The notes under the pieces: model-generated
Told to the model about the DNA's origin: nothing
What the model saw: only the letters and a program-made list of their open reading frames with translations
Database searches by the model: none
Part shown: in pieces, positions 1 to 64,000 of the stretch
How the letters are laid out: each line of letters starts with the position of its first letter
How positions within the stretch are numbered: position 1 is the stretch's first letter
Made by a program: the position numbers and the translations under genes
NCBI RefSeq assembly: GCF_020149765.1
Contig: NZ_CP083809.1
Coordinates: 2,418,001-2,482,000 of the forward strand
DNA: 64,000 nt
Direction of reading: 5' to 3'
From: Pantoea agglomerans
Lineage (GTDB): Bacteria; Pseudomonadota; Gammaproteobacteria; Enterobacterales; Enterobacteriaceae

Positions 1-632
1 AGATCCGCCTGCTCCAGCGCCTGATAAATCTCCTCCATGCCGACAGGCATCTCGCCAAACCACACCACATGCGGACGCAGCGGCGCGGGAAACTGACAGC
101 AGGTGCAGCGATCGTCGGTGGTCAGATCCCCGTTCCAGGCGATCACCTGGCCGCTGCTGGTGCAGCGCACCTTCAGCAGTTCGCCGTGCATATGCAGCAC
201 GCGGCTGTTGCCCGCGCGCTCGTGCAGATTGTCGATATTCTGCGTCACCAGCAAAAAGTTATCGCCCAGCACCTGCTCCAGCTCGGCCAGCGCCCTGTGC
301 GCGGCGTTGGGCTGGATCTCGCTGGCGTGCAGGGCGCGGCGGCGCGCGTTGTAAAAACGCTGCACCAGCTCAGGATCGCGGCGGTAGCCTTCCGGCGTCG
401 CCACATCCTCCACGCGATGCTCTTCCCAGAGGCCGTCGGCGGCGCGAAAGGTCTGAATGCCCGACTCAGCTGAAATACCCGCGCCGGTCAGCACCACCAC
501 GAACGGCTGCGGATGGGCCGCCAGCTCCGCCTGACGATCGCGCTCAAAAATACGCTGGCGAAAACGCTGATGCACCTTGCGGCGGGTCTTCTTATAGCGG
601 GCGAGCCGCAAGCGTCGACGCGGTGTGCGCAT
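1..632 (-). CDS. cobB: NAD-dependent protein deacylase CobB (sirtuin), 3' end outside window
   Basis: Sir2-family enzyme that removes acetyl and succinyl groups from protein lysines using NAD+. The reverse strand from the ATG at 632 reads [15 protein letters not shown], a basic N-terminal extension like that of the long E. coli form. It then shows the NAD-binding [10 protein letters not shown] motif, [11 protein letters not shown], the [12 protein letters not shown] core, the catalytic His in LHMHGELL, and the zinc site [12 protein letters not shown]. The last visible residues correspond to about residue 210 of about 270. A Shine-Dalgarno aaggag lies 6 nt before the start. It is the gene after lolE on the same strand, separated by 92 bp. 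In E. coli nagK lies between them; it is absent here. Confidence 0.96.
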
Positions 633-724
633 AAAAACTCCTTGTGGGCGACGTCGGGTCGCCGCCAGAAAATCTCAAGTGTAGCGGCCGCGTATGACAG
701 CGCAATGCCGCCGTTTTCGCCGGA

Positions 725-1969
725 TTACTGACCGCTCAGCACCCGCGCCGGATCGATGCGGCTGGCGCGCCGCGCCGGATACCAGCTCGCCAGCAGGCTA
801 AGCACAATCGCCGTCAGCAGCACCGAGCCAACGTCGAGCCAGTGCAGCTCAGAGGGCAGAAAATCGATAAAGTAGATATCGCCCGCCAGCAAATGATGGC
901 CGGTCAGCGATTCCAGCCCGCGCACCAGCGTGGTGAGATTCAGCGCCACCAGCACGCCGATCACCACGCCGCTGACGCTGCCGAGCAGCCCAGCCAGCAG
1001 GCCGTACCAGATAAAGATGGCGCGGATCAGCCCATCTTTAGCGCCCAGGGTGCGCAGCACCGCAATATCGCTGCTCTTGTCCTTCACCGCCATCACCAGC
1101 GTCGAGACGATATTAAAACAGGCTACGCCAATCACCAGCACCATCGCCAGATACATAATGGCGCGGATCATCTGAATATCGCGATACATATAGCCGAAGG
1201 TGCCGATCCAGCTGCGGATATAGACGTCACTGTGGGTCGCCTCGCCCGCGTCGCGCACCAGCTTCACCGCCTGGAAGGGGTCCTGCATCTTCAGGGCGAT
1301 ACCCGTGACACTGTCACCCATATCGAGATAGCTTTGGGCATCCGCCAGCGGCACCAGCGCCAGACTGTGGTCCAGCATGCCGCTCAGCTGCAGGATGCCG
1401 CTCACCTGCAGGCGAATACGCTTCGGCTGCAGCAGTTTCGTGCCGCCGTCGTTGTTGGGGATCAGGATAGTAATCCAGCTGCCCTGCTTTACGTTCAGGG
1501 TGCGGGCGATGCCGCCGCCTAAAATAATCTGCTGTTTGCCCGCGGCGAAGGTTTTCCAGCCGTCCCCCTCCACAAACTGCGGCAGCGCGCTGAGGCGCGG
1601 CTCCTGCGCCGGATCGACCCCTTTCACCTGCAGCGCCTGCAGCTTCGCGCCGCTCTCGATCAGGCCGGTAAAGTTAACGTAGGGCGCGGCGGCGGCGATG
1701 CCGGGCACCTGCTCCACGGGGGCTATCAGCGCCTGCCAGTTGCGGAACGGCTGATTGACCGCCTCGATCTCACCGTGCGGCACCACCGCCAGAATACGGT
1801 TGTTCAGCTCGCGCTCGAAGCCGTTCATGGCGCTCAGGCCGATGATCAGCACCGCCACGCCCAGCGCGATGCCGAGGGTAGAGATAATCGAGATCAGCGA
1901 CACCATGCCGCCGCCGCGGCGGCCGCGGCTAAAACGCAGCCCTAACAACAGGGATAACGACGAACCCAT
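725..1969 (-). CDS. lolE: Lipoprotein-releasing ABC transporter permease LolE
   Basis: Inner-membrane subunit of LolCDE, which extracts outer-membrane lipoproteins from the inner membrane and hands them to LolA. The 414-residue protein has the family layout: one N-terminal membrane helix (about residues 25-45), a large periplasmic domain, then three C-terminal helices ending in the conserved [17 protein letters not shown] tail of FtsX/MacB-type permeases. The length matches E. coli LolE (414). The start codon overlaps the stop of lolD by one base, so the two are translationally coupled in the lolC-lolD-lolE operon. Confidence 0.97.
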
Positions 1970-2673
1970 CAGAGCGCTCCTGCTAAGGTCACCTGCTCGC
2001 TTAGCTGACCGTCGCGCATCTCCATCTGGCGCGACAGGCGCTTCGCCAGATGCAGATCGTGCGTCACCACCAGAAAGGCGGTGCCCTGACGGACATTCAG
2101 CTCGCCCAGCAGTTCAAAAATGGCGTCGGCGTTGCGCGCGTCGAGGTTGCCTGTTGGCTCATCCGCCATCACCAGACGCGGGCGGTTCACCAGCGCGCGG
2201 GCGATAGAGACGCGCTGGCGCTCGCCGCCCGACAGCTCCGACGGTCGGTGATGCGCCCGCTTCTCCAGGCCTACCGCCGCCAGCATCTCGCGCGCGCGCT
2301 GCTGCGCCTCCGCCTTGCCGGTTTTGCCGATCAGCAGCGGCATCGCCACGTTTTCCAGCGCGTTAAAGTCGGGCAGCAGATGATGGAACTGGTAGATAAA
2401 GCCCAGCTCGCGGTTGCGCAGCGAGGCTTTGGCAGAGGATGACATGGCGTTCAGCGACTGGCCGTCAAATACCACATCGCCAGAGGTGGGCGCGTCCAGC
2501 CCGCCCAGCAGATGCAGCAGCGTACTTTTGCCGGAGCCGGAGCTGCCGACAATCGCCACCAGCTCACCGGGCTGCAGGCTAAAGGTGACGTTGCGCAGCA
2601 CGTCAGTCTGCACGCTGCCTTCCTGATAGCGTTTGCACAGTTCGCGGCACTGCAACAAAGGGGTGTTACTCAT
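1969..2673 (-). CDS. lolD: Lipoprotein-releasing ABC transporter ATP-binding protein LolD
   Basis: Cytoplasmic ATPase of LolCDE. The 234 residues contain Walker [10 protein letters not shown] (about 43-51), the Q-loop region [20 protein letters not shown], the ABC signature [15 protein letters not shown], Walker [14 protein letters not shown], and the switch His in VVTHD. The LolD-specific stretch [10 protein letters not shown] is present. It overlaps the end of lolC by 8 bp and the start of lolE by 1 bp, consistent with a single transcript and fixed stoichiometry. Confidence 0.98.
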
Positions 2674-3865
2674 AACGTAAAGCCTCAGCGGGTTGAACGG
2701 CGGCGGCGCGCCAGGAGGGATAGAGCGTCGACAGCAGCGCGACAGCCATCGCCGTTACGGCGATAGTGATCACCTGCCAGAGATTGATGTCGACCGGCAG
2801 CGCCGCGCCATCTAAAAACAGGCCGATAACCGGCATCAGATTATTGAGCTGGCTGGCCAGCAGCACGCCCAGCAGGGTGCCGAGCAGCGCGCCGATAATC
2901 CCGGCGCTGGCGCCCTGCACCATAAACACCGCGACAATCTGACGGCGCGTCAGCCCCTGCGTTTGCAGGATCGCCACCTCGCCCTGCTTCTCCATAATCA
3001 GCAGGCCGAGCGAGGTAATGATATTAAAGGCGGCGACGGCGACGATCAGGCTCAGCAGCAGCCCCATCATATTCTTCTCCATGCGCACCGCCTGGAACAG
3101 GTCGCCTTTGCGCTCGCGCCAGTCTTTCCATACCAGACCGGCCGGCAGCGGCTGCTGGCTTAGCGCATCCACCGCCAGCGGCTTATCCAGCCAGAGACGC
3201 CAGCCGGTGACGTTGCCCGCCGGATAGCGCATCAGGCGCGAGGCGTCCTGCTGGTTGACCAGGATCTGGTAGCCGTCCACCTCGCTGTTGGCCGCATAGG
3301 TTCCCGCTACGGTAAACAGACGCTGGCTCGGCACGCGGCCCATCGGGGTAAACTGGCTGACCGACGGCACCATCAGGCGCAGCTCGTCGCCGCGCTTCAC
3401 GCCAAGCTGCGTCGCCAGCTGTTCGCCAAGGATGACATTGTACTGGCCCGACTGCAGCACGCTTTGCGGCGTGTTGACCAGATAAGGCGTCAGGGGATCT
3501 TTTTCGTCGGGCTGAATGCCGAGCATCACGCCAACCGACACGTTATGCGCGCTCTGCAGTACCACGTCAGCGGTGGTGAGCGGCGCCATGCGGCTGACGC
3601 CCGCCAGCTTAAGGCTCGCGGCGGGCTGCTGCTGCGGGTTGATGCTGCCTTTGTCGCTGGTGACCAGCGCCTGCGGCATCAGCCCGAGAATATTGCCCTC
3701 CAGCTCGCGTTCAAAGCCGTTCATCACCGACAGTACGGTGACCAGGGCCAGCACACCGAGCGTAATGCCGATAGTGGAGAGCCAGGAAACGAAGCGACCA
3801 AAGCGATCCGATGCTCGCCCGCGCATATAGCGCAGGCCGATAAATAGCGCGACAGGTTGATACAT
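2666..3865 (-). CDS. lolC: Lipoprotein-releasing ABC transporter permease LolC
   Basis: Inner-membrane partner of LolE and LolD. From the ATG at 3865 ([17 protein letters not shown]) it is 399 residues, the same as E. coli LolC; the open frame extends 31 codons further upstream but that part is not family-like. It shows an N-terminal helix (about 25-48), a periplasmic domain, three C-terminal helices and a closing [24 protein letters not shown] end. It is the first gene of the operon; about 220 bp of non-coding sequence separates it from the divergent small gene at 4088. Confidence 0.97.
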
Positions 3866-4087
3866 GTATTCCGTCTTGGCAGTTGCCTGAAAGTAGACCA
3901 GTGATGATAAAGGAGGCGTCTGGTTTATGAAACCTCTAACCCTCTGAGTACGCGGCAAAGTGTGGCCGATTTTCGCTAAAAAGATATGCTGCTGGCCTCA
4001 ACTGTACGTTTAATCGCCTGCCGTCCGGGTAGGCTACACTATAAGGTGAAGTCAGCAACGTGCTCCCTGGGCGCTGGAGTAAACACC

Positions 4088-4297
4088 ATGTTCAAATATC
4101 CCAAAGGCAGTATTGTGAAACACAAATCGGGAGAGATAAAAGGCGAGATTGTTAACGTTTTTGAACAGGGAGACGCACCCACCGGCTATTACGTCAAGTG
4201 GGACGACGGCAACCACAGCTACCACCTGGAAATGGAGCTGAGCTGGGCGAATATCGATCGTCCGCGCATGCACTATACCCAACCATCCGCTAAATAA
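4088..4297 (+). CDS. Small conserved-looking protein of unknown function (69 aa)
   Basis: I do not recognise this family. The ATG at 4088 gives 69 residues, soluble, rich in charged and aromatic residues (KHKSGEIKGEIVNVFEQG, YYVKWDDGNHSYHLEMEL), with no membrane segment or signal peptide. The alternating pattern suggests a small beta-barrel of the KOW/SH3 kind, which is inference only. A longer frame opens at 3986, but the stretch before 4088 is compositionally unlike protein and the ATG has a purine-rich ggagt upstream. It is divergent from lolC and precedes mfd in the same direction. Confidence 0.7.
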   Translation: MFKYPKGSIVKHKSGEIKGEIVNVFEQGDAPTGYYVKWDDGNHSYHLEMELSWANIDRPRMHYTQPSAK

Positions 4298-4339
4298 CCG
4301 GCCACCGCGCAAAGGAAAAACCGCCGCAGCAGGTGATCG

Positions 4340-4371
4340 CCAGGGCGTAATGTGGAATCATGACGCCCTGG
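4340..4371. repeat. Inverted repeat in the mfd leader
   Basis: A perfect 9-bp inverted repeat (CCAGGGCGT / ACGCCCTGG) with a 14-nt loop lies 28 bp before the mfd start. No T-run follows it on the plus strand, so it is not a clear terminator. It could be a leader hairpin, or the remains of one ending the transcript of the preceding small gene. Confidence 0.45.
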
Positions 4372-4398
4372 AAAAAATGGAGAGAACCACAAGATCCC

Positions 4399-7300
4399 AT
4401 GTCCGAACAGATTCGCTATGCCCTGCCCGTAAAATCTGGCGATCGCCGCCAGCTTGGTGAGCTAATCGGTGCCGCGCACGCGGTGGAGTGCGCCAGCATT
4501 ACCGAGCGCCACGCCGGTCCGGTGCTGATGATTACCCCCGATATGCAAACCGCGCTGCGCCTGCTGGAGGAAATCCGCCAGTTTACCGATCTCCCCGTCA
4601 GCCATCTCGCCGACTGGGAAACGCTGCCCTATGACAGCTTCTCACCGCATCAGGACATTATTTCGGCGCGTCTGTCGACGCTTTACCAGCTGCCAACCAT
4701 GACGCGCGGCATGCTGATTATGCCGGTAAACACCCTGATGCAGCGCGTCTGTCCCCATACTTTTTTGCACGGCCACGCTCTGGTGATGAAGCAGGGACAG
4801 AAGCTGTCGCGCGATCGCCTGCGCGATCAGCTGGAACAGGCGGGCTATCGCCACGTCGATCAGGTGATGGAGCACGGCGAATACGCCACGCGCGGCGCGC
4901 TGCTCGATCTCTTTCCCATGGGCAGCGATCAGCCCTACCGCATCGACTTTTTCGACGATGAGATCGACAGCCTGCGGCTGTTCGACGTTGACAGCCAGCG
5001 CACGCTGGAAGCGGTGCCGGCGATTAACCTGCTGCCGGCCCATGAGTTTCCGACCGACAAAGCGGCGATCGAGCTGTTCCGCACCCGCTGGCGCGAGCAG
5101 TTCGACGTGCGCCGCGAGCCGGAGCATATCTATCAGCAGGTGAGCAAAGGCACCCTGCCCGCCGGCATCGAATACTGGCAGCCGCTCTTCTTCGAGCAGG
5201 CGCTGCCGACGCTGTTCAGCTATCTGCCCGACAATACGCTGGTGGTGAACTGCGGCGATCTTAACGGCAGCGCAGAGCGCTTCTGGCAGGACGTCGAGGC
5301 GCGCTATGAGAATCGCCGCGTCGACCCGATGCGCCCGCTGCTGACGCCAGCCACGCTCTGGCTGCGGCCCGACGCGCTGCTGGGCGAGCTGAACCGCTGG
5401 CCGCGCATGCAGATGACCAATGAATCACTGCCGGAGAAAGCGGGCAATACCAATCTTGGCTACCGGCCGCTGCCGGATATCGCCGTGCAGGCGCAGGCCA
5501 AAGCGCCGCTCGATCCGCTGCGCCAGTTCCTCGACGACTTCAGCGGCCAGGTCACCTTCTCGGTGGAGAGCGAAGGCCGCCGCGAAAGCCTGCAGGAGCT
5601 GCTGGCGCGCATTAAGCTGCGTCCGCAGACGGTGCGGCGCTTCGATGAGGCACAGAGCGAACGCTATACCCTGATGATCGGTGCCAGCGAGCGCGGCTTT
5701 ATCGATACGCTGCGCGACCGCGCCCTGATCTGCGAAAGCGATCTGCTGGGCGAACGCGTCAGCCGTCGCCGCCAGGATACGCGCCGCACCATCAACCCGG
5801 ATATTCTGATCCGCAACCTGGCCGAGCTGACGCCCGGTCAGCCGGTGGTGCATCTGGAGCACGGCGTTGGCCGCTATATCGGCCTGACCACGCTGGAGGC
5901 GGGCGGCATTATGGCGGAGTATCTGATGCTCTCCTACGCCAACGACGCCAAACTCTATGTGCCGGTCTCGTCGCTGCATCTGATCAGCCGCTACGCCGGC
6001 GGCGCGGATGAAAACGCGCCGCTGCACAAGCTGGGCAGCGACGCCTGGTCGCGCGCGCGGCAGAAAGCGGCGGAGAAGGTGCGCGACGTTGCCGCCGAGC
6101 TGCTGGATATTTACGCCCAGCGCGCGGCGAAAGCGGGCTACGCCTTTAAGCACGACCGCGAGCAGTATCAGCTCTTCTGCGAAAGCTTCCCGTTTGAAAC
6201 CACGGCGGATCAGGCGCAGGCGATCAACGCGGTGCTGAGCGATATGTGTCAGCCGCTGGCGATGGATCGACTGGTGTGCGGCGACGTTGGCTTCGGCAAG
6301 ACCGAAGTGGCGATGCGCGCCGCCTTCCTGGCGGTCGAGAACCATAAACAGGTGGCGGTGCTGGTGCCGACCACGCTGCTGGCGCAGCAGCACTACGATA
6401 ACTTCCGCGATCGCTTCGCCAACTGGCCGGTGCGCATTGAGATGCTGTCGCGCTTCCGCAGCGCCAAAGAGCAGACGCAGGTGCTGCAGGCGGCGAGCGA
6501 GGGCAAGATCGATATTCTGATCGGTACCCATAAGCTGCTGATGAGCGATCTAAAGTGGCACGACTTAGGGCTGCTGATCGTCGATGAAGAGCACCGCTTC
6601 GGCGTGCGCCACAAAGAGCGCATCAAGGCGATGCGCGCCGACGTCGATATTCTGACGCTTACCGCGACGCCGATCCCGCGCACCCTGAATATGGCGATGA
6701 GCGGCATGCGCGATCTGTCGATTATCGCCACGCCGCCCGCGCGCCGCCTGGCGGTGAAGACCTTTGTGCGCGAGTATGACGCGCTGGTGGTGCGTGAGGC
6801 GATCCTGCGTGAAGTGCTGCGCGGCGGCCAGGTCTACTACCTCTATAACGACGTTGAGAATATTGAGAAGGCGGCGCAGCGGCTGACGGAGCTGGTGCCG
6901 GAGGCGCGTATCGCCATCGGCCACGGCCAGATGCGCGAGCGCGACCTTGAACGGGTGATGAATGACTTCCATCATCAGCGCTTCAACGTGCTGGTCTGCA
7001 CCACCATTATCGAGACCGGCATCGATATCCCGACCGCCAACACCATTATTATTGAGCGCGCCGATCATTTCGGCCTGGCGCAGCTGCATCAGCTGCGCGG
7101 CCGCGTCGGACGTTCGCACCATCAGGCGTACGCCTGGCTGCTGACGCCGCCGCCTAAAGCGATGACCAGCGACGCGCAGAAGCGTCTGGAGGCGATCGCC
7201 TCGCTGGAGGATCTGGGCGCGGGCTTTGCGCTGGCAACGCACGATCTGGAGATCCGCGGCGCAGGCGAGCTGCTGGGCGAAGAGCAGAGCGGCCAGATGG

Positions 7301-7842
7301 AGACGCTGGGCTTCTCGCTCTATATGGAGCTGCTGGAGAACGCGGTTGAGGCGCTGAAGGCGGGCCGCGAGCCGTCGCTGGAGGATCTCACCAGCAATCA
7401 GACCGAGATTGAGCTGCGCATGCCCGCTCTGCTGCCGGAGGAGTTTATCCCCGACGTCAATACCCGCCTTTCGCTCTATAAGCGCATCGCCAGCGCCGAC
7501 AGCGAAGAGGAGCTGCAGGAGCTGAAGGTTGAGATGATCGATCGCTTCGGCATCCTGCCGGACGCGGCGCGCAATCTGCTGGATATCGCTGCGCTGCGGC
7601 TGGTGGCGCGCAGCCTCGGCATCCGCAAGATCGAGGTCAGCGATAAAGGCGGCTTCTTTGATTTTGCGCCGCAGAACAGCGTCGATCCCGGCTGGCTGAT
7701 TAGCCTGCTGCAGAAGGATCCGCAGCAGTGGAAGCTTGATGGCCCGACCCGACTGCGCTTTACGCGCGATCTGACCGAGCGCAAGCTGCGCATGGAGTGG
7801 GTGCAGAGCTTTATGGCACAGCTGCGCGAAAACCGCGTTTAG
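4399..7842 (+). CDS. mfd: Transcription-repair coupling factor Mfd
   Basis: ATP-dependent translocase that removes stalled RNA polymerase and recruits UvrA for repair. The ATG at 4399 (MSEQIRYALPVKSG) aligns with the E. coli start and gives 1147 residues (E. coli 1148). Visible landmarks: a UvrB-like N-terminal region (LADWETLPYDSFSPHQD), the RNA-polymerase interaction domain near GQPVVHLEHGVGRYIG, Walker A GDVGFGKTEVA, the DEEH box, SF2 motif III LTATPIPRTL, and motif VI QLRGRVGRS. An in-frame ATG at 4360 has no homologous extension, and ggagag sits about 14 nt before 4399. Confidence 0.98.
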   Translation: MSEQIRYALPVKSGDRRQLGELIGAAHAVECASITERHAGPVLMITPDMQTALRLLEEIRQFTDLPVSHLADWETLPYDSFSPHQDIISARLSTLYQLPTMTRGMLIMPVNTLMQRVCPHTFLHGHALVMKQGQKLSRDRLRDQLEQAGYRHVDQVMEHGEYATRGALLDLFPMGSDQPYRIDFFDDEIDSLRLFDVDSQRTLEAVPAINLLPAHEFPTDKAAIELFRTRWREQFDVRREPEHIYQQVSKGTLPAGIEYWQPLFFEQALPTLFSYLPDNTLVVNCGDLNGSAERFWQDVEARYENRRVDPMRPLLTPATLWLRPDALLGELNRWPRMQMTNESLPEKAGNTNLGYRPLPDIAVQAQAKAPLDPLRQFLDDFSGQVTFSVESEGRRESLQELLARIKLRPQTVRRFDEAQSERYTLMIGASERGFIDTLRDRALICESDLLGERVSRRRQDTRRTINPDILIRNLAELTPGQPVVHLEHGVGRYIGLTTLEAGGIMAEYLMLSYANDAKLYVPVSSLHLISRYAGGADENAPLHKLGSDAWSRARQKAAEKVRDVAAELLDIYAQRAAKAGYAFKHDREQYQLFCESFPFETTADQAQAINAVLSDMCQPLAMDRLVCGDVGFGKTEVAMRAAFLAVENHKQVAVLVPTTLLAQQHYDNFRDRFANWPVRIEMLSRFRSAKEQTQVLQAASEGKIDILIGTHKLLMSDLKWHDLGLLIVDEEHRFGVRHKERIKAMRADVDILTLTATPIPRTLNMAMSGMRDLSIIATPPARRLAVKTFVREYDALVVREAILREVLRGGQVYYLYNDVENIEKAAQRLTELVPEARIAIGHGQMRERDLERVMNDFHHQRFNVLVCTTIIETGIDIPTANTIIIERADHFGLAQLHQLRGRVGRSHHQAYAWLLTPPPKAMTSDAQKRLEAIASLEDLGAGFALATHDLEIRGAGELLGEEQSGQMETLGFSLYMELLENAVEALKAGREPSLEDLTSNQTEIELRMPALLPEEFIPDVNTRLSLYKRIASADSEEELQELKVEMIDRFGILPDAARNLLDIAALRLVARSLGIRKIEVSDKGGFFDFAPQNSVDPGWLISLLQKDPQQWKLDGPTRLRFTRDLTERKLRMEWVQSFMAQLRENRV

Positions 7843-7848
7843 TGACAT

Positions 7849-7880
7849 AGTCACGTCTCCCGCCAGCGGGAGACGTGACT
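7849..7880. terminator. Bidirectional terminator between mfd and phoA
   Basis: Near-perfect 15-bp inverted repeat (AGTCACGTCTCCCGC and its complement) with a minimal loop, in the 42-bp gap between the converging mfd and phoA genes. The T-tracts are short on both sides, but the stem is strong and the position is typical. Confidence 0.8.
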
Positions 7881-7884
7881 TAAT

Positions 7885-9309
7885 TTACTTCAGCGCCATC
7901 GCGTCGCGCAGCGTAAAGAAGAGATCGGTCTGATCGGTCAGACCCACCACATTCGCCGCCCAGGGGCCGTAGGCCGCGACGCGCAGCTGGGTGCCGGTAT
8001 GGCCCTGCGAATCGGTATCGGAGTTGCCGTAGCTGATGGTCATCACCGCGCCATCTTTGGTGTTCAACGCCTGCGTCAGGCCGGGCGCTTTGGTCTCATT
8101 GGCGATAATCTGGCTGCTGTGCGCATGATCTGCCGTCACCACCACCAGCGTATTCCCCTCTTCGCGCGCAAACGCGAGCGCCTGCTGCACCGCTTCGTCG
8201 AGATCCACCGTTTCGCCAATCTGGCCGCACGGATTCGCCGCGTGATCCTCTTTATCAATCGACGCGCCCTCTACCTGCAGGAAAAAGCCGTTCGGGTTGG
8301 CCTTGAGCAGATCTATCGCTTTGGCGGTCATCTGCGACAGCGTCGGGGTAGTGGCCGGACGATCTTTATTGACCTCGCAGGTTACCGCTGGCTGGTCGAT
8401 ATTGCCGTGATAGCTCGCCTTCGGCCCTTTCCAGCGCACCGGCATATTGCCGTCGGCAAACAGGCCGAGCAGCGGTTTGTCCTTACTGGCCGCCGTTACG
8501 GCGTTCAGCCCCTGCCAGTCGCTTACCAGCTGGAACCCCAGCGCCTGCGCCTGGTCGCGCAGAGTTTTGCCCTGATAGTCGCCCGCTTTCGCCACCTCGT
8601 TAAAAGATTTCGCGCCGCCGCCCAGTACCACGTCGGCACGGGTTTTCAGGATCTGTTCGCTGATGGAGCCTTTTCCGCCCTGCTCCAGCGCATTGCTGGC
8701 GCACAGCTCGCTGGTTTTCTCCGGGCCGTAGCATTTGCGGCTGGTGACGTGCGCCATCAGCGCGGCGGGCGTGGCATCCTGCAGCTCCGCGGTTGAGACG
8801 TTGCCGGTCGCTTTGCCTGCCGCTTTGGCGATCTCCAGCAGGGTTTGCTGATCTTTGCCGTTGACGTCGACGCCGATAGCGCCGTTATAGCTTTTGGTGC
8901 CGGTAGCCCACGCGGTGGCGGACGCGGCAGAATCAGTCACGTAATCCGGCTTGTGGCTCTTTTTGTCGAGCGAGTAGTGGGTGTACTGGCCGGTAAGCGG
9001 CAGCGCGTCCAGTCCTTTAAAAAAGCCGCCTGCCCCTTCCGCCAGGTTGCGCGCGGCGGTGATTTCCGAGTCGCCCATGCCGTCGCCGATCAGCAGGATG
9101 ACATTTTTCGCCGTGCTGTTGCGCAGCGACGCTTTCAGCGCCGCGGTCTGATCGCCGGTCAGGCGGCGCGCGCCGCCGTGCAGGGTAATATCACCGGTCG
9201 CGGCGCGGAGATAGGCGGCGTCCGCCGGCGCGCTGCTGTTTTCGGCGTGTGCGGAGAGGCTGACCAGCGAAGCGAGCAGTGAGAAAGTAAAAATGCGCAT
9301 CTGTTTCAT
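7885..9309 (-). CDS. phoA: Periplasmic alkaline phosphatase PhoA
   Basis: Zn/Mg metalloenzyme that hydrolyses phosphomonoesters in the periplasm to supply phosphate. The 474-residue precursor (E. coli 471) starts with a Sec signal peptide ending near SLSAHA. It contains the metal-ligand motif [10 protein letters not shown], the nucleophile region DSAASATAW (Ser127 of the precursor), [10 protein letters not shown] with Zn ligands, and [15 protein letters not shown]. Four cysteines allow the usual disulfides. It converges with mfd and diverges from the tRNA-Ser promoter region. Confidence 0.97.
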
Positions 9310-9360
9310 CTTGTATTCCCTTATAAGTAAAATTTACCAGAAGTATCAGGCGTTAAGTCT

Positions 9361-9383
9361 GTGATGCTTTGGTGACATTTTTG
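9361..9383 (-). promoter_or_regulatory. Candidate Pho box upstream of phoA
   Basis: On the minus strand, ATGTCACCAAAGCATCAC matches 11 of 18 positions of the E. coli phoA Pho box as I recall it, with two TCA-containing half-sites 11 bp apart. A possible -10 (GATACT) lies 13 nt downstream. PhoB control of phoA is established; this particular site is inference. Confidence 0.4.
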
Positions 9384-9485
9384 TGGCTGCGGGATTTCTT
9401 TTTGATGACAATCTGGCCGGAATGCGCAGGGATAAAACGATTCGAACAGAGCTTAAGCGGATAGAAAAAAAGAGAAAAATAGTGC

Positions 9486-9514
9486 TTGACCCTTTTGGGC
9501 CGACTCCCTATAGT
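9486..9514 (+). promoter_or_regulatory. Promoter of tRNA-Ser
   Basis: TTGACC, a 17-bp spacer and TATAGT, followed by a GC-rich discriminator (gcgccccg) as in stringently controlled stable-RNA promoters. The tRNA begins 40 bp after the -10. Confidence 0.85.
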
Positions 9515-9553
9515 AGCGCCCCGTTGACCCAGCAAGGTCAGCGGAAAAAATGT

Positions 9554-9641
9554 GGTGAGGTGTCCGAGTGGCTGAAGGAGCACGCCTGGAAAGTGTGTAT
9601 ACGGCAACGTATCGGGGGTTCGAATCCCCCTCTCACCGCCA
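9554..9641 (+). tRNA. tRNA-Ser (anticodon GGA)
   Basis: The 88-nt cloverleaf includes an encoded CCA. The acceptor pairs GGTGAGG with TCTCACC, the anticodon loop is CTGGAAA (GGA, reading UCC/UCU), there is a long class II variable arm, and the T arm is GGGGG-TTCGAAT-CCCCC. Its 3' end is the integration site of the prophage: the last 26 nt are repeated at 51943-51968. Its native downstream terminator and repeats have been moved 42 kb away by the insertion. Confidence 0.97.
9616..9641 (+). other. attL core (3' end of tRNA-Ser)
   Basis: The 26-bp sequence from gggttcgaatcccc to ctcaccgcca is identical at 51943-51968. It covers the T arm and acceptor end, so integration regenerates an intact tRNA. 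Confidence 0.92.
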
Positions 9642-9734
9642 TAATTAGTAGGACGTTGAGCGGACAAAGCCGCGTGTAGACTGAATCCAAAGACTACATC
9701 GAGACAACGGAACTACAAAAGCAGTACAAAAAAG

Positions 9735-9753
9735 TGCACGTGAAATGCACGCG
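9735..9753 (+). other. Integrase arm-type sites, left end
   Basis: Two copies of TGCACG(T/C)G, 11 bp apart, about 95 bp inside attL. The same octamer pair with the same 11-bp spacing lies at 51867-51885, about 60 bp inside attR. Paired repeats flanking the core are expected for arm binding by a tyrosine integrase; binding itself is inferred. Confidence 0.65.
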
Positions 9754-9769
9754 CATCTCAGATGCAAAG

Positions 9770-9803
9770 AAAAAGCCTTTGGTTAACGCCAGAGGCTTTT
9801 CTG
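9770..9803. terminator. Terminator at the left prophage end
   Basis: Hairpin AAAAGCCT...AGGCTTTT with inner pairing TGG/CCA. On the minus strand it is followed by TTTTTCTTT and would end the leftward unit starting near 10430. On the plus strand it could stop read-through from tRNA-Ser. Confidence 0.75.
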
Positions 9804-9888
9804 TTTGTGTCTAATTGCAACGCGATATTTCAAGGTGCTGCAATCCCATCACAACACGCTTCTCCTTTATATGTGCTTTTACTGACGC

Positions 9889-10179
9889 TCAGATCGTCGG
9901 CCGGTACTCGTCGTCATCTTCCAGAATCGTGGCAGTAACTTTACCCAGCACGATGATGCCCTCCAGCCCTTCCCCGTCTATCGTCTCCCCGTCTTGCGTT
10001 ATCAGCCCGGAGGCGAACAGCTTGCCCACCATCGGATAGCCATCGTACTGAAACGCCACCTCATCCCCAGGCTTCATTTTTACGCTGCGGTCGACGATGA
10101 CAAACCCGTCAGGCGTCTCGATGCGGAACGCGCTGCACAATGGAGGCTCGAAGCTTTCTTCTATATATGACGCGCTCAT
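9889..10179 (-). CDS. UmuD/LexA-fold protein lacking the protease dyad (96 aa)
   Basis: The protein resembles the C-terminal fold of S24 peptidases (LexA, UmuD, CI): GFVIVDRSVKMKPGDEVAF (residues 25-43), DGYPMVGKL (46-54) and VLGKVTATIL (77-86) follow the CI protein of this same prophage segment by segment. The catalytic Ser segment is missing and the Lys position holds Gly52, so self-cleavage is not expected. It resembles a ready-cleaved UmuD-prime or HumD-type protein. Its start overlaps the end of the gene before it, and both sit behind a LexA box, so induction by DNA damage is likely. The fold call is by eye. Confidence 0.7.
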   Translation of the reverse strand: MSASYIEESFEPPLCSAFRIETPDGFVIVDRSVKMKPGDEVAFQYDGYPMVGKLFASGLITQDGETIDGEGLEGIIVLGKVTATILEDDDEYRPTI

Positions 10180-10415
10180 CTAACATACCCCATGTTGCGC
10201 AGGGCCCACGTCTTGTTCTCTCCGCCGTCCGTGACGAGCTCGAAAAAGAACGTCTGATACCGCTTAATCCAGCGGTTGCACTCCTCCAGAGGCCAGTGAT
10301 GGTTGTACTTTACGAGCGCTAACCGAAAGTCGTTCGTTGTCACTAACCGCCGATTTTTAGCGTCCAGCTTGATCGCATCTTTGAAAGCCGCGGTGATTTC
10401 ATAATCGCGTGGCAT
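10176..10415 (-). CDS. Small SOS-controlled phage protein of unknown function (79 aa)
   Basis: I cannot name the family. The start chosen at 10415 (MPRDYEITAAFKDAI) has cagggtag 8 nt upstream; an ATG at 10430 would add five residues. The protein is soluble and basic-aromatic, with WPLEECNRWIKRYQTFF and a C-terminal WALRNMGYVR. It overlaps the UmuD-like gene by 4 bp (one transcript) and is the first gene after the LexA box at 10434-10453. Confidence 0.75.
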   Translation of the reverse strand: MPRDYEITAAFKDAIKLDAKNRRLVTTNDFRLALVKYNHHWPLEECNRWIKRYQTFFFELVTDGGENKTWALRNMGYVR

Positions 10416-10433
10416 AAAACTACCCTGCAAATT

Positions 10434-10453
10434 TACTGTATATAAACACAGTA
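10434..10453 (-). promoter_or_regulatory. LexA box
   Basis: TACTGTATATAAACACAGTA is a CTGT-N8-ACAG palindrome matching the enterobacterial SOS box (TACTGT...ACAGTA) at all core positions. It lies 19 bp before the start of the 79-aa gene, where LexA would block transcription of the two-gene unit. Confidence 0.85.
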
Positions 10454-10604
10454 ATGTTGAGGTGTGTTTTTGGCAAGCCGCTGCGGTTTGGATTTTTGTA
10501 AAGCTGGCTCTGGCACGGAGTTAGGTCTGGATAAGCCAGACGTGGGTGGTTAAGCTTTAGTCACCCTACCCCGTAGCCTGCTCAGATCGGCGCGGTACGC
10601 CTCT

Positions 10605-10626
10605 GCCCCGTCGCCGGGGCTTTTTT
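10605..10626 (+). terminator. Rho-independent terminator upstream of the acyltransferase gene
   Basis: GCCCCG-TCGC-CGGGGC followed by TTTTTT. It lies between the divergent SOS pair and the acyltransferase gene and may insulate the latter. The 150 bp before it (10454-10604) hold no recognisable gene. Confidence 0.8.
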
Positions 10627-10708
10627 ATGAGGTATGAGCATTTTGATATTGTCTGCGGGAAGAATTTCGATTAGCTTGCGTCGCATAAATACTAATTATG
10701 GATTTTAT

Positions 10709-11740
10709 ATGGAACGTCTTAAAGGCTTGGATGGTATGAGAGGGGGTCTGGCTTTGATTGTTGCTTCAAGCCATGCATTTTCTCACTTTACAGGATGGGG
10801 AACAGGTTTCAACATTGTAAGAAATTCAACTTTTGCTGTGGATGTTTTTTTTATTCTTTCCGGTATGGTTTTATATTATAACCATAAGGACAGTCTTACG
10901 TTTGAAGGTCGAGAAGTCTTTACATTTTTCAAGTCAAGATTCTTACGACTTTATCCCCTACATATTTTCGCCTCTGCTTTGATACCTCTTTGCCTCTACA
11001 TTTCCAATGGGCTATTTTTTCCTGACTGGATAGGTAAGTTCTCACTTGGGAAAATAATTACAGATATACTTTTGCTTAGCAATTTTGGTTCGTTAACTCC
11101 ATATCTTAACCCCCCAACATGGTCTATATCATCTGAACTTTACGTAGCATCAATAGTAATCATTGCATGCTGTTATCGGCCTCTCATTTCTTTTGTTATC
11201 TTTATCGTTTCTGTTTTAATGATGATAGCAGTTAGCATGAAATCAAATGAAATACATACACCGCATTATTTAATCCTCAGCGGGGGGATGTTAAGATGTA
11301 TGTTATGCGTATCAATTGGCGTCATCGCCATGCTTGCACTGGAGAATAAGAAATTAAAATGCATCCTTGAGACATATTCATCATGGATTATTGGCTCCTC
11401 AGTCATTACGATGCTGTTAATCATGTCAGGCGTGATCCCATCGATTGCGACCTACACTTTAGTAATAATACTTATATCTATAGGCTTAGTTACTTTAACC
11501 CAGTCAAGTGGTCCGTTCATTTCTCTATTAGAAAACAAGCCTTTTATATATCTGGGAAGGAGCTCATATTCTATTTACTTAATGCACACTCCGATCATTT
11601 ATCTCATGCTGTACTTTAAAAGTAACGACATTAATTTTAATATTCTATTCGCGGCGATGTCTGTCTTGGCTACCGTAATCGTGTCATCCCTGACGTTCAG
11701 ATTTATAGAAAGACCACTTACTAAAATAGGTAAGCGTTAG
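10709..11740 (+). CDS. Membrane acyltransferase, OafA/acyltransferase-3 family
   Basis: Probable O-acetyltransferase acting on a surface polysaccharide such as O-antigen. The N-terminus shows the family motif LKGLDGMRGGLALIVASSHA with the conserved His (about residue 24) and FAVDVFFILSGMVL. Then come about ten hydrophobic segments, a central RFLRLYPLH, and a C-terminal RSSYSIYLMHTPIIY and FRFIERPL. The ATG at 10709 starts at the conserved MERLKGLDG; the frame opens earlier at 10634. Base composition is much more AT-rich than the tail genes beside it and it is on the opposite strand, so it is a typical late-acquired cargo gene that may alter phage receptors on the lysogen. Confidence 0.9.
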   Translation: MERLKGLDGMRGGLALIVASSHAFSHFTGWGTGFNIVRNSTFAVDVFFILSGMVLYYNHKDSLTFEGREVFTFFKSRFLRLYPLHIFASALIPLCLYISNGLFFPDWIGKFSLGKIITDILLLSNFGSLTPYLNPPTWSISSELYVASIVIIACCYRPLISFVIFIVSVLMMIAVSMKSNEIHTPHYLILSGGMLRCMLCVSIGVIAMLALENKKLKCILETYSSWIIGSSVITMLLIMSGVIPSIATYTLVIILISIGLVTLTQSSGPFISLLENKPFIYLGRSSYSIYLMHTPIIYLMLYFKSNDINFNILFAAMSVLATVIVSSLTFRFIERPLTKIGKR

Positions 11741-11748
11741 GACAGAAA

Positions 11749-11985
11749 TCAATTGTCTCCAAGGGGTGTTTGGGATGGGTCATTAACAGGATTCGTCGAC
11801 AATTTAAACCCCTTATCAAAATAAAAGAGCCCATCCTTTTTATTATAAAACATTCCTATTTCGCACTGTTTATTTAAAATTGGCACAAACACAAACCCTT
11901 CCATTTTGAAATCTTCACTTTCCGCAACAATAGTATTAAGCACTTCAATGTCGCCGTCTGCAATCATGGCTAAGTTAACCGTCAT
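11749..11985 (-). CDS. Hypothetical protein downstream of the tail fibre (78 aa)
   Basis: Unrecognised. It starts one base inside the stop of the tail-fibre gene, suggesting coupled translation. It has the position of tail-fibre assembly or chaperone genes in related phages, but shows no family motif I can name; EGFVFVPILNKQCEIGMFYN is its central stretch. AT-rich, ending 9 bp after the convergent acyltransferase gene. Confidence 0.65.
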   Translation of the reverse strand: MTVNLAMIADGDIEVLNTIVAESEDFKMEGFVFVPILNKQCEIGMFYNKKDGLFYFDKGFKLSTNPVNDPSQTPLGDN

Positions 11986-12866
11986 TATGCATACTCCTCA
12001 ATGATCATAATTCCTGAAACCCCAGAATTTCCCTGTACGGCAGACGTCGTCGCAGGAACACCAATTCCGCCTGAGCCGTAATACCCCCCCTCAATAGGAG
12101 ATGGCAACGGCATCTGCCCAAGGTTAGTGCCCGGAACAACTTGAATAGTCGTGCTGGCCTTAGTGATGCCACCAGAGGAATTGATTGGCGTAATAGTTGA
12201 TGTTATTGGCCTGCTGGAGAGACTAGCCCCTGCCGCGGCTGCCCCCGTTGAAATCGGCATTGATACTCCTCCCGGCCCGCCTGGAAGAGTGAAAATAGCC
12301 CCAAAAGATGTTGCTCCACCTGTCCCCCCCGTATTCTGCCCCGCAGCAGCAGGGGTTCCTCCAGAACCAATGACTATTGATACCGGTGCATTAAATGCAG
12401 AGACCGGGATTAAAACGTCAATATACTGACCGTAATATCCCCCTTGTGACATCCCTCCATTTCCTCCACTAGTTGCAGCCTCGCTTCCACTAGCTCCACC
12501 GCCAGCAACTGCCTTGACTCGGATAAAATTTGTACCAGCTCCTGGAGTGTAATTACCAGAGGCGAGGAAAGTAACGACATTTAACAGTCTACCTGGAGTG
12601 AACTTTTTCACACCTGACTTTAAATTCGAAAGAATTGTTGCTGGCGCCCCGTTATCAAGAACGTCCACATTTGCTGAGTCTGAAATGAATTGAGCCAAAA
12701 CATAGGCCATTGCCGATGACTGGCGAAGAACCTTATTGATTTGCGCTGAAGACGCCTTGCCACTTTGAAAACCGCTGAGTAATGCAGCCAGCGCCTCATA
12801 ATCAGCCTGGCTGGTTACGTTTGCGCTATTTGTGTTTGCAAACGCCTTAAAGTTATTTGTAGCCAT
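11985..12866 (-). CDS. Tail fibre / receptor-binding protein with glycine-rich C-terminal domain
   Basis: From the ATG at 12866 (MATNNFKAFANTNSANVTSQ) 293 residues. The N-terminal part (1-60) resembles baseplate-attachment segments of short fibres (SQADYEALAALLSGFQSGKASS). Residues about 115-290 form a polyglycine-type tip with GGGASG, GGNGGMSQGGYYG, GGTGGATSFG, GGPGG and the closing GVSGIMIIEEYA. Such glycine-rich tips serve as adhesin domains. The start shares TAATG with the stop of the upstream baseplate gene. Confidence 0.85.
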   Translation of the reverse strand: MATNNFKAFANTNSANVTSQADYEALAALLSGFQSGKASSAQINKVLRQSSAMAYVLAQFISDSANVDVLDNGAPATILSNLKSGVKKFTPGRLLNVVTFLASGNYTPGAGTNFIRVKAVAGGGASGSEAATSGGNGGMSQGGYYGQYIDVLIPVSAFNAPVSIVIGSGGTPAAAGQNTGGTGGATSFGAIFTLPGGPGGVSMPISTGAAAAGASLSSRPITSTITPINSSGGITKASTTIQVVPGTNLGQMPLPSPIEGGYYGSGGIGVPATTSAVQGNSGVSGIMIIEEYA

Positions 12867-13546
12867 TAAAGTGTCACTCCCCATGCGCCGTCATCAAAGC
12901 CGGCAATATATTCATTGTCCATATCGAAGCCGAAGAATTTCGACCCAACTGATGGTGTTAAAATAGAAGGCGTTTGAACATCGCCGGCCCATACTCCGGC
13001 AGCTTTAACTGTCAGGTAACCTTGTTTGATAGCAGCCAGAAGCTCGAGTGACACCTGGCTGATATCCTCTTCCGGAAATACCCAGACTGAGATGGTCATG
13101 TCCTGGTTGTCGACGATTTGCATCCGCAAACCGGAACCTTCAAGCGCTGTTTCCAGAATCGCCGGCAGCGAGTCGTTTTGGCCATCCCAGCTGTTGATGG
13201 CTATCTTCGCCTTCAGGACAATGCGATAAGTGTCATCACTCAGGCTAGTGAAGCCTGCGTCCGGGTCATACGGTCCTTGCCAGACGCCCTGATCCCAGCC
13301 AACCCCATCGGTATCAAATGAGAAGTAGACGCCGCTGATTGGCTGGCTGACGATTCGCGTTCGCCCAATCCACTCACCCAGAACATCAAGCTGCACGCCT
13401 ATCGCGCTGTCTATATCGAAGGCAGTGAGCAAATTCTGCAGGGTTGTGGAAGTATCAGTAAGCGGACGCGTTGACAGGTCGACATGGTCGACAAACAGAG
13501 GCTTTCCCCTGTGGTAGTTGGTAATCAGGTCGGTATATTTGCTCAT
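12866..13546 (-). CDS. Baseplate / tail-fibre connector protein (DUF2612-type)
   Basis: 226 residues beginning MSKYTDLITNYHRGKPLFVDHVDL, with LDVLGEWIGRTR and FGFDMDNEYIAGFDDGAWGV, patterns I associate with the DUF2612 family found next to baseplate J proteins, functionally like gpI of P2. Its ATG overlaps the original stop codon of the J-like gene (TCATGA), the usual coupling in tail operons. Family call from memory. Confidence 0.85.
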   Translation of the reverse strand: MSKYTDLITNYHRGKPLFVDHVDLSTRPLTDTSTTLQNLLTAFDIDSAIGVQLDVLGEWIGRTRIVSQPISGVYFSFDTDGVGWDQGVWQGPYDPDAGFTSLSDDTYRIVLKAKIAINSWDGQNDSLPAILETALEGSGLRMQIVDNQDMTISVWVFPEEDISQVSLELLAAIKQGYLTVKAAGVWAGDVQTPSILTPSVGSKFFGFDMDNEYIAGFDDGAWGVTL

Positions 13547-14742
13547 GACGTCACCGTGAGAGCTATATTTGCTGTACTGCAGGATGCTGATTCGTTGAAG
13601 GCTATGACGATATTTGCTGCCGCCTGAGAGCCGGCCGACTTGCCAATGGTCAGGGCGTTGATGTCGTAGTATTTCGCGTTGCCGCCGCTCACGACACCGA
13701 GGTTTGCCGGCGAATAGATGCGGCTTTAGAGGACGTCATCGCCAATTGTCAGGCTGTTGATGTAATCGGCAATCGCCTGTTTAATCTGCTCGCCGATCTG
13801 AGTGGTGTAACCGGTGAAGACCTTCAGAGTTATGGCGACATATATCGGAACATCAGTTGATCGCGAGAAGCTGATTGCGTGCGGATTATCGTATTTATCC
13901 GGCACAGTGACGGTCGTCGAGCCGAACGTGGCAACACCCTGGCCTTTTTTGCCACGGATAGTCTGTGCGATCTCCGTAACGTCCCCACCGTCCACAATCG
14001 CCGCTATTGAGTGGGCAGGAATGCCGTCACTATTCACTGCTCCGCTATCGTTCTCGTAAAGCTTATGACGGGTTACGCCTGCTACGTTGGCGATCGCGCC
14101 GTCGACAGCATCAAACGGCGTCAGCGCGGGTATTGCCACGCTCTGTGACTGTCGCACTCGAAGCTGAGCATCAGTTTCCGCGGCAGAGCCTACAGTCGCT
14201 GCGTTAGCGTTGGATACGGCCGTCCAGCCGCGTGTTGGCGTATTGATTTTGGTGATACTTCCAGCAACTGCTGCTACTGCGCCTGAATTAGCGCAAGTAG
14301 CCGTCACGGTTACAGAACCGCCCACATCGATTGTCACGCTGGCTGGCAGGTTCCAGATGATGCCATTGGCATCCTTTACCGAGCCGTTTGTGATCGTCGT
14401 TCCTGCGGTGCCGGTCAGCGTCACGTCAACCGTGGAATTGGTGGCCGCCTTACGAGCGATGCCGTTGATCTTGACGTTTCGCGTAAGGGCGTCGGTCATG
14501 CCGGAGGATGGCGAAAAGGAACTGTAAACCTGAATCGCCGTATTGTTGGCATCATGTACCGCCAGCGCTACAAGCGCGACCATCTGCCCATCTTTACTGT
14601 CAGGCTCCAGATAAGCGTCGGTGCCGTAAATCTGCTGAAAATATTCGGTGATAGTGCTCAGGATTGTCTGGTAATCAGGCGCACTTATCCCTGAGGCGGT
14701 CACCGTAGCGGAGAGCCCCAGCGTATCTAAATTGAGAGCCAT
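13543..14742 (-). pseudogene. Baseplate wedge protein, J-like, interrupted by an in-frame TAA
   Basis: Baseplate assembly protein of the gpJ/gp47 type (SAPDYQTILSTITEYFQQIYG, AETDAQLRVRQSQSV, FDAVDGAIANVAGV). The open frame ends at a TAA at 13728-13726 after 338 codons. The same frame then continues for 60 codons with sensible protein (SRIYSPANLGVVSGG, YYDINALTIGKSAGS, NIVIAFNESA) and reaches a stop that overlaps the ATG of the next gene, as in an intact operon. Replacing TAA by a Tyr codon would give a 399-residue product with DDVLYSRIY. Hence a nonsense mutation, a sequencing error or a suppressed stop. Confidence 0.85.
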
Positions 14743-15095
14743 TACGCCTCGCTTGTGACTGTCGTCGTTCCGTAGATAGTGTCGATCGTCGCGGTAAACA
14801 CTACGCGTCGGGATGATGTATTCAGCGTCGTATCGAACGACTTGATAGAGTTAACGCCTCGCGTCTCAAGGATGCGCTGGCGAATGGCGAGGTTGTAGGT
14901 TTCCGGCTTCTGCTTACCCAGTACGGACTGGATCCACGGCGTTCCCTCTGTCGTGTCGAGGAACCACTGCCCATACCACAGCAGAAAGCGCGTCTTCACC
15001 GCCTGCGCCACCGTTTCCGGTGAGTTAATCAGCCAGGTATCATCGCCCTGCCCGAAGGTGTAGTCACCATTGGCATCTTCGCGTCTGTATCGCAT
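14742..15095 (-). CDS. Baseplate wedge protein, gp25/W-like
   Basis: 117 residues with DTWLINSPETVAQAVKTRFLLWYGQWFLDTTEGTPW split over residues 19-54, typical of the gp25-like baseplate proteins that precede the J-like gene. It overlaps both neighbours by one base. Inferred to form the baseplate wedge with the J-like protein. Confidence 0.85.
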   Translation of the reverse strand: MRYRREDANGDYTFGQGDDTWLINSPETVAQAVKTRFLLWYGQWFLDTTEGTPWIQSVLGKQKPETYNLAIRQRILETRGVNSIKSFDTTLNTSSRRVVFTATIDTIYGTTTVTSEA

Positions 15096-15847
15096 CAGTT
15101 CACCTTGCCAGAATTGCCAGTGCCGGTCTGCACGCCGCTGTGCGTGTGACTGTCGCTGATATCTTTGCCGTTGGACTTCAGGCTACCGATAAACTCGATG
15201 GCGCCCGTAATTTTCGCCGCGGTTCCAGTTGCAAGGCTGCCGACCATTCCGCCCATCCATGTCAGCAATCCGGTAATGGTCACCGCCTGGCTGAATTTGG
15301 CGAGAGGAGTCGTCACGTTCAGGCCGCCCGGCGCCACGATATTCACGGCATGGCTGTTTGGGTCGAGCTCAATATAAGCCGCACCGTCATCCGTTCGCAT
15401 CTGCAGCGTAGAGGTGCTGATATTCCCTATAACTTCCGCCTGCGACTGCGGGCCAATGAACGCAAAGGCGTCTGACAAATCATGCTGCCGAGGGTCGACA
15501 GGCTCCTGCACGCCGCCGTTCTGCCACCAGAAGTCGATGCAGCGATCGGAAAACACCACCAGGCACTCGTCGCCAGCTTTCACAGGGAAAGTAATGGTGC
15601 AGCCACCACCGCGTGGAAATACCACCGGAACGTCGACCAGCAGTGGTAGGGGCGCAGATTTAAACGCGCCTGCCTCATCTGCAACCTGACCTGATATGGC
15701 CGGCTGAACAGTGCAGGTACATGCTATAGGGTCGAACGACTGGATGATTCCAGGCATAGAGACGCGCAGCATGGAGAAGATGGTGTCAGACAGCACCTTC
15801 ATCGCCTGCAGTTCGCCGCCTGCCAGCGACTGAGGATTGACTGACAT
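15095..15847 (-). CDS. Baseplate spike / puncturing protein (Gp138/gpV-like)
   Basis: 250 residues from the ATG at 15847, which has GGAG 6 nt upstream; an ATG five codons earlier lacks this. The N-terminal OB-fold region (MPGIIQSFDPIACTCTVQP, FPVKAGDECLVVFSDRCID) and the C-terminal HTHSGVQTGTG tip with paired His are those of central spike proteins that pierce the outer membrane. It lies immediately downstream of an internal terminator at 15862-15885. Confidence 0.88.
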   Translation of the reverse strand: MSVNPQSLAGGELQAMKVLSDTIFSMLRVSMPGIIQSFDPIACTCTVQPAISGQVADEAGAFKSAPLPLLVDVPVVFPRGGGCTITFPVKAGDECLVVFSDRCIDFWWQNGGVQEPVDPRQHDLSDAFAFIGPQSQAEVIGNISTSTLQMRTDDGAAYIELDPNSHAVNIVAPGGLNVTTPLAKFSQAVTITGLLTWMGGMVGSLATGTAAKITGAIEFIGSLKSNGKDISDSHTHSGVQTGTGNSGKVN

Positions 15848-15861
15848 GTTTACTCCGGGCA

Positions 15862-15885
15862 ATAAAAAACCCGCCGAAGCGGGTT
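15862..15885 (-). terminator. Terminator inside the late tail operon
   Basis: On the minus strand AACCCGC-TTCG-GCGGGTT followed by TTTTATT. It lies between the secreted-protein gene and the spike gene, so full late expression would need antitermination or read-through. Confidence 0.8.
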
Positions 15886-15890
15886 GGTTG

Positions 15891-16238
15891 CTATTTATTC
15901 ATCCATTTGCAGTCTATTTTTTCGACCATCCGAGGATGTCCGCCATCAGGATAATCGTACACGTATAACCGCTGTCGCTTTGGAAGCTTCTCCCACTGCA
16001 GCATTAAATTGCGGGAGAAAGGAAGCGTCACCAGCATGGCTGAGGAATCACCTTGAGCTCCGAGGTACTTTACCGTTTGGTTTAGTGGTTGATTGCCGTT
16101 CACCTGAATAAATGATCGCTCATCTTTCGGGTAAAAGAGGACGTAATCTCCTTTCCCACAGTCCATAAAAGGCTTGCCCGCGTCGCTTGCTGCCAGCGCA
16201 TAAAACGGGAACAGCAACAACAATAGAACCGCCCTCAT
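15891..16238 (-). CDS. Secreted small protein inside the baseplate operon (115 aa)
   Basis: I do not recognise the family. The ATG at 16238 overlaps the hub gene stop (ATGA) and begins with a clear Sec signal peptide (MRAVLLLLLFPFYALAASDA). The mature part is about 97 residues with two Cys (MDCGKGDY and KIDCKW), which could form one disulfide. A periplasmic protein within a baseplate operon, followed by its own terminator, looks like cargo; superinfection interference at the envelope is a guess. Confidence 0.75.
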   Translation of the reverse strand: MRAVLLLLLFPFYALAASDAGKPFMDCGKGDYVLFYPKDERSFIQVNGNQPLNQTVKYLGAQGDSSAMLVTLPFSRNLMLQWEKLPKRQRLYVYDYPDGGHPRMVEKIDCKWMNK

Positions 16239-17299
16239 GAAGCACCTCTGTTTATAGCTGAAGTGGATAGCAAATCTGCTGATCCGCGAGCGAAACACAT
16301 CATATCCATATACCAAGGCTGCCCGCGTGTGTCGCCATTATAATCGATGGACTTGACGATATATAAGCCATCTGCCGCAATACTTGCAGGTTGTTGCAGT
16401 GTGCCGTTTACCGACAGGTTGCCATTCACATTTTCCTCTCTGGCGCGGCCAGGCAATGCCTTCACCTCGTCGGCTGACAGGCTGGCGCGATACACTGAAG
16501 CCTGATCAATCTGTACCAGACCATTTAGCCGAATATTCGGGTTTATCAGGCAGCGCAAGTTAACGCCTGCCCCCATCGTCTGCTGAGGCATTCCAATCAG
16601 GCCGGTATCGCTGTTCAATACGATAGCTTCCTGCACGTATTTATCGGTCGGCACCATCTGAGCCTGACCATCAACCAGTTGCCAGGTGGCGTCACACTGC
16701 ACCGCAACGTTATCCATAACATCGCGCGTTGACTGATAAAGCACGCGACCGCGCGGGAATACCGTAGCTGGCGTGTCGCCCGTGATTCCTTTCGTCACGC
16801 CAAAAGGGTTGAAGCTGTCCATAGCTGCGGCGTGAACATCAGCAACGGTGTAGCCAGCCGCGAGCGTTGTGGTCACACTGGCGTTCATGAATGCCTGATG
16901 GCCGTCGATCGCCTGAATCAAAACCCAGGTATCGGTAGGGTTGTCGCGTCCGGTGACGGTGAAGCGTATTTCACCGCTGAAAATTTCCCCGAAGTTCGTG
17001 CCATTCGTCTGGCCGACTTGTGACGGGTCAATTTCCGTTGCTACGCCGACCTGGCTACTGTCTACAGCCGCCGGCATACCGTCATAGCCTGCGATGATTT
17101 TAATCTTCGCGAACTCTTTTCCCAGAATGCGGCTGCAGGTGTCTTTGGAGAGGTTATAAATCTTCACCATTGCAACGCGCGGCCAGCGGGTATCTGTCCA
17201 CTCAATGCGGAACGTCACCTTGAAGTCACTCAGGCTAATGCCTTCACCACTTTCTGACAGGATTTGCAGCTCGAAGTGGCGCATCCAGTTCTGTGACAT
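16235..17299 (-). CDS. Baseplate hub protein
   Basis: 354 residues beginning MSQNWMRHFELQILSESG, with FRIEWTDTRWPRVAMVKIYNL and IIAGYDG, features of hub proteins (gpD/gp27-like) in contractile-tail phages with DUF3383 sheaths. It sits between the plug gene and the spike gene. Start adjacent to the end of the 101-aa gene (2 bp gap). Confidence 0.82.
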   Translation of the reverse strand: MSQNWMRHFELQILSESGEGISLSDFKVTFRIEWTDTRWPRVAMVKIYNLSKDTCSRILGKEFAKIKIIAGYDGMPAAVDSSQVGVATEIDPSQVGQTNGTNFGEIFSGEIRFTVTGRDNPTDTWVLIQAIDGHQAFMNASVTTTLAAGYTVADVHAAAMDSFNPFGVTKGITGDTPATVFPRGRVLYQSTRDVMDNVAVQCDATWQLVDGQAQMVPTDKYVQEAIVLNSDTGLIGMPQQTMGAGVNLRCLINPNIRLNGLVQIDQASVYRASLSADEVKALPGRAREENVNGNLSVNGTLQQPASIAADGLYIVKSIDYNGDTRGQPWYMDMMCFARGSADLLSTSAINRGAS

Positions 17300-17301
17300 G
17301 T

Positions 17302-17607
17302 TTACTCCGTTACGGCCCAGAGGTGGCTGCTGATGCCCAGGTCGGTTTTTGTGGGGTAATCCTGCGTCGGATCATCGCAAAGCACCACGAGCCCGAAGCC
17401 GAGTTCAAGATAAGAAAATGACGCCAGCAGGTTGGCGCCCGTAACCAGAGGAATGCCGGTCACAATACCTGCGCCGCTGCTGTCTAGCAGGTCTATCACC
17501 CAGCCCGCGGCGTCACGCCAAACCGTCCTTATCGAGTAATTAACCCTATTTATCGCTAAGGAAAATTGCTGGTTATCCGGTGACAGGGGTATTTCACTGG
17601 CCTGCAT
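17302..17607 (-). CDS. Baseplate plug-type protein
   Basis: 101 residues (SPDNQQFSLAINRVNYSIRT, GFGLVVLCDDPTQDYPTKTD). This matches what I recall as the phage baseplate plug family (DUF6983), a beta-rich protein at the tail/hub junction. Family assignment from memory; position between Dit-like and hub genes agrees. Confidence 0.78.
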   Translation of the reverse strand: MQASEIPLSPDNQQFSLAINRVNYSIRTVWRDAAGWVIDLLDSSGAGIVTGIPLVTGANLLASFSYLELGFGLVVLCDDPTQDYPTKTDLGISSHLWAVTE

Positions 17608-17616
17608 CGTATCTCC

Positions 17617-18186
17617 TTAAAACAGGTCGGACAGCTTCGATAAAATCGACTGGCTGCCGGTGGGCTTTGTCGACTTAACGCCGGAGTTTTGCACTGCTGA
17701 AGTGCTTACGCCCTGCGACATGTCGCCCTTATCCGCTACAGATATCGTCTGCGTAGAAGAGATGATCACCCCGCGCAGCGTCAGCGTCGCCATAAGCACG
17801 TTTTCCGATGTACGGTCAGTCGTTACATCCAGCACGCGGATCAGCATGTTGGTGTAGAGGCGCTTGCCGGTTACCACGTCAAACGGCACGCGGCTTTCCT
17901 GCAGGTCGATCAGCTGCTGATACACCTCTTTCGGGCTAAGGCCGAGGCTAAGCCCTATTGATGACGTATCGAGCAAGTCCAGCAACGAACCTCCGCCAGA
18001 AAAGCCTACTTCCATCACCAGTTCGGGTGGCCTTTTAAACGCATGGTCAGCAACAGGAGCATCCTTTTCTACGGGATGCTCTGTGATTTCCAGTGTGTCG
18101 CTGTGTTTTTCGGTAATCACCACGTCTGGCACTATCAGCCCGATTTTCCGGCTCTGCTGTGAAAACAACGTAGAAAGAATGTCCAT
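17617..18186 (-). CDS. Dit-like distal tail protein
   Basis: 189 residues. The central part LSPKEVYQQLIDLQESRVPFD then VTGKRLYTNMLIRVLDVTTD is characteristic of the Dit-like N-terminal domain of contractile-tail phages; the Ser/Thr-rich C-terminus is linker-like. Its start overlaps the tape-measure stop by one base. Confidence 0.85.
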   Translation of the reverse strand: MDILSTLFSQQSRKIGLIVPDVVITEKHSDTLEITEHPVEKDAPVADHAFKRPPELVMEVGFSGGGSLLDLLDTSSIGLSLGLSPKEVYQQLIDLQESRVPFDVVTGKRLYTNMLIRVLDVTTDRTSENVLMATLTLRGVIISSTQTISVADKGDMSQGVSTSAVQNSGVKSTKPTGSQSILSKLSDLF

Positions 18187-20234
18187 CAGCGCGGCCCCGT
18201 TCCGAGTGCTTGTGAAAAGCGTGAGTTCACCGCCATTTGTTTGTCGGCGACTTCGCTGGCGGCCCTGCTGGGGTCGTTAACTCCGTGGATATGGATATTA
18301 GTTTCCTGGCTGATCTGTGCGCCGCTGGCCGGCATATTGCTGAGAACGCGCGGGATATAATTCCGGGTTTCTTGCGGCATTAGCGCCATGCCATGCTTCT
18401 GCACGTTACCGATGCCCCAGTTATAAGAAGCGAGCGCTTTAGGAAGGTCGCCGTTATTGGCCTTTAAGAGCTGGGCGAGATATTTTGCTGCAGCCTGTGC
18501 GGACTTAACCGGGTCAAATGCCTCGTTACCGCGCAGCCCCAAATCCTTAGCCGTGCCGGGCATTAGCTGAAACAGCCCCTGCGCGCCGGCGCCAGACATC
18601 GCATTGGGGTTGCCTGCAGACTCGGTGATCGCAACGCTTTTCAGCAATCCCACAGGTAGCTGATATAGCTGCTCGAGCTTACTGAACATCGGTTGCAGCC
18701 ACCCCAGCAACTGACTGCCTTCCTTACTCGCCTGAGGCCGCCTGATAGACTGCCCGTATTGTTCAACCGGGCCATCTACCGGATAGATTCGCTCTGGTCC
18801 AGGGTCTTCCGCCGCTATCGGCTGGGCAGAGCTATCACCAAACCATCTTTTCATGGCCGCCCCGATGCTGCGCGGGTCGAATCCGGTTTTATCCTTGATA
18901 TAGTCTGCGGCACTGTCCGCGCTGGCGGATACGGCAGGCAATGCATCGGGGTTACCCTGCCCCTGATTTATCAGCTCGCGCCCGATCGCGTAGGCATCTT
19001 TCCATCGTCCGTCTTTAATGGCGTTGAGCAGCCGCGCTATCCCGTCCAGCATTTTGGACAGCTCGCCAAGGTTTTCCATGAGGTTGCTCATGTCCCATTT
19101 GGCTGTCCATGTCTGCGGGTCGATGCCTAGTAGTCGCATAACGGCATCTTTCAGATCGTCGACGCCTTTGATGGCGCCCTTTATCTGAGGCTCCCACTTT
19201 TTCCAGTCGATGAGTGACTGGCCGCCTTCCTTCCACGTTTTGTAATCGTCGTAGAGCGCCAGAATGGCAAGTCCAAGGGCGGTTATCATCCCTATCGGCG
19301 ACATCACGAACGCACCGTTCAGGATGCGCCAGGCAATAACGAGCGCGCCGAACACCTCGATAAGGCGCTGCGTTGACTTATCCAGCGATGACCACCACTG
19401 CATGATGTCGCCGCCGGCCTGTATCAGCCGGTACACGACGCGGCCGATGACCTCAGCGAGCCACAGGATGCCTTTAACGCCGCTGATAATCGTCTGTTCA
19501 ATCTTCGGGAAGTTGTCGACGATTTGCTTGCGCAGGGTATCGATAGAACCTGACAACCCCTCCGCCAGGTTAGAGCCGATCTTGTCGCGTGCCATCCCCG
19601 CCATCTGGCCGAACGCACGCAGAGACGTCATGAAGCGGTTAGAGCTGGCGGCAGCCTGGTCAGCATTAAAGCCGATAGCTTTCGCCATTTGCGTATACTG
19701 CGCGCCAAACTGGCCCATCCCGCGGCGCATTGCCATCAGGGTGTTTTCATCAATGCCCAGCATCTGCGCGTACTGATTCGCGCGGTAGTAAGGCATTTTG
19801 TTCAATTGCTGGCCGACGCCTGTGAAGATGGACGCCATATCCCGCATGTTGCCGCTGGCGTCACGCGTCTGCACACCCAGGCGATTCAGAAATCCTTCGG
19901 CGCCCGGGTTGTTACGCATGAAGCGTGAAAGGCTTTCCAGCGAACCGCGCGCAGCTTCTGCACTCGACCCGGCCTGAGCCGCAGCATAGCCGATCGCCTG
20001 AATGCCCGCGACCGTTGCGCCCGTACGCTGAGACGCCCAGTAGAGCTGGTCAAGGCCGCTGGCGATTTTGGCAGTAAAGGCAACCACGGAAATAGCTGCA
20101 GCTTCAACGGCAACACCCAGTTTCATCGCCTGCGCGGTTGTGCCGGCGATAACCGTATCAAATTTGCGAGCACCGGCCTCATCAACCTGAAAGCCGAGGC
20201 TTACCAGAAAATCCTTGATAGTCTGAGCGTTCAT
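18186..20234 (-). CDS. Tape measure protein with C-terminal lytic transglycosylase domain
   Basis: 682 residues. The N-terminal third is helical with hydrophobic stretches, and a membrane-like segment lies near 310-330 (AWRILNGAFVMSPIGMITAL). Residues about 525-640 form a soluble lytic transglycosylase domain with catalytic Glu in AITESAGNPNAMS, GAQGLFQLMPGTAKDLG and ALASYNWGIGNV. The protein sets tail length and, after ejection, probably cuts peptidoglycan for DNA entry. Its start lies inside the frameshifted chaperone gene. Confidence 0.92.
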   Translation of the reverse strand: MNAQTIKDFLVSLGFQVDEAGARKFDTVIAGTTAQAMKLGVAVEAAAISVVAFTAKIASGLDQLYWASQRTGATVAGIQAIGYAAAQAGSSAEAARGSLESLSRFMRNNPGAEGFLNRLGVQTRDASGNMRDMASIFTGVGQQLNKMPYYRANQYAQMLGIDENTLMAMRRGMGQFGAQYTQMAKAIGFNADQAAASSNRFMTSLRAFGQMAGMARDKIGSNLAEGLSGSIDTLRKQIVDNFPKIEQTIISGVKGILWLAEVIGRVVYRLIQAGGDIMQWWSSLDKSTQRLIEVFGALVIAWRILNGAFVMSPIGMITALGLAILALYDDYKTWKEGGQSLIDWKKWEPQIKGAIKGVDDLKDAVMRLLGIDPQTWTAKWDMSNLMENLGELSKMLDGIARLLNAIKDGRWKDAYAIGRELINQGQGNPDALPAVSASADSAADYIKDKTGFDPRSIGAAMKRWFGDSSAQPIAAEDPGPERIYPVDGPVEQYGQSIRRPQASKEGSQLLGWLQPMFSKLEQLYQLPVGLLKSVAITESAGNPNAMSGAGAQGLFQLMPGTAKDLGLRGNEAFDPVKSAQAAAKYLAQLLKANNGDLPKALASYNWGIGNVQKHGMALMPQETRNYIPRVLSNMPASGAQISQETNIHIHGVNDPSRAASEVADKQMAVNSRFSQALGTGPR

Positions 20235-20837
20235 TTGCCTTTCTCCAGCGCTCTATGCGGTTATTGTTGTCAGCCTTCAGGTCGAGCCAGTCATTCATTC
20301 TGGCAATGTCTGCCAGATCTACCGAACCATCCTTCAGGGCTGAATAGCTGATGTACCCGGCATCAACCGGGCGCATCAGAAAATCTTCGCCATCAGGAAG
20401 TGATTCCAGCGTCAGGCCACTTACTGGGGCGCAGTCTCGCTGGCGGGGAGTGCGGGCAAAAAATTTCCCAGGCTGTCGCCTACCACCCGACCAACCATCT
20501 GCAGCATGCTCATCAGATCGATGTCATCAAACATCAGTTGCTCTTGCGACATGACCGGCGCCCAGGTTTTTCCGTTCTGGCGGGAAACCACTGACAGGCA
20601 GGGGAAGATGATGGCGTTCGTGTCTTCTTCAGACATGCCCGCCAGTGCATCGGCGATTTTCGGCAAGGCAGTTTCCATCGCCTTATACATATCGCCGCCC
20701 TGAGATGCTGCCTTGATGCCCTGAAAATCGGCCAGCACCCCGGCAAGAACCGGGAGCAGCTTGCGAGAAACTTTCAGCTGGTCGAAGACGCTGAGCTTCG
20801 CGGTGCGGTACTGGACGCCCTTGATTTCAAATTCCAT
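20182..20837 (-). CDS. Tail assembly chaperone GT fusion made by -1 frameshift
   Basis: Codons 125-127 of the chaperone gene read aat ttt ttg, preceded by a. They contain two overlapping heptamers, A-AAT-TTT (20466-20460) and T-TTT-TTG (20463-20457), that permit tandem -1 slippage. The -1 frame is open for 91 more codons to the stop at 20182 and is protein-like (LESLPDGEDFLMRPVDAGY, LADIARMNDWLDLKAD), although it has no good start of its own. The expected fusion is 218 residues, as with lambda gpG/gpGT; both forms act in tail assembly with the tape measure. Confidence 0.8.
20421..20837 (-). CDS. Tail assembly chaperone (G-like)
   Basis: 138 residues, MEFEIKGVQYRTAKLSVFDQLKVSRKL at the start in two parts, helical, ending SETAPQ. 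It lies between the tail tube and tape measure genes, the invariant place of the G-type chaperone, and contains the slippery site near its end. The unshifted product ends at 20421. Confidence 0.88.
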   Translation of the reverse strand: MEFEIKGVQYRTAKLSVFDQLKVSRKLLPVLAGVLADFQGIKAASQGGDMYKAMETALPKIADALAGMSEEDTNAIIFPCLSVVSRQNGKTWAPVMSQEQLMFDDIDLMSMLQMVGRVVGDSLGNFLPALPASETAPQ

Positions 20838-20840
20838 GAA

Positions 20841-21281
20841 TTAATACTCCCCTAGAACTTCGTCGATTTTACCGGCATCAAATACCCACGCTACGGTTCC
20901 GGCCACCTTTGGGTTGTTCCAGTCAGGCTGGCGCTGGAAAGCCACTGCGCGCGCGGTAACGGTGTCACCGGACTGCTTGTTCCGCAGGACAATGACGTTA
21001 TTGCCCCAAAGGGAAGATGACAGGCTCTGCGCGTTGTACATCAGAGAGAGCTTTTTATTTTGCGGAGAGGTCTTTAGCAGGTTGACGGTGATCGTCCCTG
21101 ACTTGCCTGCGTGCAGGCTATGCATCACTTCGCCATCGGCACCAGTTGTCATGGTGTTTTTAGCTTCCGTCATCGTGACGGTGATGCCCTCTTCCGAGTT
21201 GGCTGAACCGTATCCAAGGTCAATGATCCCGGACGGGCCTGCCAGACTGGCGCTGACATCCATGAATGAATAAGTAGACAT
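20841..21281 (-). CDS. Tail tube protein (DUF3277-type)
   Basis: 146 residues, beta-rich (SFMDVSASLAGPSGIIDLGY, DGEVMHSLHAGKSGTITVNL). These are features of the DUF3277 tube proteins found directly after DUF3383 sheaths. Inferred inner tube of the contractile tail. Confidence 0.87.
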   Translation of the reverse strand: MSTYSFMDVSASLAGPSGIIDLGYGSANSEEGITVTMTEAKNTMTTGADGEVMHSLHAGKSGTITVNLLKTSPQNKKLSLMYNAQSLSSSLWGNNVIVLRNKQSGDTVTARAVAFQRQPDWNNPKVAGTVAWVFDAGKIDEVLGEY

Positions 21282-21291
21282 TGATTACCCC

Positions 21292-22434
21292 TTAGCGCAC
21301 TACAGTGATTGCAACGGAGCCATAGTGCACAGCTCCGGCCAGTTTTCCGGCAACCTGAATGGGTACGCCTTTACGCGCTTCTCGATCTGCCTGAAGCTGA
21401 CTGTCAACGCTGGGAGCGTAGATGTAATAGCCCTTGGTCAGCGTGTCACCCTTAGCCAGCTGGCCTATCGGTCCACCTGACCATACGCCGGGAGCAAAGA
21501 GGCCGTTTCCAACTGCTTGCTGCAGAACAAGCTCAATGTTGGAAATGCGCATAGTGGTCCCTGAGTCGGTCTGGGGGATCTTCGTGTCACTGGTGTAGAG
21601 GGTGTTATAATCGGCTGTCTGTACCGCATTTTGCAGCCAATCGAGACCATGACGCTCATCGAAAAAGTCACCATTCGACATCACGCCCTGCTCAAGAATG
21701 GCTGTGTCATTGTCATAGAGGACATAGACGTTGCAATTTTTGGCCTCCAGAGCGTTCGCCTGAGGGGCGCTCAGGGTTTCATACGTTACGCCAGGCTCTG
21801 ACTTAAACTTGAGGGTGATAGTCGTATTACTTCCCGTATAATCGACCGTGAAAGCCCGGCCAAACGCTGACAACGCTGCATAACGACTGGTAGAGGAATA
21901 TTGCAGGAAGGTTCGACCATAACCTGCCGCTTTTAAGGCAGCTGCAATATCGGTTGTGGAGGACGAATCCATTACTGCAGCGTCCTGCGTGGTATAAGCA
22001 AATACACGCGAAACAGTTGCCGCTTGGATAGCCGCTGCAATACTGGTTACGTCAGCGAGCGTTGGGTCAGTTTCAACCGCCAGGTGCAGGCCGTACCAGG
22101 CGTTATAGCCCAGCAGCGTATTAACGGCCTCAGGCAAGGTTTCTGTGTTACCAGTTTCGCCAGTTGCTAATGATTCCACCCAGCGACCGACATACACCTC
22201 CGAAGGCTGGGGCGACTGGGAAAACCAGATCAGCGCCGCTTTATATTCTTCGCTGTTAATGCCGAAATCGTCACCAATATCATCAGCGCTTTCATAAATG
22301 CGCAGGCGCTCCTTGATCGGGATGACTGTCGATGCGCCAAGGATAAGCATCGAACCAAAATTTCGCCCTTGGGCTGCTTTAGCCGAAAGGGTAACCGTCA
22401 CATCTGAGATGCGACTAACGGATAATCCCGCCAT
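21292..22434 (-). CDS. Tail sheath protein (DUF3383-type)
   Basis: 380 residues. The N-terminus MAGLSVSRISDVTVTLSAKA, the middle FGINSEEYKAALIWFSQSP with EVYVGRW, and a C-terminal GRAFTVDYTGSNTTITLKF are typical of DUF3383 sheath proteins. Presence of a sheath shows that the virion has a contractile tail despite the lambda-like early region. Confidence 0.9.
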   Translation of the reverse strand: MAGLSVSRISDVTVTLSAKAAQGRNFGSMLILGASTVIPIKERLRIYESADDIGDDFGINSEEYKAALIWFSQSPQPSEVYVGRWVESLATGETGNTETLPEAVNTLLGYNAWYGLHLAVETDPTLADVTSIAAAIQAATVSRVFAYTTQDAAVMDSSSTTDIAAALKAAGYGRTFLQYSSTSRYAALSAFGRAFTVDYTGSNTTITLKFKSEPGVTYETLSAPQANALEAKNCNVYVLYDNDTAILEQGVMSNGDFFDERHGLDWLQNAVQTADYNTLYTSDTKIPQTDSGTTMRISNIELVLQQAVGNGLFAPGVWSGGPIGQLAKGDTLTKGYYIYAPSVDSQLQADREARKGVPIQVAGKLAGAVHYGSVAITVVR

Positions 22435-22437
22435 TTA

Positions 22438-22983
22438 TTAATCTCCAGTAATGGTGACGTTGGGAGTGATGATGGAACGGACCCCGTACGTGCGAATGAT
22501 TTTGCGGCGCAGGCGCACAGTGATGTCGTACCGGCGCACCCACTGATTGTTGATAAGCTCAGGGAAAGCAGTCAGTTCACTGTAATCAGCGAGTGACAGC
22601 TCATTCTGTTTGAGGGTTTCGTTGTTTTGCTCGATGGTCAGCCCGTCACGGAACAGCGTCGCTATAGACTGGCTCTGCGGGCCATAAAACGAGGCGAGCG
22701 TTTCGATCACCTCATGACGCCACAGCTGATTACTGTCATCGGTCTGCCGCACAAATGCGGGACCATCGTCAGCAATGAAGCCGATAATGCCTAATCCGCA
22801 CCAGTCTACGTCCGCTGCAGGTATTGCCGCCTGAGTCGCTGTCCAGCGCGGGCGAACCATCCCAGCCGGCAGGCCCGATAATGCCCGCACCCACTGGCTG
22901 AGTTCACGCTCCAGCGTTTCGTCATATGCCTGCGGCGCGCTGACGGGCGTCAGATATCCGGCTGATGTGCTGCTGTTACTCAC
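22438..22983 (-). CDS. Neck / tail terminator protein
   Basis: Start assigned to the GTG at 22983, which has a perfect GGAGG 5 nt upstream and overlaps the preceding stop; the frame itself is open further upstream. The 181-residue product contains LERELSQWVRALSGLPAGMVRPRW in two parts and FRDGLTIEQNNETLK, resembling the neck-terminator family (LIC_12616-like) placed before sheath genes. Caps the tail or joins it to the connector. Confidence 0.78.
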   Translation of the reverse strand: MSNSSTSAGYLTPVSAPQAYDETLERELSQWVRALSGLPAGMVRPRWTATQAAIPAADVDWCGLGIIGFIADDGPAFVRQTDDSNQLWRHEVIETLASFYGPQSQSIATLFRDGLTIEQNNETLKQNELSLADYSELTAFPELINNQWVRRYDITVRLRRKIIRTYGVRSIITPNVTITGD

Positions 22984-23359
22984 GCGGGCCTCCATCAAAC
23001 GGCTGCAGCTCACAGTGCGCCTGGACGAAACCGGCGCCGTAAGCCGTGTACGGATCGACAAAGGTCACGCGATAGTCGCGGCCGCGATAAGTCACGATGT
23101 CGGCATCAATGCCGGTGTTGCCGCTGCTCAGGCGGTAGGTGGTGATAATCAGGATTGCGCCATTAATCACCTGGCCGGCCTGCATGCGCCGGGTTTCCAG
23201 TGAACGGTCAACCGTCACCACGCCACCGAAAGGGGTCTCAGTGGTGATGTTTTTGGGAAAGCCATCATCATCGACCGTCTGCTCATTGCGCTTTACCACG
23301 AGCGTCGTATCGAGAAATTCAGGCGACAGCAGAACGTCAGTTACATCAAGTGTCGGCAT
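22976..23359 (-). CDS. Head-tail connector / head completion protein
   Basis: 127 residues, beta-rich (RNEQTVDDDGFPKNITTETP, DADIVTYRGRDYRVTFVDPY). Its size and place between the gp10-like gene and the neck gene point to a connector or stopper protein. Overlaps both neighbours by a few bases. Confidence 0.72.
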   Translation of the reverse strand: MPTLDVTDVLLSPEFLDTTLVVKRNEQTVDDDGFPKNITTETPFGGVVTVDRSLETRRMQAGQVINGAILIITTYRLSSGNTGIDADIVTYRGRDYRVTFVDPYTAYGAGFVQAHCELQPFDGGPRE

Positions 23360-23840
23360 CTTTATCCCTCACAACGTGCGTGATTGAGCGGCGGTATTCG
23401 CCGGTGTCGATGAGTGGCTTATTACCAGTGCGGCCCCGGCGCAGACGGTTGGCGATCGTGGCGTCAGCCAGGGGAGTGAATCCAGTAATGGTGATGTACC
23501 GCTTCACCCCGTTGGCTGCCACCGTTCCGGCGCGGTCGAGGGACGTCACTGCCCCTTCCGCATTACCTTCCAGCGCCTTCTGCGCGGCCGCCTTCAGGTG
23601 AGGCATGAAATCCTGCTCGACCGACTTCACGCCGGGCTTGAGATGGGGCCGCGGCGGAATGTTCTGCGCCGGCGACCCGTTCTCGTTGATGTAGCCGATC
23701 GCCGCATTCCCGATGTCGCCATCATCGCGCTCGTCTTTCGACTCCGGGATGCCCACCAGAACATCCTTGTTAGCGAGGGTTTTAAGGGCGTCCAGAATGC
23801 TTTGCGCCGTGTCGGCGCGAATGGTCAGGCCTGATTTCAT
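23346..23840 (-). CDS. Tail completion / gp10-like morphogenesis protein
   Basis: 164 residues with VLVGIPESK, IGNAAIGYINENGSPAQNIP and PPRPHLKPGV, the recurring core of phage virion morphogenesis proteins of the HK97-gp10 kind. Overlaps the DUF4054-type gene by 4 bp. Confidence 0.8.
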   Translation of the reverse strand: MKSGLTIRADTAQSILDALKTLANKDVLVGIPESKDERDDGDIGNAAIGYINENGSPAQNIPPRPHLKPGVKSVEQDFMPHLKAAAQKALEGNAEGAVTSLDRAGTVAANGVKRYITITGFTPLADATIANRLRRGRTGNKPLIDTGEYRRSITHVVRDKDADT

Positions 23841-24241
23841 AGCTGAACACCGCCATACCCGAAGAGCATCAGCAGCTGCCAGAACTCCGCGCCGTAACGG
23901 GAGAAGTTCCAGAAGCCCGCATCAGCATTGAGCGTCGCGCTGTTGTCGTAGCTCACGCTGACTTTATCCACCGACTTGGACGCAACCACACCGCTCGTTG
24001 TGCCACCAGCACCACCCAGCGCGCCGGCCGCCGTATCTGCGGCATTCAGCACCATGTAATGCGCGACAAACAGCTCTGCCAGATAAGGGAACATGTTCCC
24101 CATGGCGGAGCCGTCAATCAGCATGTCTGCGAGGTTAAGTCGGAACTCGATTACTGCGTCGGGATATTTGGTGTCGTCACTGAACTGCGGGAAGTCGCGG
24201 CGAAAATCACTTACTGTCGGCAGATTTCGGTTTCTTGCCAT
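23837..24241 (-). CDS. Head-tail adaptor (DUF4054-type)
   Basis: 134 residues from the ATG at 24241 (MARNRNLPTVSDFRRDFPQF), chosen because GGAAGG is 8 nt upstream; an ATG at 24247 is closer than usual to it. The helix-rich pattern DFRRDFPQFSD, ELFVAHYMVLNA and FWNFSRYGAEFWQL fits DUF4054 adaptor proteins that bind below the portal. Confidence 0.82.
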   Translation of the reverse strand: MARNRNLPTVSDFRRDFPQFSDDTKYPDAVIEFRLNLADMLIDGSAMGNMFPYLAELFVAHYMVLNAADTAAGALGGAGGTTSGVVASKSVDKVSVSYDNSATLNADAGFWNFSRYGAEFWQLLMLFGYGGVQL

Positions 24242-24587
24242 CAGCATTACCTTCCGTTACCGGTTCAGTTACGGGCACCTGCAGGGCTGCCAGCTGCGCG
24301 GTCAGGTCGGCAATGATTTGGTCTTTCTCCGCTACCGACTGCTGCAGATCGCCGTGCGCTTTGGTTTTCTCTTCCAGCTGCGCGGTCAGGCTGTTGATTT
24401 GTGCCTGAAACTCTTTCGTGTCAGCGCTGGCTTTCGCCTTGCCGGTAACGTCAGAGTGCGCGGTGACAAACCAGTGATCGGCAACCTTGTCATCAACGGT
24501 ATGCTCGCCGGCCTCAAAGCGCTGGCTGGTGCCATCTTCAGAGGTGAAGTTAAACGGGGTATGGACGCGAATCGTCTTCTTAGCCAT
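24207..24587 (-). CDS. Phage-associated protein next to the capsid gene (STY1053-like)
   Basis: 126 residues from the ATG at 24587 (MAKKTIRVHTPFNFTSEDG), preceded by aggag; the longer frame to 24671 overlaps the capsid gene and is not protein-like there. Residues about 60-100 form a likely coiled coil (INSLTAQLEEKTKAHGDLQQ). I recall similar proteins named STY1053 family, always between capsid and adaptor genes; role unknown. Confidence 0.78.
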   Translation of the reverse strand: MAKKTIRVHTPFNFTSEDGTSQRFEAGEHTVDDKVADHWFVTAHSDVTGKAKASADTKEFQAQINSLTAQLEEKTKAHGDLQQSVAEKDQIIADLTAQLAALQVPVTEPVTEGNADGKKPKSADSK

Positions 24588-24624
24588 TTGCTGCTCCTGT
24601 TGGCCCCTTGCGGGGTCGGATTGG

Positions 24625-25563
24625 TTAGATGCCGTCCAGATACGCCATGGTTTCCGGGTACGGAGACTCAACTGCGCCCAGCTTGCCGTAGTAGGTGGTC
24701 AGCTGGTAAATGCCGCGATACTGCACCGGCACGCTCAGCAGCGGAACCATCGGGAAGCGCACAAACTTTTTGTCGTTGGTGTAAGCCATCATGCGGTCAG
24801 TGCCGCCGGTGCCAGCACCTTTCAGCCATTTCACCGCGCGGATGTTCAGCGGCACGCCGTTCTGATGGAAGGCGATCGTGTTCTCGCGCAGGTAGGTCAG
24901 CAGCGACTGGTTACCGGCTGAGGATACGATGATGCTGGACAGCAGAGCGAACTGCTCAGGCGGCAGCAGCAGGTCACGCGGGACGATGGTGTAACCAGAT
25001 GCAGCCCAGGCATTGGAGAGCAGCAGGTTGATTGACGCCCGGATTTCGTCAGGCGTAGATGTTGCCCACGTCTTCGGGGCGTTAGTGAATGCCACTCCGC
25101 TGTAGTTGAGGAGACCTTTCACGCCCAGCTGGCTGTCACCGCGATAAACCTGCTCGTCGGTGTCCATGTTCCATTTCAGCTGCATAGCGTCGTACTTCTG
25201 CGTGTCGATCGGGCGACCGACTTTTGCAGCGGCGGCCAGCTCGACAACGGTCCAGCCCAGTTCCATGCCCCACAGGGTCAGCGGGAAGCCGGTTTTTGCG
25301 ATGTCGACGTTCGGGCCAGCAATGGCGGTGGAGTCTTTGCCGATCCAGTTTTTACCGTTCGGGTTCGGCGTGCCGGCAGCGGCAAAGGTGGAGTTGGTGA
25401 AAGAACTGATGTCATCGGCGATCGACACATCTTCGCGCAGCTGGATATCGCGCGACCACGTGTAACCGACCAGCGGCATGTTCAGTTCCTGATCGAGGCG
25501 CTCAAGTTCGCCAACCAGGAAAGCGCCAGTGCCGTCGAGAGTGGCTTGGTCAAAAGTGTACAT
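24625..25563 (-). CDS. Major capsid protein (DUF2184-type)
   Basis: 312 residues. MYTFDQATLDGTGAFLVGEL, the central VYRGDSQLGVKGLLNYSGV and the C-terminal YRGIYQLTTYYGKLGAVESP belong to the HK97-fold capsid family DUF2184. It follows the cement and protease/scaffold genes as expected. Confidence 0.92.
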   Translation of the reverse strand: MYTFDQATLDGTGAFLVGELERLDQELNMPLVGYTWSRDIQLREDVSIADDISSFTNSTFAAAGTPNPNGKNWIGKDSTAIAGPNVDIAKTGFPLTLWGMELGWTVVELAAAAKVGRPIDTQKYDAMQLKWNMDTDEQVYRGDSQLGVKGLLNYSGVAFTNAPKTWATSTPDEIRASINLLLSNAWAASGYTIVPRDLLLPPEQFALLSSIIVSSAGNQSLLTYLRENTIAFHQNGVPLNIRAVKWLKGAGTGGTDRMMAYTNDKKFVRFPMVPLLSVPVQYRGIYQLTTYYGKLGAVESPYPETMAYLDGI

Positions 25564-25577
25564 ATTTAGCGTTTCCC

Positions 25578-26072
25578 TTAGATGTTGTATGCGATTTCAG
25601 CGTTGCCAGCGGCATCGCCTGCGCCAGTGAAAACGGCGTTCGGCAGCACGACGGTTTCGTCTGTGACAGCCGCGCCCAGAATTGCACCCAGCGGGCTGGC
25701 GTCGGTCGGGTTGGCGTTGCGCACATAAACCGGCGCGTCTTTGGTCAGGCCAACTGCGGTGCTGCCGATGTTCACGGTCATGTAACCGCGCTTCATCACA
25801 TCACCAGTGAAATTGGCATTTGCGCCAACCTGTCGCGCCATGTCAGGCGTAGAGGTGGTCGGGTAAGGACGCACGTACAGGCCGGTGATGACCGTAGCTT
25901 CGTCCGATGCCGCCAGCGGGATGAATTTGCCATCCGCACTGTATTTACCGGCGAGGCCGTACTGGCTAAAAGTGTTCGCGGCATTGAGAATCACCGGCTC
26001 GGTGGTCAGGTCTTGCGGGCGTGAGATAGCCCCGGCGATGCCGACTGGCATCCGGTACAGGTATGCAACCAT
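25578..26072 (-). CDS. Capsid decoration / structural cement protein (Gp24-like)
   Basis: 164 residues with VAYLYRMPVGIAGAISRPQ, FSQYGLAGKYSADGKFIPL and DVMKRGYMTVN, the beta-rich pattern of Gp24-type cement proteins that stabilise the expanded shell. Sits between scaffold/protease and major capsid genes. Confidence 0.87.
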   Translation of the reverse strand: MVAYLYRMPVGIAGAISRPQDLTTEPVILNAANTFSQYGLAGKYSADGKFIPLAASDEATVITGLYVRPYPTTSTPDMARQVGANANFTGDVMKRGYMTVNIGSTAVGLTKDAPVYVRNANPTDASPLGAILGAAVTDETVVLPNAVFTGAGDAAGNAEIAYNI

Positions 26073-26082
26073 GGGTTTTCCC

Positions 26083-27321
26083 TTATTTATTCCAGTGGGC
26101 GGCGAATGCCTTGTTCAGAGCAGCCGGAGAGTTTTTGTTCGATGAGTCGTAAAACGAAGCACGCGACGCAGAAGCTGGCGCGCTGTTACGCGCTTTGGCG
26201 ATTTCGCTGGCGGATACAAATACCGCGTCCAGCGTTGCCTTAGGCATTTTGCTGAAGTCCGGTGATGCGCCAACCAGAGGAGCTAGCAGCGCCTGACCTT
26301 CCGGCGTTTTAAATGCTGCATCCATGGTGGAGCGCTTAAACGCCGCCAGCTTGCCGCCTTCCGGCAGTTTCACGCCCGGCAGGATGAGCTCTGCGCGCGC
26401 CACGATGCCCTGATGGTAAGCAGCATCGGTAGTTGCGCGAGTTTTCTCTTCCTTCTCCTCCGGATCGTCACTGTCGACGGTTGCCGTAGAGGTCGGATTG
26501 ATCAGCTGCTGAACCAGAAGCGCCAGTGCATCGACTTTCGCTTCAAGCTCGCTGTTAGTCTGCGAGCCGCCTTCACCATCTTCATCAGTGGTCAGGCCGC
26601 CAAGCTCTTTATTCGGCGGCAACGGCTGCGCGGGGTTGATAGTGATGTTTACTGCCCGCGCCAAATCAAGGCTTGGCTCGACCAGTTCTGATGGCGCATT
26701 ATCAACCAGATCAGCCAGGCTATCGGCATCCTTGGTTTTAATCGCCCGCTTCAGCTGGCTAAACCAGCCCTGATTTTTGGTAGTCATGAATGAGCTATCT
26801 CCAATTGAACAACGAATACCCGCACGGCCGTTAGGAACGCCCGCACAGTGGTTACCGATAATTGAGTGCTGTCGCGCCTGACCCGGCCCCTTCTGCTCGT
26901 AGTCAGCGTCGTAGCCCATAGAAATCTGCTCGAGGCCGTTCATTACCTGCTGGATGGCTTCGGCGGTTTTGATGTGAATGTCGCCCAGCATCAGATCGGA
27001 CTGGTCGCCGGTGCCGCGGCGAACGTTTTGAATATGCCCGTGGGCGTAGTCTTTCCAGTTGCCCGGATTGACCATGTCTTTCGGGTGGCCCAGCGTGAAG
27101 GCCATGCCTTCGAAGGAGGCGAGCGTTTCAGGCCGGAACACTTCGTCAGCGTCGCGGGTGACGACGATCTCGCCATCCTCATCGCCGATTAGCCCTTCAA
27201 GTTCGCTTTCGTCGTAGACCTGCGCGCCGGTGCGTGCGATCGGCACGTCTTTGCACAACAGCGAGCCATCGGCCATCTCAAAACGAGTGTTGCCGAGGCG
27301 CGTAGTAAAGAAATATTGCAT
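26083..27321 (-). CDS. Capsid maturation protease with scaffold region (DUF2213-type)
   Basis: 412 residues. The N-terminal half (TRDADEVFRPETLASFEGMA, FTLGHPKDMVNPGNWKDYAHG split over 70-100, ISMGYDADYE) is the DUF2213 domain regarded as prohead protease. The C-terminal part is charged and helical like a scaffold (ELEAKVDALALLVQQLINP, RAELILPGVKLPEG). Fused protease-scaffold is normal in this capsid class. Confidence 0.85.
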   Translation of the reverse strand: MQYFFTTRLGNTRFEMADGSLLCKDVPIARTGAQVYDESELEGLIGDEDGEIVVTRDADEVFRPETLASFEGMAFTLGHPKDMVNPGNWKDYAHGHIQNVRRGTGDQSDLMLGDIHIKTAEAIQQVMNGLEQISMGYDADYEQKGPGQARQHSIIGNHCAGVPNGRAGIRCSIGDSSFMTTKNQGWFSQLKRAIKTKDADSLADLVDNAPSELVEPSLDLARAVNITINPAQPLPPNKELGGLTTDEDGEGGSQTNSELEAKVDALALLVQQLINPTSTATVDSDDPEEKEEKTRATTDAAYHQGIVARAELILPGVKLPEGGKLAAFKRSTMDAAFKTPEGQALLAPLVGASPDFSKMPKATLDAVFVSASEIAKARNSAPASASRASFYDSSNKNSPAALNKAFAAHWNK

Positions 27322-27323
27322 CG

Positions 27324-28181
27324 TTAGGCCTTAAATTTGACCCTCACAGATTTACCTTTAACAGATGCAATATTGAATCCATCAAGAGTCTGTCGAGAGT
27401 TAGACGCAAATACATTCGAGTGAGGGAATACAACTTCAGGGTAACAGCGGCAGTTCGGGAACTGCCCGGCATGACCGGTCATACCGTCGATTGTTGGTGG
27501 CGAATCCCAGCGAACATATTTCCCATTCATCCTGTCATGCGAATCACGAACATCTCCATCCTCAGCAGTTCGCCAGATATAACCCTCAGAACCGATTGCT
27601 ACAGAGCGCGCTTGGGTGATTGCAGTTGATGCCCGGCCAACCTCAGTGCGGGCAATCGTTCGGGCCCGCGCTTCAGTCACTTCGCCGGTGCGCATGATTT
27701 CCTGCTTCAGCGTGCTGGAGCGCTTACCGGACTCCACGGCCTCAATCGCCTGATTGTGGATGTCGTAAACGCGGTCGGCAGCCTGCAGGGGAAGCGATTT
27801 GAACAGCTTAACCTGTTCGTCGATGATGCTGCGCGTTACCGCGCCGGTGCCGGAGTTCATCAGGTCACGCAGTCCGGCAGAAATACGCTGTGACCTGTCA
27901 CGCCACATTGCATCGTCTGCGACTTCCAGCGTGCCTATCAGGCGGCTCGATACTGCCTCAGCCCATGGCTCAATCAGATCGGCATAGCGCTCCAGCCGGT
28001 CCATGATGTCGGTGACGCTATCGTTTGAACCATCGTACGAACCCTCGACGATTGCCCCCACCGTACGCGCTATCTGTCGTAGCTGTGTTCGCAGCTGCGT
28101 CTCGGCGCGCTTCAGGTTCGGCGGTTTCGACGTTATCGAGGTCGGCCTCCGTCGGCGCCGGGATGTCACTGGCATTATCAA
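27324..28181 (-). CDS. Minor head protein, Mu gpF-like
   Basis: 285 residues. The C-terminal half carries the gpF signature: ARTIARTEVGRASTAITQAR, WRTAEDGDVRDSHDRMNGK and the metal-type end GQFPNCRCYPEV. The N-terminus (PPNLKRAETQLRTQLRQIAR) is protein-like, so the start inside the portal gene seems genuine, giving an unusually long 164-bp overlap. Thought to help initiate capsid assembly or DNA ejection. Confidence 0.88.
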   Translation of the reverse strand: MIMPVTSRRRRRPTSITSKPPNLKRAETQLRTQLRQIARTVGAIVEGSYDGSNDSVTDIMDRLERYADLIEPWAEAVSSRLIGTLEVADDAMWRDRSQRISAGLRDLMNSGTGAVTRSIIDEQVKLFKSLPLQAADRVYDIHNQAIEAVESGKRSSTLKQEIMRTGEVTEARARTIARTEVGRASTAITQARSVAIGSEGYIWRTAEDGDVRDSHDRMNGKYVRWDSPPTIDGMTGHAGQFPNCRCYPEVVFPHSNVFASNSRQTLDGFNIASVKGKSVRVKFKA

Positions 28182-29493
28182 TATCCTCGTCGCTGATGGT
28201 GCCGCCCAGGCCGGTTACGCGGGCCGTTTCCTGCAAGTGCTGCGCGCCAGCTTTCTCGGTCATCAGGCCAGCATCGACGGCTTTCACCGTGGCGTCGACG
28301 ACCTTGTTAGCCGTATCCGCACGCTCGCTGTCCGGCGTTTGCCAGAGCTCGTTAAATTCGAACGTGAAGTCATCCGGCAGCGGCTGAGCAAACAGACTCA
28401 TGTGGAGCACTTCGAACAGTTTGCGGATCGGGCGCCGTAGTTTGCGCTCCTGCTGTGTCGACACGTTGTCGTAGTAGTTCGACAGGTCAGTGTCACCCGT
28501 TGAGAAACCAGCTGGAGACTGGCCGAACAGGCGGACCAGCGGGATACCAAACGCACCGGACACTTGCTGACCGAACTGCGCTAACACATCGCTTAGCCCT
28601 GCATACGAATAGGTGTGCGCCTCGAACTTGTCCTCGGCGTCCATAATCGTCATGCCTTCGTTGCTCTGGTACTGGCGGATCATATCCATGTGCGACATCA
28701 GCCCTTTGAAGGCCGGATTGTCTTTGCCCATAGCCAGCAGGGAGCGAAGCCCTTTGATGCTGTAGGTGCGCAGGTGAGCTTTGTAGATGAGCTGAGCAAC
28801 GCCCTGAGTGGTGCTGTCGAATGCCAGCAGGCGATCGAAACAGCGCTCAATCACCGACATGCCCCAGTCGTTTTCGGTCAGACGCTGTTGATAAGGTAGC
28901 GGGATGCCGTCGAAGCGGATCAGCCTGGAGTGATGAATACGCCACGGCGGGATGCCGGTTGCCGAAGTTACGACACGGTAGAATTCAGGCATGCCGAAAT
29001 CCGGCCCCAGCTCAGTTACGCGCCGCTCAGTGGTTGCGTTAAGCATCCAGCGGTCCATCACCATCACGCCTTTAAATGCGCCCGGTGCGATAGCGTCGAT
29101 GCGAAGTGGCGTCGAGTAGTTCTGACCGTCAATCAGGATGACGCCTACAGCGCCGCCATAGAGGCGCGCCCACTTCAGCGTGTCGTTGAGCGCTTCCCAA
29201 AGCGCCATCTCATCCCAGGCGTTATCGAGCTGCTTCTTGCGGCCGTCTTCCAGCTTGGAGGTAATGGTGACGCCCTTGCGGGTCATGTCATCGGGAATGG
29301 CATCGACGCCTGCACCCACCAGCCAGGACGACCGGTAAGCCTGCTCGATCAGCAGCCGGTTACGTGACGTCCAGTTGTTGCGGTAAGTGCCAGCGCCGGA
29401 CTGGTTCGATTCGTTAACGCCCATGCGGGCGACAAAGTTTTCATAGCTGTCACGCGTCGGTACAGGCTGCGACACGTTTTGTGTTTCGGACAT
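28018..29493 (-). CDS. Portal protein (DUF1073-type)
   Basis: 491 residues from the ATG at 29493 (MSETQNVSQPVPTRDSYENF), just after the terminase stop. WLVGAGVDAIPDDMTRKGV, WARLYGGAVGVILIDGQ, FGIPLVRLFGQSPAGFSTGD and YYDNVSTQQE are the portal core of DUF1073. The ring forms the DNA channel and docks terminase and neck. Ends GFVRWFKR beyond the start of the minor head gene. Confidence 0.92.
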   Translation of the reverse strand: MSETQNVSQPVPTRDSYENFVARMGVNESNQSGAGTYRNNWTSRNRLLIEQAYRSSWLVGAGVDAIPDDMTRKGVTITSKLEDGRKKQLDNAWDEMALWEALNDTLKWARLYGGAVGVILIDGQNYSTPLRIDAIAPGAFKGVMVMDRWMLNATTERRVTELGPDFGMPEFYRVVTSATGIPPWRIHHSRLIRFDGIPLPYQQRLTENDWGMSVIERCFDRLLAFDSTTQGVAQLIYKAHLRTYSIKGLRSLLAMGKDNPAFKGLMSHMDMIRQYQSNEGMTIMDAEDKFEAHTYSYAGLSDVLAQFGQQVSGAFGIPLVRLFGQSPAGFSTGDTDLSNYYDNVSTQQERKLRRPIRKLFEVLHMSLFAQPLPDDFTFEFNELWQTPDSERADTANKVVDATVKAVDAGLMTEKAGAQHLQETARVTGLGGTISDEDIDNASDIPAPTEADLDNVETAEPEARRDAAANTATTDSAYGGGNRRGFVRWFKR

Positions 29494-29495
29494 GT

Positions 29496-30716
29496 TCAGC
29501 CTCTGCCAAGTTGCGCCCAAGTGCCAAGGCTGTCTGAGCTGGTGATGTAACCGTCCAGCCCGTAGCGTATGGCGTCTATGCAGTGGTTATGTGCATCGAC
29601 AATGACCGGGAGAATCTCGTTGGTCTTCTTGTCGACTTTGTAGGAGTAGAGCCGGAACTCGTCGGCGGTGTGCTTGCAACGCTCGTGAATGATGATTTCC
29701 TCAAACCCTTTCAGGTAGGTGATGCCATCCTCCACATTGCCTTTCCACTTCGCCGCGGCGTCAATGCTGAAACCCTGCCGGCCGATGTGGCTGATTGTCT
29801 CCGGTCGCGCGCTGTCGGCTTTGATCGGCCAGCGGCGCGCCTCGGGGACTGAATCGTAAAACTGCGCCATTTCGTCGAGCTCTACGCCGACGCCATAGGC
29901 CTCATATTCGATGTATAGCTTTGTGCCCAGCATGAACATGCGGATCAGCGTGCTCGGGTCGTTGGCGAAACCGAAGTCAGCGCCGAAGAACAACCGATCG
30001 GCCTGCTGCCAGAGGTCATCAGGGAACGCTTCAACGCGATAACGCTGCTTGAAGATAACCGCCTCAGATATCGACTTAGGTTTGCCCAGCCAGACGTGTT
30101 CGTACGCCTCGTAATCTACCCGTTTGCAGTACTCCATCTCTTTGCGAAGCGTCTCGGGCAGATACGGGTTGTCGTAGTAGTTCACCTCAACCGTGATGCT
30201 GTCGTCAGGTGGGTTAACCACGAATCGCTGGTAGGTCGGGTCTTTCTCTTCGCCGGGGTTAAACGATACCCAGATTTCCGAACCCTCTTTACGGATGGTC
30301 GGCACCAATATATCCCACGAATCGGCGGAGACAGACTGAGCCTCTTCCACCCAGCAGATGTCCACGCCCTCAGTCGATTTGATGCCCAGTGGATCGAATC
30401 GCAGCCCCTTAAACAGGAACTCGCTGCCGCAGGCGCTGGTGATCGTCTCGTTGGTGATGCGGAACCACGGGTTTAGCCCGAGCATCTCAATCTGGTCTTT
30501 TAGCAGCTTGTGCACTGAATCCTTGATCGAGTTCTGCACCTCGCGGGTACAGAGAACACGGAGCTTTTTGGAGGCGGCCATGACGACCAGCGCGCGGGCA
30601 ATCCCCCATGATTTAGCGCCGCCGCGACCACCGTGGAATACCTTGTAGCGAATGGGCTTAAAGAGAGGTTTGAATTTGGGCGCGAAGCTAAGTCTCTTCT
30701 CCGCTGTCGTCATCAT
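29496..30716 (-). CDS. Terminase large subunit
   Basis: 406 residues from the ATG at 30716 (second ATG at 30713), with ggagcgg upstream; the open frame runs 37 codons further back into the small-subunit gene. Walker [10 protein letters not shown] (28-36), Walker [10 protein letters not shown] and the nuclease acid residues around [13 protein letters not shown] and [17 protein letters not shown] are visible. ATP-driven packaging motor and headful nuclease. Confidence 0.93.
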
Positions 30717-31233
30717 CCGCTCCGAAGCTAACAACGAACGTAGGCGCAGCCAGCGGCAACCCGTTAGGGCCGACCAGTTCGTTTTTAACGTTGTCTTTGA
30801 ATGCCTGCACTGTGACGTGCTTGCCAAGCAGTTCGAGGTTCTTGACCTTATCCGGCCATTTGATTTTCTTCAGCAGCCCGGCTGCGTCACCGGCCATCTC
30901 GATGACGTCCATGCCCGACAGGGTCGTGCGCCAGACTTTGGGCCATTGTGCGATCGGCTTTAGTTCGCCGTTAGCGAGGAGAATGTCGAGAACGTCCATC
31001 TCATCAATCTCGATGAGGCGACGCAGCACGTAATCTGCGTTTACCTCTATCCTTTCGTTTCGCTCGGCTTTGAGTTCAATGATGCGTTGCGCGATACTAA
31101 GTTTCGCTAAGTTTTGCGCGCCCTGTTCGTTGGCGGTCTTTTCGCTGTACCCCGCCCGAATGGCCGCTTGCGTGGCGTTCAAATCGATGAGGTACTCGCG
31201 ACAGAACATCTCTTGTTTGTCGGTGAGTGCCAT
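30688..31233 (-). CDS. Terminase small subunit
   Basis: 181 residues from the ATG at 31233 ([20 protein letters not shown]). [20 protein letters not shown] then [14 protein letters not shown] is the helix-turn-helix of the Terminase_2 family that binds the pac or cos site. The acidic tail ([11 protein letters not shown]) overlaps the large-subunit start by 29 bp. The open frame to 31281 is not supported by a binding site. Confidence 0.9.
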
Positions 31234-31260
31234 TGAAATCTTACCCTTTAGGTGGTGTCG

Positions 31261-31809
31261 ATGAACTTTGAAATCTTCCAAACGTTGTTTGGCCGTCAGT
31301 CTGTTGCTAATGCGCTTATATCGTCTTCAGAGAGTAGTGACGAAATAGGCGTTGTTTTGCGTATGCACTTGGTTACGGAAAGCTTTCTTGAGGCTTTCAT
31401 ATCTGCAGCGGTAAACAACATCGATATGTTCTCAGCAGAACCGACTGACAAAGTGATTTTGAGGCTAAATTATCAATCAAAGTTGGGTCTAGCGCTGAAA
31501 TTAGGCCTACCACTACCAGCATATAAAGCTATGGATCGGCTTAATACGATGCGCAATAAGCTAGCCCATAGAATCGATAATGAGCTAATTGACGAGTCCG
31601 TTCTTGAATCACTTTCCACTCACGTGAAAAGCATTCAATGTGGAGAGAGTCATCATTTATCTGAAGAAGGTGCGGAATTTTTTAATACCGATGGTTCAAG
31701 TCGTAGCGTTCATAAACTTAGTGATCCAGCAACACCTAACCGTATTAAGTTAATGATTATAATTTCCGCCTTAATCCGTCGAGCCACAAAGGTTAGCTTT
31801 GGCGTCTAA
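31261..31809 (+). CDS. HEPN-motif protein, cargo gene facing the late operon
   Basis: 182 residues from the ATG at 31261 (AGGTGG 5 nt upstream). It is helical and contains RNKLAH (Arg98-x4-His103), the RX4-6H signature of HEPN nucleases, after the conserved-looking [21 protein letters not shown] proteins with this motif are often RNases in toxin-antitoxin, abortive infection or CRISPR systems; here that function is inference. It is on the plus strand between two minus-strand late genes, more AT-rich than they are, and followed by a GGGCGCA/TGCGCCC hairpin at 31836-31857. No obvious antitoxin gene lies beside it. Confidence 0.75.
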
Positions 31810-31865
31810 TGACTTTGATTAACTTAAGCATCATCGGGCGCACTCGCAAATGCGCCCTGTGGTGA

Positions 31866-32309
31866 TCACTTCAGGCATTGCTCATTAATGTACTGCTGCA
31901 AACCGGCTATTTGCTTGCCAGCGAGCTCGATTCGACTTCTGAGGGTGAAATAATCCCGTTCAGCGGAGTCAGTAAGTCCGGGGCTGGCTGCATCATCCAT
32001 GCCGGCGGCGCCGGAGGTGGATTGCTTCGTACAGGTGGCGTTGAGCTGCAGCCGACGCTTGCCAGAAGCAACGTCATCATGCAGCTGATCGATAGTTGCC
32101 TGAGCATCGGCTAGCTCCTTCGTGTATTTCGCATCAAGCGCGGCTACGTCACGCTGGCGCACCTGCATGTCATCAATGGTCTGCTGACGTTCAGTCGCCA
32201 GGTTGTCTGCGGCAGCGTATTTACCGTGGTAGAAATAAGCCACCCGACAAACTGCTATCAATGCCACCAACAGCAGGCCGATAATCAGCGTTCGCCAGCT
32301 AAATGTCAT
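31866..32309 (-). CDS. Rz: Spanin inner-membrane subunit Rz
   Basis: 147 residues from the ATG at 32309 (MTFSWRTLIIGLLLVALIAV). One N-terminal membrane helix is followed by a long coiled coil (RQQTIDDMQVRQRDVAALDA, LADAQATIDQLHDDVASG) and a C-terminal pair with Cys. With Rz1 it fuses inner and outer membranes at the end of lysis. Overlaps the endolysin stop by 11 bp. Confidence 0.92.
   Translation of the reverse strand: MTFSWRTLIIGLLLVALIAVCRVAYFYHGKYAAADNLATERQQTIDDMQVRQRDVAALDAKYTKELADAQATIDQLHDDVASGKRRLQLNATCTKQSTSGAAGMDDAASPGLTDSAERDYFTLRSRIELAGKQIAGLQQYINEQCLK
31907..32107 (-). CDS. Rz1: Spanin outer-membrane lipoprotein Rz1, nested in Rz
   Basis: A 66-residue frame entirely inside Rz in another register. 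It has the lipoprotein signal MMTLLLASVGCSS with lipobox Cys20, followed by a proline-rich segment (RSNPPPAPPAWMMQPAPD), the hallmark of Rz1. Confidence 0.9.
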   Translation of the reverse strand: MLRQLSISCMMTLLLASVGCSSTPPVRSNPPPAPPAWMMQPAPDLLTPLNGIISPSEVESSSLASK

Positions 32310-32796
32310 TTGGACCGTCCGCAAGGCACATTGAGCGCTCCATGTCGCGCCGGTTCATCAGACCACGGAACTTCATGCCACCCGCATACACCCAGCGACG
32401 CAGCTCTTCGCATGCACCATCCTGATCGCCTGCGTTGAGTTTCTTCAGCAGCGTCGATTTAGAAAACGCACCGGAGCCAACGTTGTAGGTGAAGCTGTAA
32501 AGCGCGGCACGCTGATATTCATTCAGCGGCACTTTGACCAGGCTATCAACCGTCTTCTTTACCGGCTGCAGGTCATTCCAAAGAAGGCGATCGCATTCGC
32601 GGTCGGTGTACTTCTTGCCTTTGATGATGTCGGTGCCGGTGTGGCCATCACAGACCGTCCAGACTCCGGCAACATCTTTGTAGGGCTCGTACACCCGCCC
32701 CTCTACACCGTCCTTACCGCCAAGGAATACCGTAGCGATAAGCATGGCTCCGCCACCTGCAGCAGCGATCAGCTTGTTCCGCAGTGAGTTTGACAT
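32299..32796 (-). CDS. SAR endolysin, GH24 lysozyme (phage 21 R type)
   Basis: 165 residues from MSNSLRNKLI. The N-terminal glycine/alanine-rich helix (about 9-27, AAAGGGAMLIATVFLGG) is a signal-anchor-release segment. The catalytic pattern Glu32-x8-Asp41-x5-Thr47 (EGRVYEPYKD...WT) and YNVGSGAF are those of phage lysozymes. Membrane-tethered until the pinholin depolarises the membrane. Confidence 0.93.
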   Translation of the reverse strand: MSNSLRNKLIAAAGGGAMLIATVFLGGKDGVEGRVYEPYKDVAGVWTVCDGHTGTDIIKGKKYTDRECDRLLWNDLQPVKKTVDSLVKVPLNEYQRAALYSFTYNVGSGAFSKSTLLKKLNAGDQDGACEELRRWVYAGGMKFRGLMNRRDMERSMCLADGPNDI

Positions 32797-32805
32797 TGCC
32801 ATGGG

Positions 32806-33048
32806 TTATTCCTCGGTGAGGCCAGGCGCGGTGGGCCAGCGCTGGAGCGCCTTAATCTGCGCCAGTGTGGCTTTGCGTTTGTAATACCAGTTGATGCCGA
32901 GCGTTAGCAGGGCGACCAGAATACCGGCCAGGACGCCTACAGCGCTCCACTCATCGGGACTAAGCCGGGTCAGAAGACCGTTGGCAATCGTCCCGGCTGA
33001 CGCGCCATACGCTGCGCCCGAAGCCAGTTTGCTCATATCGATACTCAT
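32806..33048 (-). CDS. Pinholin (S21-like) with possible dual start
   Basis: 80 residues. MSIDMSKLASGAAYGASAGT closely follows the N-terminus of phage 21 S (MKSMDKISTGIAYGTSAGS as I recall it). It has two membrane helices (about 9-30 and 36-54) and a basic tail (YYKRKATLAQIK). Met1 and Met5 would give two products differing in charge, as in the S71/S68 antiholin-pinholin pair. gaggggg precedes the first ATG. Triggers lysis timing. Confidence 0.9.
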   Translation of the reverse strand: MSIDMSKLASGAAYGASAGTIANGLLTRLSPDEWSAVGVLAGILVALLTLGINWYYKRKATLAQIKALQRWPTAPGLTEE

Positions 33049-33182
33049 GTGACCCCCTCGGTTTTTGAGGGAGCTGGCTCAATTAGGAATTGTCTACTTT
33101 CTGAACTGAGCAAGCCCGGTTAGCTTTAATCTTGTCGAGAGAAAAAAGCACCGCCCTGCCGTTGCGTAGCCAACGTTGAAGA

Positions 33183-33207
33183 ATCCGCCTGAGTGCGGAT
33201 TTTTTTA
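33183..33207 (+). terminator. Plus-strand terminator upstream of the lysis genes
   Basis: ATCCGC-CTGAGT-GCGGAT followed by TTTTTT on the plus strand, against the direction of the late genes. The 33049-33258 gap has no gene; a short plus-strand RNA ending here, antisense to the late leader, is possible but unproven. Confidence 0.65.
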
Positions 33208-33258
33208 TGGATAAAAATCGCCCGCGAAAGCGCAGGTAAGGGTGTGGGTTATTTTTAA

Positions 33259-33819
33259 TTAGTTACCGTGGCGGCCAGTATATCCAGCGCCTAATTTATT
33301 AAGTTCTTCAATTGCTTCACGCCGATAATTAATGGCTAGCCGCCGGGCCTCTTGATCGCCGTATTTCGAGACACCAAAATACTTAACACTTTGTACCCCG
33401 CTTAAGGTAGAAACGGCAGCCAGGTACACATCTCTAATTCGGCAGTATCTAACCCCTGATGGGAGGTCTCCGCCTGATTTATCGATTTTATATGCGCGTT
33501 TATTCCGGTTATTTACCGCACCATCTACGAGCCTAAGATTGGAGAAGGCATTGTTTAATCCATTGCCGTCAATGTGATCTACTTGCATGCCCGGTTGAAT
33601 TGGGATGCCTGATACCATTTCATACACGATTCGATGTACGCGATAACCTTTACCCAAAAAACTAACTCGGTAATAGCTGGTTCGGGAATCTACCTGTATA
33701 TATCCAGCCATATCTCCCGCCTTAACTCCGGCGCGCCTATCAATTTTCCATCTCAATCCGGATTTTGAGGACTCGTCGATCTCAAAATATTTACTCCAAA
33801 TCAAGTTATTGGCATTCAT
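33259..33819 (-). CDS. HNH homing-type endonuclease with AP2-like domain
   Basis: 186 residues. VHRIVYEMVSGIPIQPGMQ, VDHIDGNGLNNAFSNLRLV and NNRNKR form the HNH_3 nuclease core (about 80-130). The C-terminal part (GVRYCRIRDVYLAAVSTLSG, YFGVSKYGDQEARRLAINYR) resembles the AP2-type DNA-binding domain often fused to it. Free-standing, between the tRNA-like gene and the lysis cassette, in the late transcript. Likely a selfish element or packaging-associated nuclease. Confidence 0.88.
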   Translation of the reverse strand: MNANNLIWSKYFEIDESSKSGLRWKIDRRAGVKAGDMAGYIQVDSRTSYYRVSFLGKGYRVHRIVYEMVSGIPIQPGMQVDHIDGNGLNNAFSNLRLVDGAVNNRNKRAYKIDKSGGDLPSGVRYCRIRDVYLAAVSTLSGVQSVKYFGVSKYGDQEARRLAINYRREAIEELNKLGAGYTGRHGN

Positions 33820-33836
33820 AGCGTATTCCTTTAGAG

Positions 33837-33902
33837 ACGAACCTGTTGCTCAGAACGCGGGCACCCGAAAGCTCGCCAGCAAGCCAGCGTTCTCAGGTTC
33901 GT
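33837..33902 (-). other. Long imperfect hairpin in the leader of the HNH gene
   Basis: Arms ACGAACCTG + AGAACGC (33837-33845 and 33852-33858) pair with the contiguous GCGTTCT-CAGGTTCGT (33887-33902), giving 16 bp with a 6-nt bulge and a 28-nt loop. It begins 18 bp upstream of the HNH start in the late leader. No T-run follows, so it is not a terminator. Role unknown; a regulatory or processing structure is possible. Confidence 0.5.
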
Positions 33903-33950
33903 TTCTGAAGGTCTCGGGGTGATTGGATGCGGGAGCAAACCGCGGGCGAA

Positions 33951-33979
33951 AAAAGAAAAGGCCCGCCGAAGCGAGCCTT
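33951..33979 (-). terminator. Late-leader terminator
   Basis: On the minus strand AAGGCTCGC-TTCG-GCGGGCCTT followed by TTCTTTTTT. It lies between the tRNA-like gene and the HNH gene, so late transcripts must read through it, probably with Q. Confidence 0.82.
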
Positions 33980-34193
33980 TGTGAATTTTTTACTAAATTT
34001 AATGGGTTAGCATTTTTTGCACAAAGGCAAAAATCATGACTGCTAACTTTCACCCGTCAATCCTTGAAAGTTGACAGAGTGAAACTTGAATCTTTACCCG
34101 CTTACTGTTGCTTCCCCTTCGGTATGCGGGCTTTTTTTTGGCCCCTGACGCAAATCTCGGTAACTGCCCGCCTGGTCAGCCAGGGAGGTTATA

Positions 34194-34268
34194 TGGCGGG
34201 CAGGGCAGGATTCGAACCTGCGACCAATCGGTTAACAGCCGAACGCACTACCGCTGTGCTTCTCACCC
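34194..34268 (-). tRNA. tRNA-Asn-like gene (anticodon GTT), weak acceptor stem
   Basis: A 75-nt minus-strand sequence folds as a tRNA: D stem GCAC/GTGC, anticodon loop CTGTTAA (GTT, Asn), variable loop TGGTC, T arm GCAGG-TTCGAAT-CCTGC and an encoded CCA. The acceptor pair GGGTGAG/CCTGCCC has one A-C mismatch and two G-U pairs, the anticodon stem starts with a T-T mismatch, and position 8 is A instead of T. It could be a divergent phage tRNA or a decaying one. Between Q and lysis genes, where several lambdoid phages carry tRNAs. Confidence 0.65.
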
Positions 34269-34278
34269 AAATTCAGGC

Positions 34279-34312
34279 CAAAAAAAAGCCCCACGGCATT
34301 AAACCGCAGGAC
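34279..34312 (-). terminator. Probable tR'-like terminator
   Basis: On the minus strand GTCCTGCGG-(7 nt)-CCGTGGGGC, nine pairs including wobbles, then about seven T. It lies downstream of Q and directly before the tRNA-like gene, as lambda tR' lies just after the late promoter. Antitermination by Q is inferred from position. Confidence 0.75.
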
Positions 34313-34413
34313 TTTTTAGTGTCCACTCAGAAACTGCAGACTGTTTTGTTGCCGCTCAACAACAAGACGTAGCTTTCACTGTTTGGAACTATATCCCTGA
34401 CTTCCGGAAAAGT

Positions 34414-34444
34414 AAATAGCCTGCGATAAAATAACAGGCTATTT
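34414..34444. terminator. Terminator just after Q
   Basis: AAATAGCCTG / CAGGCTATTT, 10-bp perfect stem with an 11-nt AT-rich loop, 10 bp after the Q stop codon. The late promoter is expected between here and 34313, but I could not pick convincing hexamers. Confidence 0.72.
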
Positions 34445-34453
34445 TATTTGGCT

Positions 34454-35221
34454 CTACGCGGTCACCTTATTCAGTGCCGCATTTGCCCATGACTCTTCTG
34501 TCTCCAGTTTGCCAATCAGCGTTTCATAAAACTGCTTGCCGCTCTTCTCCCACGTAGCCAGGCTTATTGAATCGGTAATGCTGCTGATCGCGCGATATGC
34601 TGCAGTTGAAGGAATACGTTCAAACCCTCTTCCGCTGCACTGCTTACAGTCTCCCATCACCGGCACGCCCTGCCGTTCGGACTCCTTGCGCATTACTGCG
34701 CGCCCTCGCCCGTTACAGTCACGGCACGCCGAAGACACAACGCCTTTGCCGGCGCATGTTTTGCAGCGCACCCGGACCTGCTCACGCACTTCGCGTCGGC
34801 CTGCGCCCGACAGCATCGACTTCATCGTCACGACTTCCGCGGCGATAAAGCCGGTGGCATTGCAACACTCGCACGGCTTAACGCTGGCGGCGCTGCGGCA
34901 GTAATCGAGGTAGGCGTAAGTTGCGAGCACTTGCATCACAGCTGGTTTAATATCAGTTTCAAGCTTGCGAAGGGCGGCAACCCGATCGCAGGTCTGCAGT
35001 GCAAAATCAGTTAACAGGGATACGGCGCGTCGGGCGTCGTTCTCGCTTACTCCCACCTTACCCATAAAGGCTGCATAACCCAGCGGCGCGCGGCTTTGCG
35101 TCATGCCCATGGCAGCTACATAGTCGGTCCCGGTCATCGCGTCAGGCGATGTCTGTGGCGCCGTGCCGCTGAAGTTTTGGCCCTTCGGGAAGTGGTACTT
35201 CACGGTTGCTTCAAGGCTCAT
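34454..35221 (-). CDS. Q: Late antiterminator Q (zinc-finger Antiterm family)
   Basis: 255 residues from the ATG at 35221 (MSLEATVKYHFPKGQ), overlapping the ninG stop as ATGA. Residues about 115-200 hold three CxxC pairs with DnaJ-like spacing (CECCNATG, CKTCAGKG, CRDCNGRG, CKQCSGRG) typical of the Antiterm family of Q proteins. It loads on RNA polymerase at the late promoter and lets it pass the terminators at 34279 and 33951. Last gene of the early rightward operon. Confidence 0.87.
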   Translation of the reverse strand: MSLEATVKYHFPKGQNFSGTAPQTSPDAMTGTDYVAAMGMTQSRAPLGYAAFMGKVGVSENDARRAVSLLTDFALQTCDRVAALRKLETDIKPAVMQVLATYAYLDYCRSAASVKPCECCNATGFIAAEVVTMKSMLSGAGRREVREQVRVRCKTCAGKGVVSSACRDCNGRGRAVMRKESERQGVPVMGDCKQCSGRGFERIPSTAAYRAISSITDSISLATWEKSGKQFYETLIGKLETEESWANAALNKVTA

Positions 35222-35826
35222 GCTGCTTCGCTCCTCTGCTTGATCAGCTCTCTGGTTTTCTGCCGGTAGTGCGCTGCCAGTTCCTGCAACTCTTCCCGCG
35301 TCCACTTCTTCACCGGGTGCGGCCCCATCAGGCGATCGAAAGCAGCCTGCCCGATTTTCTTAATCAGGTTTGGCGTGTAGTTCTCGATGTTGCCGGAGAG
35401 GTGCTGGTTACAGGGAACGCACTGCTTATGACAGTTGCTTTCGTCGTAACGGGTGGCCGGTGACGCGCCGCGGGTGCGGTAATGTCCAGCGTCATACTTT
35501 CCATCGTGGAATCGTCCGCAGCTGATGCAAGGCGCTTCTGCGTCGCGAGTGCGGATATATTCGTTGAAGGCGGACTGGGCTTGCTTATGGAAGTAACTGA
35601 GGGGCTGTACTGCTAACTTGCGGATTTTGGTGTGGCGCTTTTCCTGCTGGGTCTGTTCTCTTCGTCGTCGTTCTGCTTCCTGTTTCGCTTTCTGCCGGTC
35701 TTTCTCCCGCTTAGCAAGTGCGATTACGGTTCCACACTCTGCGCTGCACCACCACTGATTTTGAAAGGCAGGATTAAACCATTCGCGGCAGTCAGGGTTT
35801 TTGCAGCGGCGCCTGATCTTCCTCAT
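35218..35826 (-). CDS. ninG: Recombination endonuclease NinG (Rap)
   Basis: 202 residues with an N-terminal zinc finger (CKNPDCREWF...WWCSAEC), a basic helical middle, and the conserved APCISCGRFHDGKYDAGHYR, then SNCHKQCVPCNQHLSGN, of NinG. Structure-specific nuclease acting on branched recombination intermediates in lambda. Overlaps Q by 4 bp. Confidence 0.95.
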   Translation of the reverse strand: MRKIRRRCKNPDCREWFNPAFQNQWWCSAECGTVIALAKREKDRQKAKQEAERRRREQTQQEKRHTKIRKLAVQPLSYFHKQAQSAFNEYIRTRDAEAPCISCGRFHDGKYDAGHYRTRGASPATRYDESNCHKQCVPCNQHLSGNIENYTPNLIKKIGQAAFDRLMGPHPVKKWTREELQELAAHYRQKTRELIKQRSEAA

Positions 35827-36104
35827 CGCTCCCTCCGTGCATTCTCAGGTTGTCGCCTTGCATCCAGCCAGCGCAACAGCGGGCGCAGGCATATACCCAG
35901 TCCAGCGGCAATGCTGAACCGCAGCCAGCGCAGCTGATAGCAGACGTATCGCCAGATGGTGTGGACAGGGACATAGTCGAAGTGCTCGTAATACCAGGTG
36001 TCTTCTTCGCAGATTTCACAGTTGAGCCCGAAGCGGTGTTTGTCCTCACTGGTGAGAACGGTGTTGCAACTACAGCAGCGCTTACGCCCAACATTTGTGC
36101 TCAT
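35823..36104 (-). CDS. Zinc-ribbon-like nin-region protein (93 aa)
   Basis: Unnamed. CCSCNTVL and LNCEICEED (residues 10-33) form a CxxC...CxxC zinc ribbon; a hydrophobic stretch follows (RWLRFSIAAGLGICLRPLLR) and then a basic tail. Overlaps ninG by 4 bp and the next gene by 23 bp, so co-translated with the nin operon. Confidence 0.72.
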   Translation of the reverse strand: MSTNVGRKRCCSCNTVLTSEDKHRFGLNCEICEEDTWYYEHFDYVPVHTIWRYVCYQLRWLRFSIAAGLGICLRPLLRWLDARRQPENARRER

Positions 36105-36282
36105 AGGTTGTGTCTCTCCGTGGTTCGCGGTTTCCCTCGGGCAGCAGCGCGCTGACCAGCCAGAGGCGTGGATCGGTAGCGAGTGTCTTTTGGGTCTGGA
36201 TGTTGCGGGCGGCGTAGCGTGAAAGTAGTTCGTTGGCGGTGTCGGTATCTACCGGATCATGAGTGAACCATGTCTTTTGCAT
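36082..36282 (-). CDS. Small nin-region protein (66 aa)
   Basis: Unrecognised. Start placed at MQKTWFTHDPVDTDTANELL (36282); the frame opens nine codons earlier inside ninH. No motif visible beyond two charged helices. Tightly overlapped on both sides like other nin genes. Confidence 0.65.
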   Translation of the reverse strand: MQKTWFTHDPVDTDTANELLSRYAARNIQTQKTLATDPRLWLVSALLPEGNREPRRDTTYEHKCWA

Positions 36283-36487
36283 CAGACTCTCCCTTTTTCC
36301 TCGGACCACGATTCCCCTGCGCGACCATCAGAACGCCGTTGACGATCGCATGTTTTTTTCCATCAACGTCGCGTGCGTAACACTTCACCGTCTGACGGGC
36401 GATGCCTGTCATGCGGCCAACTGCTGCCATGTTCCCTCGCGTCTCAACGAGAAGTTCGGGAATGGTTTGAACAATGGCTTTACCCAT
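36257..36487 (-). CDS. ninH: NinH, small Fis-like DNA-binding protein
   Basis: 76 residues. TIPELLVETRGNMAAVGRMT, QTVKCYARDVDGKKHAIVNG and VLMV parallel lambda NinH (TIPDMLVEAYGN...KMHAIVNDVLMV) through its helix-turn-helix. Role in lambda is dispensable. Overlaps the NinB-like gene by 8 bp. Confidence 0.88.
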   Translation of the reverse strand: MGKAIVQTIPELLVETRGNMAAVGRMTGIARQTVKCYARDVDGKKHAIVNGVLMVAQGNRGPRKKGESDAKDMVHS

Positions 36488-36935
36488 TTTGTTTTTCCTT
36501 CAGATTCATGTATTCGCTGTCGGCCGGCACCGTCAGTTTGCAGCCGATGTTTAAAGCCCAACCCTCTACCTGCGTCAGGAAGAAGTGCATCTCTCCCGTA
36601 TCCAGATCTGAGGTGTGGCGAAGCGAACTGATTGTGGTTTTCTCGCCGGTGATAACATCGACCATTTCCCGCTGCTCATAGCCGAGATACGTATGCTTCA
36701 TGGCGTCTTTGACCCACTCTTTGGTAGCGATGGTTTTGCCGCGGCGAATGAGGTATTCGCTAAGCTGTTCGTACCAAACATGGGAAAGGGCATTTTGTGA
36801 AAGGCTTCTCTTGTCCCGCCAGGGCTTTAAGATGAGGCGGTAGCAGTCGCCGGAATCGAGCAGAGGTTGAAGCTGTTGCCCGATGGCGCTGAAGTTCGAT
36901 TTATGAAGGCGTATGCCGTCTTTCGGTATCTCCAT
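36480..36935 (-). CDS. NinB/Orf-type recombination mediator
   Basis: 151 residues from MEIPKDGIRLHKSNFSAIGQ (36935); the frame opens 13 codons earlier. WRDKRSLSQNALSHVWYEQL and the closing PADSEYMNLKEKQ fit the NinB/YbcN family that helps load strand-annealing proteins on SSB-coated DNA. First member of the nin-type cluster after a few unknown small genes. Confidence 0.72.
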   Translation of the reverse strand: MEIPKDGIRLHKSNFSAIGQQLQPLLDSGDCYRLILKPWRDKRSLSQNALSHVWYEQLSEYLIRRGKTIATKEWVKDAMKHTYLGYEQREMVDVITGEKTTISSLRHTSDLDTGEMHFFLTQVEGWALNIGCKLTVPADSEYMNLKEKQNG

Positions 36936-37143
36936 GCTTGCGGGTCTCATGTTGGGTTTCACATTCAGCAGCAACGATTACGTCATGCGCCTCTTGTGCC
37001 AGGATGCCCACGGCCTCAATCCGCGCCTGATACTGCTCCGGCGTCAGCGTGCCCTTTTGGGCGAGATTCATGATCGCCAGCGTCAGGTTCCGCGCCTGGC
37101 GAAGTTTTGGTGGCTCGATAACGAGCTGGATAACCTGCGTCAT
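36901..37143 (-). CDS. Unknown small early protein (80 aa)
   Basis: Mostly helical (RQARNLTLAIMNLAQKGTLT, EQYQARIEAVGILAQEAHDV) with a hydrophilic His/Arg-rich tail. No family recognised. Overlaps the preceding gene by 4 bp and the NinB-like gene by 35 bp. Confidence 0.68.
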   Translation of the reverse strand: MTQVIQLVIEPPKLRQARNLTLAIMNLAQKGTLTPEQYQARIEAVGILAQEAHDVIVAAECETQHETRKHGDTERRHTPS

Positions 37144-37295
37144 ACCCTTGCTCCTTCCCGTCCGGCCAGCCAGAAGAAAAACGCGCGATCGACAGTCTCA
37201 TCCTGATAGCCGAGGTGCGATCGGGTCATGCTGTGCTTGTCGCCGTGAACGCTGTGATAAAAACGCTCGAAACTGCTTCTGATGTTTTCGCTCAT
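37140..37295 (-). CDS. Small early protein (51 aa)
   Basis: Start at 37295 with a strong gggagg 6 nt upstream, giving MSENIRSSFERFYHSVHGDK and ending FFFWLAGREGARV. The longer frame to 37457 overlaps gene P and lacks a binding site. No family recognised. Confidence 0.68.
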   Translation of the reverse strand: MSENIRSSFERFYHSVHGDKHSMTRSHLGYQDETVDRAFFFWLAGREGARV

Positions 37296-37297
37296 GA

Positions 37298-37990
37298 TTA
37301 CCTCCCTTTCCTGACGAGAGCTTTCAGCCGGGCAACGTTGTCCAGGGCCTTTTCGCTGGCGGTAGGCATGTAGAGCTTTTCCAGCTGCGCGCGCGGTGGG
37401 GGAATTTCTTCGCCAGACTTGATGCGCGACGCCATTTTGCGAAGCTCGGCGCGGCATTTTGCGCGCAGCTCAGACTCGGAGAGGTTGTTGGCGCGCATGG
37501 TGCTATACAGGCCAGTGACCATCCAGTATGCGGCGTTGCTTTCCCACGGGTACGCCTCGGGGCTGTCGATCAGACCGCGGCGGGCGGAGTATTTCATCAC
37601 CATGTCATACAGGCCGTCTTCGTCCGGCAGACCAGCGGATCGAAGTTCGCCCTGCTTGCACCACTCGATAAACTGTCCAGGCGACGGCCAGAACGGCGAG
37701 GCACTGGCCCGAGCGTGCTTCATGCCGGTCGACAGCTGCTGCTTCGTGCTGATGTCGTTTTCGGCGAAGGCAGCGATCCACTGACGCTTGGCTGAGGCTT
37801 CGTCACGCGGGTCTTTCAGCGCCGTGCTGACCGATGCGGGAAACACCTGCTTGAGGCTCATGAACAGCATGTCGACCAGGCGCTCAACGGTTTCGTTAAC
37901 GCCACGATCTACCGGCTGCGGGCCGTCACCAGCCATGCGGGCCAGAGCGCTGCTGTCGCGGTTGTTTATTGCGGCTACGAGATTTCTCAT
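37298..37990 (-). CDS. P: Replication protein P (helicase loader)
   Basis: 230 residues from MRNLVAAINNRDSSALARMA, overlapping the O stop as ATGA. ETVERLVDMLFMSLKQVFPA, AKRQWIAAFAENDI and ASPFWPSPGQFIEWCKQGEL are lambda-P-type motifs. Brings host DnaB helicase to the O-bound origin. Confidence 0.92.
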   Translation of the reverse strand: MRNLVAAINNRDSSALARMAGDGPQPVDRGVNETVERLVDMLFMSLKQVFPASVSTALKDPRDEASAKRQWIAAFAENDISTKQQLSTGMKHARASASPFWPSPGQFIEWCKQGELRSAGLPDEDGLYDMVMKYSARRGLIDSPEAYPWESNAAYWMVTGLYSTMRANNLSESELRAKCRAELRKMASRIKSGEEIPPPRAQLEKLYMPTASEKALDNVARLKALVRKGR

Positions 37991-38907
37991 ATGAAATTTT
38001 CCTCCCACTCTCTGCGGTCGTTCCAGTGTGGAATCTGTTGCTGTGAACTGGATGGCGCGTTGCGAGCCGGCTGGCTCATCTGCGCTTTAAGGGTCGCCCA
38101 TTGCTTTCGCAGCTTCGAAGGGCTGAGGATATTGGTCTGCCAGAACTGATTGCCGTTCGCCCAGGTGAAGATTTCGCAAATTTCCCGGTGGCTGACTTTC
38201 AGGGAATCGCGCATCAGACGAATGTCGTTTGCCCAGGCAGGCCAGTTGGGTTGCTGTGCTGTCGGGGTGATCACCTGAACCCGGCTGAATATCCACTGAG
38301 CGGCCAGAAGGTCATCAGCGGTTCCCCACTTATCGCCCCTCGGTGAATGAACCGCTGCTTCAGGTCGGACGACAGGAAGACTTTTCAGACGCTCGTCAGA
38401 GGATTCGCCAGAATTCTCGGACGTTTGTTTAATGTCTTTTTTGTCTTTTGTAATAGTGTCTTTTGTGGTTACCCGATTCGGGTAAGACCCGTTACCTGAT
38501 TCGGGTAAACATTTCTTACCTGATTCGGGTAAGTTTACCTTTTTCGGGTAAGGCTCGTTTTTCCACTCATTTAGCTCCTTGTTTATGCCCGTCAGCCGCC
38601 CTTCCTGAGTGAGGATATTTCGCTTCACCAGCGCGCTTTTTGCTGCTGAGCATTTGTGCGGCAACATACCTGTAAGCTGGGAGAGCTGTTCGTTGCTCAC
38701 CCAGTCAACTTTCTTGTTGAAGCCGTATGTTTTGCGCATAACGGCCATGAAAACCAGAAGCTGATGCTGTGTCATTCCAGCCAGCATGACAGCCTCAAGC
38801 AGTTCATTGGCGATGCGCGTGTATCCGTCCTCCAGATCTGCCACGCGACGCTCCACGGCCCGGAGTTCGGGCCTGATTGGTGATACATTGTCATAAGCCA
38901 GATTCAT
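37987..38907 (-). CDS. O: Replication initiator O
   Basis: 306 residues. The N-terminal winged helix (ADLEDGYTRIANELLEAVML, MTQHQLLVFMAVMRKTYGFN, LTGMLPHKCSAAKSALVKRN) binds origin iterons as in lambda O. The middle is low-complexity because the origin repeats lie in it (LPESGKK, LPESGNG), and the C-terminus would bind P. Overlaps the ParB-like gene by 17 bp and P by 4 bp. Confidence 0.93.
   Translation of the reverse strand: MNLAYDNVSPIRPELRAVERRVADLEDGYTRIANELLEAVMLAGMTQHQLLVFMAVMRKTYGFNKKVDWVSNEQLSQLTGMLPHKCSAAKSALVKRNILTQEGRLTGINKELNEWKNEPYPKKVNLPESGKKCLPESGNGSYPNRVTTKDTITKDKKDIKQTSENSGESSDERLKSLPVVRPEAAVHSPRGDKWGTADDLLAAQWIFSRVQVITPTAQQPNWPAWANDIRLMRDSLKVSHREICEIFTWANGNQFWQTNILSPSKLRKQWATLKAQMSQPARNAPSSSQQQIPHWNDRREWEENFI
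38469..38551. other. Phage replication origin: four iterons inside gene O
   Basis: Four copies of a 17-bp palindromic iteron, TTACC(C/T)GATTCGGGTAA, at 38469-38485, 38492-38508, 38516-38532 and 38535-38551 (the last with TTTTTCGG in place of TGATTCGG). Spacings are 23, 24 and 19 bp. A T-rich tract (38420-38466) flanks them on one side as in lambda ori, where unwinding begins. Confidence 0.88.
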
Positions 38908-39730
38908 CGCCGCCCCCGCCCGCCGGTATGCCAGCGCGATATTCAGCGATGATCCGCTTTATCTCTTCAGCCGTGCCGTGCGAAAGAATCAGACTGTCAA
39001 AGCCACCATCGCGATCGAACTCAGCATCAACCAGCAACTCTACCAGGCGCCGCGCTTTTCCCGCGCTGAACTGAGGAATTGCTGCGCTACGGGACAGTTT
39101 CTTTTTCCCGGCCGCTTTGGCCTTCTCCATCTGCTCACGGGCAACACTGTCAGCTTTCGGCCCGTGTTCACGAGAAAGAGCCACTGCAGTCGTCGGAGCA
39201 ACTTCGCCCGCTTTCACCATCGCGATCAGCTCATCACCGCAGGCAAGCAGCTGCAGGTGATGATCAACGTCGCCAACAGAGCGTTTCACCTTGCTGGCGA
39301 TTTCTGAGGTCGACCAACCCTGATTAGCCAGGCGCTGATATGCTGCAGCGCGCTCCAGCGAGGTGAGCGGTTTACCCTGACTGCTGGTAACCATGAACGC
39401 GATGCGATCGGCTTCGGTACCGGAAAAGTCTTTGCACTCCAGGCGCGCAATCTCATGGCCTGCTTCTGTCGCCAGCAGCGCGCCGTGATAGCGGTGATGA
39501 CCGTCGATTACTTTGATGCCCTGCTCAGTTACCTGAACAGCCAGAGGCGGGACAAACTCGCCGGCGATGAACGCGTCGCGAAACTCTTCGACGTGCGCCT
39601 GGTCTATTTCACGGACGTTATAGCCCGGCTCGATATACAGCTCAGCCAGTGGAACCAGAAACGTTTTTTTGACCGTTGTCTCGGTGCCGTTTTTGTCCTT
39701 GGCCTTGTAATGCAGTGATAAACTACTCAT
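38891..39730 (-). CDS. ParB/Srx-domain protein between cII and O
   Basis: 279 residues from the ATG at 39730 (aggag upstream). The N-terminal half is a ParB-like domain (LYIEPGYNVREIDQAHVEEF, VIDGHHRYHGALLA), then a helix-turn-helix region (RLANQGWSTSEIASKVKRSV, SVGDVDHHLQLLACGDELIA). No ParA partner is near, so plasmid-style partition is unlikely; origin-linked DNA binding or a CTPase-switch regulator is possible. Lambda has no gene in this place. Confidence 0.85.
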   Translation of the reverse strand: MSSLSLHYKAKDKNGTETTVKKTFLVPLAELYIEPGYNVREIDQAHVEEFRDAFIAGEFVPPLAVQVTEQGIKVIDGHHRYHGALLATEAGHEIARLECKDFSGTEADRIAFMVTSSQGKPLTSLERAAAYQRLANQGWSTSEIASKVKRSVGDVDHHLQLLACGDELIAMVKAGEVAPTTAVALSREHGPKADSVAREQMEKAKAAGKKKLSRSAAIPQFSAGKARRLVELLVDAEFDRDGGFDSLILSHGTAEEIKRIIAEYRAGIPAGGGGDESGL

Positions 39731-39764
39731 AATTACTCCTGTGAATTGATCCAGTCTTTTCGCA

Positions 39765-40064
39765 TCAGGCCTCGAAGCTGTTCGCGCAGCTCGGGGCCTT
39801 TTCTTTGGTAAGAAGCTGCTCAATGCGAAGCAGTCTTTGCGCCACTTCAGATTCCGGCGACACAACATCGAGGTAAGCCATAGCGAGGCTCATCATCTGG
39901 AAGAAGCTGTGCTTCTGCATTCCCGATCTGCGCTTCATTCGGCTTATGGTCGCTTCATCCATATCAAGCACTTTCGCCAGAGTTCCTTGTCCGCGTTCAG
40001 CCAGTTTGTTCAGTAACTGACTTTCGATTTCTCGCGCTTTTTTGCGATAACTTGCAATTTCCAT
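39765..40064 (-). CDS. cII: Transcription activator CII
   Basis: 99 residues. REIESQLLNKLAERGQGTLA, KVLDMDEATISRMKRR and QKHSFFQMMSLAMAYLDVV closely follow lambda CII through its helix-turn-helix and tetramer region. Activates the cI establishment promoter at the CII box 40092-40105. Confidence 0.95.
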   Translation of the reverse strand: MEIASYRKKAREIESQLLNKLAERGQGTLAKVLDMDEATISRMKRRSGMQKHSFFQMMSLAMAYLDVVSPESEVAQRLLRIEQLLTKEKAPSCANSFEA

Positions 40065-40091
40065 GACGTAATATCTCTTTCGTTGAATAAG

Positions 40092-40105
40092 TTGCGTGAC
40101 ATTGC
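40092..40105 (+). promoter_or_regulatory. CII box and pRE-type promoter
   Basis: TTGC-GTGACA-TTGC is a perfect TTGC-N6-TTGC direct repeat on the plus strand, 28 bp beyond the cII start codon. The internal GTGACA serves as -35. Transcription would run antisense to cro into cI, as lambda pRE. Confidence 0.85.
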
Positions 40106-40127
40106 GGTGAGCAAGTCACTTAAGGTT

Positions 40128-40169
40128 TCCCCACACGGGCGGGGACGGGTTTCAGAGTGTTAAAGAGCG
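40128..40169 (-). promoter_or_regulatory. nutR: boxA and boxB
   Basis: On the minus strand CGCTCTTTAACA (boxA, 40169-40158) is followed 12 nt later by the hairpin TCCCCGCCCGTGTGGGGA (boxB). The same pair occurs in the pL operon at 42860-42906. It lies between cro and cII, as nutR does in lambda. Confidence 0.85.
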
Positions 40170-40176
40170 GTGTTGC

Positions 40177-40395
40177 TTAAGCTGCTTTGTCTTTGGACGG
40201 TGGGAAAACTTCATCCAGCGAGCATTTGCAGCCCAATTTTTTTAAGCCTTCAATGATTGCTCGGCAGTCATTTAGGCTTGGAGTACGGATGTTCAGCTCA
40301 TAGTTGGCGATACGGGATTGACCCCAACCAATGGCTGACGCCAGGACAGCTTGCGAAACTCCGATTTTTTTTCGCTGCTGAGCAATGTTGTTCAT
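40177..40395 (-). CDS. cro: Cro repressor
   Basis: 72 residues from the ATG at 40395 (ggagg 8 nt upstream). MNNIAQQRKKIGVSQAVLAS, AIGWGQSRIANYELNIRTPS is an HTH_3 domain of Cro/Cro-like proteins. Divergent from cI across the OR region; represses early promoters during lytic growth. Confidence 0.88.
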   Translation of the reverse strand: MNNIAQQRKKIGVSQAVLASAIGWGQSRIANYELNIRTPSLNDCRAIIEGLKKLGCKCSLDEVFPPSKDKAA

Positions 40396-40430
40396 TGCAG
40401 CCTCCATAACATTAAATGCAGAACCATTAC

Positions 40431-40492
40431 ACACAAAATGTGATTAACAGTCAACCTCAATTCGTGTACGGAGTGCAATCACGAACCGTGGT
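40431..40492. promoter_or_regulatory. OR operator region (three CI/Cro sites)
   Basis: Three 14-15-bp imperfect palindromes between cro and cI: ACACAAAATGTGAT (40431-40444), a weaker CCTCAATTCGTGTA (40455-40468) and ATCACGAACCGTGGT (40478-40492). Start-to-start spacings are 24 and 23 bp, as in lambda OR. The motif recurs at OL. Confidence 0.82.
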
Positions 40493-40503
40493 AAATTTAT
40501 CGG

Positions 40504-41151
40504 ATGAAAACAATGCATGAGTTAATCGGGGAAAGGATCAAATCCCTACGTGAAGCAAAAGGACTTAGCCAAGTACAGCTAGCCAAACTTTGCGGTTGGG
40601 CAGCTCCGTCTCGTCTGGGGAATTATGAGTTAGGCACACGTAAGGTAAGTGCTGACGACGCGGTAGTCCTTGGTTCAGCCCTTGGAGTATCACCAGCCAA
40701 AATCATGTTTGGCGATGAGGCCGATTCTGTTTTCAAACAATACGAATACCCATTGTTCGCCTACGTCCAGGCTGGACCCTTCTCAGAAGTAGGCAGCTAT
40801 ACCGCGAGCGATGCTAAGGCATGGGTGGCAACAACCAAGAAAGCCAGTGAGAACGCTTTCTGGCTAGAGGTGAAAGGTCATTCCATGACAGCGCCACAGG
40901 GCGTCCGCCCGAGCTTCCCGGAGGGCATGCTGATTCTGGTTGATCCGGCCGAACCGGTTGAAACGGGTGACTTCTGCGTTGCTTCGGCGAATGGCGATTC
41001 AGAGGCAACCTTCAAGAAGTACGAGCTGGATGGTGGCGTTAGTTACCTGGTGCCGCTGAACCCTGCTTACAGGATTCTGGACTGTGACCACAGCATCCGC
41101 ATTATCGGCAAGGTGGTTAAGGCTCAGTGGCCGGAAGAGACGTTCGGGTAA
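40504..41151 (+). CDS. cI: Prophage repressor CI
   Basis: 215 residues. HTH_3 domain at 4-62 ([36 protein letters not shown]), then an S24 peptidase domain with the cleavage bond Ala90-Gly91 (YVQAGPFSE), nucleophile Ser127 (KGHSMTAP) and Lys171 (ATFKKYE). RecA-stimulated self-cleavage would induce the prophage. First gene of the immunity transcript with the two genes behind it. Confidence 0.96.
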
Positions 41152-41165
41152 ACAAAGAGGCAAGG

Positions 41166-41594
41166 ATGGAAAACACTAGTATTCGGGATGTTAACTTTTC
41201 GCTTAGATACGACGGCTTAGATGCTGAAAAGCATGAGATTGAACTCAACTGCCTTGGTGAGTCTTTAAAGGGTTTCTCAAAAATTCTCGCAACTGCTGGC
41301 ACCTTCGCGATTACGCAAAGATATACGAAGAACTCGGCAGGTCATGAAGTTAAGGTATATGCGAAAGAAGCAAAAGCGAACTGCTTCACCCTTGATACTG
41401 TTATGAATTTCATCACTCAATCTCAATTGTTCTCGGGATCTGCCGGGGCTATACTTGGTGCATTGATACCCTATATTTTTGCTAAAAACGCTCAAAAGAA
41501 AGAGGAAATGAAATACCTTAAGGATGCGCTCGAGAAAGCCATTGAGGCTCTCGGAAACAAAGACAAAGGAACCTCGATGGACTCATCTCCGTGA
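41166..41594 (+). CDS. Unknown membrane-associated protein in rexA position (142 aa)
   Basis: From the ATG at 41166. The N-terminal 80 residues are soluble ([20 protein letters not shown]), then a glycine-rich hydrophobic segment ([20 protein letters not shown], about 95-113), then a charged coiled-coil tail ([20 protein letters not shown]). It follows cI by 15 bp and overlaps the next gene as GTGA, so all three are probably expressed in the lysogen, like lambda cI-rexA-rexB. No sequence match to Rex is claimed. Confidence 0.75.
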
Positions 41595-42031
41595 TAGACA
41601 AGATGGCTACTGAGTTGCGTCCGTCCGTCAGGCAAGCAGTTTCACCGATTGGCAATACCTGCAACAAAATCAGCGTCAGTTCAGGTGGTGGATTTAACCC
41701 GGCAGTGATAAACGAAGAAGATAAAGCCATTATCGATCAGTTAGATGATGATGAAGTTATCGGCCTGCGTGAGTACCGAATCTACCTCACCGAGTTCGAT
41801 GCCCACAAAATGACAGCTAAGGTCATTTTGCAAGGTGATGATATGGACAGGCGTATCCCGGCCCTAATCAGCGATCCATCCGCATCTGCTTCTGACAACC
41901 CCTACCTTGCTTCGCTGGCAAAATTTCTCAATCACGGACTCAATGAGAGCGCGGCGGTCAAGATCACCGCCAAAGCATCTGTGAGGAAAGGCGCAATCAG
42001 CAAGTTCTTTATTGTAGATATTGAAATCTAG
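41591..42031 (+). CDS. Unknown partner protein in rexB position (146 aa)
   Basis: GTG start at 41591 overlapping the previous stop. Soluble, alpha/beta ([60 protein letters not shown]). I do not recognise the family. The tight coupling and position in the immunity operon suggest it works with the membrane protein before it, possibly in superinfection exclusion. Followed at once by the first of five terminators. Confidence 0.75.
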
Positions 42032-42048
42032 CCATAGAGAATTCCATT

Positions 42049-42704
42049 AAGCCCGCCACTGAGCGGGCTTTTTTCTTTTCAGTACATCAACTAACGTAAT
42101 CCTGACGAGTAAAATTACTACGCTATGTTTCACAGCAACGTAGCGGCAGTAGCCTATGCTTTGAAAGCACATTATTTGCTGTGTGCGATGGCTTTCCCCA
42201 TTGGAATTTGTGTCTTCTTGCCCGCCATAGAGCGGGCTTTTTTAAGCCAACTCCTCTTGCCAGAACAATCCTAACTTCATGACTTGTAGGACCATTCCCA
42301 CATCGCAAGACCTCTCACACTCCTAACCTGTAAAGGCTACACGCATACAGGATGTTGCGCGTTAGCTGTACGAGATTTGCAGGTTAACCCTGTGCTGAAC
42401 CACTTTGCCCGCCATTGAGCGGGCTTTTTGTGCCCATCTCTAAAGCTCACGGCTTCCATGCCGATAACATAGTGTCCAAAGAGACATGCCCCAAGGGCTA
42501 AAAAAGACTATATACAGCATCTCTGCCCGCCTCGTGCGGGCTTTTTTATAAACGCAACGCTAATTTAATCAACCGCTTACGCTTGCACATATAGCGACCA
42601 CTGCTAACCTGACCATTACTGGCTCGGATGCCAGCTATGAACACATCAACAACTAAATTCCTACCACGTTGTCCGTCATCTCTCCTCGAGTGGCGGGCTT
42701 TTTT
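42049..42704 (+). repeat. Array of five similar terminators in a region without clear genes
   Basis: Plus-strand terminators at 42049-42077, 42220-42243, 42407-42429, 42525-42547 and 42671-42704. The first four share GCCCGC(C)-4/5 nt-(GA)GCGGGC-T5-6; the fifth pairs GTCCGTCA with TGGCGGGC. T-tracts lie 118-190 bp apart. The 1073-bp gap between the gene ending at 42031 and N holds no convincing long gene; short frames such as 42125-42274 and 42628-42756 read through the stems. It could encode a series of small RNAs. Confidence 0.7.
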
Positions 42705-42748
42705 GTGCCTGCCGATCACCGCCAAAAATAAATTCACGCCAAAATCAT

Positions 42749-42813
42749 ACACATAACGTGTTAAACGCATTTTATACACAAATCGTGATTGACCATTAAA
42801 TCACAATATGTGA
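42749..42813. promoter_or_regulatory. OL operator region (three CI/Cro sites)
   Basis: ACACATAACGTGTT (42749-42762), ACACAAATCGTGAT (42776-42789) and ATCACAATATGTGA (42800-42813) match the OR palindromes and are spaced 27 and 24 bp. They precede the boxA/boxB site and N-like gene, so they should control pL. Confidence 0.82.
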
Positions 42814-42859
42814 ATATTATTTCCATCAGCAGGACGCAGTAACCAACAGGATGTTGGAT

Positions 42860-42906
42860 CGCTCTTTAACATTGATGGGGTTTATTTCTCCCGCCCTTGT
42901 GGGAGA
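42860..42906 (+). promoter_or_regulatory. nutL: boxA and boxB
   Basis: CGCTCTTTAACA (boxA, 42860-42871) then the hairpin TCTCCCGCCCTTGTGGGAGA (boxB, 42887-42906) 15 nt later. Loop and inner stem (GCCC(T/G)TGT) match nutR at 40128-40169. The 200 bp from here to the N-like gene hold no gene I can see. Confidence 0.85.
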
Positions 42907-43104
42907 CCAAAGAGCAGTTGGCTTTGGGATTGGATGAATGCGCAGGCTGATGCGCGACCGATGTATACACAGTGCCCATGGCAAGCCGTAGCCAACCGGC
43001 GCCTCAAGACAGAGTCACTGGTAGTGCGGGCGCTCTAACCAGTATGCCGAATGAGTTAACAGCACCGGCCATCCAATCACCTAAGCCAATTACCGGAGGT
43101 AAAT

Positions 43105-43353
43105 ATGTTTGCAGCTACCAATAGCGTCAGCCGTCGCTACCTCAAGCGTGGCGAACTGATCGCAAAACGCCGTGCAGAAGCGGCTGAAGGTAAAGCCCGC
43201 GTTGACGTCAGCGCCGAGCGCGTTTCGCGCGCTGTATCAGCGCCGAGCCCTCGCGAAAAGCACGAAGATGGCGCCATGTGCCTGCCCGCCGTAGCGATTT
43301 ACAGCGCCGGGCATCGCAAGGTTCGCAAAGACGCAACGCACATCATTAAGTGA
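43105..43353 (+). CDS. N: N-like early antitermination protein
   Basis: 82 residues, ggaggt upstream. Residues 9-24 are an arginine-rich motif (SRRYLKRGELIAKRRA) of the kind that binds boxB RNA. The C-terminus (CLPAVAIYSAGHRKVRK) matches what I recall of P22-type N (gp24). First gene after OL and nutL. It would let polymerase pass the terminators at 43520, 43958 and 47989 in this operon. Confidence 0.72.
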   Translation: MFAATNSVSRRYLKRGELIAKRRAEAAEGKARVDVSAERVSRAVSAPSPREKHEDGAMCLPAVAIYSAGHRKVRKDATHIIK

Positions 43354-43359
43354 GGAACC

Positions 43360-43530
43360 ATGAATCTCTGTTACACGATTTTGGCTGGCAAATGGGATGA
43401 CGGCGAAGAGAACATTAAGTTCTGCGATGACGTCGCCAGCATGGAAGAAGCTCAGCAAATCATCGCTGAAAAGCAACTGCACACCTACCCCATCTGCCGG
43501 GTTGAGGTGACAGGATTCCAAGCCGCATAA
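43360..43530 (+). CDS. Small early protein (56 aa)
   Basis: ATG at 43360 with gagga upstream, 7 bp after N. MNLCYTILAGKWDDGEENIK then DDVASMEEAQQIIAEKQL and VEVTGFQAA. Soluble, beta-alpha pattern, no family recognised. Its last codons form the left arm of the terminator at 43520-43542. Confidence 0.65.
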   Translation: MNLCYTILAGKWDDGEENIKFCDDVASMEEAQQIIAEKQLHTYPICRVEVTGFQAA

Positions 43531-43542
43531 GCGGCTTTTTTT
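43520..43542 (+). terminator. Early-operon terminator (tL1-like)
   Basis: AAGCCGC-ATAA-GCGGCTT then T5, overlapping the stop codon of the 56-aa gene. Downstream early genes require antitermination. Confidence 0.88.
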
Positions 43543-43566
43543 ACGCCCAAATTCAGGAGATACGTG

Positions 43567-43866
43567 ATGCAGCAGCCGATTGAAATCAACCGCCTCGACA
43601 TCGTGTTCGGCGGCAAAGCTATGAAAATCCTCCCGGCCTATAACGACACGCCTGGCGAATTCAAAGAGATGGGGAATCGCTGGAACAAGTTCATCAGTCA
43701 GTGGTTCTTTAACGGACTCGATAAGAGCGAATACCCGACTGCTAAGGAAGGCGTAAACCTCAACCTGGCGCTTTTGAATATCAAGGCCTGCCTCGTTGAT
43801 TACGAGCCGAAGCATGAGCACAAAATCGCGGGCGCGGCTTATCTGGCGTCCCAGTGGTTTAAGTGA
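43567..43866 (+). CDS. Unknown early protein (99 aa)
   Basis: ATG at 43567 with ggagatac upstream. IEINRLDIVFGGKAMKILPA, RWNKFISQWFFNGLDKSEYP, IAGAAYLASQWFK. Conserved-looking phage early protein without a name known to me. The opposite-strand open frame across it is its shadow. Confidence 0.72.
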   Translation: MQQPIEINRLDIVFGGKAMKILPAYNDTPGEFKEMGNRWNKFISQWFFNGLDKSEYPTAKEGVNLNLALLNIKACLVDYEPKHEHKIAGAAYLASQWFK

Positions 43867-43957
43867 CACCGCAATGGCCTGTTACGACAGGTCATGACGG
43901 TGCATTTGCACCAGACGTGCAATGAGCCGCAATGCGGTATGAGAGTTTTTCGCCTTT

Positions 43958-43988
43958 GGCTCCTGCAGGAATGCAGGGGCCATTTTTT
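43958..43988 (+). terminator. Second early-operon terminator
   Basis: GGCTCCTGCA-GGAA-TGCAGGGGCC, 10 pairs with one wobble, then seven T. Within the 160-bp gap before the next small gene. Confidence 0.85.
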
Positions 43989-44025
43989 TAACCAAACCAC
44001 CCCAACTCATTTAAGGATGTCCACG

Positions 44026-44163
44026 ATGAATCTTGCGATCGCGGGCGGCACCATCGTGGATGCCGCTCAGCTTTATCCTTCCCAGTTAACCCGCTTAACG
44101 GAACGCCTGCGCACTATCTGCCGCTGGCTGACCGACACCATGAAACAGCCAGGGAGACCCTGA
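44026..44163 (+). CDS. Small early protein (45 aa)
   Basis: ATG at 44026, ttaagga 9 nt upstream. MNLAIAGGTIVDAAQLYPSQ then a basic amphipathic helix (RLTERLRTICRWLTDTMK). Unknown. Its stop overlaps the start of the next small gene (TGATG). Confidence 0.55.
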   Translation: MNLAIAGGTIVDAAQLYPSQLTRLTERLRTICRWLTDTMKQPGRP

Positions 44164-44276
44164 TGAAGATTCGCTATTTCCAGAAAGCGCAGGAGCTTTC
44201 ACGAGAGGCCCATCTGTTCGGCGACAGCGCGAAGTGGGCCATGGCAATGCTGTTGTTACGGAGAGCGCACCAGTGA
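44163..44276 (+). CDS. Small early protein (37 aa)
   Basis: MKIRYFQKAQELSREAHLFG, ending RRAHQ. Overlaps both neighbours (TGATG before, GTGA after), which is the main support for its reality. Short amphipathic protein, function unknown. Confidence 0.55.
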   Translation: MKIRYFQKAQELSREAHLFGDSAKWAMAMLLLRRAHQ

Positions 44277-44584
44277 AACTTTCATGGCGAGCAAAACAGG
44301 AAGTCGAAGAGATCATGAAAAACCTCTCCGAAACCGATTTAGAGCGCATCGGCGATGAAGTCGACGCGATGATGGACCAGCACAAAATTAACCCGCTGAT
44401 GACGGCGCTGTGTGCGTTTCTGCCGAAGCATTTCGATTATCCCGCTGCCGAGTTGGTCGACCAAGACGACGAGCAGTACGAAGCCGCTGAAAATTTCCTG
44501 CGCGATGCGCTGGTGAAAGTTGCTAAGCGGCACATGGCGATCGCCATCTGGAAAAGCAGACACAGCTTCGATGAGGTGGCGTGA
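44273..44584 (+). CDS. Unknown early protein before the exonuclease (103 aa)
   Basis: GTG start at 44273 overlapping the previous stop. Highly acidic and helical (KQEVEEIMKNLSETDLERIG, FLPKHFDYPAAELVDQDDEQ). Ends in TGATG with the exonuclease gene, suggesting a role near recombination, unproven. Confidence 0.68.
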   Translation: MKLSWRAKQEVEEIMKNLSETDLERIGDEVDAMMDQHKINPLMTALCAFLPKHFDYPAAELVDQDDEQYEAAENFLRDALVKVAKRHMAIAIWKSRHSFDEVA

Positions 44585-45402
44585 TGGAGCCCGGCATCTA
44601 TTACGACATCAGTAACGAGTCGTACCACAGCGGCCCCGGCATCAGCAAATCGCAGCTGGACGACATCGCGATCAACCCGGCCATCTTTCAGTGGCGCAAA
44701 GAAGCACCCGAGGACGAAGAGAAGAAATCTGCACTGGATATGGGCACAGCCCTGCACTGCCTGCTGCTGGAACCTGAAGAGTTTGATCACCGCTTCATCG
44801 TGGCTCCCGAATTTAACCGCCGGACCAATGAAGGCAAGGCGAACGAAAAAGCCTTTCTGCAGGACTGCGCCGGTCTAGGCATGACGGTGATGGATGCCGA
44901 GGAAGGCCGCAAACTGAAGCTTATGCGTGCCAGCGCCCTCGCCCACCCGGCCGCGCGCTGGCTGCTGGAAGCTGAAGGCCATCAAGAGGCGTCCATCTAC
45001 TGGAACGATGAGCAGACCGGCGAGCTTTGCCGGATCCGGCCAGATAAGTTTCTCTCTGGTCAGCCCGTCATCGTCGACGTGAAGAAAGTGGCTGATATGT
45101 CCCGCTTCGCTCGCCACGTCGAAGAGTTTCGCTATCACGTTCAGGACGCCTACTACCGCGAAGGCTTCAGCAAGCACTTCGGCGAATACCCGCTTTTCGT
45201 TTTCATCGCCGTCAGCGAGTCGATCGACTGCGGCCGGTATCCGGTGCGCACTTTCCAGCTGCAGGAGGACGATGTTGCCGTGGGCTACGACCTCTTCCGC
45301 CGCGACCTGAATACCTATCACGAATGCATGCTGACCGGTAACTGGGGCGGCATTGAAGAAATCACGCGCCCGGACTGGGCCAAAAGGAAGGATTACGCAT
45401 GA
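44584..45402 (+). CDS. RecE-type 5'-3' exonuclease (PD-(D/E)XK)
   Basis: 272 residues from the ATG at 44584. GIYYDISNESYHSGPGISKS, SALDMGTALHCLLLEPEEF, then RIRPDKF...VIVDVKKVADM gives the Asp...Asp-x-Lys catalytic core, and YHVQDAYYREGF closes the domain. Same size as the C-terminal nuclease part of RecE. Degrades one strand so that RecT, the next gene (4-bp overlap), can anneal. Confidence 0.88.
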   Translation: MEPGIYYDISNESYHSGPGISKSQLDDIAINPAIFQWRKEAPEDEEKKSALDMGTALHCLLLEPEEFDHRFIVAPEFNRRTNEGKANEKAFLQDCAGLGMTVMDAEEGRKLKLMRASALAHPAARWLLEAEGHQEASIYWNDEQTGELCRIRPDKFLSGQPVIVDVKKVADMSRFARHVEEFRYHVQDAYYREGFSKHFGEYPLFVFIAVSESIDCGRYPVRTFQLQEDDVAVGYDLFRRDLNTYHECMLTGNWGGIEEITRPDWAKRKDYA

Positions 45403-46298
45403 GCAACGAAATCACAAACGCGCCTGTCAACGAGGCCGACACCAAAGCGGCAATTTTCAGCCCTACCGGCTTGCAGAAGCTGCAGGCGTTCGCTGAAGTG
45501 ATGGCGCTGGGAAAAGCCACTGTTCCGGCACATCTGGCGGGCAAGCCGGCCGACTGTCTCGCTATCGCGCTGCAGGCTGCGCAGTGGGGCATGAACCCCT
45601 ATGCAGTAGCGCAGAAAACGCATCTCGTTAACGGCACGCTGGGTTACGAGGCACAACTGGTAAACGCCGTCATCACCAGCTCTACGGCCGTACAGGGTCG
45701 CTTCAAATATGAGTACGGTGGCGACTGGGAGAAGTTGAAGCCCGGCGCGGCTAACGCGGCAAATGAACGCGGTCTGTTTGTCCGGGTCGGTGCCGTGCTG
45801 CGCGGCGAGACGGAAATCACCTGGGGCGAGCCGCTGTATCTGGAGTTCGTGACCACCCGCAACTCTCCGCTCTGGAAAACGGCGCCGAAGCAGCAGCTGG
45901 CTTATCTGGCCGTCAAATACTGGGCGCGCCTCTACTGCCCTGACGTGATTCTCGGCGTTTACACCCCGGATGAGTTTGAGCCGGCGCAGCGCGCGGAACG
46001 CGACATCACCCCGGCGCGCAGCCGTGCGGATCTGAACAACCTGATTAACAGCAAGCCCGAAACGCAGCAGCCCGAGCGCGAAATTAACCCGGCGACGATT
46101 ACCAGTGCACCAGCGCGCACGCCGGACGAGCTGCTTGCCGATTTCACCACCGCTGCAGCTGAAGCGGAAAACGTGGCCGGTCTGGACCGCTGCTACAAAT
46201 ACGCGGCACGAATGCTGGCGAAGGAGGCTGAGACACTCGAAAAAGCCACCGATGTTTACCTGCTGCGCAAGGCGGAAATTGAAGAGGCTATTGGCTAA
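45399..46298 (+). CDS. recT: RecT single-strand annealing protein
   Basis: 299 residues. MALGKATVPAHLAGKPADCL, AIALQAAQWGMNPYAVAQKT, GTLGYEAQLVNAVITSS and RNSPLWKTAPKQQLAYLAVK are RecT-family blocks. The C-terminal 90 residues are a variable helical extension. Pairs with the upstream exonuclease for phage recombination. Confidence 0.94.
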   Translation: MSNEITNAPVNEADTKAAIFSPTGLQKLQAFAEVMALGKATVPAHLAGKPADCLAIALQAAQWGMNPYAVAQKTHLVNGTLGYEAQLVNAVITSSTAVQGRFKYEYGGDWEKLKPGAANAANERGLFVRVGAVLRGETEITWGEPLYLEFVTTRNSPLWKTAPKQQLAYLAVKYWARLYCPDVILGVYTPDEFEPAQRAERDITPARSRADLNNLINSKPETQQPEREINPATITSAPARTPDELLADFTTAAAEAENVAGLDRCYKYAARMLAKEAETLEKATDVYLLRKAEIEEAIG

Positions 46299-46312
46299 TC
46301 ACAGAGGTGAAT

Positions 46313-46513
46313 ATGCAATCACCTGAATACCGGCGTCGTGGCAATCAGTTAACTTTTGGCCGCCGCTGGTCGCACGATGAGAGAGGCCTTCTGAAAGAAC
46401 TTGCAGCAACTACCTCACCCAAACTGATAGCCCGACAGCTTAATCGCTCTTATGAATTGGTATGCAAAAAGGCGTTCCGTTGCGGCGTTCGATTTCGTTC
46501 TGGGCGCAGGTAG
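46313..46513 (+). CDS. Small HTH-like protein (66 aa)
   Basis: ATG at 46313 with agagg upstream. FGRRWSHDERGLLKELAATT, SPKLIARQLNRSYELVCKKA has the look of a SANT/Myb-like or resolvase-type helix-turn-helix. Basic; DNA binding inferred. Confidence 0.68.
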   Translation: MQSPEYRRRGNQLTFGRRWSHDERGLLKELAATTSPKLIARQLNRSYELVCKKAFRCGVRFRSGRR

Positions 46514-46618
46514 TCTGGCGTTGCATAAAAGGATGGTCAAAGGGTTTCATCGAAACCATTGACGCGTCATTTATTACATGTCATATATAGCATATACAAA
46601 ACAACATGTGAGGACGGA

Positions 46619-46939
46619 ATGGAATTTGATGCTGGAAGTTTTTCTGATATTGCCGATACCGTATTAGGAAAAGCGTTATGGAATTTTCTTATATCCCCAG
46701 AAGCGCTACTAATGATGAAAACTGCAACATATCTTTCTAAGCCAGCTCTTGAGCCACTTCAACCAAGCCTGTTAGAGGCATTTGGTGAAGAAGTAAAAAA
46801 CGACCGCATTAAGCAAATGCTAGGAAAGATGGTTCGGCAGATTATGGAAAATCAAGGATATGCCCTTGACCAAGTAGGAGTAAGGTTGAAGCAGAATCCT
46901 TTATTTTTAAGCGCAGCTAGATATAAAAAATGGGGTTAA
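46619..46939 (+). CDS. AT-rich accessory protein A (106 aa)
   Basis: ATG at 46619. FDAGSFSDIADTVLGKALWN, a mid-region helix, and MENQGYALDQVGVRLKQNPL ending LSAARYKKWG. No family named. Clearly more AT-rich than recT before it; 3 bp separate it from the next gene, so a two-gene cassette. Confidence 0.65.
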   Translation: MEFDAGSFSDIADTVLGKALWNFLISPEALLMMKTATYLSKPALEPLQPSLLEAFGEEVKNDRIKQMLGKMVRQIMENQGYALDQVGVRLKQNPLFLSAARYKKWG

Positions 46940-46942
46940 ACT

Positions 46943-47242
46943 ATGAATAATAAAATGGAAGTAAGTAAGTGGGTTTCTGGACATGTCGAAGGTATGGCTG
47001 AAGCAGCCCGTTTTCACAAAGCTGAATCAGTTAGAATTGGCATGACAGGCGAAGGCATCAGGCCGAACTATCAGCTGATAGATGATAAATCTAATGAAAT
47101 TGCTATTAATGGTATTAACCACCAGCCGTTCATGAGAGTAAGTGAGTTTGAACGAGGCAGAATCTCAAAAGCTTACAAAATAGAAGAGATAATAAGAATG
47201 AGGGTTTGGGGTGGTTTCATTGAGTTAGAAGACGTGAATTAA
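46943..47242 (+). CDS. AT-rich accessory protein B (99 aa)
   Basis: [60 protein letters not shown]. Soluble, unknown. Partner of the previous gene by spacing and composition. Toxin-antitoxin or phage-interference function is possible only by analogy with other small two-gene cassettes. Confidence 0.62.
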
Positions 47243-47333
47243 ATTTCACATAGACTTCGCCAACAAAGAAGAGCGCGACCGGATAAACGTCGAACTGGCG
47301 GCATCTGGCATTGCTTATAAAGAGCGGATAAAT

Positions 47334-47480
47334 ATGCCTGTGATCGCGTATGAAGTAGAGATGCAGCAGCCGGAGCCGTTGCGCGCTTACTTTCAAGAGC
47401 GTCTAAAGTTTTATAGGGAAGAGTCGACGAAGTTCCCGCGCGGCACTGATCCGGTTTATCAGAAGGAGTTAAAGGATTGA
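47334..47480 (+). CDS. 5'-truncated phage gene remnant (48 aa from first ATG)
   Basis: The frame is protein-like from 47251 ([20 protein letters not shown]) to the stop at 47480, but no start codon precedes the ATG at 47334, which gives [22 protein letters not shown] content returns to phage average here. It looks like a gene whose 5' end was replaced by the AT-rich cassette. Stop overlaps the TTG start of the next gene. Confidence 0.55.
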
Positions 47481-47983
47481 GTTGGCATCACGAAGATTAC
47501 ATAAGCCTAATCTCCTCTCTGGGAGGGCTTGGTTCAGCTATCTTTGCGGCATACGCCACTTATCAGGCGAGAAAGTCTACAGACATTTCAAAGCTGGCCC
47601 TTGAAAGAACTGAAAGACAAAATGAGATATCCAGAATAATGGATGAACTGGTTCGATTATCTGAAAGATGCAATAACTGCATAGGTGAAGACTCTCATGT
47701 TGTTGAGACGATCGAGAAAGTAAGCGAGATGGCGGCAGCTTGTTTCTATGCAGAGAAATCAATCACTTCATCCCATGTTAGTGATAGTGACAGGCAAATA
47801 TTAACTGACTTTTTCATAAGGCATTTAAGGCCTGGCGTGTTAGGTGAGATTGAGAATGCTGAAGCTTTGAAAAAAGTTGGCATGAAACCCCATGATAAAG
47901 ACCTCAGGGATATATACAGAGACGCTCAAATATTTTTGCAGGTAGATGACCCGTCTACGATTCATGAATCAATAATATCTTGA
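47477..47983 (+). CDS. Membrane-anchored accessory protein (168 aa)
   Basis: TTG start at 47477, aaggag 11 nt upstream, overlapping the previous stop (TTGA). One N-terminal membrane helix ([20 protein letters not shown]), then a charged helical cytoplasmic domain with two close Cys ([13 protein letters not shown]). AT-rich. Reminiscent in layout of small phage exclusion proteins, no family match known. Followed by a terminator at 47989. Confidence 0.7.
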
Positions 47984-47988
47984 TGATA

Positions 47989-48014
47989 AAGCCGCCCACT
48001 GAGGCGGTTTTTTT
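47989..48014 (+). terminator. Terminator in the pL operon
   Basis: AAGCCGCC-CACT-GAGGCGGTTTTTTT, starting 6 bp after the membrane-protein gene and before the next phage gene. Confidence 0.88.
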
Positions 48015-48027
48015 ACGCCTGAAATCT

Positions 48028-48261
48028 ATGAAAGAACGCATCTACGGCGACACCGAACCTGCCCACATCGTCGTCGCCAGTAAGGCACTGGAAGCGCATA
48101 AAGCCAGGTATGGCGAGGGCAACAAGCACCATCACATCACCTATTCCATCGCCTATCGCGGCAAACACTATCAGGTTGAGGTCATTACCCGTCGCACAAC
48201 CATGGCTGCGACCGTAATTACCGGCACCCGCAACCTTTCTCGTTTACCGGAGTTCGCATGA
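48028..48261 (+). CDS. Small phage protein (77 aa)
   Basis: ATG at 48028, after the terminator; the frame opens earlier at 47980 but that part encodes the terminator stem. MKERIYGDTEPAHIVVASKA, YSIAYRGKHYQVEVITRRTT. Beta-rich, basic, unknown. Overlaps the next gene as ATGA. Confidence 0.68.
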   Translation: MKERIYGDTEPAHIVVASKALEAHKARYGEGNKHHHITYSIAYRGKHYQVEVITRRTTMAATVITGTRNLSRLPEFA

Positions 48262-48482
48262 GCCCTGAAGCAGAAAACGCACTTCGCTCGGTGGCGCGGA
48301 AATGCCGCGCCGACATTCTGATCGCGACCAAAGGAAAGCCGCGATCGGAGCACGACCGCATCATAACCACCCTTCTCGATAAACACGCCAAAACCGTTCA
48401 ATGCCTCCCGCCAGGCACATTTCCAGCAAAACGCTGGCTGTCCTTCTATGTGCGGCAGGTTGATAAGGAGATAAGACAGTGA
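48258..48482 (+). CDS. Small phage protein (74 aa)
   Basis: MSPEAENALRSVARKCRADI, RIITTLLDKHAKTVQCLPPG, WLSFYVRQVDKEIRQ. Helical and basic, unknown function. Overlaps its neighbours at both ends (ATGA, GTGA), so coupled to the methyltransferase. Confidence 0.68.
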   Translation: MSPEAENALRSVARKCRADILIATKGKPRSEHDRIITTLLDKHAKTVQCLPPGTFPAKRWLSFYVRQVDKEIRQ

Positions 48483-50404
48483 AATACGGCTCTGTTTGCA
48501 GTGGCATAGAGGCTGCCAGTGCTGCCTGGGAGTCACTGGGCTGGAAACCTGCATGGTTCAGTGAAATAGAACCCTTCCCTTCTGCCGTGCTGGCGCACCA
48601 TTGGCCTGAAGTGAGTAACCTGGGTGACATGACAGCCATCGCAGCGCGGATTGCTACTGGCGAAGTGGAAGCCCCGGACATTCTGGTTGGGGGGACACCT
48701 TGCCAGGCCTTTTCAGTGGCCGGTCTTCGAAACGGACTCGAAGACGCACGCGGCCAGTTAACTCTTTCATTCGTGGAATTAGCCAATGCAATCGACACGC
48801 GACGAACCGACAATGAACAGCCACCTGCCATTATCGTCTGGGAAAACGTCCCAGGCGTCCTCAGCAGTAAAGACAACGCCTTCGGATGCTTTCTGGCAGG
48901 ACTTGCCGGAGAAAGCAGTGAGATCCAGCCAGCAGGGGGAAAATGGACAAACGCTGGTTGTGTGTCTGGACCACAAAGGGCTATCGCCTGGCGAGTCCTT
49001 GATGCTCAATTTTTCGGAGTGGCCCAACGCCGCCGCCGTGTGTTCGTTGTCGCAAGTGCTCGAGACGGAGTTGATCCCTCAGCAGTACTTTTTGAGCTCA
49101 ACAGCATGCGCCGGGATACTCCGCCGAGCAGGGAAACGGGGGCGTCAGTTGCCGCCCTTACTGCAAACGGCGTTGGAACGTGTGGCGCAGACGACAATCA
49201 AGGACAGGCGGGACACCTGCTCGCAGCATTCGGTGGAGGAAACCGCAGCGGAGCCATTGATGTCGCCGCCTGCCTGACGGCCAAAGGGCAGCGGCAAGAC
49301 TTTGAAGTGGAGACGTTTGCATTGGCCTTCCCGGAGCGTATGAGCGGAACGCAAGCTGCATCAACAGGAGACCTGTCACCAGCGCTAATGTCACGCAACC
49401 CAACCGCGATCGCCTTCAGCAGTAAGGATTTTGGCGGTGATGCGGCACCTGAGATTTGCCCAACGCTTCGCGCCGGCGGGCACTGTGGGAGCCATGCGAA
49501 CGCCGGAAACCCACCAGCAATATGCATATCGCTTAGAGGCCGGGAAGGCGGTGCTACTGCAGAGATGGGAGATGACCTATCCAACTGTCTGCGTGCCTCA
49601 AGTGGCGGTGGCGATAAGCCTCACGCGCTGGTGAATATGGAAGTCAGGCGCCTTACTCCGGTTGAGTGTGAGCGTCTGCAGGGCTTTCCGGATAATCACA
49701 CGCAAATCCCTTGGCGCGGCAAAGAAACTGAAAACTGCCCGGACGGTCCACGATACCGGTCGATTGGTAATAGCATGGCCGTTCCGGTAATGCGATGGAT
49801 AGGCGAACGCATAGCCGCTGCCCTGCCGGTAGTGAAAACTATTGGCGATTATGGCGGCAGCACAACTCCGCCCGAGCATCGCGACAGCTGGCAGACGCCG
49901 CCGGAGATATTCGCAGCGCTGAAGCGGGAGTTTCGCTTTGTGGCCGATGTGGCCGCCAGCGCAGAGAACCACCTGTTGCCGGTTTACTTCACCGAAAAGG
50001 ATGATGCGCTGGCGCAGGATTGGGCCGGACAACTGCCACTGGGGATCACCTGGTGCAATCCGCCCTATAGCGACATTTCTCCTTGGGTGAAAAAAGCCGC
50101 GGAAGAGTGTCGCAAAGGGATCGGCACCGTGATGCTTGTTCCCGCTGACACTTCGGTCGGCTGGTTCAGCCTGGCACGAAACTCATGCACCGAGGTGCGC
50201 TTCATTATTGACGGCCGCCTCTCGTTTATTCGCGCTGATACCGGCAAACCAGTCAATGGCAACAACAAGGGCTCGATGCTGCTGATCTGGAACCCGTTCG
50301 CCTCAGATTTTGGAATAACCGGGTATGTCTCGCGCGACACGCTGATGGCGATCGGAAGGAAATTATTGTCCGACCGGGAGCCGGCCGACGAGCGCGCCGC
50401 ATGA
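48479..50404 (+). CDS. Fused C5-cytosine and N6-adenine DNA methyltransferase
   Basis: 641 residues, GTG start at 48479. Residues 1-450 form a Dcm-type enzyme: SVCSGIEAASAAW, catalytic Cys75 in GGTPCQAFSVAG, ENVPG (122-126), QRRRRVF (183-189), RRLTPVECERLQGFPD, and GNSMAVPV (430-437). The recognition region (195-385) has repeated TA(N/K)G and Gly-rich turns. Residues 465-641 form a phage Dam-type domain with WQTPPEIF and NPPY (527-530). Methylates phage and host DNA, presumably against restriction. Both halves look complete. Confidence 0.93.
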   Translation: MKYGSVCSGIEAASAAWESLGWKPAWFSEIEPFPSAVLAHHWPEVSNLGDMTAIAARIATGEVEAPDILVGGTPCQAFSVAGLRNGLEDARGQLTLSFVELANAIDTRRTDNEQPPAIIVWENVPGVLSSKDNAFGCFLAGLAGESSEIQPAGGKWTNAGCVSGPQRAIAWRVLDAQFFGVAQRRRRVFVVASARDGVDPSAVLFELNSMRRDTPPSRETGASVAALTANGVGTCGADDNQGQAGHLLAAFGGGNRSGAIDVAACLTAKGQRQDFEVETFALAFPERMSGTQAASTGDLSPALMSRNPTAIAFSSKDFGGDAAPEICPTLRAGGHCGSHANAGNPPAICISLRGREGGATAEMGDDLSNCLRASSGGGDKPHALVNMEVRRLTPVECERLQGFPDNHTQIPWRGKETENCPDGPRYRSIGNSMAVPVMRWIGERIAAALPVVKTIGDYGGSTTPPEHRDSWQTPPEIFAALKREFRFVADVAASAENHLLPVYFTEKDDALAQDWAGQLPLGITWCNPPYSDISPWVKKAAEECRKGIGTVMLVPADTSVGWFSLARNSCTEVRFIIDGRLSFIRADTGKPVNGNNKGSMLLIWNPFASDFGITGYVSRDTLMAIGRKLLSDREPADERAA

Positions 50405-50426
50405 CAGCCACCAGAAAGAAGCCGAC

Positions 50427-50501
50427 ATGGGCTGGATTATCACTAATCTGGCCCTTTTTATTTGTATCGTGCTGGCCTGGCTATGGCCGCCAAAGGAGTA
50501 G
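50427..50501 (+). CDS. Tiny membrane peptide (24 aa), tentative
   Basis: MGWIITNLALFICIVLAWLW plus PPKE: almost entirely one membrane helix. Its stop codon overlaps the ribosome-binding site of xis. A different frame at 50401-50514 starts at ATGA of the methyltransferase stop and could be the real reader; only one is likely translated. No family recognised. Confidence 0.35.
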   Translation: MGWIITNLALFICIVLAWLWPPKE

Positions 50502-50503
50502 AT

Positions 50504-50710
50504 ATGAGCCTTGATGTAATGCCCATTTCAGCATACTGCCAAACCACAGGAGAATCGGAGGAAGCCATTAACAAACGGATACAAAGGAAGATCTGGAGGA
50601 TGGGAGTTCACGTATTAAAAGTGGACGGCGTCCGGGAGCGCTGGATAGATACAGAAGAGGTGAACCGATGGGCAAGAAGCAGCAAGGATCCGCTTTACCG
50701 CGCGGAATAA
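50504..50710 (+). CDS. xis: Excisionase
   Basis: 68 residues, aaggag upstream. MPISAYCQTTGESEEAINKR, IQRKIWRMGVHVLKVDGVRE, RWIDTEEVNRWAR form the winged-helix excisionase pattern. Directs the integrase toward excision. Overlaps int by 43 bp. Confidence 0.9.
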   Translation: MSLDVMPISAYCQTTGESEEAINKRIQRKIWRMGVHVLKVDGVRERWIDTEEVNRWARSSKDPLYRAE

Positions 50711-51846
50711 CCGTGCGGCGCCATAAGACTGGCGAAACGCTGCAGCTGACATTTACGTTTAATGGCGTTCTGTGCAGAGAGCCATTGTCGGGGATGGAGG
50801 TGAATGCGAGAAATATAAAGTATGCCGAGCGGTATCTGGGAGAGATTCAGAACCGCATCGCGTCGGGGGATTTTAACTACCTGCAGTACTTCCCCCGTTC
50901 GAAAAAGGCCGCGCTGTTCGGGCATCAGAAGAAGAAAAAAACGGTAAAGGATTACCTTGAGGAGTACCTGGTCATAAGCGAGAACCGCAACCTGTCACCC
51001 TCCACTCTGGATGGCTACAGGAAATGCCTGCGATCGCTCAGGGTGCTTCACAATATCTACGTTACGGAGCTGACGCCGGCGGCGCTAAAAAGCTGGGTAT
51101 CGACGCAAAAGACGAAGCTGAAGACTATTCGAAATCGCCTGTCCTTTTTGCGTAGCGCCATTGATGAAGCGGTAACAGATGGGCTTATCAGTGATAATCC
51201 TGTCGCGCACATCAGCGCATCTCGCTACTTCTCCATCGAGTATGGAAACACTGAGGAGTACGAGGTCGACCCGTTCACGCCGGCAGAAATCAGCATCATC
51301 TATATGCACTGCCTCTACCCACAGTGGAAGGCGACATTCCAGTTTGCACTAAACACCGGCGTTCGCCCTTCCGAATTATGTGCTCTGCGATGGCGGGATA
51401 TAGACTTTGAGAGGAAGACGGCGTTTGTGCAGAACGCCGTTGTTGAGGGGGTGGAGAAATCAACGAAGACGCGCGCCGGCACAAGGAAGATAGATTTGAA
51501 CGAGGAGGCGATCGAGGCGCTCAGCATCATGAAGCAGTTCACGCAGCTGAAGAGCGAGTTTGTATTCGAAGATCCGCGAACCGGCGAGCCGTGGGCTGGC
51601 TCAGATGCTATTCGCCAAAAGGCGTGGCGCATCATCATGCGCGAATCAAAGCTCAGGTATCGCAACCCGTATCAGACGCGTCACACGTTCGCGACGATGC
51701 ATATCAGCTCAGGGGCCAACCTGTTCTGGCTATGCAAGCAAATGGGGCATAAAGGACCGGACATGCTGTTCAGAAACTACGGCTCGTACCTGGTCGATTA
51801 CGATGGGCACCTGTCGAGGCCGGGGATCAAAACCGGAAGCGAATAA
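50668..51846 (+). CDS. int: Tyrosine integrase
   Basis: 392 residues with an arm-binding N-terminal domain (LPRGITVRRHKTGETLQLTF), a SAM-like core-binding domain (about 90-175) and the catalytic domain: Arg in NTGVRPSELCALRW, YQTRHTFATMHIS, MGHKGPDML, and nucleophile Tyr in FRNYGSYL. The usual His of HxxR is Tyr, as in other integrases of this subgroup as I recall. Next to attR; integrates at tRNA-Ser. Confidence 0.95.
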   Translation: MGKKQQGSALPRGITVRRHKTGETLQLTFTFNGVLCREPLSGMEVNARNIKYAERYLGEIQNRIASGDFNYLQYFPRSKKAALFGHQKKKKTVKDYLEEYLVISENRNLSPSTLDGYRKCLRSLRVLHNIYVTELTPAALKSWVSTQKTKLKTIRNRLSFLRSAIDEAVTDGLISDNPVAHISASRYFSIEYGNTEEYEVDPFTPAEISIIYMHCLYPQWKATFQFALNTGVRPSELCALRWRDIDFERKTAFVQNAVVEGVEKSTKTRAGTRKIDLNEEAIEALSIMKQFTQLKSEFVFEDPRTGEPWAGSDAIRQKAWRIIMRESKLRYRNPYQTRHTFATMHISSGANLFWLCKQMGHKGPDMLFRNYGSYLVDYDGHLSRPGIKTGSE

Positions 51847-51866
51847 CGGGGCAATTTAAAGAAAAA

Positions 51867-51885
51867 TGCACGTGTAGTGCACGTG
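51867..51885 (+). other. Integrase arm-type sites, right end
   Basis: Two TGCACGTG copies 11 bp apart, mirroring 9735-9753 at the other end. They lie 21 bp after int and 57 bp before the attR core. Confidence 0.65.
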
Positions 51886-51942
51886 AAAAAGGATCCTTTT
51901 ATGAAGCTATTTAATATCAGAAGGTTACGAAGATATGAACGC

Positions 51943-51968
51943 GGGTTCGAATCCCCCTCTCACCGCCA
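51943..51968 (+). other. attR core
   Basis: 26-bp copy of the tRNA-Ser 3' end. No tRNA body precedes it, so this is the phage-side junction; the host sequence continues with the native terminator at 51980. Confidence 0.92.
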
Positions 51969-51979
51969 CAAATTCAAGA

Positions 51980-52012
51980 AAATGCCTGAACTGACGTTCA
52001 GGCATTTTTTTT
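51980..52012 (+). terminator. Native tRNA-Ser terminator, displaced (first of the family)
   Basis: AATGCCTGAACTGACGTTCAGGCATT, then T6. Near-identical hairpins follow each of the three repeats: 52155-52184 (variant AAAAGCCTGA...), 52330-52362 and 52504-52537. Before insertion this one stood directly behind the tRNA. Confidence 0.85.
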
Positions 52013-52025
52013 ACATATTCTTCGA

Positions 52026-52143
52026 TGAGAGGGGTATGAGAACCCCCGCCGGGGTTCGACAGCGGGCGAAGCACGCTGGACAGCGGAGCCTGCGACGCTG
52101 CCCGCAGGGCGAGCGCAGCGAGTCAATCCCCCTCTCACCGCCA
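52026..52143 (+). repeat. tRNA-linked 118-bp repeat, copy 1 (rtT-like)
   Basis: Begins TGAGAGGGGTATGAGAACCC and ends with the last 19 nt of tRNA-Ser (AATCCCCCTCTCACCGCCA). The two ends can pair (GAGAGGGG with CCCCTCTC), and GC-rich internal inverted repeats suggest a folded RNA. Organisation equals the 178-bp tyrT repeats of E. coli, each beginning with 19 bp of tRNA 3' end, from which rtT RNA is released. Confidence 0.82.
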
Positions 52144-52200
52144 TAATTTCAGAGAAAAGCCTGAGCGAAAGTTCAGGCTTTTTTCGTTTATATCGCTCAA

Positions 52201-52318
52201 TGAGAGGGGTATAAGAACCCCCGCCGGGGTTCGACAGCGGGCGAAGCACGCTGGACAGCGGAGCCTGCGACGCTGCCCGCAGGGCGAGCGCAGCGAGTCA
52301 ATCCCCCTCTCACCGCCA
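52201..52318 (+). repeat. tRNA-linked 118-bp repeat, copy 2 (rtT-like)
   Basis: Exactly 175 bp after copy 1 and nearly identical (TATAAGAACC in place of TATGAGAACC). It also carries the perfect 19-nt tRNA end. Confidence 0.82.
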
Positions 52319-52375
52319 CAAATTCAAGAAAATGCCTGAACTGACGTTCAGGCATTTTTTTTACATATCGCTCAA

Positions 52376-52493
52376 TGAGAGGGGTATGAGAACCCCCGCC
52401 GGGGTTCGACAGCGGGCGAAGCACGCTGGACAGCGGAGCCTGCGACGCTGCCCGCAGGGCGAGCGCAGCGAGTCAATCCCTCTCTCACCGCCA
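52376..52493 (+). repeat. tRNA-linked 118-bp repeat, copy 3 (rtT-like)
   Basis: Exactly 175 bp after copy 2; the tRNA end has one change (AATCCCTCTCTCACC). Followed by the terminator 52504-52537. From there to 52787 there is no clear gene, only a short frame (about 52557-52635) ending QRKAKLESA that looks like a gene remnant. Confidence 0.82.
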
Positions 52494-52787
52494 CAAATCC
52501 AGGAAAATGCCTGAACTGACGTTCAGGCATTTTTTTTACCTGTCCATTAATAAGAGGGCTGGCGAACCAGTCTGTCACGCTCGAAAGATCCACCGATGAG
52601 TACCTGCAGCGCAAGGCGAAGCTGGAGAGCGCATAAGAAGAGCGACGGGATGGTTAATCTGCACTGGCAGAAGCGTGCTGGGTACGAGAAACAGGCACTG
52701 GCTGAAACGATGATGGCGTGTTAAAAAAACGCTCAACGGCTCCGCTTAAGACGCACATCATCCATTAACCAGACCAGGAGAAGTGAA

Positions 52788-53276
52788 GTGAAAATAATCA
52801 CAACCGCAACCGCAAGCCTGTTAATGCTTATGAGCAGCGCTCACGCTGAAGGGCTGACGACCTCAGCGGATGGCAAAAAACTGACCGTCACCTTCGGTCA
52901 GCCCACCATTAAGCAGGTGCTGCACTACCGTAAAATGTACGACAAAAAACCGTTCCCCGATGCCGAGATCTACTATTACGATAACGGCGTCTATAAAATC
53001 ATTTCACAGGGTGAAGACCACTATGGTGTTTACTCCATGCAGGGCAAGTTTGAAGATGAAACCTTCACCGTCCGTTTCATTTCACTCCCTTCAGGCGACT
53101 GGGGTAATAAAACGGCCTTTCATCAGTTAACCTTCGTTCGGGGAGAAAAGCAGAACGTGTTTATTCAGAACGCGATTGTTGATACTGGCGAAGCCATTGC
53201 CCAACAGAACGGCACCTATACCCAGGAAAAAAATACCGTAACAAACCCCATTTCCACCAAATGGAAAGATAATTAA
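52788..53276 (+). CDS. Secreted protein of unknown function (162 aa)
   Basis: Signal peptide MKIITTATASLLMLMSSAHA, mature part about 142 residues and beta-rich (DAEIYYYDNGVYKIISQGED, HYGVYSMQGKFEDETFTVRF, LTFVRGEKQNVFIQNAIVDT). It may adopt a small calycin-like or MoaF-like barrel, a guess from strand pattern. More AT-rich than the core genes. It lies between the tRNA-linked repeats and a degenerate last copy of their terminator, so it was probably inserted there. Confidence 0.8.
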   Translation: MKIITTATASLLMLMSSAHAEGLTTSADGKKLTVTFGQPTIKQVLHYRKMYDKKPFPDAEIYYYDNGVYKIISQGEDHYGVYSMQGKFEDETFTVRFISLPSGDWGNKTAFHQLTFVRGEKQNVFIQNAIVDTGEAIAQQNGTYTQEKNTVTNPISTKWKDN

Positions 53277-53416
53277 TTCTCATCTGACTCTCTGTCCTTC
53301 ACCACATATCACTAACCGAGAGAGGCAGCGCTTTGCTGAGGGTTTATAACCACAGTGGGCCGTGAAAAGATCGCTTTATCGGTCGCCAGCCCTCACACCG
53401 CCCTGCACCTTCAGGA

Positions 53417-53450
53417 AAATGCCTGAACGCAGGTTCAGGCATTTCTCTTT
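53417..53450 (+). terminator. Degenerate last copy of the tRNA-repeat terminator
   Basis: AATGCCTGAACGCAGGTTCAGGCATT then TCTCTTTT, preceded by a decayed tRNA-end motif (CCTCACACCGCC at 53390-53401). It matches the terminators at 51980-52537, about 900 bp beyond the last intact repeat. Confidence 0.65.
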
Positions 53451-53546
53451 TATATACCCCGCTATGCCGCTTAACGGGCCGCCACTGGCGCACACGGGAT
53501 CCGCTCAGTTAACCCTGCGCCAGAAAGCGTGAGTCGGTGCCCATAA

Positions 53547-53572
53547 AAAAACCCGGCTTGCGCCGGGTTTTG
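53547..53572. terminator. Terminator downstream of phoH
   Basis: AAAACCCGGC-TTGC-GCCGGGTTTT, symmetric, serving phoH from the minus strand and the plus-strand side. Confidence 0.85.
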
Positions 53573-53599
53573 CTTGCTACACAGACTCACTCAAATCAA

Positions 53600-54388
53600 T
53601 CAACCATACGCGTGAAGCGTTCGCTGACACAGCGCCGAGCGCACGCAGTCATCTTTGCCGAAGCGAACAATGCCCACCATCTCGTCCTCTTCGAATCGCG
53701 CCAGCGCGTCCGCAAGACCGGAAGGCACCCCAGCGGGCAAGTCGCACTGGGTAATATCGCCGTTAACAATCACCGTGACGTTTTCGCCAAGGCGCGTCAG
53801 GAACATCTTCATCTGGGCTGCGGTTACGTTTTGCGCCTCATCGAGGATCACCACCGCGTTTTCAAAGGTACGGCCGCGCATATAGGCGAAAGGCGCGATT
53901 TCCACCTTGCCGATTTCGGGTCGCAGACAGTACTGCATAAAGGAAGCGCCAAGACGTTTAACCAGAACGTCGTAGACCGGCCGGAAGTACGGGGCGAATT
54001 TTTCTGAAATATCCCCTGGCAGGAAACCCAGATCTTCATCGGCCTGTAACACCGGACGCGTAACGATAATCCTGTCGATATCCTTATGTATCAGGGCCTC
54101 TGCCGCTTTTGCGGCGCTGATCCAGGTTTTACCGCATCCAGCTTCGCCGGTTGCAAAGATCAGCTGTTTCGATTCTATGGCCTGGAGATAGTGCGCCTGA
54201 GCGTCGTTTCTGGCGGCGATCGGCGAACGGTCGCGCACGTCGCGCGCCATACCGATAGCATCCAGCCCACCCATCTGCACCAGCGAAGTGACCGATTCTT
54301 CTTCGCGCTGACGATGACTGCGAGAGTCACCACGAAGCACCCTTCTGGCTTCACGACGCGCTTTGATCACTGCTTTCTGTCTTCCCAT
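53600..54388 (-). CDS. phoH: PhoH, phosphate-starvation-inducible ATPase
   Basis: 262 residues. A basic N-terminus (MGRQKAVIKARREARRVLRG), then Walker A ATGEAGCGKTWIS, VTRPVLQADEDLGFLPGD, Walker B VVILDEAQN and VNGDITQCDLP. These are the core of the PhoH/RNase-helicase-like family. E. coli PhoH is longer at the N-terminus. Gene order phoH-efeB-efeO-efeU matches E. coli. No clear Pho box found upstream. Confidence 0.93.
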   Translation of the reverse strand: MGRQKAVIKARREARRVLRGDSRSHRQREEESVTSLVQMGGLDAIGMARDVRDRSPIAARNDAQAHYLQAIESKQLIFATGEAGCGKTWISAAKAAEALIHKDIDRIIVTRPVLQADEDLGFLPGDISEKFAPYFRPVYDVLVKRLGASFMQYCLRPEIGKVEIAPFAYMRGRTFENAVVILDEAQNVTAAQMKMFLTRLGENVTVIVNGDITQCDLPAGVPSGLADALARFEEDEMVGIVRFGKDDCVRSALCQRTLHAYG

Positions 54389-54832
54389 AGTCGCACCTTA
54401 CAGTTGGTTTCATTTCCCGCGTTGGGCGCTTGCCCGCCACGATTAACTGAACGCTTTAGAGGTTTGATTGGCTTCCTTTAGAGCCATGACGTACCGTTGA
54501 TAAAGATGTGTCGCCGCACCGAGGCGCAAACGCACACCGGTAAAGTTTGAGGTGAAACAGTAATCTGTTAAAGAAGGGGTGGCTGTCGAAGGCGCGCAAG
54601 CCCTCGCTGAAGAGTGTGGAACCTGAAGTAAAACCGTCTGTCCTGTAAAGGACCTTCCCATGCGCGACTCCAGTCTGCAATACAACACGCTTATCCATTA
54701 AACTGCACTAATTTTAACAGATTTGGCAACATTAATTTTACGCGCAAGCCCGGAATTCAGAAATAACAGCCGACGACGGGCGGGGAAAAAAAGAGTTTGT
54801 TATAGCGATCAAGGCATTAGATTTTCAGGCGG
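54389..54832. other. Non-coding stretch upstream of phoH
   Basis: About 440 bp between the phoH start and the efeB terminator. Two overlapping minus-strand open frames (54443-54698) have no ribosome-binding site and no protein-like composition. I see no RNA gene; the phoH promoter must lie here. Confidence 0.5.
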
Positions 54833-54868
54833 GAAAAAAATATTTTGCGCCGCCGCCGCGGCGGCGCA
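54833..54868 (-). terminator. Terminator of the efe operon
   Basis: On the minus strand TGCGCCGCC-GCGGC-GGCGGCGCA followed by AAAATATTTTTTT, 8 bp after the efeB stop. Confidence 0.85.
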
Positions 54869-54875
54869 GGTGACA

Positions 54876-56150
54876 TCAGGCTTCCAGCAGCGGCTGCGCC
54901 AGATAGTGCTTAGCGTCGGGAACGCCGGGCAAAACAAAGAAGTAGCCGCCGCCAATGGGACGCACATACTCCTCCAGCGCTTCGCCGTTAAGCCGCTTCT
55001 GTACCGTGATAAAGCCCTTTTCCAGGTCATGCTGATAGCAGACGAACAGCAGCCCCATATCCAGCTGCCCTGATGCGGTCGTGCCCGCCGAATAGCTGTA
55101 GCCACGGCGCAGCATCAGGCTGCTCTCCGTCTCGCGCGTGCGCGGGTTAGCGAGGCGAATATGGGCGTCGAGCGCAATAACCTCGCCGTCGGGATCTTTC
55201 GTATAGTCCGGCACGTCGTGCTCATGCTGCATGCCCAGCGGCGCACCGCTCAGCTTGTCGCGGCCGAAGATGGCCTGCTGTTCGCCCAGCGGCGTGCGGT
55301 CCCACATCTCAACGCGGAAGCGGATTATCCGCGCCGCCTGATAGCAGCCGCTGTGGGTCCACGCCGGCTCGTCCTGATCGGCCGTGACCCACAGCAGCTT
55401 GTCCATCAGCGGCTTATCCTGCATATCGGGATTGGCCGTGCCGTCCTTAAAGCCCAGCAGGTTGATGGGCGTCTCTTTGCCCTGGCTGCGCGCGGCGTGA
55501 TCGGCGATAAAGCCTTCGCGCCGCCAGCGTACGCCCAGCAGGTCAGGCGTATATTTCACGATATCGCGCAGCGCGTGGATCACCGTGTCCTGGGTATTGG
55601 CGCAGATCTGCAGCAGCAGATCGCCGTGGCACTGGGCGGCATCCAGCGAATCGTTGGGGAAGCGCGTCATGCTTTGCAGCTTTTTGGGCTTCAGCGCCTG
55701 CAGGCCAAAACGCTCATCAAACAGCGACGCGCCCACCGAAACCGTGATGGTGAGGTTGTCCGGCGCGATCTCCGCCCCGAGAATGCCTGAATCCATCGGC
55801 GGCAGCCTGGGATTGGTCACCGCCGGCGCCGGGCCGCCGCTGGTCAAAAAGGCGATGCGCGCGGTGAGCAGCTGAAACAGCCGCACCAGATCGGATTTAT
55901 CGCTGGCCAGCACGTCGAAGGCGACCAGCATCATCGACGCCTGCTGCGGCGTGGTGATGCCCGCCTGATGCTGCCCGTAAAAGGGTTGCACCTGACGTCG
56001 CGCGTCGGGCGCAACCGTACCGGGAGAGAAGCTCTCGGCCGCCGCGTGAAACGGACAGCCGCCGCTCAGGGCGGCCGCGCCGCCAAACAGCCCCAGCCCT
56101 TTTAACAGGCGCCGCCGCGCGGGCTGCGCCTCATCCTTTTGACGACTCAT
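54876..56150 (-). CDS. efeB: EfeB, periplasmic haem peroxidase (DyP type), Tat-exported
   Basis: 424 residues (E. coli 423). Twin-arginine signal [20 protein letters not shown]. The DyP core has [29 protein letters not shown] and the distal [20 protein letters not shown] region. Part of the EfeUOB ferrous iron system; acts in the periplasm on iron or haem. One base separates it from efeO. Confidence 0.96.
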
Positions 56151-56151
56151 A

Positions 56152-57273
56152 TCAATCGAGACCCAGGGTACCGCGCAGTAAAGAGAGATCTTCCGCCAGC
56201 GCGGTAATCGGTCCTTTCAGCGCATTGCGATCCGCGCTGGTGAGCTTCTCATAGGAGGCGAAGCCCGCCCCCTCGCGGTACTTGCTCAGAATAGCGTCAA
56301 CTTTTTTAAAGTTGCCGTCGACTTTCGCCAGCAGCTGCGGATTCGCCTGCTGCAGCTGGGGACGCAGCAGATCGACAATCTTTTGCGCGCCGTCGATATT
56401 CGCCTGGAAATCCCACAGGTCGGTGCGGCTGTAGCGATCCTCTTCGCCGGAGATCTTGCTGGAGGCGACCTCTTCAATCAGGCCAGCCGCGCCGCCGACC
56501 ACTTTTACCGGCGGGAAAGCCAGCTCGCTGATGCGGGTCTGCAAATCCTGCACGTCGCGGTTGAGCTGGGTGGCATAGCCCTCCATGCCTTTAGTGCTGT
56601 TATCGCTGAACAGCGCTTTCTCCAGGCGGTGGAAACCGGTGAACTTCGGATCTTCCGCTTTCTTCTCATAGTCATCTTCGCGCGCGTCGATGCTGCCGTC
56701 GAGATCGGAGAAAAGCTCGGCGATAGGCTCGATACGCTCGTAGTGCTGGCGGGTCGGCGCATAGAGCGCGCGCGCTTTCTCGATATCGCCCGCCTTCACC
56801 GCATGGGTAAAGGCTTCGGTGCTCGCCGCCAGCTGCGCCACTTCCTGCGTCACGTAGGCTTTATAGGCGGTGATGGGACCGGCCAGCGCCAGCACGTCAG
56901 GTTTGTCCCCTTTCGCGGCTGGTGCCCCCTCGCCCTGCACGATCAGTTTGCCCTTCGGATTGCTCAGCAGGCCGCAGGTCATCTCATACTCGCCCGCCTC
57001 CAGGTTGGCAGTGAGCTTCTGGCTGAAGCCCGGCGCGATATTCTCACGCTCTTCCACCACCAGCACGCCTTTCAAAATCTCCCACTCCAGCGCTTTCTGA
57101 CTGTTGTTCTTGATCAGAAACTGGGTTTTGCCTGGCTTGACCGTCAGCTGCATCGGTTCGCACTGGGTATCCGTCACGCTGACGGCGACCTGCGGAATAT
57201 CGGCAGCCGCAGCGGTTCCCGTCAGCGCCAGCAGCGAGGCCAGCAGGGTTTTGCGGCGAAAGCGAATCATCAT
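56152..57273 (-). CDS. efeO: EfeO, periplasmic iron-binding protein (cupredoxin + M75)
   Basis: 373 residues with a signal peptide ([16 protein letters not shown]), an N-terminal cupredoxin-like domain ([33 protein letters not shown]) and a C-terminal peptidase-M75/imelysin domain containing the HxxE-type motif ([15 protein letters not shown]). Delivers iron to EfeU. Confidence 0.95.
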
Positions 57274-57277
57274 AGAG

Positions 57278-58111
57278 TTATCCCTGTTTAGTCGAGAGTT
57301 GGCGCGCCGGACGTGCCGGCAGTAAAAACAGCAGCAGCGCCGGAATAAGATAGAGAAAATAGGCCGTCACTTCGCTGACGCTCGGCGTCTCCTGATAGCC
57401 CAGTACGCCCTCAAGCAGCGTGCCCGCCAGCGAATGGGTGGAGAGCACGTTGCTCAGGTCGAAGGCGACGCCTTGAAAATGGTTCCACAGGCCCGCTTCA
57501 TGGAATGCGCGGATTGCGCCCGCCGCCAGCCCGGCAGCGACAAAGAGAATAAACAGGCTGCTCCAGCGGAAAAAGTGCGCCATATTCAGCCGTACGCCGC
57601 CCCAGTAGAGCAGCACGCCCAGCACCACCGCCGTGGCCAGACCGAGCAGCGCCCCCACCGGCGGCGCATAGCCGACATCCTGGGTGAAGGCCGCCAGCAG
57701 AAAGAACACCGACTCCAGCCCTTCGCGCGCCACGGCGAGAAACACCATCAGCACCAGCGCCAGCCCGCCGCGCCCGCTCTGACTCAGCGCCTGATCTACC
57801 GCCTGCTCAAGCTGCGCGCGCATATTGCGCGCCACCTTACGCATCCAGAACACCATTGAGGTAAGGATCGCCACGGCCACCACGGCCACGATGCCCTCAA
57901 ACAGCTCCTGCTGTTTCTGCGGGAATTCGCCGGTGGTCTGATTGATGATAATGCCGAGCGCCAGGCAGAGGGCCGCCGCGATAAATACGCCCGCCCACAG
58001 CGCGGGAAACCAGCGGGTGCGGCCGGTGCGCTTAAGATAGCTGGCGATCAGGCTGACGATCAGCGCCGCTTCCAGGCCTTCGCGCAGCATGATAAGAAAG
58101 GGAACAAACAT
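57278..58111 (-). CDS. efeU: EfeU, ferrous iron permease (FTR1 family), intact
   Basis: 277 residues, about seven membrane helices, with two REGLE iron motifs ([18 protein letters not shown] and [15 protein letters not shown]). In E. coli K-12 this gene is frameshifted; here the frame is continuous. First gene of efeUOB, downstream of a Fur box. Confidence 0.95.
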
Positions 58112-58168
58112 CGCCGACCTCTTGAATGTTAAGCAGCGTCAATCGCAGGTAAAGTTAGGTAAAATGCG

Positions 58169-58190
58169 AACGATACCGATTATCATTATC
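58169..58190 (-). promoter_or_regulatory. Fur box of efeUOB
   Basis: On the minus strand GATAATGATAATCGGTATCGTT matches the 19-bp consensus (GATAATGATAATCATTATC) through its first two hexamers. It lies 58-79 bp before the efeU start, so iron repression is expected. Confidence 0.82.
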
Positions 58191-58242
58191 GCGGTGGAAA
58201 AAACAAGTAATGCTGCGAAATTATTTACGGCCCTGCAGAGAT

Positions 58243-58275
58243 AAAAAAAGCCCGCGCCTCTTCAGGTCGCGGGCT
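58243..58275 (-). terminator. putP terminator
   Basis: On the minus strand AAGCCCGCGACC...GGCGCGGGC followed by TTTTTTT, 16 bp after the putP stop. Confidence 0.88.
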
Positions 58276-58291
58276 TGTATGTTGTAATGAA

Positions 58292-59776
58292 TTACTTCGT
58301 CTGGTACTCCGCTTCGGCCGCCTCAAAGCGCTGCTGCGCGGCGGCAGACGGCTCACGGCCCATCAGGCTGAAGAGCACAATGGCGATGCTGGAGAAGGCA
58401 AAGCCCGGAATAATTTCATACAGGCCCAGCCAGCCATACTGTTTCCAGATCAGCACCGTCGCCGCACCGATCACCATGCCAGCCAGCGCGCCGTTGCGCG
58501 TCATGCGCTTCCAGCAGACGCCGAACAGCACCACCGGACCAAAGGCGGCACCGAAACCGGCCCAGGCGTAGCTCACCAGCCCCAGCACGCGGTTATCCGG
58601 GTTAGAGGCGAGCGCGATAGCGACCAGCGCCACCAGCAGCACCATCGCGCGACCAAACCAGACCAGCTCTTTCTGGCTGGCGTTTTTGCGCAGGAAGCCT
58701 TTATAGAGATCCTCAGTCAGCGCGCTGGAGCAGACCAGCAGCTGGCAGCTAAGGGTCGACATCACCGCCGCCAGAATGGCCGAAAGCAGAATGCCGGCGA
58801 TCCACGGGTTAAACAGAATGCGCGCCAGCTCGATAAAGACGCGCTCGCCGTTGCCGCTGACGTTCGCCGCCAGCTCCGGGTGATTCTGGAAGTAGGCGAT
58901 GCCGAAGAAGCCGACCGCCACCGCGCCCGCCAGGCAGAGCACCATCCAGGCCATACCGATGCGGCGTGCGGTGCGGATTGAGCGATGCGAATCCGCCGCC
59001 ATAAAGCGCGCCAGGATGTGCGGCTGGCCGAAGTAGCCGAGGCCCCAGCCCAGCAGCGAAATCACCGCAACAAAGTTGAGCCCCTTCAGCATATTGATGT
59101 TTTCAATGCTCTTCGCCTCGATCACCGCCAGCGAGTCGTCCAGCCCGCCTACCGCGACAATCACGATAATCGGCGTCAGCACCAGTGCGAAAATCATCAG
59201 GCTCGCCTGCACGGTATCGGTCCAGCTAACCGCCAGGAAGCCGCCCACCAGGGTATAAAGAATGGTCGCAGCGGCGCCGGCCCACAGCGCGGTTTCATAG
59301 CTCATGCCGAAGGTGCTTTCAAACAGGCGCGCGCCCGCTACCACGCCGGAAGCGCAGTAGATGGTGAAGAAAATCAGGATCACCAGCGCAGAGATAACGC
59401 GCAGCAGTTTGCTTTTATCCTCAAAGCGGCTGGTGAAAAAATCGGGCAGCGTCAGGGCGTTGTCATGGTGTTCGGTCTGCACGCGCAGACGTCCCGCCAC
59501 GATTTTCCAGTTCAGCCAGGCGCCGATGGTCAGGCCGATAGCGATCCAGCTTTCCGAGATGCCGGAGAGAAAAATGGCGCCCGGCAGCCCCATCAGCAGC
59601 CAGCCGCTCATGTCGGACGCGCCCGCAGAGAGCGCGGTCACCACGCTGCCCAGACTGCGGCCGCCCAGAATGTAATCGTCGAAGTTTTTGGTTGAACGAT
59701 AGGCCACGAAGCCTATCAGCACCATCCCAAGGATATAAATTACAAAAGTCACCAGCATCGGTGTGCTTACACTCAT
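58292..59776 (-). CDS. putP: Sodium/proline symporter PutP
   Basis: 494 residues (E. coli 502), about 13 membrane helices. YILGGRSLGSVVTALSAGAS, DMSGWLLMGLPGAIFLSG with the Asp of the Na site, and CASGVVAGARLFESTF are SSS-family motifs close to PutP. Divergent from putA; both are controlled from the shared gap. Confidence 0.96.
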   Translation of the reverse strand: MSVSTPMLVTFVIYILGMVLIGFVAYRSTKNFDDYILGGRSLGSVVTALSAGASDMSGWLLMGLPGAIFLSGISESWIAIGLTIGAWLNWKIVAGRLRVQTEHHDNALTLPDFFTSRFEDKSKLLRVISALVILIFFTIYCASGVVAGARLFESTFGMSYETALWAGAAATILYTLVGGFLAVSWTDTVQASLMIFALVLTPIIVIVAVGGLDDSLAVIEAKSIENINMLKGLNFVAVISLLGWGLGYFGQPHILARFMAADSHRSIRTARRIGMAWMVLCLAGAVAVGFFGIAYFQNHPELAANVSGNGERVFIELARILFNPWIAGILLSAILAAVMSTLSCQLLVCSSALTEDLYKGFLRKNASQKELVWFGRAMVLLVALVAIALASNPDNRVLGLVSYAWAGFGAAFGPVVLFGVCWKRMTRNGALAGMVIGAATVLIWKQYGWLGLYEIIPGFAFSSIAIVLFSLMGREPSAAAQQRFEAAEAEYQTK

Positions 59777-59984
59777 TCATCTCTCCACTTTATAGTTGAT
59801 TTCCCGAGAGAAACCGTACGCTGTGGCCTCGTCGGAACGGGACAACGCCACAGGTTTTGTCCAGCTTCAGGCGCCTGACCTTTCCCAAGGCGCGGTATCC
59901 TGCCGGAAAGGTGCGATACGCACAATGGATTTAACACAGGCATTACAGCGATTTCACCTGTTAATGGCTAAATTTTGTTAACAG

Positions 59985-60170
59985 GTTGCACTCGCTCACA
60001 GTTCCATAGTTGCACCTCTTTAAACCTTCATTAATGCAGTAAGTTAGCGCCATGCAATTTTGGCGAGATTCTTGCAGCAAGTTCCGTGCCGCCTTTTAAA
60101 GCGTTAACAAATTAATCATTAAAAAGGCTGTTAAGCAGGTCACACTTAACACGGTTGCACAAAGTTGCAA
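59985..60170. promoter_or_regulatory. put control region with PutA operators
   Basis: Motifs GTTGCAC at 59985-59991, 60009-60015 and 60154-60160 and GTTGCAA at 60164-60170, in the 450-bp gap between divergent putP and putA. PutA's ribbon-helix-helix domain is known to bind GTTGCA sites in E. coli put. Confidence 0.82.
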
Positions 60171-60226
60171 CATCAGAGATAGTGCTGGCCACGTAGTATG
60201 AGCGTAAAGAGAGGAGCAGACAGGTC

Positions 60227-63200
60227 ATGGGTACCACAACGATGGGGGTGAAGCTGGATGAAGCCACCCGCGAACGGATTAAACTGGCGGCGCAGAAGGT
60301 TGACCGCACGCCGCACTGGCTGATCAAGCAGGCCATTTTCAACTATCTCGGTCAGCTGGAGAGCGGCGACGCCCTGCCAGAGATCCCCATGACGGCAGGC
60401 GCGCAGGCGGAGCAAGATGAGAGCGTGCCGGACGAGACGCACCAGCCGTTCCTCGACTTCGCTGAACATATTCTGCCGCAGTCGGTCACGCGCGCCGCCA
60501 TTACCGCCGCCTGGCGTCGGCCAGAGACCGACGCGGTGCCGATGCTGCTGGAGCAGGCGCGTCTGCCGGCGGCGCTGGCAGAGAAGACGCACCAGCTCGC
60601 CTACAGCCTCGCGGACAAGCTGAGGCACCAGAAAGGTGCAACCGGACGAGCCGGAATGGTGCAAAGCCTGCTGCAGGAGTTCTCCCTCTCCTCACAGGAG
60701 GGCGTGGCGCTGATGTGCCTGGCGGAAGCGCTGCTGCGTATTCCCGATAAGCCGACGCGCGACGCGCTGATCCGCGACAAGATCAGCAACGGCAACTGGC
60801 AGTCGCACCTGGGCCGCAGCCCCTCGCTGTTTGTGAACGCCGCCACCTGGGGTCTGCTGTTTACCGGACGCCTGGTCTCGACCCACAACGAAGCCAACCT
60901 GTCGCGCTCGCTAAACCGAATTATCGGCAAGAGCGGCGAGCCGCTGGTGCGCAAAGGGGTGGATATGGCGATGCGCCTGATGGGCGAACAGTTCGTCACC
61001 GGCGAAACCATCGCCGAGGCGCTGGCGAACGCGCGCAAGCTGGAAGAGAAAGGCTTCCGCTACTCCTACGATATGCTGGGCGAAGCGGCGCTGACCGCCA
61101 GCGACGCCAAAGCCTACCTGGTCTCCTACCAGCAGGCGATCCACGCTATCGGCAAAGCCTCCAACGGACGCGGCATTTATGAAGGGCCGGGCATCTCTAT
61201 TAAGCTCTCCGCCCTGCACCCGCGCTACAGCCGCGCGCAGTACGACCGCGTGATGGAGGAGCTCTACCCTATTCTGAAATCCCTGACGCTGCTGGCGCGC
61301 TCTTACGACATCGGCATCAATATCGACGCCGAAGAGGCGGACCGTCTCGAGCTGTCCCTCGACCTGCTGGAGAAGCTCTGCTTCGAGCCGGAGCTGGAGG
61401 GCTGGAACGGCATCGGCTTCGTTATCCAGGCCTATATGAAACGCTGCCCGTTCGTGATCGACTCGCTGATCGATCTGGCGCAGCGCAGCCGTCGCCGCCT
61501 GATGATCCGCCTGGTGAAAGGCGCCTACTGGGACAGCGAAATCAAACGCGCCCAGGTAGAAGGTCTCGAAGGCTATCCGGTCTATACCCGCAAGGTCTAC
61601 ACCGATATCTCCTATATCGCCTGCGCGCGCAAGCTGCTGGCGGTGCCCAACCTGATCTATCCGCAGTTCGCCACGCACAACGCCCATACCCTGGCGGCGA
61701 TCTATCAGCTGGCGGGCAATAACTACTATCCGGGTCAGTATGAGTTCCAGTGCCTGCACGGCATGGGCGAACCGCTCTATGAGCAGGTGGTCGGTAAAGT
61801 GGCGGACGGCAAGCTGAACCGTCCGTGCCGCATCTATGCGCCGGTCGGCACCCATGAAACCCTGCTCGCCTACCTGGTGCGTCGCCTGCTGGAAAACGGC
61901 GCCAATACCTCTTTCGTTAACCGTATCGCCGACACGTCGCTGCCGATTGACGAGCTGGTGGCCGATCCGGTGGCGGCGGTTGAAAAGCTGGGCGCGAGCG
62001 AAGGCGCAATTGGCCTGCCGCATCCGAAAATTCCGCTGCCGCGCGATCTCTACGGCGCAGGACGCAGCAACGCGGCGGGCATTGATATGGCCAACGAACA
62101 TCGTCTGGCCTCGCTCTCCAGCGCCCTGCTGAGCAGCGCCGCGCAGCCCTGGCTGGCGCAGCCGATTATCGACGGCGAGCTGGGCGACGGCGAAACCCGC
62201 GCGGTGATCAACCCGGCCGCGCCGGGCGATATCGTCGGCCAGGTGCGCGAAGCAAGCGAAGCGGAAGTATCGCTGGCGCTGGATGCGGCAGTGAACGCCG
62301 GTCCTATCTGGTTCGCCACGCCGCCGGACGAGCGCGCGGCGATCCTCGATCGCGCCGCGCAGCATATGGAAGATGGGATGCAGCAGCTGATTGGCATTCT
62401 GGTGCGCGAAGCGGGCAAAACCTACAACAACGCCATCGCCGAAGTGCGCGAGGCGGTCGACTTCCTGCGCTACTACGCTGGCATGGTGCGTAACGATTTC
62501 GACAATGAAACGCACCGTCCCCTTGGTCCGGTGGTCTGTATCAGCCCGTGGAACTTCCCGCTGGCGATCTTTACCGGTCAGATTGCGGCCGCGCTGGCGG
62601 CGGGCAATAGCGTGCTGGCCAAGCCTGCGGAGCAGACGCCGCTGATCGCCGCGCAGGCGGTGCGCATCCTGCTGGATGCCGGCGTGCCGGCGGGCGTGCT
62701 GCAGCTGCTGCCGGGCGACGGCGAGACCGTCGGCGCGCAGCTGACGCGTGACCCGCGCGTGCGCGGCGTGATGTTTACCGGCTCCACCGCCGTGGCGACC
62801 CTGCTGCAGCGCAACCTGGCTGGCCGCCTCGATCCGCAGGGGCGTCCAACGCCGCTGATCGCCGAAACCGGCGGTCTGAACGCGATGATCGTCGACTCTT
62901 CCGCGCTGACCGAACAGGTGGTGGTCGATATTCTCGCCTCAGCCTTCGACAGCGCCGGACAGCGCTGCTCGGCGCTGCGTCTGCTCTGCATCCAGGAGGA
63001 CGTGGCGGATCACACCCTGAAGATGCTGCGCGGCGCGATGGCCGAATGCCGCATGGGCAACCCGGAGCGTCTCTCTACCGATATCGGTCCGGTGATCGAC
63101 GCCGAGGCGAAGGCCAACATCGAGCGTCATATCCAGGCGATGCGCAATAAAGGCAATACCGTCTACCAGGCGGCGCAGGAGCACCCGCAGGATCGCGCAG

Positions 63201-64000
63201 AGTGGCAAAGCGGCACCTTTATCAAGCCGACGCTGATCGAGATCGATCAGGTCAGCGATCTCGACAAGGAGATCTTCGGCCCGGTGCTGCACGTGGTGCG
63301 CTTCGCGCGCAACGCGCTGCCGCAGCTGATCGATCAGATCAACGCTGGCGGCTACGGCCTGACGCTGGGCGTGCATACCCGCATCGATGAAACCATCGCG
63401 CAGGTCACCGCCAGTGCCAAAGTCGGCAACCTCTACGTTAACCGCAATATGGTGGGCGCAGTGGTCGGCGTGCAGCCGTTCGGCGGCGAAGGGCTGTCCG
63501 GCACCGGTCCGAAAGCGGGCGGTCCGCTCTATCTCTATCGTCTGCTGGCCAGCCGTCCGGAAACGGCGCTGAGCACCACCTTTGAGCGCCAGGACGCCGA
63601 GCGTCCGGCGGACGGCACGCTGCGCGAGGCGCTGCTGGAGCCGCATAAAGCCTTTACCGCCTGGGCGCAGCAGGACAAGCCCGAGCTGGCCGCCGTCTGC
63701 CAGCGCTACGCCACGCTGGCGCAGGCGGGCACCGTGCGGCTGCTGACCGGCCCGACCGGCGAGCGCAACACCTTCTCGCTGCTGCCGCGTGAACGCGTGC
63801 TCTGCCTCGCCGATAACGAGCAGGACGCGCTGGTGCAGCTGGCGGCGGTGACCAGCGTCGGTAGCCAGGCGCTGTGGCCGGACGATGAGCTGCATCGCAA
63901 GCTGCGCCAGGGGCTGCCGCAGGCGGTACAGGCGCGCATCGCGCTGGAGAAGGATCTCTTCGCTACGCACTTCGACGCGGTGATCTACCACGGCGACGCC
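60227..64000 (+). CDS. putA: PutA, trifunctional proline utilisation enzyme and repressor, 3' end outside window
   Basis: Codons 1-1258 are visible (E. coli PutA 1320). The N-terminal ribbon-helix-helix (MGVKLDEATRERIKLAAQKV, DRTPHWLIKQAIFNYLGQL) shows it is the DNA-binding form. The proline dehydrogenase barrel follows (IGKASNGRGIYEGPGISIKL, RLMIRLVKGAYWDSEIKRAQ), then the aldehyde dehydrogenase with catalytic Cys in SAGQRCSALR and PWNFPLAIFTGQIAAALAAG. Oxidises proline to glutamate at the membrane and represses put without proline. Start at 60227, gaggag about 14 nt upstream. Confidence 0.96.
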   Translation, partial: MGTTTMGVKLDEATRERIKLAAQKVDRTPHWLIKQAIFNYLGQLESGDALPEIPMTAGAQAEQDESVPDETHQPFLDFAEHILPQSVTRAAITAAWRRPETDAVPMLLEQARLPAALAEKTHQLAYSLADKLRHQKGATGRAGMVQSLLQEFSLSSQEGVALMCLAEALLRIPDKPTRDALIRDKISNGNWQSHLGRSPSLFVNAATWGLLFTGRLVSTHNEANLSRSLNRIIGKSGEPLVRKGVDMAMRLMGEQFVTGETIAEALANARKLEEKGFRYSYDMLGEAALTASDAKAYLVSYQQAIHAIGKASNGRGIYEGPGISIKLSALHPRYSRAQYDRVMEELYPILKSLTLLARSYDIGINIDAEEADRLELSLDLLEKLCFEPELEGWNGIGFVIQAYMKRCPFVIDSLIDLAQRSRRRLMIRLVKGAYWDSEIKRAQVEGLEGYPVYTRKVYTDISYIACARKLLAVPNLIYPQFATHNAHTLAAIYQLAGNNYYPGQYEFQCLHGMGEPLYEQVVGKVADGKLNRPCRIYAPVGTHETLLAYLVRRLLENGANTSFVNRIADTSLPIDELVADPVAAVEKLGASEGAIGLPHPKIPLPRDLYGAGRSNAAGIDMANEHRLASLSSALLSSAAQPWLAQPIIDGELGDGETRAVINPAAPGDIVGQVREASEAEVSLALDAAVNAGPIWFATPPDERAAILDRAAQHMEDGMQQLIGILVREAGKTYNNAIAEVREAVDFLRYYAGMVRNDFDNETHRPLGPVVCISPWNFPLAIFTGQIAAALAAGNSVLAKPAEQTPLIAAQAVRILLDAGVPAGVLQLLPGDGETVGAQLTRDPRVRGVMFTGSTAVATLLQRNLAGRLDPQGRPTPLIAETGGLNAMIVDSSALTEQVVVDILASAFDSAGQRCSALRLLCIQEDVADHTLKMLRGAMAECRMGNPERLSTDIGPVIDAEAKANIERHIQAMRNKGNTVYQAAQEHPQDRAEWQSGTFIKPTLIEIDQVSDLDKEIFGPVLHVVRFARNALPQLIDQINAGGYGLTLGVHTRIDETIAQVTASAKVGNLYVNRNMVGAVVGVQPFGGEGLSGTGPKAGGPLYLYRLLASRPETALSTTFERQDAERPADGTLREALLEPHKAFTAWAQQDKPELAAVCQRYATLAQAGTVRLLTGPTGERNTFSLLPRERVLCLADNEQDALVQLAAVTSVGSQALWPDDELHRKLRQGLPQAVQARIALEKDLFATHFDAVIYHGDA

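Follow-up and report, generated by a model that had tools for sequence, protein, structure and literature searches.

The tandem repeats at positions 52026-52493 of the window (the whole 64,000-nucleotide stretch of Pantoea agglomerans DNA analysed here) are, on the evidence of their sequence, a genuine RtT array of the serX type that has been displaced from its tRNA by a prophage. We think it probable that the units are RtT-family cassettes, separated by terminators, of a structured RNA that is normally transcribed with the preceding tRNA. The anatomy of the units, the copying of a tRNA tail, the co-varying structure and the conservation are direct observations. The features of the locus are as follows.

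9554..9641, + strand: tRNA-Ser(GGA), source of the tail (ARAGORN); the attachment core has its left copy in the final 26 nt of the gene (9616-9641)
50668..51846, + strand: tyrosine recombinase (integrase) of the inserted element, open reading frame with PF00589 and PF12167
51943..51968, + strand: attachment core of 26 nt, right copy, bearing the displaced tRNA-Ser tail and identical to 9616-9641
51979..52008, + strand: terminator-like hairpin and T run 5' of unit 1 (sequence, inverted repeat I9; in the terminator scan on the - strand only)
52026..52143, + strand: RtT unit 1, exact tail, RF00391 at 47.0 bits
52152..52185, + strand: terminator-like hairpin 3' of unit 1, of differing sequence (terminator scan, + strand)
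52201..52318, + strand: RtT unit 2, exact tail, RF00391 at 44.7 bits, slightly below cut-off
52329..52358, + strand: terminator-like hairpin 3' of unit 2 (sequence, inverted repeat I10; scan on the - strand only)
52376..52493, + strand: RtT unit 3, one tail mismatch, RF00391 at 44.3 bits, slightly below cut-off
52504..52533, + strand: terminator-like hairpin 3' of unit 3 (inverted repeat I11, T run; absent from the terminator scan)
53600..54388, - strand: phoH homologue (PF02562), the downstream neighbour, as at the serX-type locus of E. coli O111

Sequence and repeat analysis bear out the original prediction of three 118-nt units in tandem at spacings of 175 and 175 nt; over 259 nt, the other two copies are 86% and 90% identical to the first. 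The further claim that each unit ends in the final 19 nt of tRNA-Ser(GGA) is exact for units 1 and 2 and fails by one mismatch in unit 3. Likewise, the predicted near-identity of the terminators describes the hairpins after attR, unit 2 and unit 3, which are almost alike, but not the hairpin after unit 1, which is unlike these. A terminator scan of 51800-52800 returned 7 sites where 1.7 were expected. Since the period equals one unit plus one terminator, the original layout would have been tRNA, terminator and then unit and terminator, repeated.

The tRNA-Ser(GGA) gene now lies ~42 kb from the array, with an integrated element of about 42 kb between them. The two copies of the 26-nt core and the adjoining tyrosine integrase indicate that this element, integrated at the 3' end of the tRNA, is what separates the tRNA from the units; we call it a prophage because its left end is common to contigs of a viral collection. 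Its cargo includes a tRNA-Asn(gtt) (34194-34268, minus strand) whose tail differs from those of the host tRNA-Asn genes, and a 641-residue open reading frame (48479-50404, plus strand) that, judged by eye from its translation, resembles a cytosine DNA methyltransferase with further domains.

Infernal matches the RtT model (RF00391) to all three units at full length, with scores of 47.0, 44.7 and 44.3 bits (E 2.1e-7 to 1e-6) against a gathering cut-off of 45 bits, so the predicted rtT-like nature of the repeats holds. Unit 1 passes the cut-off and units 2 and 3 narrowly miss it, which counts against reading them as RtT RNA. Sub-threshold matches to other Rfam families, MicC, Thr_leader and tmRNA among them, were rejected. 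In the genome as a whole, the RtT search at E up to 1 gave 12 matches, 6 of them above cut-off. The tRNAs next to these 12 are Tyr, Pro(CGG), Pro(TGG), Lys (at two loci), Ser and Arg; we set aside the weakest match (L012, 20.7 bits), which has no tRNA. A scan that used no motif looked for a tail copy in the 1200 nt downstream of each tRNA, allowing up to 2 mismatches of 18, and found one behind 13 of 80 tRNAs, at eight loci. Shuffled tails gave none, and chance tail matches were accordingly rejected as an explanation. With the displaced Ser array, nine tRNA loci in this genome carry tail-copy units.

Two of these, both tRNA-Phe loci, have units that are absent from the RtT search results; one locus has three units (L253:311-776) and the other a single unit (L275:230-376). 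The insert of the Phe units contains CTCGCCCTGCGGG, which is the usual core CCCGCAGGGCGAG in reverse complement. Elsewhere in the genome, a unit between tRNA-Arg(ACG) genes (L254:713-848) keeps tail and anti-tail and seems to be missing the inner helix P2.

The original prediction presented the serine locus as a special case beside tyrT, and this does not stand, because E. coli K-12 has units at serX and RefSeq already labels RtT sRNA beside tRNA-Ser and tRNA-Pro. In K-12 (NC_000913.3), three units with exact tails follow serX (tRNA-Ser GGA) at a period of 181, and the RtT model scores two of them above cut-off, at 46.3 bits. RefSeq annotates "RtT sRNA" next to tRNA-Ser in another MG1655 record (three units) and in an O111 strain, and also near tRNA-Pro; in NC_000913.3 itself neither the three serX units nor the unit between tyrT and tyrV is labelled (L285, L319). 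The serine locus type is therefore already known, and the locus itself is ordinary, another copy of an element labelled by RefSeq in E. coli.

The window array shares with the serX units the tRNA-Ser GGA and the number of units, three, and differs from them in its period (175 vs 181) and in the prophage that lies between tRNA and array, where in E. coli the tRNA is immediately 5' of the units. The phoH gene downstream is common to the window and the serX-type locus of O111 strains, whereas the next gene after the array in the K-12 record is ycdU. Upstream, E. coli has ghrA and the window a different gene, so the argument for a shared ancestry of the arrays consists of the tRNA, the unit type and one neighbour. 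The K-12 tyrT operon, by comparison, has four units, one of them between the two tRNA genes, at 133-138 bits. Like the window units, RtT/rttR of tyrT matches the Rfam model at full length, carries the tail of the upstream tRNA at its 3' end and occurs in tandem copies; the window units differ in their serine rather than tyrosine tail, their inner hairpins, their scores of 44-47 bits and the prophage between tRNA and array.

The rule that joins these loci is that a unit ends like the nearest upstream tRNA. Among 173 distinct tail-bearing stretches, representing 20 tRNA species and limited by design to at most two tail mismatches, the tail is exact in 143, has one mismatch in 21 and two in 9. 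For 45 of these stretches the locus holds tRNAs whose tails differ, and in every one (45/45) the best match is the tRNA closest upstream; the other 128 of the 173 stretches, in which the source of the tail is indistinguishable, lie outside this count. Four Ala stretches of the 173 have no P1 and may be tRNA fragments rather than units. Units also sit inside tRNA operons, between tRNA genes, as at Arg in this genome and at tyrT-tyrV in K-12.

The 5' arm of the unit co-varies with the copied tail. It is the reverse complement of a T-arm, with GA opposite GA mid-way: units 1 and 3 have GAT-GA-GAACC opposite GGTTC-GA, and in unit 2, which reads TAAGAACC, the motif is altered. The longest run complementary to the cognate tail averages 8.25; over 200 permutations the figure is 6.38 (sd 0.10), and the largest value reached is 6.64. 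In this comparison the Ala, Trp, Met and Ser(gct) stretches pair no better with their cognate tail than with others. For 87 representatives with 50 distinct tails (of 88, the Met unit L086 being omitted), pairing at positions 4-11 is 0.634 with the cognate tail and 0.439 with shuffled ones, a value equalled in 0 of 300 shuffles. The excess is concentrated in positions 4-9 (0.84, 0.77, 0.79, 0.70, 0.59 and 0.58, vs 0.56, 0.40, 0.52, 0.45, 0.45 and 0.43 shuffled) and is present to some degree at position 11 (0.50 vs 0.38); these representatives show none at position 10 (0.31 vs 0.32) or at positions 12 and 13. Usually about 8 nt at the 3' end of the unit are unpaired. A tandem GA motif has been reported in RtT, in the available text of PMC7657543, and the GA/GA of the units may well be that motif at a corresponding position.

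In structural terms, helix P1 would form between the 5' arm and the start of the copied tail, over some ten nt, followed inward by GA opposite GA and then by helix P2 (GAACC/GGTTC). The hairpins would be inserted at the closing point of the T-loop, and some eight nt at the 3' end, terminating in CCA, would be left unpaired. Covariation in support of a fold, whose absence would have counted against the original prediction, is present both between 5' arm and tail and in the hairpins of the Ser units. In an alignment of 14 Ser units (three from the window, seven from other genomes and four from viral contigs), 7 of 8 pairs in hairpin 1 and 4 of 5 in hairpin 2 have changed on both sides. For four of five covariation measures none of 500 shuffles reaches the observed value, with the proviso that the structure was drawn on the Ser alignment itself, which biases the comparison in its favour over slid versions; the fifth measure, further pair types, is unexceptional, being reached by 46 of the 500. 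In the same units pairing in P1 amounts to 80%, with a single double change, and in P2 to 92%, with zero double changes.

By folding energy the window units have z scores of -3.13, -3.40 and -2.40. Their minimum-energy folds contain P1 and P2, but in the middle show other pairings than the hairpins supported by covariation, which counts against the proposed structure. Values for whole E. coli K-12 units are -3.37, -2.02 and -2.28; Pro, Lys and Tyr units from the Pantoea genome reach -4.31, -4.20 and -4.01, and a unit from one of its tRNA-Phe loci -3.67. Farther afield, a Neptuniibacter unit has z -2.60, and a Sphingobacterium unit, in which P1 is absent, -1.13. A kink-turn was dropped, since its insert would have to lie on the other side of the GA pairs, and hammerhead and T-box motifs were weighed and dropped as well.

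Relatives of the array are widespread. The RF00391 model has matches in 22 of 40 relatives (E up to 0.001) and, across the order, in 94 of 394 genomes and 37 of 114 genera at E up to 0.01, with 65 of the 394 genomes above cut-off; units at tRNA-Ser(GGA), whose absence from relatives would also have counted against the original prediction, are present there too. A pattern scan of named genomes, in which chance matches were anticipated, gave at least 117 loci, and among the 117 matches listed 61 are tail-confirmed (tail within 2 mismatches of 16), 7 have an upstream tRNA but a poorer tail and 49 have no upstream tRNA. At these loci GATGAGAA...GGTTCGA is present by construction, whereas tail copying and pairing beyond ATCC do not follow from the search pattern. 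By record title, confirmed loci fall in at least eight phyla, one locus (L147) having no phylum in its title: among the matches listed these are Pseudomonadota, Bacteroidota, Verrucomicrobiota, Lentisphaerota, Gemmatimonadota, Neomarinimicrobiota, Saccharibacteria and Gracilibacteria, where Gemmatimonadota and the last three are represented by one MAG contig apiece, that of Gracilibacteria with two tail mismatches. Thus the wider set of tRNA-linked elements that had been envisaged exists, both in this genome, at nine loci, and in these distant relatives. In a Pseudomonadota sample the motif occurs in 22 of 299 genomes, as compared with 3 of 299 for the reversed motif; a check of 30 of its 35 places confirmed 11 of the 22 genomes by tail and did not confirm the other 11. 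When 18 loci without enterobacterial titles were searched with Rfam, RtT scored above cut-off in four (L101, L103, L121, L144).

Another Rfam family, sX4 (RF02223), may be a relative of RtT: in Xanthomonas phaseoli its matches span a tRNA-Ser and the units downstream (L093:3268-3743). An Rfam search of 51000-53500 in the window gave no sX4 match. The family is treated in PMC11124144 and PMC6337395, as far as the available parts of those papers go. In Actinobacillus, RtT RNAs gave Northern signals, according to the accessible text of PMC4986893; the same text places two RtT members, Arrc20 and Arrc21, near other tRNAs (Asn, Lys), which is a likeness to the window, but upstream of the tRNA genes, whereas the window units are downstream, and tail copying is absent from its description of them. 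A supF strain is described as having lost RtT in the portion of PMC12584984 available. For E. coli, effects on the stringent response have been reported. The literature covered describes neither tail tracking nor RtT-like elements beyond the proteobacteria; with subscription papers thinly represented in it, this is weak evidence of absence.

If the units are indeed cassettes of a structured RNA, they would be transcribed and processed and may have a regulatory function. Read-through of successive terminators would yield a ladder of transcripts, and the enzymes that trim tRNA 3' ends might finish the RNA. Recombination between repeats would change the copy number, and gene conversion, selection or both could keep the tail like that of the neighbouring tRNA. 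In the window, the prophage at the 3' end of the tRNA cuts the array from its promoter and has thus probably left it silent, or open to transcription from the prophage side alone.

It is also conceivable, if rather unlikely, that the units are passive DNA repeats, REP-like quasi-palindromes amplified beside tRNAs and homogenised by recombination, with no RNA function. Array copy number does differ among E. coli strains, and rtT is linked to BIME repeats, which it resembles, in the available text of PMC2965389. Hairpins 1 and 2 of the Ser units moreover have zero cells with a one-sided (G-U) change, which suits this reading; over all inserts, G-U makes up 47 of 775 internal pairs, as against 11% when shuffled, a figure that does not separate RNA from DNA selection. 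Against passive repeats, the elements stand behind tRNAs, each tRNA's tail is tracked together with a 5' arm that matches it, and the Ser-unit hairpins show compensatory changes. Control in cis, in which the 5' arm pairs with the tail of the pre-tRNA and slows maturation or tunes read-through, would account for the complementarity of the arm to the cognate tail and for the Cis-reg class of RtT in Rfam. Yet this complement adjoins its own tail within one fold, a terminator stands between unit and tRNA, and 67 of 80 tRNAs, the displaced Ser gene among them, have no copy within 1200 nt, and we regard this reading as very improbable.

Integrative elements offer a further origin: integrases that cross over in the T-loop displace just such tails, insertions long past would have left theirs in place, and the copies might be products or tools of these elements, as spare attachment sites that spare the tRNA. 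The tail of the units is the very fragment displaced by the integrase in the window, and in L247:5170-5764 a prophage left end resembling the one in the window abuts the tail of a unit and not a tRNA. In addition, 9 of 60 rows spread over 5399 E. coli records have array sequence without the 5' part of the tRNA, and at one such locus, in O111:H- 110512, an integrase adjoins two RtT units. These junctions suggest that an RtT unit can act as an attachment site, although the structural evidence does not require such a function. Against an integrative origin, a similar prophage end lies at the tRNA itself in three other contigs (L282, L283, L284) as well as in the window, the insertion into a unit in L247 is the single one observed and comes from a metagenome contig, and a decoy would need neither P1 nor co-varying hairpins. 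The units hold just the last 19 nt and not the full 26-nt attL/attR core, and their insert breaks the T-loop. We consider this origin improbable. The units were also rejected as phage genes: 11 of 31 motif-bearing viral contigs have Ser-tailed units, all within about 1.1 kb of a contig end, which fits host flank at prophage ends. The other viral contigs include one Tyr unit (L245) and one unit-like element with no detected tRNA (L219).

Returning to the RtT-family reading, we find its general rule, that the tail of the nearest upstream tRNA is copied and the 5' arm kept complementary to it, more interesting than the locus itself, and the rule is testable. The RefSeq note on RtT next to tRNA-Pro and tRNA-Ser, 'processed from tyrT transcript', stands against nine loci in this genome that carry the tail of the local tRNA, and the serX and tyrT arrays of E. 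coli K-12 are available experimental material. We put forward only tentatively that RtT forms one branch of a wider class of tRNA-tailed RNAs extending across bacteria, with cassettes standing behind tRNAs of many kinds, each cassette matching the nearest upstream tRNA at its 3' end and having a 5' arm that co-evolves with it. If such a class exists, it would imply a function that needs a tRNA-like 3' end; the machinery acting on tRNA 3' ends might, for example, mature, charge or sense these RNAs.
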